Assembly: GCA_016199675.1 (NCBI GenBank)
Contig: JACQGE010000062.1
Location: 1-44,595 of the forward strand
Reading direction: 5' to 3'
DNA: 44,595 nt
Origin: Acidobacteriota bacterium
GTDB taxonomy: Bacteria > Acidobacteriota > Terriglobia > 2-12-FULL-54-10
Shown: piece by piece, positions 1 to 44,595 of the stretch
Layout of the letters: each line of letters begins with the position of its first letter
Numbering within the stretch: position 1 is the stretch's first letter
The notes under the pieces: generated by a model
What the model saw: only the letters and a program-made list of their open reading frames with translations
The model's database searches: none
Told to the model about the DNA's origin: nothing
Position numbers and translations under genes: made by a program

Positions 1-24
1 ACGCTCACGGAAAGACTCACCTCA

Positions 25-77
25 GGCGCTGAAGCGCCAAGCAAACGATCCTGAATCGGCACGACTAAAGTCGTACC
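25..77. repeat. Paired TRAA-loop hairpins, left copy
   Basis: Two short palindromes lie side by side. The first (25-38) has stem GGCGC/GCGCC around the loop TGAA. The second (58-77) has core stem ACGAC/GTCGT around the loop TAAA, extended by a GG/CC pair across one C-A mismatch. Their centres are 36 nt apart. A second pair with the same loop rule and spacing lies at the right end of the window (44543-44595). The layout suggests an interspersed palindromic (REP-like) element; whether it is mobile or transcribed cannot be told from this sequence. Confidence 0.6.
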
Positions 78-250
78 CTGACGGTTGCACATGCCGGTCT
101 ACACCATTTGTGAAACCGCTATAAGCTCGCCACCTCAGAAAGGCAATTCTATTTCAGAACCGCATTCTTTCCGTCTGCCGCCAGAAGGGTATTCTCAGAA
201 TCGGTGAAGCCTGACATAAGGTTTTGGGGTCGCGGGCGCAGGCCAGAGTG
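78..250. other. Intergenic, nothing recognised
   Basis: This stretch separates the left hairpin pair from the 3' end of the CBS-domain gene. I see no supported reading frame and no convincing terminator with a T-tract on the minus strand, where the CBS transcript would end. Confidence 0.5.
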
Positions 251-721
251 TTAGGCAGCAGCGTGACGCGACTCGGCGGGCATGTGCTCGCAGATCGCTT
301 TCAGCGTGTCCGCCACATCCTGATAGGTGAGATCGCCTCCCGGGCGCTTCGCCGCGTGAATGGCGGCGTCATTGAGGCTCAGGATGCCTTCCAGAGCGCC
401 ATTCTTGTTGAGCACCGGCAACCGTCGCACTTTCCAGGCCCTCATCGAGGAAAGAGCATCGTGGATGTCATCCTGCGGAGAGCAGGGAAAAAGTTTCCAC
501 TCGGTCACTTCACCGACGTGAACCTCCGAAGGGCGTTGATTTCTGGTCCCCAGCGCGATACAGATATCGCGATCCGTGATCATCCCGATCACTTTGCCCT
601 CCTCGTCCATCACCGGCAGAGCTCCGCAGTTGTTGGCCCACATCAGTTCTGTTGCTTCCGCAAGGTTGTTATCCACACGGCAGAACTTCGGGTCGGGGGT
701 CATGATGTCTTTTACCTGCAT
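251..721 (-). CDS. CBS-domain pair protein (156 aa)
   Basis: Small cytoplasmic protein made of two CBS domains. The first (about residues 3-60) opens with VKDIMTPDP and contains VIGMITDRDI. The second (about 70-125) contains RRLPVLNKNG and GILSLNDAA. CBS pairs usually bind adenine nucleotides and act as energy or stress sensors; the ligand here is unknown. The start at 721 is chosen over an upstream in-frame one (775) because AAGGAA lies about 10 nt before this ATG and the CBS fold starts immediately. It is last in a minus-strand group after the pseudo-receiver and zinc-ribbon genes (27-nt gap), so it is probably co-transcribed with them. The family assignment is firm; the role is not known. 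Confidence 0.88.
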   Translation of the reverse strand: MQVKDIMTPDPKFCRVDNNLAEATELMWANNCGALPVMDEEGKVIGMITDRDICIALGTRNQRPSEVHVGEVTEWKLFPCSPQDDIHDALSSMRAWKVRRLPVLNKNGALEGILSLNDAAIHAAKRPGGDLTYQDVADTLKAICEHMPAESRHAAA

Positions 722-747
722 TTTGGGGGGTTCCTTTCTTAAAAAGA

Positions 748-960
748 TTATGCCGATTTCTTCTGCGCTTTCCAAACCATAGTCACTGTCTGAATGAGGG
801 TGGGCTTCAAAGGGGGCTGGACCCGTCTAGGGGGGTGAAGAGGGAAAGGATCAGGCCATGACCAGGGAAACCGCTTTCCGCAATCCAGGCAGCGCCGGTA
901 TTCTCCCTTCTCGTCCCGCCGGGGAGAGGTCTGGTTCCGGTGGTGGCACCAAAATTCCAT
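748..960 (-). CDS. Small Cys-rich zinc-ribbon protein, copy A (70 aa)
   Basis: A 70-residue protein with WCHHR near the N-terminus and CLDC at residues 24-27, spacing that fits a single zinc ribbon. A Pro/Trp-rich middle (FPWSWPDPF) and a basic tail ending AQKKSA follow. It is colinear with the 70-aa protein at 5075-5287, about two thirds identical by eye, with all likely metal ligands conserved. It starts 9 nt after the pseudo-receiver gene. Similar tiny proteins with a CLDCG-type knuckle occur in Acidobacteria (from general knowledge), with no assigned function. The ribosome-binding site is weak, so translation may depend on the upstream gene. Confidence 0.75.
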   Translation of the reverse strand: MEFWCHHRNQTSPRRDEKGEYRRCLDCGKRFPWSWPDPFPLHPPRRVQPPLKPTLIQTVTMVWKAQKKSA

Positions 961-969
961 ACTTTTCGC

Positions 970-1389
970 TCAACTGACCTTGGTTCTCGAGTAGGGCGCA
1001 AAATGGTGCAATCGCCGCGCCTCATAGGAAGCAACGGCGTGTTCGAGCACCGGGAGCACGTTGCGCTTCATATAGGGCGCAACCAGCAAGTCAAAGGCAC
1101 CGGCTTCCAGAGCCTCCAGCCATTCTTTTTCGCCACCCGCCCGGCTGAAAACGATCACTGGCAAATTGGGATAACGTTGCTTAATCTGTCCCAGGGCTTC
1201 ATGCCAGGTCCCTTGATGGAAAGACCATCCGCAGAACATAGCATCATAGTTATCGCTTTCCAGAATGCTTCTCAATTCTGTCAAGCTCTTAATGCTTTTC
1301 AGGACGACACGGTCCCCAAGAATTTCTTTCAGGAGGCTTGTTTCCGCCTCGTCACTGCTTAGAAGGAGAACTTTCGGCTTGGAGAGCAT
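970..1389 (-). CDS. Degenerate response-regulator receiver, copy A (139 aa)
   Basis: The length and alternating pattern fit a CheY-like receiver with no output domain. The phosphorylation site is gone. The beta-3 segment, which normally carries the acceptor Asp, reads YDAMFCGWSF. The usual acidic pair after beta-1 is replaced by SSDE, and the conserved Lys-Pro near the end reads APYMK with Ala in place of Lys. It is therefore probably a phosphorylation-independent protein-protein interaction domain. ATG at 1389 is chosen because GAGGTG lies just upstream; an upstream GTG at 1398 is possible. It has a paralogue of identical length at 4625-5044, with about 92 of 139 residues shared by eye. First gene of the minus-strand group with the zinc ribbon and CBS genes. 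Confidence 0.8.
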   Translation of the reverse strand: MLSKPKVLLLSSDEAETSLLKEILGDRVVLKSIKSLTELRSILESDNYDAMFCGWSFHQGTWHEALGQIKQRYPNLPVIVFSRAGGEKEWLEALEAGAFDLLVAPYMKRNVLPVLEHAVASYEARRLHHFAPYSRTKVS

Positions 1390-1621
1390 TTTAAACACCT
1401 CGCATTACTAAACTTTTTGAAAATTCCGCCAAAGTGCAATATGAAGTGAAATATATAATAACTTCTTAGCAATAGTCTGTCTGTTATTGAACAAAAACAA
1501 CTCGGAATATTCCCAGGTGTGGATTCTGAAAATTTCTTCCAACGATGAATCCTGCAAAATCAAGGAACAAAGAATTCACATCGCAGAACTTGCATCCAAC
1601 AACGAATAAACACTGAGGGCA

Positions 1622-2599
1622 TTAATAGTGAGGAGCATAATACCCGGACTTGCTGAACAGTTGCAGGGGCAGGATTCCTTTGGGCGGAATTAGTTTGACC
1701 TGAATCTTGCGCCATTTTCCATCGTTCTGTTTATTGGTGGGAGAATAGCCCAGAACATAGAGCTGGCGCATTTCCCGGCCTACCTTGCTGGCCACAGCCG
1801 GCAGATTGTTCAGGTTTTCCACTGCGAATTGGCGCCCGCCCGTCATCTCCACTATCTCGTTCAACAACGATGGCCCGGCCAGCTCTTCCGGCGTTTGATT
1901 GAACCCGTTGGGTTCATAAATCCCGATCGCATAGATTTGAACATCGGCTTCTTTCACCGCCCCTTTAATATCTCTTGGTGTGTACCGGCTGTGGTTATCA
2001 CCGCCGTCGGAGAAGATCAGCAGCACCTTGCGGGAGTGCTGGGCGTTCCGCATTTCGTGCAAACCTAGATAAACGGCATCGAGCAGGGCGGTTTGGCCCT
2101 TGGTTTCGGTAAAGTTCAGCTTGTCTTGCAGGGTCCCCAAATCCTGGGTGAAATCGGAAATTTTATTGGGACGATTATTGAAGCTGATCAGGAAAAATTC
2201 ATCGGCAGGGTTGGCGGTGCGAAAGAACTGGCTTACCGCCATGCGCGCTTTTTCCATTTTGCCGGCCATGCTGCCGCTGGCGTCAAAGAGGATGCCAACA
2301 GAAATCGGCACATCCTCTTTGGAAAATTCCTCAATCTGCTGCGGTTTCTTGTCTTCGTAAACCTGGAAATTCTCTTTCTGGAGGCCGGTGACGAAGCGGT
2401 CATAAACGTCTATAACGCTTACGTTCACTAGAACCAGTTGCGCATGGGCTCGGAAGGGACGTGGCGAAGGATTGCTTTCCGAACCTGAATCGGGAAGCGT
2501 TGCGAGACCCTCTCCTTCGTCCCCGGAGTACAAACGGACTCCGGAAAACAATAGAAGAAAGAGAACGGCCAGCCACCGTTGTTTCTTACTCCGATCCAT
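1622..2599 (-). CDS. Secreted VWFA-domain protein, acidobacterial type (325 aa)
   Basis: The N-terminus is a signal peptide (basic MDRSKKQRW, then a hydrophobic stretch to about residue 20). A short beta-rich region (about 50-95) follows, containing VNVSVIDVYDRFVTGL and NFQVYEDKKPQ, typical of the acidobacterial VWFA-related family. The von Willebrand A domain spans about 98-280, with MIDAS motif DASGS starting at Asp106 and FSDGGDN later. The protein is predicted to act outside the cytoplasmic membrane in metal-dependent binding; the ligand is unknown. ATG at 2599 is preceded by AAGGAG at 8 nt and begins the signal peptide, so the longer in-frame extension to 2956 is rejected. It is strong evidence for an acidobacterial source. 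Confidence 0.88.
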   Translation of the reverse strand: MDRSKKQRWLAVLFLLLFSGVRLYSGDEGEGLATLPDSGSESNPSPRPFRAHAQLVLVNVSVIDVYDRFVTGLQKENFQVYEDKKPQQIEEFSKEDVPISVGILFDASGSMAGKMEKARMAVSQFFRTANPADEFFLISFNNRPNKISDFTQDLGTLQDKLNFTETKGQTALLDAVYLGLHEMRNAQHSRKVLLIFSDGGDNHSRYTPRDIKGAVKEADVQIYAIGIYEPNGFNQTPEELAGPSLLNEIVEMTGGRQFAVENLNNLPAVASKVGREMRQLYVLGYSPTNKQNDGKWRKIQVKLIPPKGILPLQLFSKSGYYAPHY

Positions 2600-2658
2600 C
2601 GCATTCTCCTTGGCCGGATATGGCACGCCAGCAGAAAACCATCTTTCAACAACTGTCG

Positions 2659-2826
2659 TTATGCACTTCCAACGGAGTTTGCGACAAGTTGGAGCTTTCT
2701 TTTTCTTGCCTTGCGAGGCAGCAGTGTCGTTTTGCAATGAATGCACCGGCCTTTCCATGCCGGAGTTATCAGATGACATTGTTCGCAACACACAAGTTCC
2801 AGTGGTGGTTGAATCGCAGTTTGCAT
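2659..2826 (-). CDS. Small zinc-ribbon protein (55 aa)
   Basis: A 55-residue basic protein with CCEQC at about residues 15-19 and CIHC at about 32-35, two CxxC knuckles consistent with a zinc ribbon, followed by a Lys/Arg-rich tail. The start at 2826 is supported by GGAAAGGAAG just upstream; longer in-frame starts lack this and add low-complexity sequence. It lies 59 nt upstream of the VWFA gene on the same strand, so the two may share a transcript. Function unknown. Confidence 0.55.
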   Translation of the reverse strand: MQTAIQPPLELVCCEQCHLITPAWKGRCIHCKTTLLPRKARKRKLQLVANSVGSA

Positions 2827-3151
2827 AGGTTCTTCCTTTCCCTCGAAGCGTTTTTGATCTTTCATTTGGTGCATGCAGCAGTTCACATTTGCAAATAGCG
2901 TGCCAAGAAGAGGAGACAGTCCTAACAGGAAAGTCAAACGCAGCGAAAAAAAACACTTAGAACCGCAATCGAATCCGTTCAGAAAAGAAATGTCTCCGGC
3001 GCGTAGCCATCTGGAAATAGTATCGAGAGTGCGATGGTGGAATTGAAGTACTCTCGCTGTTTGACCGGACTTCAATGTTGAGAGTAAGAAGGTTTCGAGC
3101 GGATCGCTGATTGGCGGATAAGCGTGGATTATTAATAGAGAGTCTGACGGG
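2827..3151. other. Intergenic region upstream of the zinc-ribbon/VWFA genes
   Basis: No supported gene. It should hold the promoter for the minus-strand zinc-ribbon and VWFA genes. A perfect 7-bp inverted repeat CGAGAGT/ACTCTCG (3024-3030 and 3050-3056) may be an operator, but this rests only on symmetry. No T-rich terminator after the AraC gene is evident. Confidence 0.4.
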
Positions 3152-3550
3152 CTACTTCACATTCTTACGGCGATATTTCGTGGGAGTCATCCCGCTCAAT
3201 TTGCGGAATACCGTGGTGAAGTGGGCATGGCTGGCAAAGCCCAACTGTCGGGAAATCTCGGCTACGGAGAGCCGGTCATCGGCGAGCAACTCTCTGGCCT
3301 TCATGATTCTCTGGCGCATAAGATATTGATGCGGAGTGAGGCCCGTCGTCTGCTTGAAGAGACGTCCGAAGTGATAAGGACTCATCTCTAAAACGTCGGC
3401 CATTCTACGCAAGCTGAGATCCTCTTTCAGATGCGCTTCAATGTAATCCATCACTCGGCGGAGTCGAGCGGGAGGCAATCCGCCCTGGTGTTCGCTCTTC
3501 TTGGAGAATCCCCCAAAAAGTTTCACAAATCCCCTTTCTGTATGTTGCAT
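3152..3550 (-). CDS. AraC-family transcriptional regulator, DNA-binding domain only (132 aa)
   Basis: Almost the whole protein is an AraC/XylS double helix-turn-helix domain (about residues 30-130). The first helix pair contains LSLRRMADVLEMSPYHFGRL and the second LSVAEISRQLGFASHAHF, followed by the family signature FRKLSGMTPTKYRR. There is no N-terminal sensing domain, so the signal must come from elsewhere or the protein acts by abundance. ATG at 3550 follows AAAGGAG at 7 nt, a strong ribosome-binding site; the longer ATG at 3601 lacks one. A 20-bp tandem direct repeat lies 272-311 bp upstream (3822-3861) and is a candidate binding site. Confidence 0.9.
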   Translation of the reverse strand: MQHTERGFVKLFGGFSKKSEHQGGLPPARLRRVMDYIEAHLKEDLSLRRMADVLEMSPYHFGRLFKQTTGLTPHQYLMRQRIMKARELLADDRLSVAEISRQLGFASHAHFTTVFRKLSGMTPTKYRRKNVK

Positions 3551-3735
3551 CCCTGTACTCCTTTGAGATGCCCCCGAAGAAATTCCATTATTTCTTCGCA
3601 TTGAACTGGGGCTTCTACAATTAGCCTCAGTGCAATTTCATTTCCAAAATTTATAGACATATAACAAGTTTGGATTTGATTCTGAAATATTTCAGATTTT
3701 GGAATGATTGCAATCCAATTCTCATCTAATGGCAT
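3523..3735 (-). CDS. Possible small hypothetical protein overlapping the AraC gene (70 aa)
   Basis: This reading frame ends 28 nt inside the AraC gene, as a translationally coupled leader gene might. It encodes a mildly amphipathic 70-residue protein with no recognised motif. The ATG at 3735 has only a weak ribosome-binding site; a TTG at 3759 is an alternative. The AraC gene has its own strong ribosome-binding site, so the overlap is not needed for its translation. It may be spurious. Confidence 0.3.
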   Translation of the reverse strand: MPLDENWIAIIPKSEIFQNQIQTCYMSINFGNEIALRLIVEAPVQCEEIMEFLRGHLKGVQGCNIQKGDL

Positions 3736-4083
3736 TTTAATTCTCAGAGCTAAAGACAAATACAGTACCTAAAAGAAGATCAAGAAATGTAGGATTTTTA
3801 GGAAGGAAGTGTTCGCTGCCCAACATTTCCGCAAGATTCTGAACATTACCGCAAGATTTTGAAAAATCTGGGAGGGGAGTTCATGGTTGGACAATAGGAT
3901 CATCTGTACTTAAAATAGTTATAAGTTGGATTCCACTTCTTGCTATTAATACTCATACGCATTTGCATTTTTTTAAATTTTCAATCTTAATTTATTCATT
4001 CCATGTAGATTAATTTTTGAAAATATGATGGTTCTTTAATTGCCTTAAAAGAAAATGTCTCTTCAAGATGATGGAGGTTCCTC
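3736..4083. other. AT-rich intergenic region between divergent genes
   Basis: About 350 nt, markedly AT-rich from about 3900 onward, lying between the minus-strand AraC region and the plus-strand zinc-ribbon gene at 4084. It contains the tandem direct repeat at 3822-3861. No other gene is supported. Divergent promoters are expected here but I cannot assign -35/-10 boxes with confidence. Confidence 0.5.
3822..3861. promoter_or_regulatory. 20-bp tandem direct repeat, candidate AraC-type operator
   Basis: Two abutting 20-bp units (3822-3841 and 3842-3861) share the core CCGCAAGATT and the start AACATT, differing at two positions. A period of 20 bp places both copies on the same face of the helix, as AraC/XylS-family regulators often require. 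The regulator gene lies immediately beyond on the minus strand. That this is its binding site is an inference from position and periodicity. Confidence 0.5.
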
Positions 4084-4314
4084 ATGAACGAATTGTTAAT
4101 GGAATTCAAGGAATTGAAGGAAATGAAAGAGAACATTCGCCGGAGTGTGAATGCCTTAGAATTATGTTGGGGTTGCGAACGAATTTGCGAATGCAAACAG
4201 CAGACTGTGGATGATGCTGCGCCAGTATGGCTGTGTATCAGTTGCCGGAACAAATTTTCGGATTATCAGCCGATGGCTGAAGATCTTTTTCGGACGGCTG
4301 TCTCAAAATTTTAA
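4084..4314 (+). CDS. Small Cys-rich protein with a zinc-binding pattern (76 aa)
   Basis: The N-terminal third is a charged helix (MNELLMEFKELKEMKENIRR). A Cys-rich part follows: LCWGCERICEC (four Cys) and WLCISCRNKF (CxxC), six Cys in total, suggesting one or two bound zinc ions. GGAGG lies 7 nt upstream of the ATG, so translation is well supported. It stands alone, divergent from the AraC gene. It differs from the other small zinc ribbons nearby but shares their size and style. Function unknown. Confidence 0.72.
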   Translation: MNELLMEFKELKEMKENIRRSVNALELCWGCERICECKQQTVDDAAPVWLCISCRNKFSDYQPMAEDLFRTAVSKF

Positions 4315-4448
4315 TGCATTCCATTTCCACTTGCTGGTAGCACATAAATACCACCCCTGTGAATGTAACTTCCCTCTACTAACATCATTTTTACAAAATA
4401 CGAAATAATAAGTCCCTTGCTTTGTTGATCTTATTTCACGAATCAATC

Positions 4449-4465
4449 TGGCCATTGACTTGCCA
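4449..4465 (+). promoter_or_regulatory. Possible sigma-54-type promoter
   Basis: TGGCC and TTGCC are arranged so that the GG (4450-4451) and GC (4462-4463) dinucleotides are separated by exactly 10 nt, the spacing RpoN requires at -24/-12. Each half matches the consensus (TGGCA, TTGCA) at four of five positions. The start codon of the pseudo-receiver gene is about 160 nt downstream. Chance matches of this quality occur, so confidence is low. Confidence 0.28.
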
Positions 4466-4571
4466 AATGGGTCGCAATGCCCTTTGCAGCTCATTCTGAA
4501 AAGCGAACCCAGATTCTTCCTGAAATCCCCCCGGGCAGGATCACGACAGAAATTTGCAAAAAGAGGTGGAA

Positions 4572-4596
4572 TTACGATTCACCATTGAAATCGTAA
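4572..4596. promoter_or_regulatory. Perfect 8-bp inverted repeat upstream of pseudo-receiver B
   Basis: TTACGATT (4572-4579) and AATCGTAA (4589-4596) form a perfect 8-bp inverted repeat around a 9-nt spacer, ending 28 nt before the ATG at 4625. It could be an operator for a dimeric repressor or a hairpin in the mRNA leader; there is no T-tract to suggest termination. Confidence 0.4.
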
Positions 4597-4624
4597 GACA
4601 ATTTAACATAGGGCGGGGTGCACG

Positions 4625-5044
4625 ATGAGGAACTATCCAAAGATTCTTCTTTTAAGTAATAACCAAGTGGAAACGAATGCATTAGAAGGAATTCTCAGTG
4701 AATATGTGGCTCTGAAAAGCGTCGGGAATCTATTGGAGTTGCAAAGCGTTTTGCAAGGCGGTGGATATGATGCCATCTTCTGTGGCTGGTCTTTTCACCA
4801 AGGAACGTGGAACGATGCTCTGCAAAAGGTGCGACAGCGCTGCCCCGACTTGCCAGTGATTGTTTTCTGCCGGGCGGGTGGGGAAAAAGAGTGGGTTGAG
4901 GCGCTGGAAGCGGGCGCCTTTGACTTGCTGATTGCACCTTATATGAAAGGCAATGTGCTCCCGCTTCTGGAACATGCCGTCGCGTCCCATGAAGCGCGGC
5001 GGTTACACAACGCCACAGCATGCTCGAGGACAAAAGCAAGCTGA
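4625..5044 (+). CDS. Degenerate response-regulator receiver, copy B (139 aa)
   Basis: Paralogue of the protein at 970-1389, same length, aligning without gaps with about two thirds identity by eye. The most conserved blocks are CGWSFHQGTW, RAGGEKEW, EALEAGAFDLL and LEHAVAS. As in copy A, the acceptor Asp of the receiver fold is replaced (YDAIFCGW), the acidic pair is SNNQ, and the Lys-Pro region reads APYMK, so classical phosphorylation is not expected. The blocks conserved between copies include the altered site, so it may have a new function rather than being decayed. The zinc ribbon at 5075 follows in the same order as in copy A. Confidence 0.8.
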   Translation: MRNYPKILLLSNNQVETNALEGILSEYVALKSVGNLLELQSVLQGGGYDAIFCGWSFHQGTWNDALQKVRQRCPDLPVIVFCRAGGEKEWVEALEAGAFDLLIAPYMKGNVLPLLEHAVASHEARRLHNATACSRTKAS

Positions 5045-5074
5045 AACAGAGGAACAAGCAACAAGGGGGGAAGC

Positions 5075-5287
5075 ATGAACCTCTGGTGCCGCCACCGGAG
5101 TCAAACGACTCCGCGCCGGGATGAGGAGGGGGAATACTGTCGCTGCTTGGAATGTGGCGAGCGGCTTCCCTGGTCCTGGCCGGATCCATTCCTGATTCCT
5201 CCCCCAAAGCTGGTCCAACCGCGAATGGATTCTTCTCTAGGTCAGAGATTGGCGATGGTTTGGAACGCGCAGAAGAAATCGGCATAA
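5075..5287 (+). CDS. Small Cys-rich zinc-ribbon protein, copy B (70 aa)
   Basis: Paralogue of the protein at 748-960, 70 residues in both. Conserved features are WCxHR near the N-terminus, CLECG (CLDCG in copy A), the PWSWPDPF stretch and the AQKKSA end. A strong purine-rich ribosome-binding site (AAGGGGGGAA) lies just upstream. It follows pseudo-receiver B by 30 nt, which together form a two-gene cassette. Predicted single zinc ribbon; function unknown. Confidence 0.78.
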   Translation: MNLWCRHRSQTTPRRDEEGEYCRCLECGERLPWSWPDPFLIPPPKLVQPRMDSSLGQRLAMVWNAQKKSA

Positions 5288-5492
5288 TTCATACCCGGCG
5301 AGACCTCACAAAGGGGAATACGGCGTGAGGAGATTGCCTCTTCTCGCTCGGAAAAAATCTTAGTCTTTGGAAAAGAAATGCGCTAATCTCTTGAAAGAGA
5401 CAGGGTCAAACGACTTAAATGCGGGGGCATCGTCTAATTTTCAAAATGAAAACCAAGAAACGATAGCCACTAGAATTTCTTGAACTTAGAGA

Positions 5493-5516
5493 TTGGGAAC
5501 CTACGCTGGTTCCTAA
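5493..5516 (+). promoter_or_regulatory. Leader hairpin upstream of the stressosome operon
   Basis: A perfect GGAACC/GGTTCC stem (5496-5501 and 5508-5513) around loop TACGCT extends by three further pairs including one G-U, giving about 9 bp. It ends 33 nt before the rsbR start. No T-tract follows, so it is not an intrinsic terminator; an mRNA leader structure or operator is possible. The wider intergenic (5288-5549) also has CCTCAC/GTGAGG at 5304-5330. Confidence 0.4.
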
Positions 5517-5549
5517 GAGCAACGAGCATCGAGGGGGGGCAAGGTAATT

Positions 5550-6512
5550 ATGGACGGTAAAAAGAGGGAGAGGGAGACACGAACCAAAAATCAGGACCCG
5601 GAAAAACGAGAATCCAGTTATGAATCGCTCACCGGTCCAGTCATTCCAGAATCCACCGCAGCGTTGCTCCGAGAGCTGGTATCCCACCTGCGGGAGAACC
5701 GCACCCAATTGCGCGAGGAGTGGGCGCGGCGCATCACCGAATCCCAATTGCTGCTGGCGATGACTAAAGAGGAAATCTTCAAAGAAGCCACCGCCGTGTA
5801 CGACAACTACATAGCCGTGCTGGAGACAGGTAGCGTCGAAGCCTTGGAGGCTTACGCTCGCGATCTGTCGGAACGCATCATCCCGCGGGGAGTAGAAACC
5901 CGCGAGGTGTTGGGCATTGTGTTGCTGCTGCGCGACGTGCTGGCCCGCTCCCTGTTTAAGAAGTACCAGGCGGATTTTGCGCTCCTCAACCGGGTTTTGG
6001 ACGCCTACGAGCCTGCCGCCAACCGTATTGCGAACACCGTCGGCGTAGGTTTCGTGCAAGAGCGCGAGCGCATCATCCGCCAGCAGCAGGAGGCCATCCG
6101 CGAACTATCCACGCCGGTGCTCCAGGTTCGCGAGCGGTTGCTCATCCTGCCGATCATCGGTGTGATTGATCCGCAACGCGCCCGCCAGTTGACCGAGCAG
6201 CTCCTCCGGGGCATCCGCGCCAACCGCGCCAAGGTGGTTGTGATTGATATCACGGGCGTCCCAGCTGTGGACTCCATGGTTGCCAACCACTTGGTGCAAA
6301 CGGTGGATGCTTCGCGGCTGATGGGCGCTACCGTGATTGTTACCGGCTTGTCTTCTGAGATTGCCCAAACGTTGGTGACGATTGGTGTGGATCTGACCAA
6401 GATGAAGACCGTCGGCGATTTGCAAGGAGGAATCGAAGAGGCCGAACGTCTGCTGGGTTACAAGGTCAACATGGTAACCCAATCCACGGATCAAATTGCG
6501 GCTGCGAAATAA
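5550..6512 (+). CDS. rsbR: RsbR-type stressosome sensor/scaffold protein (320 aa)
   Basis: The N-terminal part (about 35-165) is a helical RsbRD-like sensory domain, ending in the linker helix RIIRQQQEAIRELSTPVL. The C-terminal STAS domain (about 187-300) contains VVVIDITGVPAVDS and GLSSEIAQTLVTIG. In Bacillus RsbR paralogues the STAS domain carries two phosphorylated Thr; the matching positions here are Ser242 (in VDS) and Thr274 (in AQT). The protein should form the stressosome core with RsbS and be phosphorylated by RsbT. ATG at 5550 follows AAGG. The stop is 3 nt before rsbS. The stress it senses cannot be read from the sequence. Confidence 0.9.
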   Translation: MDGKKRERETRTKNQDPEKRESSYESLTGPVIPESTAALLRELVSHLRENRTQLREEWARRITESQLLLAMTKEEIFKEATAVYDNYIAVLETGSVEALEAYARDLSERIIPRGVETREVLGIVLLLRDVLARSLFKKYQADFALLNRVLDAYEPAANRIANTVGVGFVQERERIIRQQQEAIRELSTPVLQVRERLLILPIIGVIDPQRARQLTEQLLRGIRANRAKVVVIDITGVPAVDSMVANHLVQTVDASRLMGATVIVTGLSSEIAQTLVTIGVDLTKMKTVGDLQGGIEEAERLLGYKVNMVTQSTDQIAAAK

Positions 6513-6515
6513 ACG

Positions 6516-6896
6516 ATGCGAGTTCCAATCCTCAAACAAGGCAATTATCTAATTGCCTCCATTCAGTCCGCCCTCTCGGACTACGAGTTGCTTCAGCTCC
6601 GCGACGACCTGGCCGCGCAGGTGGGCCGCTTCCGTTCCAAGGGCGTCATCGTGGATGTCACTGTGCTGGACATCATGGACTCCTTCGCTGTCCGGACCCT
6701 GCGGGCCATCGCCCAAATCGCCCGCATGCGGGGCTCGGAGACAGTCATCGTCGGCATTCAGCCGGAAGTTGCCTTTGCGATGGTGCAGTTGGGCCTGGCG
6801 CTGGGTGAAGTGGAAACCGCGCTGGATTTGGAAGAAGGCCTGGCATTGTTGGAACTCCGGACCAAGCAGGGTGGCAGCCGTGACAGCCAAAGCTGA
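6516..6896 (+). CDS. rsbS: RsbS stressosome STAS protein (126 aa)
   Basis: Single STAS domain of the usual size. The core motif VDVTVLDIMDSFAVR holds Ser56, matching the RsbT-phosphorylated serine of Bacillus RsbS (DSF). GSETVIVGIQPEVAFAMV matches the second conserved STAS segment. In known stressosomes unphosphorylated RsbS holds RsbT in the complex. It starts 3 nt after rsbR and overlaps rsbT by 17 nt, so R, S and T are likely made in fixed proportion. Confidence 0.93.
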   Translation: MRVPILKQGNYLIASIQSALSDYELLQLRDDLAAQVGRFRSKGVIVDVTVLDIMDSFAVRTLRAIAQIARMRGSETVIVGIQPEVAFAMVQLGLALGEVETALDLEEGLALLELRTKQGGSRDSQS

Positions 6897-7305
6897 AATC
6901 CATATCCCCATCAATTCCGACTCTGACATTGTGACCGCCCGCCAGCAAGGGCGGGCACTGGCCCAGGAAATGGGCTTCAATGGCAGCGATCTGACTGTCA
7001 TCTCCACCGCGATTTCCGAAATTGCTCGCAACATCGTCGAGCATGCCAAGTCAGGCGAAATTATCCTCAATGCAGTCAACAGTCCCGGAACAGTCAACAG
7101 CCCCGGAAAGATTGGTCTGGTCGTGATTGCTCGCGACAAGGGGCCTGGAATAGCGGACATTGCTCTGGCTATGCAGGACGGCTATTCCACGGGGAAAGGC
7201 TTAGGAGTGGGCCTGCCGGGGTCCCGTCGTCTCATGGATGAATTTGAGATCACCTCCGCGCCAGGGATCGGGACCACCGTGACGATGAAGAAGTGGAAGA
7301 GATGA
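6880..7305 (+). CDS. rsbT: RsbT serine/threonine kinase (switch protein, 141 aa)
   Basis: GHKL-type ATPase/kinase with the N box ISEIARNIVEHA, the G1 box ARDKGPGIADI and the G2 box GKGLGVGLPG, followed by RRLMDEFEI, all as in RsbT. It phosphorylates RsbS and RsbR, and when released activates a partner carrying an RsbU-N domain. No ATG fits. GTG at 6880 is preferred because AGG lies 9 nt upstream; GTG at 6871 is possible. The loop before the G1 box carries an 18-bp in-frame tandem duplication (7073-7108). rsbX starts 1 nt after its stop. Confidence 0.92.
   Translation: MTAKAEIHIPINSDSDIVTARQQGRALAQEMGFNGSDLTVISTAISEIARNIVEHAKSGEIILNAVNSPGTVNSPGKIGLVVIARDKGPGIADIALAMQDGYSTGKGLGVGLPGSRRLMDEFEITSAPGIGTTVTMKKWKR
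7073..7108 (+). repeat. 18-bp in-frame tandem duplication within rsbT
   Basis: Two 18-bp units (7073-7090 and 7091-7108) differ at one base and encode two copies of VNSPG in the loop before the ATP-binding G1 box. Because 18 is a multiple of 3 the frame is kept. The loop is variable in length among RsbT proteins, so the kinase is probably intact. Confidence 0.75.
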
Positions 7306-7306
7306 T

Positions 7307-7933
7307 ATGCCACAAGGGACTCCACAAACGGTGCCGCTAGTCGATTACGCCTTCGCGGCCTTGACGCTTCCGGGGGAGCCGGAATCAGGCGACCGGCATA
7401 TTGTAGTTCCAACCCGGACCGGGACCCTGGTGGCGGTGGTCGATGGCCTGGGACATGGGGCTGAGGCTGCGGAGGCTGCCAAAGTGGCCGTGGCCACGCT
7501 GGAACGTTACGCCGGGGAACCTATCATTTCCTTGATGAAACGCTGTCACAAAGAAATGCAGGGGACGCGGGGGGCGGTGATGAGCCTGGCCGCGTTCTAT
7601 GCGCAGGACGAAACCGTAACCTGGCTCACGGTGGGCAATGTGGAAGGTATCTTGCTGCGCGCGGATCCACAGGCAAATCCGCAGCGCGAAAACATTTTGA
7701 TGCGCAGTGGAGTGGTCGGTTTTCGTCTCCCTGCACTGCGAGCCTCGGTCATGACGGTTTCATCCGGTGACGTTTTGATTTTTGCCACCGATGGCATTGC
7801 CAGTGGCTTTGACAACGACTTGACCCTGAATGCTCCCTTACAACATATCGCCGACAGCATTTGCACCCGACACAGCAAGGGGACGGATGATGCCCTGGTA
7901 TTGGTGGCCCGTTATCTGGGAGATGGTTCCTAA
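7307..7933 (+). CDS. rsbX: RsbX-like PP2C-type serine phosphatase (208 aa)
   Basis: Compact PP2C/SpoIIE-type phosphatase with no extra domain, as in RsbX. Metal-binding motifs visible are VVDGLGHG (about residues 45-52), ATDGIASG and TDDALVLVA near the C-terminus. TRGAVMSLA matches the conserved RGA segment. In Bacillus, RsbX removes phosphate from RsbS and RsbR and so resets the stressosome. The position directly after rsbT supports this role rather than an RsbU role. The stop overlaps the next ATG (TAATG at 7931-7935). Confidence 0.88.
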   Translation: MPQGTPQTVPLVDYAFAALTLPGEPESGDRHIVVPTRTGTLVAVVDGLGHGAEAAEAAKVAVATLERYAGEPIISLMKRCHKEMQGTRGAVMSLAAFYAQDETVTWLTVGNVEGILLRADPQANPQRENILMRSGVVGFRLPALRASVMTVSSGDVLIFATDGIASGFDNDLTLNAPLQHIADSICTRHSKGTDDALVLVARYLGDGS

Positions 7934-10401
7934 TGGATACCCTGGATCAATTGGCGGAGCAATATGCAGCCGCCCTGGGGGATTACCTCGTCAAGGGGGG
8001 AGAAACCCCCTTGCGCCTCGCCTATGAACTGGGACGCAAAGCCATCGCCAGCGGGGTAGGCGTCCTGGAGATGGCTTCTATCCATAACAAGTCCCTCACG
8101 ACGATTTTCACCAACAACATAAGCCGCGAACAATCCGTGCAGATGGCCGAGCGAGCTTCGGCCTTTTTTGCGGAAAGCCTGTCGTCTTTTGAAATGGTGC
8201 TGCGCGGCTTCCGCGAAACGAATGAGTTCCTGAATCGCCAATACCGGGAGTTGGTGGAAGCGCAGCAGTCTTTGGAATCGGAGCGCCGGCGCTATCAGGA
8301 ACTGTTCAATTTTGCTCCCGATAGCTACTTGGCAACCGGAGTGGATGGGACGATACAGGAAGCCAACAATGCAGCAGCCGACCTCCTGAAGGTTCGCCAA
8401 GACCTTCTGGTGGGCCAACCTTTCTCCTCTTTTGTGACTGAGGTAGAACGGCCTTTTTTCCACAACCAACTAGCGCGATTGCAGAAGGGAGAGTTGGAGA
8501 AAATCGAGTTCTGGCCGATCACGATTCAGCGGTCCCCTACGGAGTCCATCCCGGTTTCCCTCACGGTGGGAATCGTTCGTGATCTCCAGGGCAATCCAAT
8601 TGGCCTGCGGTGCCTGCTCCGCGACATCACTGAAAGGAAACGACTGGAGGAGGAGAGGGCGCAGTTGCTGATTCGCGAACATCTGGCTCGCGCGGAGACG
8701 GAGGCAGCTCAGCGGCTCAAGTTTCTCGCGGAGGTGAGCACGGCCCTGGCAGGCTCGCTGGACTACGCCAGCATCCCCGACCTCATTGCTCTTCTTTCCG
8801 TCCCCTATTTCGCCGATTATTGCTTTGTTTACCTGACCGATGAATTCATGGTTGTGCGACATTTTGCGGCGGCCCACAGCGACCCGGAAAAGGCCGAGTT
8901 GGTGAAAAGCCTGCAGTTCAGCCTGGCTCCCATGGAAGTGCCCTCCACCGTGGCGGAAGTGTTGCGCAAAGGCAAGCCGGAAATCTTCTCCGAATTGTCG
9001 GAAACCTGGCTGGAGACTTTTGCCTGCGGAAGAGAAAATTTTGAACTTTTGCGGAAGATGAATTTCCGGTCTGCCTTGCTGGTGCCGCTCATTGCGCGCG
9101 GGTTTCCTCTGGGGGCCATTACCTTCATGGCCTCCGAATCGGGCCGCCAATATGCGGCCGACGACCTGGCCTTGGCGGACGAGTTGGCGCGTCGTTGTGC
9201 CTTGTTTCTGGAAAACGCAAGACTTTACCACCAGGTGATTGTCGAAAGGGATAAGGCGGAAAAGGCCAGCCAGGCAAAGGAAGAATTTGTGGCTGTTCTC
9301 AGCCATGAGTTAAGAACCCCATTGATGACCATTCTGGGCTGGGCGCGGATTCTGGGTCGGCAGCCTCAAATCATGGGGGATCAGGTTCTAAGCGATGGTG
9401 TCCAGTCCTTGGAGCACAATGCTCAAACCATAACGCGGTTGGTCGAAGATTGTCTGGACATTGCCCGCATTTCGGAAGGCAAGTTCCAGCTTCAAAAGGA
9501 GGCTGTGGATTTAAATCAGGTTACCAATACGGCGTTTGAATCCATCCGGGAACGAGCTTATGTCAAAGGGCTCAAGCTCGGAACTCAATTTTTGGCATCC
9601 AGCCTCTATGTGGCCGGCGACAAGACGCGGCTGGAGCAAGTACTGCTGAACCTGTTAACTAACGCCATCAAATATACTGAAGACGGGGGCGAAGTTTCCA
9701 TCGGCTTGCGCCGAATAGACAATGAAGCGGAAATCGAGGTGAAAGACACGGGGATTGGCATTGATCCGGAATTTAAGGAACGCATCTTCGAGCCCTTTGG
9801 CCAAGGTACCCGGAATTGGTTCGAATCCGATTCCGGATTGGGGCTTGGACTGGCCATTGCCCGCGATATCGTTCATATGCATGGAGGCCGCATCTGGGTG
9901 GAGAGTCCCGGTCGGGGCTGTGGAAGCACATTTCGCCTGCGGCTTCCTCTGGCCCCAATTCCGGAGCAGCAGAAGAATGTTGAGCAACCTTCCCCCCTCC
10001 TTTCTGGGATCAAGCCGCTGCGGATTTTATTTGTAGAGGACTCCAAGGATGTTCTCAATTTGCTCCGGATCGAACTGGAAGAGCTAGGGTATTCCGTGTT
10101 CACCGCCGCAGATGGGGAGACCGGACTGGCAATCGCTGAACGGGAACTACCCGATGTGATTGTATCCGACATCAAAATGCCGAGATTTGACGGGTACGAA
10201 TTGATCAAGAAACTCCGACAAATCCCTCAATTAGCTGCTGTACCAGCCATAGCCCTGAGCGGCTTCGGCATGAGTAAGGATGTGGAGAAAGCTCTCAAGG
10301 CCGGATACAATGCCCATCTTTGCAAGCCCGTCGAGCTGAACGAACTGGTAGCGACAATTCAGAAATTCACCTCATCCGAGCCACACCTGCCCTCAGCATA
10401 G
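7933..10401 (+). CDS. Hybrid histidine kinase with RsbU-N-like, PAS, GAF and receiver domains (822 aa)
   Basis: Domain order: RsbU-N-like helical domain (about 1-95, with GRKAIASGVGVLEMASIH matching the RsbT-binding domain of RsbU), a short coiled coil, PAS (about 118-235), GAF (about 265-430), HisKA (H458 in LSHELRTPL), HATPase (N577 in NLLTNAIKY, DTGIGI, GLGLGLAI), and a C-terminal receiver (about 696-815) with VEDS, acceptor Asp746 in VSDIKMP and Lys798. No membrane segments are seen, so it is cytoplasmic. It is translationally coupled to rsbX. I infer that free RsbT binds the N-terminus and controls kinase activity, replacing the classical RsbU phosphatase. The final output partner is not evident nearby. 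Confidence 0.9.
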   Translation: MDTLDQLAEQYAAALGDYLVKGGETPLRLAYELGRKAIASGVGVLEMASIHNKSLTTIFTNNISREQSVQMAERASAFFAESLSSFEMVLRGFRETNEFLNRQYRELVEAQQSLESERRRYQELFNFAPDSYLATGVDGTIQEANNAAADLLKVRQDLLVGQPFSSFVTEVERPFFHNQLARLQKGELEKIEFWPITIQRSPTESIPVSLTVGIVRDLQGNPIGLRCLLRDITERKRLEEERAQLLIREHLARAETEAAQRLKFLAEVSTALAGSLDYASIPDLIALLSVPYFADYCFVYLTDEFMVVRHFAAAHSDPEKAELVKSLQFSLAPMEVPSTVAEVLRKGKPEIFSELSETWLETFACGRENFELLRKMNFRSALLVPLIARGFPLGAITFMASESGRQYAADDLALADELARRCALFLENARLYHQVIVERDKAEKASQAKEEFVAVLSHELRTPLMTILGWARILGRQPQIMGDQVLSDGVQSLEHNAQTITRLVEDCLDIARISEGKFQLQKEAVDLNQVTNTAFESIRERAYVKGLKLGTQFLASSLYVAGDKTRLEQVLLNLLTNAIKYTEDGGEVSIGLRRIDNEAEIEVKDTGIGIDPEFKERIFEPFGQGTRNWFESDSGLGLGLAIARDIVHMHGGRIWVESPGRGCGSTFRLRLPLAPIPEQQKNVEQPSPLLSGIKPLRILFVEDSKDVLNLLRIELEELGYSVFTAADGETGLAIAERELPDVIVSDIKMPRFDGYELIKKLRQIPQLAAVPAIALSGFGMSKDVEKALKAGYNAHLCKPVELNELVATIQKFTSSEPHLPSA

Positions 10402-10912
10402 TCAACGGTTTTTTCGTGAGCCCCCGACCAAAAAGGGAGCGGTGACTTGACTTTTTCTAAATCCGGGCCACCGCTGCCGCCAACTTGTCTGAAATTGCTA
10501 TGATTTCCTCAGGAGAAGAATTCCGATTCCAGCGGGTTGTAAAAGTAAGGTCATTTTAATAATCCCAGAGAACTAGTCCGTGTCGTAGCTGCCCGTTTCT
10601 TCGTTTCGAAATAACCATCACAAATCCAAATACTTAATTCCTAATGAGAATCTCTCTTTTCGCGCGGTAGAACGGAAGATGCCTCTGGCAATCCAAATGC
10701 TTTGCCTATAGGTGCACACATGGCATCAGAATTCTCTTCGGATTGGGATTGGAAAGGAAGGTGGAATTGATCCATGCCTCGCCATCCACGAGCATACAAA
10801 CACTCGATGAACCGACGATTATTCCGTGAATGCACGCGTCAATGCCTAGTGCGTGACCCGTGAACTCGAACGGATTTGCCATAGGTCTTAGAGATTGAAG
10901 CGAGAACCGCGA
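10402..10912. other. Intergenic, about 510 nt, no supported gene
   Basis: I see no convincing gene. A perfect 7-bp inverted repeat AGCGGTG/CACCGCT (10438-10444 and 10469-10475) follows the kinase gene, but its loop is 24 nt and no T-tract follows. TGGCA with a GG-N10-GC arrangement at 10686-10701 weakly resembles a sigma-54 promoter. A short minus-strand frame starting at 10882 has no recognised motif or good ribosome-binding site. Confidence 0.45.
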
Positions 10913-11569
10913 ATGAGTTTGCCTTCTCCATTCTGGACGGAGCGTCGGGACGAACACAGGGTGTCGGGAGCGATTCCTATCCGTTTCGAATGGCTGACGG
11001 TCGGCGGAGAGCTTCTCCGCGCTCGCGGTGTGACGCGTGACATTTCCGACCGTGGCATGTATTGCTATATCGAACATCCTCTAGCTGTGGGATTGCAAGT
11101 AGGATTCGACATTCTCTACCCGGCAGAACCGGCTGGGCGCGAGTCGCTGATGTTTCGTTGCCAGGGCTGGGTTCTCCGCTGCGAGAGGCTCCGCAATCGT
11201 TTTGGTGTTGCTGTAGCCATTCAGTTCCATCAGGTCCTTGACACGACAAACCTTTACCGGCGGTCCTATGACCGCATCCTCCTTCCATCACCAGTTGTCG
11301 CCGCCTACGCTGGACTTCATGCCGTCGTTCGGAATTTGTCGCGGATAGGCGCATTTATCGAGGATCACCATCCTTTGCCCGTGGGCCAAAAGATGGAATT
11401 GCGTCTCCAGGCACAGGAATGGAAAGGGGAAATCGTCGTGCAGGCCATTGTGCGGCGCGTAGAGCCGGGTGTTGGCATGGGCGTGGAATTTGTCGCCCTG
11501 ACCAGCGATGCCGATAACCAGCTTCGGGAACTCGTGGATAAAAATACGAATCCAGCCGAGCCGCGCTGA
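10913..11569 (+). CDS. Two-domain PilZ protein, probable c-di-GMP effector (218 aa)
   Basis: The first PilZ domain (about 10-115) has the arginine motif in ERRDEHR and the second motif in RDISDRGMY, plus NRFGVAVAIQF. The second (about 120-205) has VVRNLSRIGAFIED and GVGMGVEFV but lacks a clear RxxxR, so it probably does not bind nucleotide itself. Canonical PilZ domains bind c-di-GMP and often control polysaccharide synthesis or motility, which fits the position just before the exopolysaccharide locus. ATG at 10913 is chosen; TTG at 10895 is possible, and neither has a strong ribosome-binding site. The 3' end overlaps a possible degenerate copy of the GC-rich repeat found at 33667-33807. Confidence 0.8.
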   Translation: MSLPSPFWTERRDEHRVSGAIPIRFEWLTVGGELLRARGVTRDISDRGMYCYIEHPLAVGLQVGFDILYPAEPAGRESLMFRCQGWVLRCERLRNRFGVAVAIQFHQVLDTTNLYRRSYDRILLPSPVVAAYAGLHAVVRNLSRIGAFIEDHHPLPVGQKMELRLQAQEWKGEIVVQAIVRRVEPGVGMGVEFVALTSDADNQLRELVDKNTNPAEPR

Positions 11570-11942
11570 GTTTGTAACGAGCGCAGACTCTTTTTGTTTT
11601 CAACGCTTCCTGTCGATCCTACCCCATTTCTTATAGAACCACTCCCTATTAATGGATCAACCAAAGCCTGTGGTGAAAAATGAACTGGCCACAACTTTCT
11701 ATAAAGATTCAGGAAAATGCACCTCCTCCACTTATTCGTACTTCGGAGTGAAGCTCAATTCCACCGAATAATTACTTCATATACCACTTCAACGATCCCT
11801 CCCGAATGAATTCACGACCGTCGTAGCTTTGGACTTCGACTCTAAGTTGTTCTCTGCACTGTGCTACTTCACCTTCCAGTACAGGCCCGGACATTCGGCA
11901 TAGCTCTTGCACTATGTCAATTGCCGAATCAAGGAGGGTGGT
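11570..11942. other. Intergenic region ahead of the exopolysaccharide operon
   Basis: About 370 nt with no supported gene. The 3' end carries the candidate sigma-54 promoter and its surrounding inverted repeat (11893-11929). A possible degenerate copy of the CCGAGCCGCG repeat spans the PilZ stop codon (about 11556-11585). Confidence 0.5.
11893..11929 (+). promoter_or_regulatory. Candidate sigma-54 promoter bracketed by an inverted repeat
   Basis: CGGCA (11896-11900) and TTGCA (11907-11911) place GG and GC exactly 10 nt apart, fitting RpoN -24/-12 elements; four of five and five of five consensus bases match. The predicted transcription start is near 11922, about 20 nt before the ATG at 11943. 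A perfect 8-bp inverted repeat ATTCGGCA/TGCCGAAT (11893-11900 and 11922-11929) covers the -24 element and the start site, and could be an operator or leader hairpin. No sigma-54 activator is encoded in the window. Confidence 0.42.
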
Positions 11943-12512
11943 ATGAGTTGGAATAACCTTTTCATTGCAATTTTCTTTCTGACCTCTCTGGCATGGGGGC
12001 AACAAGCACAAAGGCAGCCGACGTCTGCTTCCTTTGGGGATGGCCAATACTTTCTGGGTCCGGAAGATGTGGTGCAAGTCTGGGTCTGGAAAGAACCGGA
12101 TCTTTCCACCACCGCAATCGTCCGGCCCGATGGCAAAATTTCGCTGCCGCTGATCGGCGAACTGGATGCAAAGAGCAAAACTGCTCTGCAATTGCAGGAT
12201 GAGGTCCGCAACAAACTCCGCAGCTACCTGGAAGAGCCGGTGGTCACGGTGATCGTCAAGGAAATCAACTATCCCAAGGTTTCCGTGCTGGGAAAGGTTC
12301 ATAAACCGGACATGTACAAAATCAAACAGAAAATTACGGTTTTGGATGCGATCGCCCTGGCAGGCGGATTCACCGATTATGCCAAGCGGGGCAAGGTCAT
12401 CGTGATCCGAAACAACTCGAATCGGCAGCAAAGAATAGAACTCGATCTCAAACATCCGGGCGAGGAAAACTCATTTTATTTGCAACCCTTCGACACAGTC
12501 TATGTGGAGTAG
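11943..12512 (+). CDS. Polysaccharide export protein, Wza-like, short form (189 aa)
   Basis: Signal peptide (about 1-19, MSWNNLFIAIFFLTSLAWG), then a Poly_export domain (LGPEDVVQVWVWKEPDLS, VRPDGKISLPLIGEL) and an SLBB-type region (VSVLGKVHKPDMYKI, ITVLDAIALAGGFTDYAKRG). It should form the periplasmic/outer-membrane export channel for the exopolysaccharide. It is shorter than full Wza (about 380 aa) and lacks the long C-terminal part, as in many Acidobacteria and XrtA-type loci. AAGGAGG lies close to the ATG, supporting this start over an upstream one at 11907. First gene of the locus. Confidence 0.9.
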   Translation: MSWNNLFIAIFFLTSLAWGQQAQRQPTSASFGDGQYFLGPEDVVQVWVWKEPDLSTTAIVRPDGKISLPLIGELDAKSKTALQLQDEVRNKLRSYLEEPVVTVIVKEINYPKVSVLGKVHKPDMYKIKQKITVLDAIALAGGFTDYAKRGKVIVIRNNSNRQQRIELDLKHPGEENSFYLQPFDTVYVE

Positions 12513-12532
12513 AGAACCAAAGCAGGAGACCT

Positions 12533-13036
12533 ATGACCGGAGAATGTTACGTGAGAAAGAACGGTAAAGTCACGATGCTGATTTCCAGCAAGAACGCCCT
12601 GTTCCTGGAAGGAATCCGAGCGGTTCTTCGCCAGGACCCTTCCATCGAAATTGTGGGAGAAGTCAGCCAGCTCGCGGAAACAATAGAAGAAGCGATCCGT
12701 CTGCGCCCGCAGGTCGTGCTGTTGGATGGCATTTTGACGGATTTGAGCATCCTGGATGCTATCCGGCGCCTCAAAAAAACTCAAGAAGAAATCAGGATTC
12801 TGGCAACCAACATCTCGGAAACGTTGCCTTCCACGATGCGATTCCGCAAGGCAGGCGTTTCGGTTTATGTCCCCCCGCAAACCCGGCCGGAAGAGTTGTT
12901 CCTGATGATCCATGGCACAGACCCGCAGAGACAGCGTTATGCGCATGCCGGTGTCGCAAGCCGCAAAAAGAACCATCGAAAGGTCCCCAAAGCCGGCATG
13001 AGGAGCTTCCGGCTGGAGGAAAGGAAAACGATATGA
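12533..13036 (+). CDS. Receiver-only protein, NarL-like and partly degenerate (167 aa)
   Basis: A NarL-type receiver fold: SSKNALFLEGIRAVLRQDPS matches the N-terminal helix of NarL regulators. The acceptor position is kept (Asp65 in VVLLDGIL). The acidic pair that binds Mg is replaced by SSK, and the conserved Lys region reads YVPPQT. No helix-turn-helix output follows; the C-terminus is a basic tail (KKNHRKVPK). Phosphorylation is doubtful. It sits between the export protein and the outer-membrane barrel, overlapping the barrel gene by 4 nt (ATGA), so it is made with the export machinery. A protein-interaction role is my inference. Confidence 0.7.
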   Translation: MTGECYVRKNGKVTMLISSKNALFLEGIRAVLRQDPSIEIVGEVSQLAETIEEAIRLRPQVVLLDGILTDLSILDAIRRLKKTQEEIRILATNISETLPSTMRFRKAGVSVYVPPQTRPEELFLMIHGTDPQRQRYAHAGVASRKKNHRKVPKAGMRSFRLEERKTI

Positions 13037-14454
13037 AAGCAGGAGGGCAGGACGTTTGGATCCGAATTACCGAGGAAGCCAAGAACCGGAAAAAGGCGAT
13101 GACACTCGGATGGCTGATCGGAGGGCTTGTTGTCTGCGCCGCAGCGACTTCCGCGCAGGAGCCTTCCACCCGAGAAGCTCTTGCGCAAGAGCCAGCCGCC
13201 CGCGAAGCTCAGATTCAAGAGGCTCCGGCTCCCAGAGGTTTTTATTTCAACTCACCGCTCAGCATGAATGCGGTGCACGAAGAAAACATCCCGGTGGGCC
13301 GAAGTCGCTTCAAAGACGAGGTACTGCTTCTTACGGCTCCGGAGTTCTCCTTCCGGAGTGTGGGGGAACGAGCGGACTTTATGATCGGCTACAAGCCGGA
13401 GGTCCAGCTTTTCCGGCACCATCCACACCTCAACACTTGGGACAACGCGGCCCGCTTTCGGCTGGTGCACCGACCTACCTCGCGCTGGATGTGGGACGCG
13501 ACCAATTCGTTTCTCCAGACCGAAGATCCAGGCAGGGTATTGGGAGAGAGTGTTTTTCTTTTGCCGCGCGGCCAATTCTTGGAGAACACGTTCAGCCTGA
13601 ATGTGGATTACGACATGACCTCCAGGACCCGACTGACCCCGTCCTTTCTGCACACCGTCTCCAAGCTTTTATTGCCGGAGCTGAGGGAGACCGATCTGTT
13701 TACGGGCCGCTTTGAGACACAGGGCGCTGCTGCGGGCGTCTCCCTCTCTCATATGCTGGATCCGCAGCAGCAAGTATTTGGAGCCTATACCTTTTTTTCC
13801 GTACAAGACTTGGAAAGAGGAATCCATTTCCCCTTTCTCAAGGGATCGCGGACCCACGGTATCAGCGTGGGTTATCGGTACGGCTTCCGTCCCCGGGGCA
13901 TATCCGTAGAACTCTCTGGAGGAGCCCTCCGCAGTGGAAGCACGACTTACCGGGTTGCCGCTCGTTTCGAGAAGCGCTGGGCGGCTTTTGTGTTCCGCAC
14001 CGGTTACAGCCGCGAGATCGCTTTATTGAGCGGTTTTGGCGAAGCGGCACGGCTGTCCACCGGCGTGTTGCCGAGCAATTTTTATCACATGGCAATGATG
14101 GATCTTGAAGGGAGATTGGGAGACCGCTGGGGTCTGGAACTCCGCGCCCAGGTCGGCAGGAGCAATTCCGGAATTCAGATCACAGATATTGACAGTCTCT
14201 TTGGCCACATTTGCGTGTCATACGGTTTGACCAATCGCATTTATCCGTTCATTGGCGCTGATATTTATCAACAAAGCTACAGCGAATTCCTTCTCACCTC
14301 TCTGGCTCGAAGACGTTATTTCGCGGGAATCTCCATCGTTTTCTCCCGGCCAGAAGAGTGGCAGGGGGTACCGCCCAGGACCGGTGAATGGTCGGAGTCT
14401 GATTCCTTACCGACTTCCGGAAGTAGCAGTAGAAATTCGACGAGTGGGAGATAA
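13033..14454 (+). CDS. Outer-membrane beta-barrel protein of the exopolysaccharide locus (473 aa)
   Basis: A basic N-terminus and one hydrophobic segment (about 24-41, LGWLIGGLVVCAAATSAQ) form a signal peptide. A short imperfect repeat follows (AQEPSTREAL / AQEPAAREAQ, about 41-62). The remainder alternates aromatic and polar residues with many short beta strands, typical of a barrel, with no known catalytic motif. By position it may replace the outer-membrane proteins found next to Wza/Wzc-type genes in XrtA-type loci. GGAGG precedes the start. No homologous family can be named with certainty. Confidence 0.7.
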   Translation: MKAGGQDVWIRITEEAKNRKKAMTLGWLIGGLVVCAAATSAQEPSTREALAQEPAAREAQIQEAPAPRGFYFNSPLSMNAVHEENIPVGRSRFKDEVLLLTAPEFSFRSVGERADFMIGYKPEVQLFRHHPHLNTWDNAARFRLVHRPTSRWMWDATNSFLQTEDPGRVLGESVFLLPRGQFLENTFSLNVDYDMTSRTRLTPSFLHTVSKLLLPELRETDLFTGRFETQGAAAGVSLSHMLDPQQQVFGAYTFFSVQDLERGIHFPFLKGSRTHGISVGYRYGFRPRGISVELSGGALRSGSTTYRVAARFEKRWAAFVFRTGYSREIALLSGFGEAARLSTGVLPSNFYHMAMMDLEGRLGDRWGLELRAQVGRSNSGIQITDIDSLFGHICVSYGLTNRIYPFIGADIYQQSYSEFLLTSLARRRYFAGISIVFSRPEEWQGVPPRTGEWSESDSLPTSGSSSRNSTSGR

Positions 14455-14460
14455 CGAATC

Positions 14461-16734
14461 ATGCAGGTTCAGGGTAGGGCAAAAGAACTTTCGATAGTTG
14501 CAGTCTTCGAAATGCTCGGCAAACGCAAGTTTGCCGTAGCAATCACCATGCTGCTGGTAACCGCTGCCTTTATGATTTATGCCTTTGGCCAAGCGGACCG
14601 TTTTCGGGCGGAGGCTCTTCTGGCAGCCGAACCCGCAGTTCCGGAATATGTCAAAAGGGAAACATCCCCTGCTCCGGTCAATATCCAGGAAAAATTGTGG
14701 CTCATCCGCGAACGCTTGCTCAATCCCCCGGTGCTGGAGAGCGTGATTCGAGAATTTGATCTCTACCGCTATCAGCCTCCGCAGACCTTTCTGGAGGACA
14801 TACAGGCTCGGCTTGCGCTTCTGCTGCGAACCGCGGTTCGCGCCCTCCCCGGTCATCAAGAACCCACCGCGCAGGCTCGCCGACAACGCCAAATTGAGGA
14901 CTTGAAGTCAAAGATCTTAATCCAGGTGGAAGCGGCGGACGCCTTCGCCATTGGTTTTGAGGGACAAAACCGGCAACAAGCAATGGATGTGGCCAATCGG
15001 CTTGCCGACATACTGGTTCAGAAAACTTCCGACGCCAGCGAACAAAGTGCGGCTTGGGCGGCGGGCTTTCTCCAAGAAGAAGTAGAGCAGGTCAAACGAA
15101 AACTGGACCAGCAAAATGAGCAGATTCAGCAATATCAATCGCAAGGCGGCGACGTCTCCACCCGCTTGGGGATGGATGTAAAGCTGCTGGAATCGTTCCA
15201 GGAACAACTCCAGCTCAAGACCGAGCGAATTGCCAATGAGCAAGCGCGGCGTTCCGCCGTCTCGCAAGAAATGAAAGAACTGGAGGAGAAGGGGGCGCTG
15301 GAATCGGCGGTGAAGTCGCCGGAGGAGAGAAGGCTCGAAGAACTGCGCACCCGCTTGAAGCAATTGCAAGCAACCTACACGGAACAGTACCCCGAGATGA
15401 GAGCGGTTAAGGCGGAAATTCAGGACCTGGAGCGGGTCGTCGCTGGCAGCAAGACCAAAGGGAAAATTATCGGAGAACCTTCTACAGCCCAACTGCGCTA
15501 TGTGGCCTTGAAGGCGGAATTGGAGGAAATCGATCAACGGCTGCAAAGTTATCGCCAGCAAGAAAAGCAGCTCTCCTCCCAAATTACAGTTTCCATGCGG
15601 AAGGTGGACTCGGCTCCGCAACGCGAAAGAACCCTGGCAGTGCTGGTTCGGGATTATGAATTGACTCGGGAGGAATATCAGGCGCTTCTCGAAAAACAAC
15701 AACAAGCGCAACTAGAGGAACGTTTGAGCAAGGTTAATCAAAGTTCCGATTTTCGAATCGTTCGCCGGGCCCTGTTCCCCTTGGAACCCTCGGCTCCGCA
15801 GCGGGCCAGAATTATCCTGTTGGGGTTGTTCATCGGTCTGGGGCTGGGCTTGGGATTGGCCATCTTCTCTGAATCCCGCGACACCTCTTATGACAGCGCA
15901 GATGATTTTCAGAATTCCACCAATCTGCCGGTTCTGACGGTCATTCCTTCCATTGTTTCGTCGACCCCGGTTAGTACGGTTCCCGTGAGCCGATCTCATA
16001 TGCTGCCGCTAGGGATCAGGACTGTGGAGCAAAACTACGTGGTGGCTTTGAGCGATCCCCGCTCGATTGCCGCCGAGCAATACGGCATCCTGGCGATGGA
16101 GGTTCGCGAGCGGCTGGGGAGAGATTCCTCTAAGGTGGTGGCTGTAACCAGTTCCGCCGGCGGCGAGGGAAAAACCATTACGTCGCTGAATTTGAGCATT
16201 GCGCTTTCACGGACGATGGAAGGAAGAGTTCTGCTTCTCGAATGCGACCTGCGCCGACCTCGCCTCCAGGAGTACGTCGGATTCCGCCCCCAAAAAGGCT
16301 TCAGTGACCTTTTAAAGAAACCGGAGGATTCCATTGAGCCTTATCTTCTGCGAATCAATGGACTTTCTGTCATCCCCGGCGGCCCTGTCCTGGAAGATCC
16401 TTTGCACTTGCTGGCATCGTACCAGACCCAGGCAATTTTTGCTCGCCTCCGTCAGAAATTTGATTTCATCGTCGTGGATACGCCTCCTCTCTTACCCATC
16501 GCCGATACTCGCATTCTGGCGGGTTTGTCCGATGGGGTCGTTCTCGTGGTTCGTGCGCGGCACACTCGCCGTGAGCTTCTCCAGCACGCTCTCCAGAACT
16601 TCCGCGTCTCCAATCTTCTTGGGGTCGTCTTGAACGGCGTGGACATCCAACGCTCCCGTTACTCTTACGCCTACGAGTACTACGCCCATCATTACCTGGC
16701 CGAAGAGAAGGGAAACAAGAGGGCACGGGCATGA
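14461..16734 (+). CDS. Wzc/GumC-type chain-length co-polymerase fused to BY-kinase (757 aa)
   Basis: N-terminal Wzz domain with a first membrane helix (about 20-40) and a long periplasmic coiled coil (about 190-420, EEVEQVKRKLDQQNEQIQ). A second membrane helix (about 447-467) leads to a cytoplasmic tyrosine kinase: Walker A TSSAGGEGKTITSLN (about 562-576), Walker A' LLLECDLRRPR (about 590), Walker B FIVVDTPPLLP (about 668), and a C-terminal Tyr cluster (RSRYSYAYEYYAHHY) that would be autophosphorylated. It controls polymer length and couples to the export protein. Its stop overlaps the next start (ATGA). Confidence 0.93.
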   Translation: MQVQGRAKELSIVAVFEMLGKRKFAVAITMLLVTAAFMIYAFGQADRFRAEALLAAEPAVPEYVKRETSPAPVNIQEKLWLIRERLLNPPVLESVIREFDLYRYQPPQTFLEDIQARLALLLRTAVRALPGHQEPTAQARRQRQIEDLKSKILIQVEAADAFAIGFEGQNRQQAMDVANRLADILVQKTSDASEQSAAWAAGFLQEEVEQVKRKLDQQNEQIQQYQSQGGDVSTRLGMDVKLLESFQEQLQLKTERIANEQARRSAVSQEMKELEEKGALESAVKSPEERRLEELRTRLKQLQATYTEQYPEMRAVKAEIQDLERVVAGSKTKGKIIGEPSTAQLRYVALKAELEEIDQRLQSYRQQEKQLSSQITVSMRKVDSAPQRERTLAVLVRDYELTREEYQALLEKQQQAQLEERLSKVNQSSDFRIVRRALFPLEPSAPQRARIILLGLFIGLGLGLGLAIFSESRDTSYDSADDFQNSTNLPVLTVIPSIVSSTPVSTVPVSRSHMLPLGIRTVEQNYVVALSDPRSIAAEQYGILAMEVRERLGRDSSKVVAVTSSAGGEGKTITSLNLSIALSRTMEGRVLLLECDLRRPRLQEYVGFRPQKGFSDLLKKPEDSIEPYLLRINGLSVIPGGPVLEDPLHLLASYQTQAIFARLRQKFDFIVVDTPPLLPIADTRILAGLSDGVVLVVRARHTRRELLQHALQNFRVSNLLGVVLNGVDIQRSRYSYAYEYYAHHYLAEEKGNKRARA

Positions 16735-18116
16735 TCAGAGTTTGGCACTACTGGATCGCTCGACCGAAGGCTTTCATCATGGCCTCTCATTGCATGCTGA
16801 TGGTCGCTCTCCTTTCCCCTTCTCTCTGGGGCTCGCAAGCGCATTCTCTTTCCGTGGTCCTCCAGAACAACTTGGGGCTAATTCTTCTGCTGGTGGCCCT
16901 TCCCATGTGCTTCTACTTCAACGGATCCGCTACTTTGATTCTGAATCCCAACTTCCGGCTGTTCCTGATCCGGACGGCGAGTTCCGTTGTAATCGGGCTG
17001 CTTTTGATCCTGCCTTTGTTTCTCACATTCCCAAATCTCTTTCCGGGTTATGGATTGGCCGGAGTAGCTGTAATCTTCTCGACGCTCTTGCTTTTTGGAT
17101 TGCGGTCCCTTCTTCATTGGCTGATCGAACGGAGGAAATTTGGTGAAGGTCTGTTGATCTTAGGCAGCGGGGATTTAGCGAAAAAGTTCTATGACGAATT
17201 GGTCAACGGGAAAAACCACCTCGTCAAGGACCCTCCCCACACCATCTCAATCTTCCCAATCAATTCTCTGGAGGGGCCGGATTCAGGAGAAGTGATTAAC
17301 TACGACGAACTGCGCGAGATAACGCGCCGGGACCGGATCTCACGCATTGTAGTGGCAGAAGCAAATGCCCAAAACAGTGAGGGCCTGGCTGTCGCGCTGC
17401 TGGATTGCAAGTTGCGGGGATTGGAAGTGGAACAGGCCATCGAATCCTATGAACAACTCAATGGCAAGATTTGGTTGGAGGCCTTGCGTCCGGAATGGCT
17501 GGTTTATTCCGACGGGTTCAATCCTCCCAAATATTACTTGCCGCTCAAGCGGTTCTTTGAGACCTTTTGCTCGCTCCTGTTAGTTGTTCTGGCCGCGCCT
17601 TTATTCGCGCTGATCGCCATCCTCATCAAATTGGATTCCAAGGGCCCTGTTCTTTTCCGGCAGGTGCGAGTTGGTCTCCACGGCAGGGATTTTGTTCTGC
17701 TCAAGTTCCGCACCATGCGCCAGGACGCGGAGCAGGAAACGGGACCCGTGTGGGCCTGCGAACAAGACAAGAGGGTCACAAGGGTTGGCAAGTTTTTGCG
17801 CCAGTACCGCCTGGATGAATTGCCGCAAGCCTTCAACGTGCTGCGGGGTGAGATGAGCCTGGTGGGACCGCGCCCCGAGAGACCCTATTTTGTGGAATTG
17901 CTGCGCCAGCGGGTTCCCTACTATCGTCTCCGTCATTACGTGAAGCCGGGCATCACCGGTTGGGCGCAAGTGTTGTATCCCTACGGGGCTTCGGTCGAGG
18001 ACGCTTACGAAAAGCTGCAATACGACCTGTATTACGCCAAGCACATGTCGCTGGGTTTTGATCTGCGGATCCTGCTCAACACCGTTAGGATCGTGCTTTT
18101 CGGGCGGGGTCGTTAA
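16731..18116 (+). CDS. Initiating polyprenyl phosphoglycosyltransferase, XrtA-locus type (461 aa)
   Basis: Four to five N-terminal membrane helices (about 15-125) and a Rossmann-like central region (LLILGSGDLAKKFYDEL) precede the catalytic bacterial sugar transferase domain (about 265-460). That domain has KRFFETFCSLLLVVLAA, LDSKGPVLFRQ, LLKFRTMR, RLDELPQAFNVLRGEMSLVG and PGITGWAQVLYPYGA. The enzyme moves a sugar-1-phosphate from a nucleotide sugar to undecaprenyl phosphate at the inner membrane, starting the repeat unit. The PYGASVEDAYEKLQYDLYY stretch resembles the family typical of XrtA/PEP-CTERM loci. The sugar cannot be deduced. It overlaps the co-polymerase gene by 4 nt. Confidence 0.9.
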   Translation: MIRVWHYWIARPKAFIMASHCMLMVALLSPSLWGSQAHSLSVVLQNNLGLILLLVALPMCFYFNGSATLILNPNFRLFLIRTASSVVIGLLLILPLFLTFPNLFPGYGLAGVAVIFSTLLLFGLRSLLHWLIERRKFGEGLLILGSGDLAKKFYDELVNGKNHLVKDPPHTISIFPINSLEGPDSGEVINYDELREITRRDRISRIVVAEANAQNSEGLAVALLDCKLRGLEVEQAIESYEQLNGKIWLEALRPEWLVYSDGFNPPKYYLPLKRFFETFCSLLLVVLAAPLFALIAILIKLDSKGPVLFRQVRVGLHGRDFVLLKFRTMRQDAEQETGPVWACEQDKRVTRVGKFLRQYRLDELPQAFNVLRGEMSLVGPRPERPYFVELLRQRVPYYRLRHYVKPGITGWAQVLYPYGASVEDAYEKLQYDLYYAKHMSLGFDLRILLNTVRIVLFGRGR

Positions 18117-18128
18117 GGGGGGACCCAT

Positions 18129-19187
18129 ATGGTGAATTTAGTGGGTATCGGAGGCGGGACGGGCCTGCCAGTGTTATTGCGGGGCCTGCGGCAATTCTCT
18201 GAAGGTTTGGAACCGAGCGCGCAGAATCCCGTGCATATCTCTGCCATTGTCTGTGTCTCTGACAATGGCGGTTCCAGCGGCTCTTTGCGCCATCACTTCG
18301 GCATTCCGGCCGTCGGCGATTTGCGGAACTGCCTGGTCGCCCTGTCTGATGGCGACTCCTTACTAGCCGATCTCTTTCAATATCGTTTCTCTGGCGGCAA
18401 TGGATTGAACGGACATGCTCTGGGGAACTTGATCGTCACCGCCTTTTGCCAGATGTCAGGAAGTCTGGGAGGGGCGGTCGAGTTGTCAAAAGAAGTCCTT
18501 CGCTCTCAGGGATGTGTGTTCCCTGTTACAGAAATCGCGTCGTCCCTCTGTGCCGAATTCGAATCCGGCGATCAGATTCGCGGCGAATCAGAAATCACGG
18601 CGGCGCGAGGCAGAATCGCAAGGGTCTGGTTGGAACCGGGCAATCCTCCCCCCTCCTGCGGAGTCCTCCAGACCCTTGACGATGCCGATGCCATCATCCT
18701 GGGACCAGGAAGTCTTTATACCAGCATCATCCCCAATCTGCTCGTCGCTGGCGTGGCTGAAGCGGTGCGAAACTCGCCCGCCCTGAAGATTTTCGTCTGT
18801 AACTTGGTAACCCAGCCGGGAGAGACAGACGGATTTACCGCCGCAGACCATCTGCGCGCCCTGGAAACCTACCTGGGCGCCGGTGTGATAGATGTTTGTG
18901 TTCTGAATTCGCAACCCATCGCACGAACCGTCGAAGAAAAGTATCTCGAAACCGGATCGGAACCGGTGCGTTGGAGCAAGGATGAAATTGCTCGAATGGG
19001 TGTCGTGCCAGCCATCGCGGATCTTTTGGAGGAAAGCCAAACGAAAGTCCGACATGATCCGATCCGGTTGGCTCGCTCGATTCTGTCCTTTACCTGGGTG
19101 TTCAGCCCGCGCGCGAAATTCTTTCCGGGCGAGAAAGCCGGATTGCCGGAGCGGGGGACGTTATGTGCGGAATTGTTAGGTATCTAG
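18129..19187 (+). CDS. yvcK: YvcK/GlmR-family protein, CofD-like fold, probable UDP-sugar sensor (352 aa)
   Basis: The N-terminus carries the family signature GIGGGTGLPVLLRGL and later VCVSDNGGSSGSLRHHFGIPAVGDLRNCLVAL, split by short loops, with GNGLNGHALGNLIV and ILGPGSLYTSIIPNLLV further on. This is the YvcK family, related to CofD. Bacillus GlmR (YvcK) binds UDP-GlcNAc and stimulates GlmS. Such a gene is normally part of central cell-wall metabolism, not an exopolysaccharide operon. Here it starts 12 nt after the initiating transferase, and a GlmS remnant overlaps its 3' end, followed by the UDP-sugar dehydrogenase. A role in matching UDP-GlcNAc supply to polymer synthesis is an inference. 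Confidence 0.9.
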   Translation: MVNLVGIGGGTGLPVLLRGLRQFSEGLEPSAQNPVHISAIVCVSDNGGSSGSLRHHFGIPAVGDLRNCLVALSDGDSLLADLFQYRFSGGNGLNGHALGNLIVTAFCQMSGSLGGAVELSKEVLRSQGCVFPVTEIASSLCAEFESGDQIRGESEITAARGRIARVWLEPGNPPPSCGVLQTLDDADAIILGPGSLYTSIIPNLLVAGVAEAVRNSPALKIFVCNLVTQPGETDGFTAADHLRALETYLGAGVIDVCVLNSQPIARTVEEKYLETGSEPVRWSKDEIARMGVVPAIADLLEESQTKVRHDPIRLARSILSFTWVFSPRAKFFPGEKAGLPERGTLCAELLGI

Positions 19188-19246
19188 GCGGGCAAGATGG
19201 CAGTGGCTCGACGCTCAACTTGGCCAAGACCATAACGGTGGAGTAG
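19163..19246 (+). pseudogene. glmS: Internally deleted glmS remnant (27 codons)
   Basis: An ATG with a purine-rich ribosome-binding site (GGGGGACG) inside the 3' end of yvcK opens a short frame. It begins MCGIVRYLGG, the start of glucosamine-6-phosphate synthase, which has Cys2 as the glutaminase nucleophile. It ends LNLAKTITVE followed by stop; a C-terminus NLAK(S/T)(V/I)TVE is characteristic of GlmS. Between these only about seven codons remain of a protein normally near 600 residues. The simplest reading is an in-frame internal deletion joining both ends. The family is argued from two short motifs, so other readings remain possible, but both ends matching one family in the right order is hard to obtain by chance. 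Confidence 0.7.
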
Positions 19247-19254
19247 GAGGTTCT

Positions 19255-20601
19255 ATGAGCATTTCAGAAATCGCAACAGTCCCGGTTAGCGTCCCCGATG
19301 CTTGCCAGGCGTTGGAACACAAAATCCGCACGCGCGAGGCTCAATTGGGCGTCATCGGCCTGGGCTACGTGGGCTTGCCGCTGGCTCTGACATTTGGTCG
19401 CGCAGGCTTCGCCGTTACAGGTTTTGATCTGGATTCCAAGAAGATTGCCGCCTTGTCGGCCGGGCAGTCTTACATTACTGACGTCCCGGATGCCGAGGTC
19501 GCATCCGCCATTGGAGAGCGCCATCTGGTTCCCACTACGGATTTCGATCAAATTGCCAAGTTGGATGCGATGAGCATTTGCGTGCCCACGCCTTTGCGGA
19601 AAACAAAAGACCCCGACCTGTCCTACATCATGGCAGCGATTGAGGCAGTTGCCCAGCGGTTGCGTCCGGGCCAGCTCATTGTCTTGGAAAGCACCACCTA
19701 TCCTGGAACCACGGAGGAATTGGTGCTCCCCCGACTGGAAGAGACTGGCTGGCGCGTGGGTGAGGATTTCTTCCTGGCCTTTTCTCCGGAACGGGTTGAT
19801 CCTGGCAATAAAAACTATTCCACTCGGGATATTCCCAAAGTGGTTGGAGGAACAACCCCACGCTGTTCGCAACTGGCCGCTCTCCTTTACGGGCAGTGCG
19901 TGAAGCAGGTCCATGCGGTTTCCTCGACCCGCGTTGCGGAAATGGTCAAGCTCCTGGAGAACACCTTCCGCAGTGTGAATATTGCGCTCGCCAACGAAAT
20001 AGCGCTCATGTGCGCGCACACGGGCATTGACGTTTGGGAAGTTATTCAAGCGGCGGCCACGAAGCCTTTTGGGTTCATGCCGTTTTATCCAGGTCCCGGC
20101 CTCGGCGGGCATTGCATTCCGATTGACCCGATCTATTTGCTCTGGAAGGCGCGGGCGGATGGCTTCCCGTTGCGTTTTATTGATCTGGCGGACGAGATCA
20201 ATAGCAGCATGCCCCGCATGGTGGCGATCCGCGCTATGGAATTGCTGAACCAGCAAGGGAAACCCTTCAAGGGTGCGCGCGTGCATATTCTGGGAGTTAC
20301 CTACAAGCGCGACATCGGCGATACGCGCGAGTCTCCGGCCTTGGAGATCATGAAACTCTCCTTGGCGGCGGGCGCTCTGGTTTCCTACAGCGATCCACTG
20401 GTGCCGAGCTTGGCGCTGGAAGGGCGAGAGTTCCAATCGCTCCCCGTAACACCCGAGGTCTTGCGCGGTTGCGACTTGGCCATCATCGTGACGGATCATG
20501 CCCAGTTCGATGTCCCGTGCATCGTGAAGAATACGCCGTTGGTCTTCGACACCCGCAACGCCACGAACGGCTTGCGCGCGGAGAATGTAGTCCGGCTTTA
20601 G
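19255..20601 (+). CDS. wbpA: Nucleotide-sugar 6-dehydrogenase, WbpA-like (probably UDP-GlcNAc) (448 aa)
   Basis: Two Rossmann-type domains. NAD-binding motif GVIGLGYVGLPLALTFGRAG is at about residues 33-52. The catalytic Cys287 lies in GPGLGGHCIPIDPIYL, and the C-terminal UDP-binding domain contains ILGVTYKRDIGDTRESPALEI. The enzyme oxidises C6 of a UDP-sugar to the uronate in two NAD-dependent steps. The stretch FGFMPFYPGPGLGGHCIPID resembles WbpA-type UDP-N-acetylglucosamine dehydrogenases more than UDP-glucose ones; substrate is inferred. It starts 8 nt after the glmS remnant with GGAGG upstream. Confidence 0.9.
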   Translation: MSISEIATVPVSVPDACQALEHKIRTREAQLGVIGLGYVGLPLALTFGRAGFAVTGFDLDSKKIAALSAGQSYITDVPDAEVASAIGERHLVPTTDFDQIAKLDAMSICVPTPLRKTKDPDLSYIMAAIEAVAQRLRPGQLIVLESTTYPGTTEELVLPRLEETGWRVGEDFFLAFSPERVDPGNKNYSTRDIPKVVGGTTPRCSQLAALLYGQCVKQVHAVSSTRVAEMVKLLENTFRSVNIALANEIALMCAHTGIDVWEVIQAAATKPFGFMPFYPGPGLGGHCIPIDPIYLLWKARADGFPLRFIDLADEINSSMPRMVAIRAMELLNQQGKPFKGARVHILGVTYKRDIGDTRESPALEIMKLSLAAGALVSYSDPLVPSLALEGREFQSLPVTPEVLRGCDLAIIVTDHAQFDVPCIVKNTPLVFDTRNATNGLRAENVVRL

Positions 20602-20650
20602 GAGTTGCGTCGTGAGACAGAGAAGCAGCTATTGCTGCTGGGAGTAAACC

Positions 20651-21718
20651 ATGGCGGAGGCGATTTTCTGGATTTCCTTTGTGACTGTCTTTTATGTCTA
20701 CTGCGGATACCCGCTGCTGCTGTTGCTCTGGCGATGGATGATCCGGAAGCCTGTCTATAAGGCCGATTGGGAACCCTTCGTCAGCGTGGTCATTGCCGCT
20801 CACAATGAAAGAGAACATCTGGATGCGAAAATCCGTAACTGTCTCGAACTGGATTATCCTCGCGACAAACTGGAGATTATCGTTTCCCTCGATGGGCCGA
20901 CGGACGGGACGGAGGATGTGGCGCGCCGCTACGAGGGAAAGGAAGTCACTGTCATCCACCGGCCCGTTCACGCGGGCAAGGCAGCCGCCTTGAATCGTGC
21001 TTTGGCCGCCGCGCGAGGGGAAGTGATCGTGTTCGCCGATGCAAGGCAGCAGATCAATCCTCCCGCCGTACGAGAGTTGGTGGCTGCTCTTCATGATCCT
21101 TCGGTAGGGGTTGTTTCCGGGGAACTGATTCTGCTGGATGGAACATCTCAAGGAGCTGGTGAAGCCAGCGATGCTGTCGGCATGTATTGGCGTTACGAAA
21201 AGTGGATCCGGGCCATGGAAAGCGACATCCATTCCGTCGTCGGCGCCACGGGAGCGTTGTACGCCATCCGGCGCGAGTTCTTCACGCCTCTGCCCGACCA
21301 CACGATTCTCGATGATGTCCTGATCCCCATGCGCATTGTGCTCCTCGGAAAACGGGTCGTTTTTGAACCGTCGGCCAGAGCCTATGACCTCGTAGCGTGC
21401 TGCCCGGAAGTGGAGTTTGGAAGAAAGGTCCGAACGTTGGCAGGAAACTATCAGCTTCTCACCCAGTTGCCGGAACTCTTGTTTCCTTGGAGAAATCCCG
21501 TTTTCTTGCAGTTCGTATCGCACAAGGTCGGCAGGCTTCTGGTTCCTTACTTCCTGGCAGCACTATTCCTGGCCAATTGTTTTTTGCTGCAAGGTTTCTA
21601 TCTGGTCCTGTTTGGACTGCAAGTCGCATGGTACTTGTCGGCTTTTGCAGGGCGGCTCGCTCTTCAAAGCCGCAGCATGAACCATGTGGCCAAACCGTTT
21701 GTATTCGGCCATCGCTAG
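20651..21718 (+). CDS. Membrane-anchored GT2-family glycosyltransferase, C-terminus probably frameshifted (355 aa)
   Basis: N-terminal membrane helix (about 5-28), then a GT-A catalytic domain: FVSVVIAAHNERE (about 43-55), VSLDGPTDGT, HAGKAAALNRAL, the DxD-like FADAR, and the acceptor-site LDDVLIPMR. The region normally holding QxxRW reads GRKVRTLAGNYQLL. Two further membrane helices follow (about 300-345). It probably transfers a UDP-linked hexose to the lipid-linked oligosaccharide on the cytoplasmic face. The frame stops at 21718, while sequence resembling the last membrane segment of this family continues in another frame (21729-21926), so a frameshift near 21690-21720 is suspected. Confidence 0.82.
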   Translation: MAEAIFWISFVTVFYVYCGYPLLLLLWRWMIRKPVYKADWEPFVSVVIAAHNEREHLDAKIRNCLELDYPRDKLEIIVSLDGPTDGTEDVARRYEGKEVTVIHRPVHAGKAAALNRALAAARGEVIVFADARQQINPPAVRELVAALHDPSVGVVSGELILLDGTSQGAGEASDAVGMYWRYEKWIRAMESDIHSVVGATGALYAIRREFFTPLPDHTILDDVLIPMRIVLLGKRVVFEPSARAYDLVACCPEVEFGRKVRTLAGNYQLLTQLPELLFPWRNPVFLQFVSHKVGRLLVPYFLAALFLANCFLLQGFYLVLFGLQVAWYLSAFAGRLALQSRSMNHVAKPFVFGHR

Positions 21719-21728
21719 AGGGTTTTTT

Positions 21729-21926
21729 ATGAAGAACGCATTACGCATACCGTATGCCTTCGTACTGATGAATTGGGCAGCCGTCGTCAGCCTCTATTAT
21801 TTCCTCCGGCGAGGGAATGACATTGGGCAGGATATCTGGACAATGCCTTTTCACACGCATACTCATTCGGAGCCGCCCCAAGGAGAGGACAAACCGCTAT
21901 GGACTGCAGTGAGACAGTTGAACTGA
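21729..21926 (+). pseudogene. Displaced C-terminal membrane segment of the GT2 glycosyltransferase
   Basis: This 65-codon frame contains LRIPYAFVLMNWAAVVSLYY, which looks like the final membrane helix of GT2 synthases (a MNWAA or NxAA-type segment followed by FLRG-like residues). It lies one frame off the GT2 gene, beginning just after its stop. An ATG at 21729 with AGAGGG before it could start it as a separate small membrane protein. It overlaps the next gene by 28 nt. I favour a frameshifted continuation of the GT2 gene, real or from assembly; an independent small gene is the alternative. Confidence 0.5.
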
Positions 21927-23116
21927 TCGACAATCCCACTGCCGAATCAGAGCTGAGCATCGAGATCATCTCTGACTCTGATTCCCTTATCGGGATGGAA
22001 TCTCTCTGGAATCGCTTGCTGGACGAAGCCGGGATTGATTACCCCTTCCTGACTCACCAATGGGTCCGCACCTGGTGGGAGTGTTTTGGTGCGGGGAAAA
22101 AACTGCATGTCCTTTTAGTGAAAGACGGAGACGAAGTCATCGCTATTGCTCCCTTGATGCTGACGCGGCGGAAGTTTTATGGCCTGCCGCTGCGCTGCCT
22201 GGAGTTCATCGCCAACGTCCATACCCCGCGTTTCGATTTCATCGTCACACGTCGCCCCGCGGAAGCTTATCGCGCCATTTGGGCTTCCTTGACGGAGCAG
22301 AGAAGGCTTTGGGACGTGCTGTTGCTGTGTCAGGTCCCCTCAGATTCTCGAACTCGGGAGGAAATAGCCAGGCTGGCCGCACAGGAAAATTTACATTACG
22401 GGCAGTGGTGTTCTGCCCATTCTCCCTATTTGACGGTGCAGGGAACCTGGGAAAACTATTTCAAACAACTTCACTCCAAGCATCGGGCCAATGTCCGCAG
22501 AAGGCTGAAGCGCCTTTCCGAACTCGGAGAGGTGGAAATGGAGCGGATATCTTCGGAACAGCCATTAGAAAGCGCGTTGGAGGAGGGGTTTCGGATCGAA
22601 GGAGCTGCCTGGAAGGATCGCAACGGCACCTCCATCCACGCCCAACCCGAGTCTCGCTTTTTTTATACCAAGCTGGGGCAAAGATTCCTCCGGCAGGGTT
22701 GGCTGCAGTTGTGCTTCCTGACCGTTGGTGGCCGACGAGTCGCCTTTCATTATTCTCTGGGCTACAACAATAAGGTCTATTTGCTCAAGCCGGGCTACGA
22801 CCCCGAACATGCCGCCTGTTCTCCGGTTAATCTGCTCTGTTTCCTGTTTCTGCAAAAGGCTTTTGACAACGGTTTGGGCGAGTTCGATTTTCTCGGCGTG
22901 GATGACGAATGGAAATTGCAGTGGACCCGAATGACCCGGAGTCATTATTGGGTCTATGTTTTTTCCAGAGCTCCTTTAGCCTCACTGGTCCATCTGGCCA
23001 AGTTCCGTCTAATCCCCGGTCTCCAGCAAAAGCGGGTCTATCAAGTCTTGCGCGACAGGATCGTGAGTTTGTGGCGGAGTGCCCGGCCCGCAAAAGAAAC
23101 CGCTCTCTCAGAATAG
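21899..23116 (+). CDS. CelD/FemAB-like GNAT acyltransferase 1 (405 aa)
   Basis: Two-lobed GNAT-type fold. The N-terminal lobe has YPFLTHQWVRTWWECFG (a motif common to CelD/FemAB-like proteins) and VIAIAPLMLTRR. The C-terminal lobe has HRANVRRRLKRL, RQGWLQLCFLTVGGRRVAF, HYSLGYNNKVYLLKPGYDPE and FDFLGVDDEWKLQW. Relatives in exopolysaccharide loci are thought to transfer an acyl or aminoacyl group to a sugar amine, but substrates are mostly unproven. AAGGAG lies upstream of the ATG. A second, divergent member of the same family is at 24295-25506, with a DegT-like gene between. Confidence 0.82.
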   Translation: MDCSETVELIDNPTAESELSIEIISDSDSLIGMESLWNRLLDEAGIDYPFLTHQWVRTWWECFGAGKKLHVLLVKDGDEVIAIAPLMLTRRKFYGLPLRCLEFIANVHTPRFDFIVTRRPAEAYRAIWASLTEQRRLWDVLLLCQVPSDSRTREEIARLAAQENLHYGQWCSAHSPYLTVQGTWENYFKQLHSKHRANVRRRLKRLSELGEVEMERISSEQPLESALEEGFRIEGAAWKDRNGTSIHAQPESRFFYTKLGQRFLRQGWLQLCFLTVGGRRVAFHYSLGYNNKVYLLKPGYDPEHAACSPVNLLCFLFLQKAFDNGLGEFDFLGVDDEWKLQWTRMTRSHYWVYVFSRAPLASLVHLAKFRLIPGLQQKRVYQVLRDRIVSLWRSARPAKETALSE

Positions 23117-23146
23117 GGAAAAATGCTCTGAGGAAGGCAGTCCATC

Positions 23147-24286
23147 ATGTACGTTTCCACGTGGCCAGGTCTAAGTCCTTGGCATCTGTTTCCCTCGGAG
23201 GCGGCAGGCCCCTTTCTTTTTCCCTTGAATGCCTCCTCTCAACGGACTTTCTTTGCGGCCCGCTATGGGATTTATCAGTTGTTTCGCGCGCTGCGGTTTC
23301 AGAAGGACGAGGTTGTTCTCGTGCCCGATTATCATCATGGCAATGAAGTCCGTGCGATTCGGGCGGCCGGAGTCAAGATTTGCTTCTATCCGATCCGGCG
23401 CAACTTAGAACCGGATATTGACCAGTTGGAGCGCCTCAGCAATCTCAACAACGCTCGCGCGCTATATGTCATCCACTATTTGGGATGGCCGCAGCCTATG
23501 GAAGAACTCCTTTCGTTGTGCCGCAGACGGGGGATGCTTCTGATTGAAGATTGCGCGCTTTCGCTCCTCAGCGAAAGTAACGGGAAACCCCTGGGGAAAT
23601 TTGGTGACTATTCGATTTATTGTCTCTACAAAACGCTGCCGGTTCCCAATGGCGGACTCCTGGTTCAGAACCACAACGTTCTCCCCGAGCTGGACCGACT
23701 GGAACTGCAACCTTGCGGCTCCGCCTCTCTGACCAGCAGGAGCCTGGAACTGACTTTGGAATGGTTGCGAAGCCGTTATAACAATCTGGGAAAAGCCTTG
23801 GTGGCATTTAAAAGAGCTTTCGGCAAGGTTTCCGCCCAATTCGGAATCAGACGGCTGCCCATGGGAAACTCGGGGTTTGATCTTGCCCATGCGAATATCG
23901 GCGCCTCGGCGCTCAGCCATTGGCTCTTGGGACACTTTGATTACCAAAAGATTCGGCAGCAGCGAAGGTTCAATTATCAATATTTAGCCGGCAGACTGGC
24001 AGACAAGGCGACCCTGTTGCGCACCGACTTGGAAGGCGGGATTTGTCCTCTGTTCTTCCCGATTCTGGTTCCCGATAAGCACGCGGCCGCACGGGCCTTG
24101 TGGCAGCGCGGCATCGGGGCGGTGGAGTTCTGGAATGAGGGCGACTCGGAAGTGAACCCGGAAGTTTTCCCGGATTCGCATTTTCTCCGCGCTCACGTTC
24201 TGGAGTTACCGATCCATCCGGATGTCACGCCGCCTCAAATGGATTATATGGCCGATCAGATCCTCCGTCTGAAATTGCACTTTTGA
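23147..24286 (+). CDS. DegT/DnrJ/EryC1-family PLP-dependent aminotransferase (379 aa)
   Basis: Fold-type I PLP enzyme with the cofactor aspartate in LLIEDCALSL (Asp135) and the Schiff-base lysine in YCLYKTLPVPNGG (Lys162). Members usually aminate a keto-sugar nucleotide at C3 or C4. The N-terminal part is atypical (SPWHLFPSEAAGPFLF), and the flanking segment after Lys162 is PVPNGG instead of the more common GEGG, so this is a divergent branch and the substrate is open. With the FemAB-like genes on either side it suggests formation and acylation of an amino sugar. AGGAAGG lies upstream of the ATG. Confidence 0.8.
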   Translation: MYVSTWPGLSPWHLFPSEAAGPFLFPLNASSQRTFFAARYGIYQLFRALRFQKDEVVLVPDYHHGNEVRAIRAAGVKICFYPIRRNLEPDIDQLERLSNLNNARALYVIHYLGWPQPMEELLSLCRRRGMLLIEDCALSLLSESNGKPLGKFGDYSIYCLYKTLPVPNGGLLVQNHNVLPELDRLELQPCGSASLTSRSLELTLEWLRSRYNNLGKALVAFKRAFGKVSAQFGIRRLPMGNSGFDLAHANIGASALSHWLLGHFDYQKIRQQRRFNYQYLAGRLADKATLLRTDLEGGICPLFFPILVPDKHAAARALWQRGIGAVEFWNEGDSEVNPEVFPDSHFLRAHVLELPIHPDVTPPQMDYMADQILRLKLHF

Positions 24287-24294
24287 AAACTCCC

Positions 24295-25506
24295 ATGATC
24301 CAGACTATCCAAAGCATTGCTGGATTTGAGAAACTCCGGACCGGGTGGAATGAAGTCCTGGAAGCGAGCTCCTCCAACTGTTTCTTTCTAACCTGGGAAT
24401 GGCTTTATACCTGGTGGAAGCACCTGTCCGGGAACCGAGAATTATTTCTGGTAACAGCACGCCATGGAGAAGAACTCGTGGCTATTGCGCCGCTGGCGCG
24501 CAAATCGCCGCGCTTTTCTCGCCTCTGGCCGTTCGGGACCCTGGAATTCCTGGGAACCGGAAACGTTGGTTCCGATTATCTGGACTTCATTATCCGGCGG
24601 GATCAGGAAGAAGAATGTTTGCCGGTCTTGGCGCAATGCCTGGCCCGCAAGAAGTCGCTCCTGACGCTGGCTCAGATCAAGCGGCAGTCTTGTTTGGTTG
24701 GAGAGTTGGCCCGGCACTGGAAAGAGCAGGGCCGGTCGCTTCGGGAAGCGAGCACCAATGTCTGCCCAACCATCAATCTATCCGGGCATTCCTGGGAGTC
24801 CTATCTTGCCACCCTCGGCTCAGAGCATCGGTATAACTTTCGGCGGAAGCTGAAGAACTTGACCCATCGCTTCGATGTCCGGTTCGAACTGGCAACCACG
24901 GAAGAACAGCGCCGGGAGGCGCTGCCGATTCTTTTGGCGCTGCATTCCTCACGGTGGGGAGAGCGTTCGGACGCATTCGTCACTCCAGAGTTGGTTTCTT
25001 TTCACGACGAGTTAAGCGCCTTGGCTCTCCAGCAGGGCTGGCTGCGGCTTTTTACCTTGCGGCTCGATAGTAGGCCGGTCGCATCTCTTTACGGTTTCTA
25101 TTACAACCGTATCTTCTACTTTTACCAGTCGGGTTTCGATCCGGGTTATGCCAAACATAGCCTCGGCCTCATCACCATGGGGCTGGCGATCCAAAGCGCC
25201 ATCGCGGAAGGGGCTCAAGAGTACGACTTGCTGCATGGAAACGAAGGGTACAAATCCCATTGGGCGCGCGAGATTCGTGAACTGGGGCGATTGGAACTCT
25301 ATCCTCCAGGAGCGCTGGGTCCGGTCTGGAAACAGGTCCGGGAAATTGGCCGAGGGCTCAAGAAAATGGCCCGAAATGTGCTTCCTCCTGCGGTGGTGGA
25401 AAGGCTGAGTGAAGCCAGAAGAAAGAGAGCATGGAAGGGCCCTTATGTTGCGTACCCTCGTCAAGACAGGCAGTTCCCACGCCTTACATTTGATCGGGAT
25501 GGATAG
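24295..25506 (+). CDS. CelD/FemAB-like GNAT acyltransferase 2 (403 aa)
   Basis: Same family as the 21899 gene. Matching blocks include CFFLTWEWLYTWWKHLSG, ELVAIAPLARKS, HRYNFRRKLKNL, FYYNRIFYFYQSGFDPGYAK and EYDLLHGNEGYKSHW. The last of these is where acyl-CoA-binding GNAT residues usually lie. ATG at 24295 is used. TTG at 24283, which overlaps the stop of the preceding gene (TTGA), is a plausible coupled start; neither has a clear ribosome-binding site. The C-terminus is basic and overlaps the next gene by 62 nt. Confidence 0.78.
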   Translation: MIQTIQSIAGFEKLRTGWNEVLEASSSNCFFLTWEWLYTWWKHLSGNRELFLVTARHGEELVAIAPLARKSPRFSRLWPFGTLEFLGTGNVGSDYLDFIIRRDQEEECLPVLAQCLARKKSLLTLAQIKRQSCLVGELARHWKEQGRSLREASTNVCPTINLSGHSWESYLATLGSEHRYNFRRKLKNLTHRFDVRFELATTEEQRREALPILLALHSSRWGERSDAFVTPELVSFHDELSALALQQGWLRLFTLRLDSRPVASLYGFYYNRIFYFYQSGFDPGYAKHSLGLITMGLAIQSAIAEGAQEYDLLHGNEGYKSHWAREIRELGRLELYPPGALGPVWKQVREIGRGLKKMARNVLPPAVVERLSEARRKRAWKGPYVAYPRQDRQFPRLTFDRDG

Positions 25507-26575
25507 CTTCCTGAGAGGAAAGATAAGTCTTCCGGTGGTACTCGGTTACCACCGGGTGGTTCAAGAGTTCTCTTCCGAAAAAAAGTCCTCGATCCCGTCA
25601 ATGCTCATTAGCCGCCAGATGTTCGAACGCCATTTGGATTGGCTCGGCGGGCAGTTTCATTTCCTTTCTCTTGACGAACTCGGGGCCACGCTCGAGCGCG
25701 GAGGAAAGTTTGATCGCCCAGTCGCTGCGATTACTTTCGATGATGGATACGAGGATAATTACTACAATGCTTTTCCGGTCCTGAAACAAAAAGGAATCCC
25801 CGCCGCCGTCTTTGTAGTAACCGAACTACTCAATGCTCCACAACCTTTACTGCACGATAAGCTTTATGGGCTGCTTTGTTGTGCCTACTCTCAGTGGCCT
25901 CGCGCATCCCGAGATCTGACCTGCTTGCTTCAGGATTTCGACATCGGGCCCATGCCCATCCAGAAATTGACCGCCGCTGCCAATAATCCTTTCGCGGCAA
26001 CACGAGAATTGCTGACGAGATTATCGCAGAGCCAGATACGCCGAATCACGGATGTGCTGGAGGAGAAACTTCCTCCGATCGAGGCGCTCCTCTGCAAGGG
26101 AAAACCGTTGACTCAGGCAATGCTCGCCGAAATGATTCAGGCGGGGATCACGATTGGCTCGCATACTCAGACCCATATTCTTCTCACGAACGAAAGCCGG
26201 TTTACCGTTCAGCAGGAATTGGAAAGCTCTCGGAGGGATCTGGAAGGGAAACTAGGGATTCCCATTCGGCACTTCGCCTATCCCGATGGCCGCTTTAATC
26301 GCCAAACCGTCCAGGCAGTCGCCGCCGCAGGTTATCGCTACGGCTACACCATCTGTCGCCACCGCGATCCCGACTATCCCCTGCTGACGATTCCTCGCAG
26401 GGTTCTTTGGGAAAATTCCTGTGTGGATAACCGTGGATTGTTCTCATCAGCCGTGATGAGTTGCCAAATGAGCAATCTCTTTGATTGGTACGCGGGTTGC
26501 GAGCAAGATCACCGCTCCTTAGCCAGGGATCCGGTCCGCTGGGCGGAAAACAGGAGCGTGGGGGCGTTGCCATGA
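25445..26575 (+). CDS. Polysaccharide deacetylase, NodB-fold (376 aa)
   Basis: The NodB domain contains LGYHRVV (about 33-39), the catalytic and metal-binding ITFDDGYEDNY (Asp99 and Asp100), and IGSHTQTHI with metal ligands His240 and His244, followed by RHFAYPDGRFN. These residues fit a Zn- or Co-dependent de-N- or de-O-acetylase acting on GlcNAc-type or acetylated sugars. A long insertion (about 125-225) separates the two halves. ATG at 25445 follows GGAAGG at 7 nt and is 62 nt inside the preceding gene. It probably trims acetyl groups on the lipid-linked unit or the finished polymer. Confidence 0.9.
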   Translation: MLRTLVKTGSSHALHLIGMDSFLRGKISLPVVLGYHRVVQEFSSEKKSSIPSMLISRQMFERHLDWLGGQFHFLSLDELGATLERGGKFDRPVAAITFDDGYEDNYYNAFPVLKQKGIPAAVFVVTELLNAPQPLLHDKLYGLLCCAYSQWPRASRDLTCLLQDFDIGPMPIQKLTAAANNPFAATRELLTRLSQSQIRRITDVLEEKLPPIEALLCKGKPLTQAMLAEMIQAGITIGSHTQTHILLTNESRFTVQQELESSRRDLEGKLGIPIRHFAYPDGRFNRQTVQAVAAAGYRYGYTICRHRDPDYPLLTIPRRVLWENSCVDNRGLFSSAVMSCQMSNLFDWYAGCEQDHRSLARDPVRWAENRSVGALP

Positions 26576-27873
26576 ATAGTCTCAAAATCGCAAATTCGTA
26601 TGGAGTTGCAGAACAGGGCATCGCTCCGGCGAAGTATGCGACCGCAGATATCAGCTTTACCCAGCCGCGGGCTTTGACCGGCACGATTCTTTCCTACAGT
26701 TTGCTGCTTCTGTTTTTTGTCTTGCTGTATTCCCAATTGCCGACGCTCGTGCCAGTTTTAGCGACGATCCGCCTGGTCTATATCGTCGGTGCGGCAGCGA
26801 TCCTGACGATGTTCATCGAAAGGATGATGTCGCAGCGTGGCTGGGAATTGGTTTGGCCGGAGAGCCATCTCCTACTCGGTTTCCTGGTCGCGGTTGCATT
26901 CTCCTGTTTCGGTGCGCTCTGGCCGCACTACGCGGTGGACAGTACCCTGGATCTCATCAAGGCCGTGGCCCTGTATTTTGTCATCGTCGTCACCGTCAGT
27001 AGCGGGCGGCGCTTGCAGGGACTGCTCTTGGTTATGGTCTTCGGCGGCCTTTTCCCTGCCATCGGCACATTGCAAAATTACTCCCAAGGACAGCTGGTAG
27101 AAGGGCGGGCAAGTTGGGTCGGCATATTTGCGAATCCCAATGAGTTGGCTTATAGCCTGGTCATTCTGGTTCCGCTGGCGGCTTATCTGGCCATGGAGGT
27201 ACCTCCCTGGAAGGCCGCCGTGCTTTGGATCATCATTGCCGTTTATATAGCTGCCATTTATGTCTCGTTTTCGAGGGGCGGCATGTTAGGGCTGCTGGCG
27301 GTGTTGGCGCTGGTAGTCTTGCGGCGGAGCCGCGCTTTCACCCGAACACTGATGCTGGTGCTGCTGGCCGCCAGCCTGGCCTTGATCTCTTACGGTTGGT
27401 CCCGAGATGTTGGGTTCACCCAGCTTGGCACTGACTCCACTTTGCAGGAGCGCTTAGCAACGATACAAGGGGGACTGGCGATGTTCGCCGATCATCCCAT
27501 CTCGGGGGTGGGAGTAGGAAACTCCGTCATTGCCTGGCCTCTTTACGCTCCTCCAGGCATTTATTACGGACGATGGTTGGTCATCCACAACACTTTTGTG
27601 CAGACATTGAGTGAGACCGGCATTTTGGGATTTCTTCCCTTTACGCTGTTGCTGGTCGTGGCTCTTTACGATGCTCATAAAATGTCGCGCCACGGCTCCC
27701 AACCGGCCTCCGGTAATACTGGCCGCCTGGCCACGGGGCTGGAAATTGCACTTTGGGGGTTTGTGATCTGTGGTCTGTCGGGAGGCTTTGCTCTGAGCTG
27801 GTTTCCTTACATTCTAATTGGACTTACTTCGTCCTTGAAGAGGATTACACAAAACGAGAGGCGCTTGCCGTGA
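26572..27873 (+). CDS. O-antigen ligase/polymerase-like membrane protein (433 aa)
   Basis: About ten membrane helices, with a long loop between the penultimate helices that contains RLATIQGGLAMFADHPISGV and HNTFVQTLSETGILGF. These are the conserved signatures of the Wzy_C/O-antigen ligase family. It probably polymerises or ligates repeat units in the periplasm. Start at 26572 overlaps the deacetylase stop by 4 nt (ATGA); the next gene also overlaps by 4 nt (GTGA), showing tight coupling with the flippase. Confidence 0.85.
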   Translation: MNSLKIANSYGVAEQGIAPAKYATADISFTQPRALTGTILSYSLLLLFFVLLYSQLPTLVPVLATIRLVYIVGAAAILTMFIERMMSQRGWELVWPESHLLLGFLVAVAFSCFGALWPHYAVDSTLDLIKAVALYFVIVVTVSSGRRLQGLLLVMVFGGLFPAIGTLQNYSQGQLVEGRASWVGIFANPNELAYSLVILVPLAAYLAMEVPPWKAAVLWIIIAVYIAAIYVSFSRGGMLGLLAVLALVVLRRSRAFTRTLMLVLLAASLALISYGWSRDVGFTQLGTDSTLQERLATIQGGLAMFADHPISGVGVGNSVIAWPLYAPPGIYYGRWLVIHNTFVQTLSETGILGFLPFTLLLVVALYDAHKMSRHGSQPASGNTGRLATGLEIALWGFVICGLSGGFALSWFPYILIGLTSSLKRITQNERRLP

Positions 27874-29432
27874 TTACTTTGCTGCGCGAAACAGACGACA
27901 CCGGTTCGATCTTCAAGCCAACGCTGGTCTTGATGTCCGGACGGATGCTTTCCTTTATCGCCACCTTTTTCATACCGGTGGTGCTAGTTCGCCTCTTCGC
28001 GCCCGGTGAATTCGGCACTTACAAACAGGCGTTTTTGATTTACATGACCGTATATGGCATCGCCCAACTCGGAATGGCTGAAAGCCTGTTTTATTTCCTT
28101 CCGCGCGCCCCCAAGAAGGCCGGGCGCTACGCCATGAACTCATTGCTGATGTTGCTGGCCGCAGCGGTTTTGTTCTCGGGATTGCTGATGGAGGAAAAGT
28201 CTAGGATTTCCGAATGGCTCAGCAATAGCGGTCTGGCGCAGTATCTCCCTCTCCTGGCAGTGTACCTGCTCCTGATGACGATGTCCGCGACCCTGGAGAT
28301 TGTCATGATCTCGCGGAAACAGTATCGCCGGGCAGCGCTTTCCTATGCCGTTTCGGACGTGCTACGCGCGGCGTTCCTGATCGTTCCGGCGGTGCTTTTG
28401 CGCAGTCTTTATGGCCTGTTTCTGGGGGCGGTGGCTTTCGCTCTGCTCCGGTTCGTGATCACCCTTTTCTATTTCTGGCGAGAGTTCGGCGATGAGTTCC
28501 GGCCGGACGTTCGCTTGTTGCAACAACAACTTGCTTACGCCTTGCCTTTTGAAATGGCGATCGTGGTGGAGACGCTGCATATGAATTTTCACCAATATGC
28601 GGTCTCCCACTACTTCGACGCGGCTACTTTTGCGATCTATGCCGTAGGTTGCCTCCAGATACCCCTGGTGGAATTTCTGGCTTCTCCGGCCGGCAACGTC
28701 ATGATGGTGCGAATGAGCGAGGAAATCCGGGATGGTCGGAACGATTCCGTCGTTGCTCTCTGGCATGAGACGACCCGCAAACTCGCTTTGATCTTCATTC
28801 CCCTGTTCGGCCTTCTCGTGGTCACGGCGCGGGACCTCATTGTTTTTCTCTTCACGGAAAGCTATGTGGCGAGCGTTTCCATTTTTATGGTCTGGTCATT
28901 GACTGTCCTTCTTTCAGCGTTTCAAACGGACGCCGCCCTGCGCGTCTATGCGCAAACCCGTTTCCTTTTTATGCTGCATCTCCTCCGTCTGTTAATCATT
29001 GTCGGGCTGATTTCGGTTTTTCTCTCCGGCTTCGGCCTCCTCGGCGCCGTTCTGATCACACTCCTGTCGCTGGCCATCGCCAAGGCGCTATCTCTATTCC
29101 GATTGAAACAATTGATGCAGATTAGCATCGCTCAGCTTTTGCCTTGGGGGAGCCTGGCCGCTGTGGGAGCGGTATCGCTTGCCGCATTCCTAATCGCCCA
29201 GTCAGTCGAATCCACATTAGGGTTCTCCGTCATGCTTCGCCTGTTGGTCGTTGGGCTTGTTTATATGGTTTCTTATCTTGTCTTGCTGATGCGCTTTGAC
29301 CTGTTGAATAGCCGCGAGAAGTCGGGAATCGCGATCTGGCTACAAAGATTTACTGTGGAAAAAAGTCCTAAGAAAAAAGTCCGAGAGCAGTTGGAGGAAG
29401 AAAAACCATGTGCGGTATCGTCGGAATCCTAA
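27870..29432 (+). CDS. Wzx-type polysaccharide flippase (520 aa)
   Basis: Polytopic membrane protein (about 12-14 helices) of the polysaccharide-transport family. It starts VITLLRETDDTGSIFKPTLV and has conserved RLFAPGEFGTYKQAFLIY at the end of the first helix pair. It should flip the lipid-linked oligosaccharide to the periplasm. GTG at 27870 is chosen because it overlaps the preceding stop (GTGA) and has AGAGG at 8 nt; an upstream in-frame start at 27753 would put most of the ligase coding region in the leader. A basic tail (KKKVREQLEEEKP) overlaps the asnB-like gene by 25 nt. Confidence 0.87.
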   Translation: MITLLRETDDTGSIFKPTLVLMSGRMLSFIATFFIPVVLVRLFAPGEFGTYKQAFLIYMTVYGIAQLGMAESLFYFLPRAPKKAGRYAMNSLLMLLAAAVLFSGLLMEEKSRISEWLSNSGLAQYLPLLAVYLLLMTMSATLEIVMISRKQYRRAALSYAVSDVLRAAFLIVPAVLLRSLYGLFLGAVAFALLRFVITLFYFWREFGDEFRPDVRLLQQQLAYALPFEMAIVVETLHMNFHQYAVSHYFDAATFAIYAVGCLQIPLVEFLASPAGNVMMVRMSEEIRDGRNDSVVALWHETTRKLALIFIPLFGLLVVTARDLIVFLFTESYVASVSIFMVWSLTVLLSAFQTDAALRVYAQTRFLFMLHLLRLLIIVGLISVFLSGFGLLGAVLITLLSLAIAKALSLFRLKQLMQISIAQLLPWGSLAAVGAVSLAAFLIAQSVESTLGFSVMLRLLVVGLVYMVSYLVLLMRFDLLNSREKSGIAIWLQRFTVEKSPKKKVREQLEEEKPCAVSSES

Positions 29433-31333
29433 GTTTAGAAAAGAAGCCGGTTTACCTGGAAGAACTGCGTTGGATGTCTGCTGCCATCGCGCACCGCGGC
29501 CCCGATGAAGATGGATTTTATCTGGGGAAGATGGCTGGCCTGGGCATGCGCCGCCTCAGCATTATTGACCTCAAAACGGGCCGCCAGCCCATTTCCAGCG
29601 AAGACGGCACCGTTTGGGTCGTGTTCAACGGCGAAATCTACAACTACAAGCAATTGCGCCGGAAGCTGGAGCAAAAGGGCCACTGCTTTTCGACAACCAC
29701 GGATACGGAGACCATTGTCCATCTCTACGAGGAATACGGCGAGCGCTGCGTCGAGGAAATGCGGGGTATGTTTGCCTTTGCCGTCTGGGATGAACGCCGC
29801 CGCAAGCTTCTGATCGCCCGCGACCGGCTCGGAATAAAACCCTTATATTACGCCGAGGTCAACGGAAGACTGGTTTTCGCCTCCGAATTAAAGGCGATTC
29901 TCCAACTGCCGGAGGTGGAACGCACGCTCAACTGGAAGGCGCTCAACCGCCTCTTTACGTTTTTGTGCACTCCGGCTTCCGAAAGCATCGTGCAAGGAAT
30001 CCACAAACTGGAACCGGGGCATACCCTCGTGACGTCGCCCGGCCAAAAACCCTCCATCCGGTGCTACTGGGATGTCCATTTCCAGCCGGACCCCCGTTTG
30101 ACCGAAGAGCGTTGCACAGAACAGTTGCGGGAGTTGCTGGAAGAATCCGTCCAGTTGCACATGGTCAGCGATGTGCCGGTGGGGGCTTTTCTGAGCGGCG
30201 GCATAGACTCCAGCGCCGTCGTGGCGACCATGGCTCGTCTCACTCCCGACCGCGTCCGAACTTTTTCTATCGGCTTCCCCGAGGACGATTACAACGAACT
30301 CCAGTTCGCGCGCACGATAGCGAAGAAGTTTGGCACGCAGCATCACGAACTCCTGCTCGAACCGAATGTGTTCGAGATCATGGAAGACCTGGCCTGGCAT
30401 CTGGACGAACCCTTTGGCGATTCCTCGGCGATTCCCACCTTTATGGTTTCGAAACTGGCTTCTCAATACGTGAAAGTTGTGCTTTCCGGAGACGGCGGCG
30501 ACGAACTATTCGCTGGATACGACAAATACGCGGTGGAAGACAGAGAACGAAACAGGCTCTTGCCGGCTGCGGTTCGCAAACTCCTCGGCAGCCTGGGGAG
30601 AATGATTCCGGAAGGAGTCCGGGGCCGGAATCTGCTGCGCCATCTGTCGCTGACCGGAGCGGAACGCTATCTGGATGCTTCGACTTTATTCCGGAGCGAA
30701 GAAAAGACAAAACTTCTTCAGGATGACGCCCTCGAGACCCTTTCCGCTCACGACCCCTGGCAGCGGGAGATCCAGCATATGGCTCAGGCCAATGGCAATT
30801 GGCTTTCGACGTTGCAATATCTGGATCATAAGAGCTATCTCCCGTTGGATATTCTGACCAAAGTGGATCGCATGAGCATGGCGCATTCCCTCGAAGTTCG
30901 CGTCCCGCTGCTCGACCACAAGCTCGTGGAATTCGCCGCAACGATTCCTCCAGAGCTGAAGTTGCATCACGGCACCAGAAAATACATTTTCAAGCAGGCC
31001 CTGCGCGGAATCTTGCCGGCGGAAATCATTCAGAAACCGAAGCAGGGTTTCGCCATCCCGCTCGCCCGCTGGTTCCGGGGAAAGCTGGACGGCTTTGTCC
31101 GGGAGCTTTTGCTTTCGGAGAAAACTCGTCAGCGGGGGATACTTCGTCCCCGCTACGTTGAGCGCCTTCTGGAACTTCATAAGAAGGGGAAAGACCTCGA
31201 TTTGCAACTGTGGACCCTCATTTCTTTCGAGATGTGGTGCAGGACCTTTCTGGATGGGAGAGTCAGTGAAACCTGCGAGTGCGAAACGGAAAACGATCCA
31301 TCTCAGTTAGTGCTCCAGGCGCCGGTGAAGTAG
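29408..31333 (+). CDS. asnB: Asparagine synthase-like amidotransferase 1 (641 aa)
   Basis: Class II glutamine amidotransferase: Cys2 is the nucleophile (MCGIVGIL), with AHRGPDEDG, MRRLSIIDL and FNGEIYNY in the glutaminase domain. The synthetase domain begins near residue 240 and has the PP-loop SGGIDSS (263-269), LDEPFGDSSAIPT and LSGDGGDELFAGYD. Full length and all key motifs argue for an active enzyme. In polysaccharide loci such genes may amidate uronic acids rather than make asparagine, which fits the UDP-uronate enzyme upstream. GGAGGAAG precedes the ATG. A second, distinct copy lies at 36249. Confidence 0.9.
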   Translation: MCGIVGILSLEKKPVYLEELRWMSAAIAHRGPDEDGFYLGKMAGLGMRRLSIIDLKTGRQPISSEDGTVWVVFNGEIYNYKQLRRKLEQKGHCFSTTTDTETIVHLYEEYGERCVEEMRGMFAFAVWDERRRKLLIARDRLGIKPLYYAEVNGRLVFASELKAILQLPEVERTLNWKALNRLFTFLCTPASESIVQGIHKLEPGHTLVTSPGQKPSIRCYWDVHFQPDPRLTEERCTEQLRELLEESVQLHMVSDVPVGAFLSGGIDSSAVVATMARLTPDRVRTFSIGFPEDDYNELQFARTIAKKFGTQHHELLLEPNVFEIMEDLAWHLDEPFGDSSAIPTFMVSKLASQYVKVVLSGDGGDELFAGYDKYAVEDRERNRLLPAAVRKLLGSLGRMIPEGVRGRNLLRHLSLTGAERYLDASTLFRSEEKTKLLQDDALETLSAHDPWQREIQHMAQANGNWLSTLQYLDHKSYLPLDILTKVDRMSMAHSLEVRVPLLDHKLVEFAATIPPELKLHHGTRKYIFKQALRGILPAEIIQKPKQGFAIPLARWFRGKLDGFVRELLLSEKTRQRGILRPRYVERLLELHKKGKDLDLQLWTLISFEMWCRTFLDGRVSETCECETENDPSQLVLQAPVK

Positions 31334-31353
31334 GTAGGAAGAAAGGATCGAGC

Positions 31354-32604
31354 ATGATTTGTCGGAGCAACCCCACGAGGCAGTCAAACAGGGTTAAATT
31401 GCTGAAGTTTCTCTCCTTCTTCGCGATTGGCGGTACGGAAAGACATGTTGTGAACTTGGCGCGGGAGCTTGATGCCTCCAAATTCGAACTGCGCTTGGCC
31501 TGCTTCAAACGCTGGGGCGAATTGCTGGAAGAGATGGAAACCCTCGCTATACCGATTTCCGTATACAAGATCAATTCTTTCTACAATCCTCAAACGGTTC
31601 GCCAGCAGCTTCGATTCGCCGGTTTCTTAAGGCAAAATCGGATTCAAGTTGTCCACACTTACGGTATTTACTCCACGGTCTTCGCGGTTCCAGCCGCAAG
31701 ATTGGCGCATGTGCCTGTTGTGATAGCCTCCATTCGCGATATCGGTGAACTTTTGACCCCCTTCCAAAAACGCGTACAGAAATTTGCGTGCCGGTTCGCT
31801 GACTCTATTTTGGTCAATGCGGAAGCAGTGCGGCAATGGCTGATCGCGGAGGGATATAACGCAAAGAAGATTCATGTCATCCACAATGGAATCGCTCTCG
31901 ACCGCTTTGAAAAAAAAGACGGCGGAGCGACGATCCGCCAAGAACTGGGACTGCCCGCGCATGTGCCTCTGGTGGCCATGCTATCCCGGCTGAACCGACT
32001 GAAGGGCGGCGAATATTTCCTGCAAGCCGCCACCGCTTTGGCATCGCGTTTCCCGGAAGTGCGTTTCCTCATTGTGGGAGATGTCGGTTGTGGAGACAGC
32101 ACTTACAAGACAGCCTTGGAAAACGCGGCTATTCGTCTCGGACTGGGCGACCGGGTGTTGTTCGCCGGATTCCGGCTCGATATCCCCAAAATCTTGTCCG
32201 AAGTTTCTATTTCGGTGCTTCCATCGCTCAGCGAAGGATTGTCCAATGTCCTGCTGGAATCCATGGCGGCAGGAGTGCCGGTGATCGCCACCAAGGTGGG
32301 CGGCAACCCGGAGGTGATCGAAGACGGGGTATCCGGCCTCCTGGTGCCGCCCTCCGATTCCGAGGCTCTGGCCCGGGCCATGCGCTCATTGATGGAGAAC
32401 CCGGAACTGGCCCACCGCTATGGTCAGGCAGGAAAACAGCGGGTGACCGAGCACTTCTCTCTCGAGCGGATGGTTCGCCAGACCGAACAACATTACCTGC
32501 AACTGTTGGAGCAGACGAACCTAAGCAGCGCCTTGAATCCGAGCCGCGATCGGGAGGGTGCGGATCAGAAACAGCCCCGCCCTATTACGGAGGTTCAGCC
32601 ATGA
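31354..32604 (+). CDS. GT4-family glycosyltransferase 1 (416 aa)
   Basis: GT-B fold. N-terminal domain with FLSFFAIGGTERHVVNLARE (about 21-40) and VHTYGIYSTVFAVPAARL. The C-terminal domain has VAMLSRLNRLKGGEYFLQAA and the donor-binding EX7E motif in SLSEGLSNVLLESMAAGVPV, then ATKVGGNPEVI. AAAGGA precedes ATG 31354; a GTG at 31279 lies inside asnB and is less likely. The C-terminus (NPSRDREGAD) is encoded by one copy of the GC-rich repeat at 32538-32565, so the tail is repeat-derived. The stop overlaps the next gene by 4 nt. Confidence 0.88.
   Translation: MICRSNPTRQSNRVKLLKFLSFFAIGGTERHVVNLARELDASKFELRLACFKRWGELLEEMETLAIPISVYKINSFYNPQTVRQQLRFAGFLRQNRIQVVHTYGIYSTVFAVPAARLAHVPVVIASIRDIGELLTPFQKRVQKFACRFADSILVNAEAVRQWLIAEGYNAKKIHVIHNGIALDRFEKKDGGATIRQELGLPAHVPLVAMLSRLNRLKGGEYFLQAATALASRFPEVRFLIVGDVGCGDSTYKTALENAAIRLGLGDRVLFAGFRLDIPKILSEVSISVLPSLSEGLSNVLLESMAAGVPVIATKVGGNPEVIEDGVSGLLVPPSDSEALARAMRSLMENPELAHRYGQAGKQRVTEHFSLERMVRQTEQHYLQLLEQTNLSSALNPSRDREGADQKQPRPITEVQP
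32538..32565 (+). repeat. GC-rich interspersed repeat, copy 1
   Basis: Begins TCCGAGCCGCG and continues through GGGAGGGTGCGGA. It shares the CCGAGCCGCG core and the following CG-N4-AG-rich half with the copies at 33667-33807. It lies in the last codons of GT4 gene 1, encoding PSRDREGAD. Family membership is inferred from these copies only. Confidence 0.6.
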
Positions 32605-33848
32605 AACTGCTGCTCATCGGTCCCTATCCTCCGCCGCACGGTGGAATTTCCGTCCACATGGCCGAAACGAAAAAGCAACTGGAGCAAGCGGGGGTATCCT
32701 GCTGTGTCCTCAACCTGAACCGGTCTGCTCCCAAAAGCGACCAATATATTTGCTTTCGCAGTAGCCTGGGGTTGCTTCGCATTTTGTTTTTCCATGCGCG
32801 GCGCGGTTGGATTTTCCATCTCCATACGAATGGACACAACGGAAAAAGCTGGCTGCTGGCCCTGGCTTGCGGCCTGATCGGACAGTTGGCTCCCGCCTGC
32901 CTGCTGACGGTGCACTCTGGAATGGCGCCCCTCTATCTGAATGGCGAGAGTCTTTGGCGGCGGCATTTGGCTCGCATCGCCGGTTGGTTGTACGACCGGA
33001 TCGTAGCCGTAAATCACCAAATTCAGGGAGCGTTGATTTCTCTGGGAATTTCACCAGACCGTCTGGAAGTAGTTCCGGCCCATCTCTCCACCGCTCCTTC
33101 GGCATCGCTTCCGGAAATGTTTGAAGAATTGGTGCAGCAATCACAGCCCTTGATCACGACCGTCCTTTTCTATCGCCCGGAATACGGCTTCGAATTGCTC
33201 ATTCATGCGCTGGGCAGACTGCGATACCGCTATCCGAATCTTCGGTGTCTGTTCATGGGCAGCGGGGAGCAGCAGGAGGAAGCAGAGCGGCTGATCCAGG
33301 AAGAGGGAATGAAGGACACCATCAAGCTCCTGGGGGATCTACCCCACGAACATTGTTTGGCATTGATTTCTGTTTCCGATCTTTTCGTGCGCCCGACCCT
33401 GGAAGATGCCGATTCCATCTCGGTGCGCGAGGCCCTTTCGCTGGGCATTCCTACGGTGGTGAGCGATGTTGGCCATCGGCCGCCAGGGACCCTCCTCTTC
33501 CGGGCGGGGGATCGGAACGACCTGGTTTCCAAAATGGAGGCTGCTCTCGCCACGTACTGTGGACGCGCACCGGTGCGGCGGTTCAGTCAGTCTCGCACCC
33601 GGTTCCAGCCCCAGTCCCGACTCATGACACCCCTCGGCTGCTCGAACTATACAGCCGGTTTGAAAGTCCGAGCCGCGTGCGTAAGCAAGCGGGCAAAACA
33701 AATCGTGAACCAGTCCCTGGAGTTCAGCCATGAATGGAAGTCCGAGCCGCGACCGGAAGGGAGCGGACAAACTAATCCGAGCCGCGCGCGTGAGCAAGCA
33801 GTCAAAGGGGTCGAGCAAACATGGTTGAAAGAACTCTCGAGAAACTGA
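32601..33848 (+). CDS. GT4-family glycosyltransferase 2, tail disrupted (415 aa)
   Basis: GT-B fold. The start MKLLLIGPYPPPHGGISVHM is typical of GT4 enzymes, and FHLHTNGHNGKSWLLALA follows. The donor site is PTLEDADSISVREALSLGIP with TVVSDVGHRPPG (near residues 265-300). Recognisable family sequence ends near residue 315. The last 90-100 residues are built largely from GC-rich repeats (SEPRPEGSGQTNPSRARE). A different frame after about 33600 reads DTPRLLELYSRFE and stops at 33733 in ATGA context, so a frameshift around 33560-33620 is suspected. GGAGG lies upstream of the ATG. It overlaps the next gene by 28 nt. Confidence 0.8.
   Translation: MKLLLIGPYPPPHGGISVHMAETKKQLEQAGVSCCVLNLNRSAPKSDQYICFRSSLGLLRILFFHARRGWIFHLHTNGHNGKSWLLALACGLIGQLAPACLLTVHSGMAPLYLNGESLWRRHLARIAGWLYDRIVAVNHQIQGALISLGISPDRLEVVPAHLSTAPSASLPEMFEELVQQSQPLITTVLFYRPEYGFELLIHALGRLRYRYPNLRCLFMGSGEQQEEAERLIQEEGMKDTIKLLGDLPHEHCLALISVSDLFVRPTLEDADSISVREALSLGIPTVVSDVGHRPPGTLLFRAGDRNDLVSKMEAALATYCGRAPVRRFSQSRTRFQPQSRLMTPLGCSNYTAGLKVRAACVSKRAKQIVNQSLEFSHEWKSEPRPEGSGQTNPSRAREQAVKGVEQTWLKELSRN
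33667..33807 (+). repeat. GC-rich interspersed repeats, copies 2-4
   Basis: Three units begin TCCGAGCCGCG at 33667, 33741 and 33776. Their second halves vary around CGTAAGCAAGCGG, GGAAGGGAGCGGAC and CGTGAGCAAGCAG, and each ends with an A-rich stretch. They cover the 3' end of GT4 gene 2 and the ribosome-binding region of the heparinase-like gene (AAAGGGG at 33804-33810). With copy 1 they form a family of about 30-nt elements. They recall repeats known from Acidobacteria and Planctomycetes, from general knowledge. Confidence 0.7.
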
Positions 33849-36274
33849 AAAAGCTGCGCGGGATGCCTGCGAATGAGATGGCTTACCGCATACGCGACAG
33901 ACTCCGATGTGAGACAGACCGGCTCCGATTCCACTGGAACGGCGTCGGGACGCCTGAGGAGAGTTTCTCCGATAAACATGGTTTTTCTTTCAAGCAGTAC
34001 CTCCAGGAAGGCCCTGCACAGCGATTTTACCTTCCAGCTATCCCGGAAGAACGAGAAGGACTGAAAGAATTCGCAAATACATATTTCCCGGAATGGAGGG
34101 AAAAAGCAGTCGAAGAGGCCGAACGCCTCCGCCAGCATCGAGTGGAGCTTCTCGGCTATGGAGAGATCGAGTTGGGCCGGGACATTGATTGGCATCAAGA
34201 CCCCATTACCGGGCAAATCTGGCCGCGCCGCTATTGGGCGGATTACGATTTGGTTCGTGATGCCGGCGCGGGCGACCCCAAGGTGATTCATGAGCTCAAC
34301 CGGCACCAGCATCTTCCCAGATTGGCTAAAGCCTATTTCCTGACCGGGGAGGAAAAATATGCCCGTGAAGCAATAGAGCAAATCAAAACTTGGATCGCTC
34401 AAAACCCGCCGGGCAGCGGCATCAACTGGCACTCTAGCCTGGAAATCTCCCTTCGGGTCCTCTCCTGGCTGTGGACCCTTTTCTTTATTTTGCCGGCGGA
34501 ATCTTTTGACGAAGATGCAGCGCTGTCTATCGGCGGTTCGTTGTTGGCTCAATTAGATCACGTCCACCGTTATCCTTCGGTTTTCAGCAGCCCCAACACA
34601 CACCTGATTGGAGAAGCTACGGCTCTTTTCATCGGGGGACTGATTTTCTCGGAGTGTAAACACGCTCCTGCCTGGCAGAAGCAGGGCGCTTCCCTGCTGA
34701 TCGCGGAGATGAAGAAGCAGATTCTCCGAGAGGGAATCCACGGCGAACTCTCTTCCTATTATCACTGTTACACCTTGGACTTTTATCTTCAGGCCTTAAT
34801 CTTGGCGAGCCGCAATCGGTTCTCTTTTCCAAATCGGGTTTGGAGGCGATCGAGTCGGATGCTGGATTTCCTGATGCATCTTACCAGACCCGATGGATCC
34901 ATTCCTCTGCTGGGGGATGACGATGGCGGCCGCGCGCTGGCCCTTAACCAGACGAACTACCGTTCTTTCCGCGATGGCCTTTGCACGGGAGCAGTCCTGT
35001 TTCACCGGCCGGACTATAAGCATCAGGCGGGTGAGTTTTGCGAAGAGACATTCTGGATGCTGGGCGAACCGGCTTGGCAGACCTACCTGTTTTTGGAGAA
35101 AACTCCTCCGCTGGAATCGAGCGCTTCTTTTCCCGCTGCGGGTTATTTTATCCAGCGCTCGGATTGGAGTAACCTTGCCAGCCATTTGATATTCGATTGT
35201 GGCGGCATAGGAATCATCAACGGTGGCCATGGTCATGCAGACTCCCTCTCCGTTGTTCTCTCTGCCGGTGGCAAGGAATTATTAGTGGATCCGGGCACCT
35301 ATACCTACAACACAGCTCCGGAATGGCGCAATTTCTTTCGTTCCACAGTGGCTCATAACACGGCCCTTGTGGATGGGCAGGATCAGTCGGAAGCGGGGGA
35401 GACTTTTCGTTGGCGTCAGGTGGCCCAGTCACGGCGTGTGAAACAACTCGCGGATGCCGGGATCGAGTATATCGAGGGCGAACACAATGGTTATGAACGG
35501 CTCCCCCAGCAGGTAGTCCACCGGCGGCGACTGCTTTATTGCAAGCCGGATTACTGGATGGTTATAGATGATTTCCGGGGAGAAGGGAAACACAACTTCG
35601 ATCTTTACTATCACTTCAGTCCGGATGCGAAGCTGTCGTTTGATGGTTCCGACCGGCTGAAGCCGGGAATGGAAATTCGTGCCCTCGTCCCCGGTGCCGG
35701 CCTCCGACTCTTTCTTTGCGCCTCGGTTCCCTTGAAAGCCGAAATCGTTAGCGGTCAAAGCACTCCCATTCAAGGATGGGTATCGAGCCGCTATGGAAAA
35801 AAAAAGCCGGCGCTTACTTTGCGGGTCAGTTTTTGTTCCCCAGTGCCTGCCGCCATCGTCTCCATCCTTGTGCCCTTCGTGGCAGATTCCGGCTCCCCGG
35901 CAAGCTGGCAAGATCAGAAGAGCTGCGAAATCTCCGGACTGAAAGCGTGTGAGCAAGCCATTGCCTGCACTGTGAAAAACCAAAGCCGAAACGACCTAAT
36001 GGTCTTTTCACTCCGGGATTCCGAACTGGAAGTCAGCGATTGCAAAATGCGCGGCGAATTGTTTTGGCTCCACACCGACCGCGATATCCTCAAACAATTT
36101 TTCGCGCTCAACGCCCATAGTTTGGAATACAACGGACAAACTGTCTTTCAAAACAGCGATCCAATGGATTTTGTGTGGCACGAGATTTGCGAGGAAACCG
36201 AGGCGGCCAATGTCGAACCGGCCGAACTGGAAATGGGGGAAATGGTTTATGTGCGGGATATGCGGAATTGTTAA
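33821..36274 (+). CDS. Heparinase II/III-family alginate-lyase-like protein (817 aa)
   Basis: An N-terminal alpha/alpha-toroid region (about 60-420, with DIDWHQDP, NRHQHLPRLAKAYFLTG, NWHSSLEISLRVLSW and SSPNTHLIGEATALFIGGL) precedes a beta-sandwich (about 440-700) with the family motif GGHGHADSLSVVLSAGGKEL followed by LVDPGTYTYN. Such enzymes cleave uronic-acid-containing polysaccharides by beta-elimination, fitting the uronate dehydrogenase upstream; a role in trimming the polymer is inferred. No clear signal peptide is seen, which is unusual and may mean a cytoplasmic or unrecognised export route. The ribosome-binding site lies in the repeat copy 4 region. It overlaps asnB 2 by 26 nt. Confidence 0.83.
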   Translation: MVERTLEKLKKLRGMPANEMAYRIRDRLRCETDRLRFHWNGVGTPEESFSDKHGFSFKQYLQEGPAQRFYLPAIPEEREGLKEFANTYFPEWREKAVEEAERLRQHRVELLGYGEIELGRDIDWHQDPITGQIWPRRYWADYDLVRDAGAGDPKVIHELNRHQHLPRLAKAYFLTGEEKYAREAIEQIKTWIAQNPPGSGINWHSSLEISLRVLSWLWTLFFILPAESFDEDAALSIGGSLLAQLDHVHRYPSVFSSPNTHLIGEATALFIGGLIFSECKHAPAWQKQGASLLIAEMKKQILREGIHGELSSYYHCYTLDFYLQALILASRNRFSFPNRVWRRSSRMLDFLMHLTRPDGSIPLLGDDDGGRALALNQTNYRSFRDGLCTGAVLFHRPDYKHQAGEFCEETFWMLGEPAWQTYLFLEKTPPLESSASFPAAGYFIQRSDWSNLASHLIFDCGGIGIINGGHGHADSLSVVLSAGGKELLVDPGTYTYNTAPEWRNFFRSTVAHNTALVDGQDQSEAGETFRWRQVAQSRRVKQLADAGIEYIEGEHNGYERLPQQVVHRRRLLYCKPDYWMVIDDFRGEGKHNFDLYYHFSPDAKLSFDGSDRLKPGMEIRALVPGAGLRLFLCASVPLKAEIVSGQSTPIQGWVSSRYGKKKPALTLRVSFCSPVPAAIVSILVPFVADSGSPASWQDQKSCEISGLKACEQAIACTVKNQSRNDLMVFSLRDSELEVSDCKMRGELFWLHTDRDILKQFFALNAHSLEYNGQTVFQNSDPMDFVWHEICEETEAANVEPAELEMGEMVYVRDMRNC

Positions 36275-38189
36275 TTTCGACAAAGAGGAACGGATAGACG
36301 CCGAACTCCTTGAAAGGATGACGAACACTCTCGCTCATCGCGGTCCTGACGACGCCGGATACTTCCTCGACGGCAACGTCGGTCTGGGACACCGCCGCCT
36401 GAGCATCATTGACCTGAGCGGAGGCAAACAACCCATCTTCAATGAAGACGGCTCCGCAGTGATTGTCTTCAATGGCGAAATCTATAATTACGCCGATCTC
36501 ACACCACCACTTGTATCCCAGGGACACACCTTTCGAACCCGTTGCGACACAGAAGTGATTCTTCATTCCTACGAACAATACGGCAGCCAATGTGTGCAGC
36601 AACTCCGTGGCATGTTTGCTTTCGCCATTTGGGATCGCCACAATGAGCAACTTTTTCTGGCCCGAGATCGATTGGGAGTCAAGCCAATATATTTTTATCA
36701 GGGAGCGGGCTTTTTTGCATTTGCGTCGGAAATAAAAGCGTTGCTGGAGTTGCCTTCCGCTCGGTGCGCACTGGACCCGGAAGCTTTCGATCTGTACCTA
36801 TCCTTGCGCTACGTTCCTGGGCCACGGACTATGTTCCAGGGGATCTATAAGTTACAGCCGGGGCACTTTCTACTTTTCAACAGGAGCGGAGTTCGTATTC
36901 AAAGATACTGGGATGTCCCCTACGATCCGCATCCCCGGCCGCGCGCCTGGTCGGATACGGTCGAGGAGTTCGAACAACTACTGGAGGAGAGCGTCCGGCT
37001 GAGATTGATGGCGGAGGTGCCGCTGGGGGTATTCCTGAGCGGCGGGCTGGACTCCAGCACGATCCTGGCGGTCATGAGCAAGATCACGCAGGGTGAAAGG
37101 ATCAAGACGTTCAGCGTGGGTTATGGAGGAGGCGCCGCCGAGGAGAAATCCAATGAATTTTATTACGCAAATCTCGCCGCAACAGCTTTTCGCGCCGAAC
37201 ACCATGAATTCCGGGTGAATGCCCAGGACTTCGCCGATTTCATTCCGGAGTTGGTGTGGCATCTGGATGAACCCCTGGCCGATCCAAGCTGCATCCCGCT
37301 CTACTTCATTTCCAAGCTAGCTCGGAATTACATCACGGTCGTGTTGTCCGGTGAAGGGGCCGACGAACTCTTGGGTGGCTACTACATCTATCGAAAAATG
37401 CTGGCGCTAGAACGGATTTATCGTTCCTTCGCTCCGCTGCCAGCGTTGCTAGCTCCCCGTCTGGCGCATCTGATGCCGGGAGAGGCGCGCCGAAGCTATT
37501 TGAAAATGGCGGGACTGCCCCTCGAAAGTCGATACAAAGGTGTGTCGAGAGGATTCCGACCGGAACTGAAAGGGCGGCTATTATCGGACGGCAAAGCCAG
37601 GGATCCGGAAGAAAAGCTCCGCGAGCATTTTCTCCCTTACTTCCGACAGGTGGAGGGACGTTCTCCTTTGGACCGTATGCTTTATGCGGACACTAAAATC
37701 TGGCTTCCAGACGATATCTTGTTAAAAGCCGACAAAATGACGATGGCCAATGCCTTAGAGTTGCGAGTCCCCTTTTTGGATCACAAGCTCGTAGAGTTTT
37801 GCGCCGGGCTGCCGACAAAGTTCAAGCTCCACGGCTTCCAGGATAAGTTCCTCTTACGCCAAGCGATGGGCAAAGTGCTTCCAAAACCCATTTTGGAACG
37901 CCCCAAGAAGGGATTTCCGGTGCCCACGGGGGAATGGCTTCGAATCCCGATGAGAGAGTTCGCGCACGATGTCCTGCTGTCTCCGAATTCGGCCTGCCGG
38001 ACTTACTTGAATTCTTCGGTCCTCGAAGGGATGGTCTTAGAGCATGAGAACGGGAGGGTGAACCGGGAACAGGAAATTTGGACTTTGCTGATCTTTGAAT
38101 TCTGGCACCGCCTGTTCCTGGAAAACAAACACAGACCCGCGGGGAGGGAAATGCATACCGTGGCCAAGGAGGTTATAGAATGCGTGTGA
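36249..38189 (+). CDS. asnB: Asparagine synthase-like amidotransferase 2 (646 aa)
   Basis: Glutaminase domain with Cys2 (MCGICGIVNF), AHRGPDDAGYFL, GHRRLSIIDLSGGKQPIFNE and FNGEIYNY. The synthetase domain has the PP-loop SGGLDSS (264-270) and LDEPLADPSCIPLYF, then LSGEGADELLGGYY. It resembles the amidotransferase type found in XrtA/PEP-CTERM loci more than copy 1 does, by motif only. Copy 1 at 29408 is clearly a different paralogue (SGGIDSS, GDGGDELFAG). ATG 36249 is taken because it is the true amidotransferase N-terminus; an upstream in-frame extension is rejected. It overlaps the heparinase gene by 26 nt and the next gene by 10 nt. Confidence 0.88.
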   Translation: MCGICGIVNFDKEERIDAELLERMTNTLAHRGPDDAGYFLDGNVGLGHRRLSIIDLSGGKQPIFNEDGSAVIVFNGEIYNYADLTPPLVSQGHTFRTRCDTEVILHSYEQYGSQCVQQLRGMFAFAIWDRHNEQLFLARDRLGVKPIYFYQGAGFFAFASEIKALLELPSARCALDPEAFDLYLSLRYVPGPRTMFQGIYKLQPGHFLLFNRSGVRIQRYWDVPYDPHPRPRAWSDTVEEFEQLLEESVRLRLMAEVPLGVFLSGGLDSSTILAVMSKITQGERIKTFSVGYGGGAAEEKSNEFYYANLAATAFRAEHHEFRVNAQDFADFIPELVWHLDEPLADPSCIPLYFISKLARNYITVVLSGEGADELLGGYYIYRKMLALERIYRSFAPLPALLAPRLAHLMPGEARRSYLKMAGLPLESRYKGVSRGFRPELKGRLLSDGKARDPEEKLREHFLPYFRQVEGRSPLDRMLYADTKIWLPDDILLKADKMTMANALELRVPFLDHKLVEFCAGLPTKFKLHGFQDKFLLRQAMGKVLPKPILERPKKGFPVPTGEWLRIPMREFAHDVLLSPNSACRTYLNSSVLEGMVLEHENGRVNREQEIWTLLIFEFWHRLFLENKHRPAGREMHTVAKEVIECV

Positions 38190-39529
38190 AAACTGCCCAC
38201 TACGAATCTCAACGGCTAAGGCGCATCAATTTGAGCGTTCCGGCGTGGCAAGGAACAAGCGGTAGAGATGGCGCAATGGAACAGAATGGTGTAAATAGCA
38301 TGATCGAAGGGCAGGACATCATTTGTTTCGCCAACGACTGGGACAGCGATCCGCTGAGCAAGAAACACATCATGCTGCGGCTGGCGCGGCGAAACCGCGT
38401 CCTGTGGGTAAACTCCATCGGCACGCGGAACCCTCAGGTTTCGGTCCGGGATTTCCGGCGGTCTCTCGATAAATTGAAGAAGTTTTTCGATGGATGCCAG
38501 CGCCGGGGAGAAAATCTCTTCCTGTTCTCTCCTCTGGCGATTCCGTTTCACGGCAACCGGGCAGCGCAGTGGGTCAACCGGAAGTGGCTGTCCTGGAGTT
38601 TGCGCCGGGTTTGCCGTCAGTTGGGTTTCAGAAATCCAATCACCTGGAGTTTCCTCCCCACTTCTGCCGATGTTGTGGGCACCCTGGGCGAGCAACTCAT
38701 CATTTATCACTGCGTGGATGAGTTTTCGGAGTTCACTGGAACGGACAAGGCAGGTTTGCTCGAAATGGAGCGCCGCTTGATGAAGAAGGCAGACCTGGTA
38801 ATTGTGTCTTCAAGCCCACTCTATGAGAGCAAGCGGCGTTATAACCCAAATACTTTTCTGGTTACGCACGGTGTTGATGTGCAACACTTCCGTAAAGCCT
38901 GCGATCCGGAAACGGTTGTCCCGGAAGAAATCGCCAACTTGAAATCTCCGGTCATCGGGTTTCATGGTCTTGTGGCCGATTGGGTGGATCTGGAACTTGT
39001 GCGGTTCCTGGCATCCGCCAGGCCCGAATGGTCTTTTGTACTCGTTGGAAAACAAGACACGAACACCGAACGGCTACGGGGGATGTCGAATGTATATTTG
39101 GCGGGCGGAAAAGATTATGCGTCCTTGCCGGCTTATTGCAAGTGCTTCGACGTAGCCATTCTTCCCTTTAGGGTCAATGAACTCACGCTGGCAGCCAATC
39201 CTCTGAAACTACGCGAGTACCTGGCAGCCGGCCTGCCGATAGTGGCGACTGCTATTCCCGAAGCGGTAAGGCTGGCCACCATGGAGAGAAGCGTGGTGCG
39301 CATCGGAGAAGGCCACCAGCATTTTCTGGAACAAATCGAGGCCTTGCTCGGGGAAGGGAGAGGCGGTCCCCACCTAGCCGTGTCGCAGGCCATGGATTCC
39401 GAATCCTGGGAAGAGAAAGTGGCGGAGATGTGCAGAGTCATCATCCAAGCAAAGCCAATGAGTGCAAGAGAACAAGCGCCATCGCATTCATCACCCAGCT
39501 TTCAGGAATCCTGGCTGGAGAACAGTTGA
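38180..39529 (+). CDS. GT1/GT4-like glycosyltransferase 3, TuaH-like (449 aa)
   Basis: GT-B-like fold with IICFANDWDSDPLSKKHIM, RNRVLWVNSIGTRNPQ and IIYHCVDEFSEFTGTDKAG, features of TuaH/GumK-like enzymes; the C-terminal half has SPVIGFHGLVADWVDLELV and NPLKLREYLAAGLPIVAT. AAGGAGG sits 7 nt before the ATG at 38180, which supports this start even though the family homology begins about 42 residues later. The first 40 residues are therefore an unusual extension. Uronic acid donor use is plausible from the TuaH analogy but not shown. One base separates its stop from the next gene. Confidence 0.82.
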   Translation: MRVKTAHYESQRLRRINLSVPAWQGTSGRDGAMEQNGVNSMIEGQDIICFANDWDSDPLSKKHIMLRLARRNRVLWVNSIGTRNPQVSVRDFRRSLDKLKKFFDGCQRRGENLFLFSPLAIPFHGNRAAQWVNRKWLSWSLRRVCRQLGFRNPITWSFLPTSADVVGTLGEQLIIYHCVDEFSEFTGTDKAGLLEMERRLMKKADLVIVSSSPLYESKRRYNPNTFLVTHGVDVQHFRKACDPETVVPEEIANLKSPVIGFHGLVADWVDLELVRFLASARPEWSFVLVGKQDTNTERLRGMSNVYLAGGKDYASLPAYCKCFDVAILPFRVNELTLAANPLKLREYLAAGLPIVATAIPEAVRLATMERSVVRIGEGHQHFLEQIEALLGEGRGGPHLAVSQAMDSESWEEKVAEMCRVIIQAKPMSAREQAPSHSSPSFQESWLENS

Positions 39530-39530
39530 G

Positions 39531-41330
39531 ATGCTCATTCGGTTGCAGCAGATATTACTCTTTAGCGTTCTGATCGCTGACGCTTTGATTTTTCCGGCGT
39601 TTTTCGCCAACCGAGCCAAAGCTCAGGACCTGAACTGGTGGACTACTCATGCTCTAATCAAAGTAAGACCCAATGACGCTCCTCCAGCGGGAAACATGCG
39701 AGGGGCGGAGCTATTCGCCGGGCGCAATGAATTCGAGTCCTTCCAGATCGTATTGCGGTCGGATCGGCATGATGTGGAAAAAGTGGACCTGCAGATTTCC
39801 GACTTGCGGGAGTCTTCCGGCAGTTCCATTGCCAGCAAGAACGTTACAATCTATTTGGAACGCTATCTGAAACTGGAATTCCCCTCTTCTGCGGAAGGAG
39901 GAACAGGCGAGTGGCCCGATCCCTTGATCCCGCGAATAGACCGCTATGCAGGAGAGAAGCGCAATGCGTTTCCCTTTTCTTTGCTTCGCAGCCGCAACCA
40001 ACCACTCTGGATTGAGGTTTATGTGCCGCCGGACACGGTTCCCGGGGTCTATTCCGGCAAAGCGACGATTACGGCCCACGGACTGCCGGACATTTCAGTT
40101 CCGATCCGCTTAACGGTATGGGACTTTGTCCTTCCCTCGACTTCCAGCCTGAAGACCTCCTTCGGTTTGAACGGGGTAACCGCTCTCAAACAACATCGCG
40201 GTCGTTACACCGATGACGAAGAACTGCACGACATCACATATCTTTATGCGAAAGCAGCCCTCTGGCATCGAATCAGCATTCATGGTGGAAACATGGCTCC
40301 GCCGCCCTTCTCGGAGGGTATGCGGCTCGATTGGAGCTGGTACGACCAGGAAGTCGGGCCGTTTTTGGACGGCAAAGTGTTTAGCAAAGACGAACCCCTC
40401 TTTGGCGCGAGGGCTACGACCGTGGAGATACGCACCCATAAAACCACGGACACAAACGAAAAGAAGCTGGCCTACTGGAGGGAATGGGTCGAGCATTTCG
40501 CGGAAAAGGGCTGGCTGGACCGGCTTTTTTACTATGTTTGGGATGAGCCGCCCTTGCAGAATTATCCTCAGGTCGCGGAGCGGGCCACCCTAGCGCGCCG
40601 TGCCGATGCACGAATCCGCAATCTGGTTACAACCTCATTGGATGACTCCCTGAAAGGCGTCATTAATATTTGGGCTCCGTTGATTAATTGCATAGATCCC
40701 AAGCCGGGATTTGGGGATTACTGTGAGGGACGCGCAGTAAGGCGAGAGGTTTATGAGGCTGAAATCGAACAAGGGAAAGGCTTGTGGTGGTATCAGTCGT
40801 GCGCCAGTCACGGCTGCAGTAAAGGGTCGGGAGGAGATTACTTCCGGGGCTGGCCGAGCTATGCGGTGGATGTTTCTGCAGTAGCCAACCGGATCATGCC
40901 TTGGCTGGCCTGGAAATACAAGGTTGAAGGCGAGCTTTATTTCAGTATGAATGAAGCCTTTGCCCACGAGATTGATCCGTGGGAGAGCATTTATCTGTTT
41001 GGAGGCAACGGGGATGGGACCTTGTTCTATCCTGGCCGATCCAAACAAATCGGCGGGAGCACAGACATCCCGGTCGAGAGCATTCGGTTAAAGCTGATTC
41101 GGGAAGGACTAGAAGATTATGAATACCTGGTTCTTCTTTCCCAGCAGCGTTTTTCCGATTTTGCCGACAAACAGGTCTCCCAAATGGTGACTAGAGTTTA
41201 TCAGTGGGAACGCGATCCCGAAAAGTTGTATGCCGTGAGGCGAGAACTAGGAGAGAGACTTGAGAGGCAGAGAACCGCAGAAAGGTTATGGATATGGAGA
41301 GTAGCACGTCTGCTTACCCTCTCCCTCTGA
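39531..41330 (+). CDS. Secreted DUF4091-domain protein (599 aa)
   Basis: Signal peptide (about 1-31, ending ANRAKAQD). A beta-rich N-terminal part (GAELFAGRNEFESFQIVLRS, PLWIEVYVPPDTVPGVYSGK) and a TIM-barrel-like C-terminal part with DRLFYYVWDEPPLQ, GLWWYQSCASHGCSK and ESIRLKLIREGLEDYEYLVL match the DUF4091 family. This family is thought to be related to glycoside hydrolases, but activity is unproven. It probably acts on the secreted polymer in the periplasm or outside. The ATG at 39531 is chosen because it begins the signal peptide; a longer frame starts at 39462 within the preceding gene. Six nt separate it from the kinase start. Confidence 0.8.
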   Translation: MLIRLQQILLFSVLIADALIFPAFFANRAKAQDLNWWTTHALIKVRPNDAPPAGNMRGAELFAGRNEFESFQIVLRSDRHDVEKVDLQISDLRESSGSSIASKNVTIYLERYLKLEFPSSAEGGTGEWPDPLIPRIDRYAGEKRNAFPFSLLRSRNQPLWIEVYVPPDTVPGVYSGKATITAHGLPDISVPIRLTVWDFVLPSTSSLKTSFGLNGVTALKQHRGRYTDDEELHDITYLYAKAALWHRISIHGGNMAPPPFSEGMRLDWSWYDQEVGPFLDGKVFSKDEPLFGARATTVEIRTHKTTDTNEKKLAYWREWVEHFAEKGWLDRLFYYVWDEPPLQNYPQVAERATLARRADARIRNLVTTSLDDSLKGVINIWAPLINCIDPKPGFGDYCEGRAVRREVYEAEIEQGKGLWWYQSCASHGCSKGSGGDYFRGWPSYAVDVSAVANRIMPWLAWKYKVEGELYFSMNEAFAHEIDPWESIYLFGGNGDGTLFYPGRSKQIGGSTDIPVESIRLKLIREGLEDYEYLVLLSQQRFSDFADKQVSQMVTRVYQWERDPEKLYAVRRELGERLERQRTAERLWIWRVARLLTLSL

Positions 41331-41336
41331 GAAGTG

Positions 41337-42407
41337 ATGCCGATACAACGACTACTTTCGGAGATCAAGGTCCCTGTCCAGCAGGCCCTGGATCTTATCC
41401 GTCCGCACTTTGCGGAAATTCGGGCCACATGGCGAAAAAAGCTGGCCAATGCAGGAATCGGAGAAGAAGCTTTTAAATTACTTTCTCCGCTCACGCTGGA
41501 GGCACAATACAAGAATCTGGAGGCTGGGAACCTAGAAGGCTATCAACAGGAACTCGAGCGGCAAGGGCAGACTCTGGAGAGAGGCGGCGTTCCCCAAGCC
41601 GCGATTGCCGCCGCCCTCGGTCTTTATCTAGAGTGCTGCCTCTCCCCTCTGCTCAGCGCAAACCATAAAGGGAGAGAACTGGCCCTGGCTCTGGCCCGAC
41701 TGGTCGCCGCCGCCGAGTTTCTGATTCTATCCAGTTGCTCGATGGAGGGAGCCGCGAATTGGCGGCGGCTGCAGGAACAGGAGAGACAGAAATTCTCGCG
41801 CGATCTCCACGACGACATTGGGCACAATCTGCTCGTCCTGAAGCTGTATCTGGAAATGATGGCAACGGATTTGAAACGCGACGACATCGCCCAGTTGCAA
41901 TCGAAATTGGAAGAAGCCCAGGCGCTGGTGGCCTATGCCGTGGATTCAGTCCGGCGATTGATGTTGGACATGGGCCCGGCAATGCTGGCTCAATTTGGCT
42001 TCCTGCCCGCGCTAAAAATCTACGCGCGCCAGTTCACCCTGAGAACGGGAATCCAGGTTCATGTGGAGGAGGCAAACCTGCCCGAAGATATGCCGTCGAG
42101 CTATGAGACAGCGCTGTACCGAGTCCTCCAAGGAGCGCTCTCCAATATTGTCAAACATTCCCACGCCAAACGGGTCGAGGTGAGACTGGGAAGCGTGAAG
42201 AGCACGGTTCTGATGATGAGCATCGAGGACGACGGGAAGGGATTTAATGTCGCCGGCTCACGGCTCCAACAGGGCTTCGGGCTGACAGCGATGCGCCAAA
42301 GAATCGAAAGAATCGGAGGCAAAATTCATATTGAATCCTGGGTCGCTCGAGCCGGAAGCCGGAAACACGGGACTCGCATCGAAGTGGATCTTCCGCTGCG
42401 GGTATAG
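41337..42407 (+). CDS. Cytoplasmic NarX-type histidine kinase with RsbRD-like N-terminus (356 aa)
   Basis: The N-terminal 140 residues form a helical domain (HFAEIRATWRKKLANAG, LEGYQQELERQGQTL) with the same style as the RsbRD sensory domain of the RsbR-like protein at 5550. HisKA_3 follows with catalytic His158 in SRDLHDDIGHNLL; the HATPase domain (about 250-352) has VLQGALSNIVKHSHAKRVEV, DDGKGFNV and GFGLTAMRQRIERIGG. No membrane helices. ATG 41337 is used; GTG 41334 is equally possible. A probable partner regulator of the NarL type is encoded two genes downstream. Confidence 0.87.
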   Translation: MPIQRLLSEIKVPVQQALDLIRPHFAEIRATWRKKLANAGIGEEAFKLLSPLTLEAQYKNLEAGNLEGYQQELERQGQTLERGGVPQAAIAAALGLYLECCLSPLLSANHKGRELALALARLVAAAEFLILSSCSMEGAANWRRLQEQERQKFSRDLHDDIGHNLLVLKLYLEMMATDLKRDDIAQLQSKLEEAQALVAYAVDSVRRLMLDMGPAMLAQFGFLPALKIYARQFTLRTGIQVHVEEANLPEDMPSSYETALYRVLQGALSNIVKHSHAKRVEVRLGSVKSTVLMMSIEDDGKGFNVAGSRLQQGFGLTAMRQRIERIGGKIHIESWVARAGSRKHGTRIEVDLPLRV

Positions 42408-42465
42408 AAACCTAAGTGATTATTTACCCGCCAGCAGAAGGAGAACCAGGGATCAGGGAGAAAAG

Positions 42466-43581
42466 ATGAATACCGGAAACAAGATTCAATACTCTTGGCC
42501 GGAAGGGAAGATCGAGATAACCAGCGCGGCGAATCGCCGTTTTTGTGTGACCCTCGCGCCCCACGATCCGAACCGCTTCTTACCCCGGCGCAGCTGCGAG
42601 ACCACATTTCCTCTGGAGCTGATTCAGTTTCTCATCGAGAAAATGGATGGCTCCTGGTTATGTGACTCCATTGCGCGCCATGAAGATCCGGCATATGTAA
42701 CAGCCATAATCCGGCGACAATTGTTCTCGTACCTTCCTGTCTCGGCGTACCGCGGCAAACGCCTTCTCGACTTCGGATGCGGGACGGGAGCTTCCACGTT
42801 TGCCATCGCCCAGTCCCTGCCGGAGACCGAGGTCGTCGGAATTGAATTAGAGGGAGCATTGATTGAAGTGGCCCGAAGAATTGCGGATTTCCGAGGACTT
42901 GCGAACGCGCAGTTTCTCCAATCGTCCGATGCTGAAAACCTTCCGCCGAACGTGGGGATGTTTGATTTTGTTATGTTGTGCGCCGTGTACGAGCATTTGC
43001 TCCCGAACGAAAGAAAGAACTTAATGCCAAAACTCTGGTCGGTCCTAAAACCGGGCGGCATTATTTTTATCAATCAGACCCCGCACCGTTACTTTCCCTA
43101 TGAACATCACAGCACCGGACTGTGGCTGATCAACTATCTGCCGGACCGGATCGCTTACTTTTTTGCCAGGAAAGTAGCTCGACGAAAGCTTCTTCAGCCG
43201 TCGGATTATTGGGAAGATCTCCTGCGCGGAGGGATTCGCGGCGGAACGGAGAAGAGCATCATCCACGACCTGTGCAGGGGGGACTCCAAAGCCGCCAGGA
43301 TTTTGAGGCCCCATGAAAACGGATTAAGGGATCGCGCCGATTACTGGCTTTCTTGCACCGATCCGGACCACTATCGGAGAACCAAGCGCCTGTTGGCTGC
43401 GCTGTTCCGATTATCCGACCGGTTGTTCGGCACAGTGCCGAGCATGAATGTGGATGTGGTCCTCCGAAAGGAGTATAGCGATTCGAAAATTAGCGTGCCG
43501 CAAGCGTCGAAGCGCGGGATGTTCTTCCGCCCGAAACCCGAAGAAGCAACGATGTCGCAACAACAGGGAAATCATCCCTGA
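42466..43581 (+). CDS. Class I SAM-dependent methyltransferase (371 aa)
   Basis: Methyltransferase motif I is RLLDFGCGTGASTFAIA (about 99-115), followed by the acidic residue in VVGIELEGALIEVAR. MFDFVMLCAVYEHLLPNE and LKPGGIIFINQTPHRYFPYE match later motifs. The C-terminal region (HHSTGLWLINYLPDR) is typical of methyltransferases in polysaccharide loci. Target could be a sugar hydroxyl. GGGAGA lies upstream of the ATG. It lies between the kinase and its presumed regulator, with gaps of 58 and 80 nt. Confidence 0.85.
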   Translation: MNTGNKIQYSWPEGKIEITSAANRRFCVTLAPHDPNRFLPRRSCETTFPLELIQFLIEKMDGSWLCDSIARHEDPAYVTAIIRRQLFSYLPVSAYRGKRLLDFGCGTGASTFAIAQSLPETEVVGIELEGALIEVARRIADFRGLANAQFLQSSDAENLPPNVGMFDFVMLCAVYEHLLPNERKNLMPKLWSVLKPGGIIFINQTPHRYFPYEHHSTGLWLINYLPDRIAYFFARKVARRKLLQPSDYWEDLLRGGIRGGTEKSIIHDLCRGDSKAARILRPHENGLRDRADYWLSCTDPDHYRRTKRLLAALFRLSDRLFGTVPSMNVDVVLRKEYSDSKISVPQASKRGMFFRPKPEEATMSQQQGNHP

Positions 43582-43661
43582 AACTGGCTATAATTAGAGA
43601 AGGAATCTCTTCTGAAAAATTGTCCGAGTTCGCGTTCGAGAAAATCATCTGGGGTCAATTC

Positions 43662-44405
43662 ATGAAATACAGTGATGGACAGAATCGAGGCACCGGCGGA
43701 TCCCGGTCGGTTAAAAAAACGGCCCAGGGAACCCTGCGGATGTTAATCTGCGACGATCACACATTGTTTCGGGAAGGGATCAAGTCCATACTCAGCGGGG
43801 ATCCGTCTATCGAGGTTATCGGGGAAGCCGCCGATGGCAGGCAAGCTGTCGAATATACGGGCCGTCTTCATCCCGATGTTATTCTCATGGATGTTTCAAT
43901 GCCTGAGATGATCGGATATGAGGCGATCCGTCGCATCTCAAAAGCGGATAAAAATGTAAAGATACTCGTCCTCACTATGTACGAGGAGGAGGAGATCATA
44001 GGGCTTTGCCTGAATGCCGGAGCTTCCGGTTATATCTTAAAAGATGCGCCGGCAGGTCAATTAATCGAGGCTATCCATATCGTGCACGAAGGCGGCAAAT
44101 ATCTGAGTCCCCGGGCAATGCAAAAGGTAGTCAATCAATATATTGATGGTTCTGCCCCCCTGGAAACCAAATATGACACCCTGAGCAACCGAGAGCGCGA
44201 AATCCTCAAATTGCTTGCTGACGGCCTTTCCGTCAAAGATATAGCCTCGCGTCTGAACCTCAGCGTGAAAACCATAGACGTGCACAAGTACAATCTCATG
44301 CGGAAGTTGGACCTCCACGATAAGACCGACCTTATTAAGTACGCTCTTCGCAGGAACCTAATTTCGTTTCCCGCAGTGACGCATCTCGAAAGCCACAAAA
44401 AATAG
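43662..44405 (+). CDS. NarL/FixJ-family response regulator (247 aa)
   Basis: Intact receiver domain (about 24-145): acidic pair in LICDDHTLF, acceptor Asp77 in VILMDVSMPEM, Lys in YILKDAP. The LuxR-type helix-turn-helix (about 183-245) has LSNREREILKLLADGLSVKD, then ASRLNLSVKTIDVHKYNLM. It is the only receiver of the four stand-alone ones in this window with all phosphorylation residues and an output domain. ATG at 43662 is chosen; TTG at 43620 would add 14 residues and has no better ribosome-binding site. A TATAAT sequence at 43589-43594 is a possible -10 box but lacks a -35. It likely pairs with the kinase at 41337. Confidence 0.9.
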   Translation: MKYSDGQNRGTGGSRSVKKTAQGTLRMLICDDHTLFREGIKSILSGDPSIEVIGEAADGRQAVEYTGRLHPDVILMDVSMPEMIGYEAIRRISKADKNVKILVLTMYEEEEIIGLCLNAGASGYILKDAPAGQLIEAIHIVHEGGKYLSPRAMQKVVNQYIDGSAPLETKYDTLSNREREILKLLADGLSVKDIASRLNLSVKTIDVHKYNLMRKLDLHDKTDLIKYALRRNLISFPAVTHLESHKK

Positions 44406-44474
44406 ATTTGGTTTAGCGGGCGGTTGAAAAAAGCGATGGGCTATGATTCTGAAGTCCCCGGGTCGGAATGAAAA

Positions 44475-44507
44475 GCAGATTCTTCGCTACGCTCAGAATG
44501 ACATCAT
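44475..44507. repeat. Possible short interspersed repeat with ATTCT/AGAAT ends
   Basis: The stretch CAGATTCTTCGCTACGCTCA with AGAATGACA after it has ATTCT and AGAAT arms around a GC-rich centre. Near-identical short sequences are familiar as dispersed repeats in several bacterial groups (general knowledge). It lies just before the right hairpin pair. Confidence 0.4.
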
Positions 44508-44542
44508 CGGTTTATTTTTAACGGCCTCTTATAGCATCCTCA

Positions 44543-44595
44543 GCGGCTAAAGCCGTATTGATTCTGCGGCGGTTACGGCATGGCTGAAGCCATGC
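44543..44595. repeat. Paired TRAA-loop hairpins, right copy (cut by the window end)
   Basis: First hairpin (44543-44556): CGGC/GCCG around TAAA, plus an outer G-T pair. Second (44578-44595): GCATGGC/GCCATGC around TGAA, perfect over 7 bp and ending at the last base of the window, so it may extend further. Centres are 37 nt apart, matching the 36 nt of the left pair. Loops are the same T(A/G)AA. Stem sequences differ between pairs but stay self-complementary. Confidence 0.6.

Follow-up and report, generated by a model that had tools for sequence, protein, structure and literature searches.

A frame of only 27 codons that begins and ends like GlmS, with next to nothing in between, lies between a yvcK/glmR-type gene and a nucleotide-sugar dehydrogenase gene (udg) in a polysaccharide cluster of an Acidobacteriota bacterium, which raises the question of what this frame is and how it came about. 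The window, i.e. the whole stretch of 44,595 nt that was analysed, is contig C33 of the genome here called G000, a fragmented 2.5-Mb assembly (198 contigs, 87% complete). The surroundings of the frame comprise the following features:

14461..16734, plus strand: polysaccharide chain-length determinant/tyrosine autokinase-like protein (Pfam, NCBIfam)
16731..18116, plus strand: exopolysaccharide polyprenyl glycosylphosphotransferase of the XrtA/PEP-CTERM type, TIGR03013, upstream (NCBIfam)
18129..19187, plus strand: yvcK/glmR-type protein, CofD family, cluster paralogue (Pfam PF01933 and NCBIfam TIGR01826, both over cut-off)
19163..19246, plus strand: glmS remnant, mini-ORF of 27 codons, MCGIVRYLGGQDGSGSTLNLAKTITVE-stop (translation, profile score, full glmS at this position in G003, G008 and G072)
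19163..19187, plus strand: 5' remnant, glmS ATG through yvcK stop codon TAG, overlapping the yvcK end
19220..19246, plus strand: 3' remnant (LAKTITVE-stop), running into the dehydrogenase Shine-Dalgarno
19244..19250, plus strand: dehydrogenase Shine-Dalgarno (TAGGAGG, -10.9 kcal/mol), overlapping the stop codon of the remnant
19255..20601, plus strand: nucleotide-sugar dehydrogenase (udg), TIGR03026 family (Pfam, NCBIfam)
20651..21718, plus strand: family 2 glycosyltransferase, downstream (Pfam, NCBIfam)

G000 carries a second yvcK (C104:2473-3489) that is 46% identical to the cluster yvcK at 18129-19187. The same polysaccharide cluster includes two asparagine-synthase-like (asnB-like) amidotransferase genes (29408-31333 and 36171-38189); both have their best match in TIGR03108 but stay below its cut-off, and both are over the cut-off of TIGR01536.

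The mini-ORF starts 25 nt upstream of the yvcK end (stop codon TAG at 19185-19187) and its own stop is followed by the dehydrogenase ATG after 8 nt. A first-pass annotation had noted a frame with a GlmS start and a GlmS end at 19163-19246, which proved exact, separated by about seven further codons, which need not be assumed: the GlmS start (MCGIVRYLGGQDG vs MCGIVGYIGWREP) can account for 13 of the 27 codons and the GlmS end (SGSTLNLAKTITVE vs VDKPRNLAKSVTVE) for the other 14. Profiles of the two GlmS ends (13 N-terminal and 14 C-terminal residues) gave the mini-ORF 23.6 bits (N 18.5, C 5.1). When the window was shuffled 60 times with its dinucleotides preserved and the best frame of 27-60 codons was taken each time, the maxima were -18.1 (sum), 8.8 (N) and -9.5 (C). 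Both ends thus match GlmS better than chance would give, as is asked of a gene remnant. A degenerate pattern of a GlmS start close to a GlmS end matched only the window and contig C157 of genome G002 among 399 genomes of the class, and the reversed pattern, used as a control on the same 399 genomes, was absent among the matches listed. The shuffles and the class-wide search rule out a chance resemblance. As a functional gene (GlmS, TIGR01135) the frame does not qualify, with about 13 + 14 of about 609 codons left and neither the glutaminase nor the isomerase domain present. Neither a glmS ribozyme nor any other Rfam element was matched at E ≤ 1 within 16000-22000. The start might conceivably derive from another amidotransferase beginning with MCGI-, such as asparagine synthase or PurF, with the end arising by chance, and the asnB-like genes at 29408 and 36171 do carry related N-terminal domains; NLAKxxTVE-stop is however the GlmS end and relatives have a full glmS at this exact site, which leaves such an origin a negligible probability, and we rejected it.

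The order yvcK-glmS-dehydrogenase, suggested at first as the ancestral one, was found with a full-length glmS in three genomes: G003, which belongs to the same family, G008 and G072. The G003 cluster is collinear with the window, and its glmS of 609 codons (G003:C15:49526-51355) has an ATG that is preceded by the yvcK stop. G060 and G015 also have a full glmS behind yvcK, and no dehydrogenase was found there between glmS and the glycosyltransferase. In G092 (C102, 4471-4540) the glycosyltransferase directly follows yvcK, glmS and dehydrogenase both being absent there, and this part of the cluster therefore varies between genomes. G275 (C12) has an unrelated repeat-protein gene between yvcK and the glycosyltransferase in place of glmS and the dehydrogenase; read by eye, its DNA resembles that of an NHL-repeat-like secreted protein. 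A GlmS tree, which leaves out the G044 and G010 rows, grouped the cluster GlmS of G003, G008, G072, G060 and G015 in one clade against the housekeeping GlmS (support 100/100).

The search for a glmS elsewhere in G000 was likewise successful. A housekeeping copy is located on contig C46 (C46:1-1650), sister to the housekeeping gene of G002 (99/88), and in each of these two genomes the housekeeping-type glmS lies beside an orotate-phosphoribosyltransferase-like gene. Because contig C46 ends there, the G000 copy is cut at its N-terminus and starts at about residue 71; the missing ~70 residues were not found elsewhere in the G000 assembly. The rest of G000 and G002 yielded no glmS of the cluster type, although, with these genomes 87-88% complete, a moved copy retains some probability. 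As G000 keeps its housekeeping glmS, it is the cluster paralogue that was lost. Two further marks of a gene remnant are thus present: relatives have the full gene at this position, and its function is covered elsewhere (C46).

The other pattern match, in G002, is a second remnant. G002 is the nearest relative among the genomes compared and belongs to another genus (C157 is MEKX01000157 of Acidobacteria bacterium RIFCSPLOWO2_12_FULL_54_10). Its cluster is collinear with that of G000, with proteins about 47-82% identical (yvcK 70%, dehydrogenase 82%), and between yvcK and the dehydrogenase it carries ATGTGCGGAATTGTCCGCTATCTAGACTGGCGAATAGCGTAACGGTGGAAAAGGAGG, i.e. the GlmS start followed by the GlmS end out of frame and with the stop lost. 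The mini-frame has 13 codons here and ends 19 nt before the dehydrogenase ATG, while the distance from the yvcK stop to the udg ATG has shrunk to 36 nt, G000 keeping 31 nt more. Common to both remnants are the odd residues R6 and L8 and a yvcK stop inside TATCTAG; position 6 is Gly in all full-length GlmS N-termini among the sequences listed. Since the C-terminal piece is out of frame in G002, the whole 27-residue peptide is not conserved, and with the frame not kept to its stop the locus is no conserved small protein gene; the suggestion in the first-pass annotation that the peptide is still made is weakened by this, whereas its other suggestion, a preserved translation-coupling context, may hold. 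The same annotation held that relatives with the short frame and no full glmS would speak against a deleted gene. G002 is formally such a relative, yet it does not refute the deletion, because the full gene is present in other relatives and has been lost in G002 as well. A further concern, that a misassembly hides an intact glmS, could draw on the fragmentation of G000 and on the contig end cutting its other glmS copy, but it is very improbable: a remnant with shared substitutions occupies this site in another, diverged assembly too, and the C46 copy falls in the housekeeping clade and has no nucleotide match to the window.

Homology at both ends, the full gene at the site in relatives, the second remnant and the housekeeping copy are direct observations, and the identification of 19163-19246 as a real glmS remnant, left by an ordinary kind of gene loss, is well supported. 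In our reading it is very probably what remains of a second glmS, specific to the cluster, whose place was between the yvcK and dehydrogenase genes of an exopolysaccharide operon of the XrtA type and whose body was deleted. The spare cluster glmS would have been made dispensable by the housekeeping GlmS elsewhere in the genome, and a deletion of about 580 codons would have removed the gene body, from about 609 codons to 27. We propose that the ends were kept because parts of the neighbouring genes lie in them. The left limit would be set by the yvcK frame, which in this lineage extends 25 nt into glmS with its TAG across codons 8-9, and the right limit by the last glmS codons, which merge into the dehydrogenase Shine-Dalgarno; deletions reaching further either way would presumably damage a gene still in use, and the G002 remnant appears close to both limits. 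The exact deletion joint and repeats at it were sought but could not be placed because the middle of the remnant is too diverged; TGGC is present near both deletion edges in G002, which proves nothing.

Regarding the conservation of the ends, the neighbouring genes are intact in G000 and G002 (dN/dS about 0.20/1.2 for yvcK and about 0.11/1.2 for udg) and silent changes between the two genomes approach saturation (dS about 1.2). The cluster YvcK thus appears, as an average since the split, to be under purifying selection between two genomes without an adjacent glmS. The 25-nt segment that opens with the glmS ATG and closes with the yvcK stop has 22/25 identical positions, as opposed to 70/122 in the adjoining yvcK tail (Fisher p = 0.003). 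All three differences are silent in the glmS frame, an outcome expected for about 0.8% of random three-change variants; both figures are post hoc, calculated after seeing the alignment, and refer to one genome pair. MCGIVRYL is identical in the two genera, and the 5' end may therefore be something other than a dead remnant, being more conserved than the yvcK tail alone needs. The 3' remnant, with 4 amino-acid changes in 7 differences, is decaying. The 5' conservation with silent-only changes points either to a recent loss, perhaps twice, or to a start site that was useful after the loss.

Two independent recent deletions of a glmS still working at the G000/G002 split would keep the remnant reading but give it a different history. 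The 5' end has evolved like that of a functional glmS (0-4 differences, all silent, among the full copies), the ends have diverged far less than neutral saturation would give, and the deletions differ in extent between the two genomes. Against this history, R6 is common to both remnants where the full-length GlmS N-termini among the sequences listed have Gly, and a single 31-nt deletion would suffice to turn a G000-like remnant into that of G002. We regard two deletions as a real possibility, though not the probable one, and slightly favour a loss that would have begun before G000 and G002 separated; remnants are known from these two genomes only, and the two may be non-independent.

If instead the start site was useful after the loss, the glmS start may survive as a short leader that is translated: ribosomes that terminate at the yvcK stop would reinitiate at the glmS ATG, terminate again shortly ahead of the dehydrogenase gene and be loaded there (translational coupling), and the peptide itself may not matter. 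This would refine the remnant reading rather than replace it. Consistent with a leader are the MCGIVRYL start, the same in two genera with three silent differences despite a dS of about 1.2, the 5' segment more conserved than the yvcK tail, and mini-frames whose ends lie close to the dehydrogenase ATG, at 8 nt in G000 and 19 nt in G002. Functional glmS pairs, however, show the same silent-only pattern, and a recent loss therefore explains the 5' conservation equally well. The ribosome-binding signals also argue against a leader. The mini-ORF does have its own ribosome-binding site, as first noted, but GGGGGA pairs only modestly with the anti-SD (-8.6 kcal/mol; 5% of random 18-mers reach -7.6 and 1% reach -9.9). 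In four genomes with a full glmS the Shine-Dalgarno of the glmS start reaches -10.9 to -12.5, compared with the weaker -8.6 and -9.5 of the two remnants, whereas the dehydrogenase gene has its own, strong Shine-Dalgarno (-10.9, -11.6 in the remnant genomes vs -6.8, -6.8, -6.5 in three with full glmS), a comparison of small numbers in which the two remnants are possibly non-independent. The stronger signal looks as if the dehydrogenase gene now recruits its own ribosomes. We therefore consider a kept leader unlikely, and slightly more doubtful still that the start site outlived the gutted glmS with its first codons selected as a tiny translated leader passing ribosomes from yvcK to the dehydrogenase; if true, a lost enzyme gene would have turned into a translation-coupling element.

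The glmS remnant resembles other gene remnants formed by internal deletion in an operon in that the body is lost and the ends are kept, the neighbours are intact and selected, and an intact paralogue exists elsewhere; it illustrates how overlapping neighbours may act as limits of deletion in an operon. It differs from an ordinary operon pseudogene in the frame, which is kept in G000, and in the start region, which shows coding-type conservation between two genera. Compared with the G003 glmS (G003:C15:49526-51355) it occupies the same site between yvcK and the dehydrogenase with matching first and last codons, but has 27 codons instead of 609 and lacks the glutaminase and isomerase domains. 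In Bacillus subtilis GlmS is directly stimulated by GlmR (YvcK), which is prevented by UDP-GlcNAc (PMC7525490). A TIGR01826 protein is encoded beside a GlmS in the relatives of G000, and the yvcK-glmS pairing in these clusters would fit the GlmR-GlmS link of B. subtilis. The locus would thus capture the loss of a GlmS partner adjoining its likely regulator, and it raises the testable question whether the cluster YvcK, which outlives the adjacent glmS in two genera, acts on the housekeeping GlmS or has another role. In contrast to B. subtilis, both members of the pair are second, cluster-borne copies in polysaccharide operons of Acidobacteriota, and here the GlmS partner has been lost.
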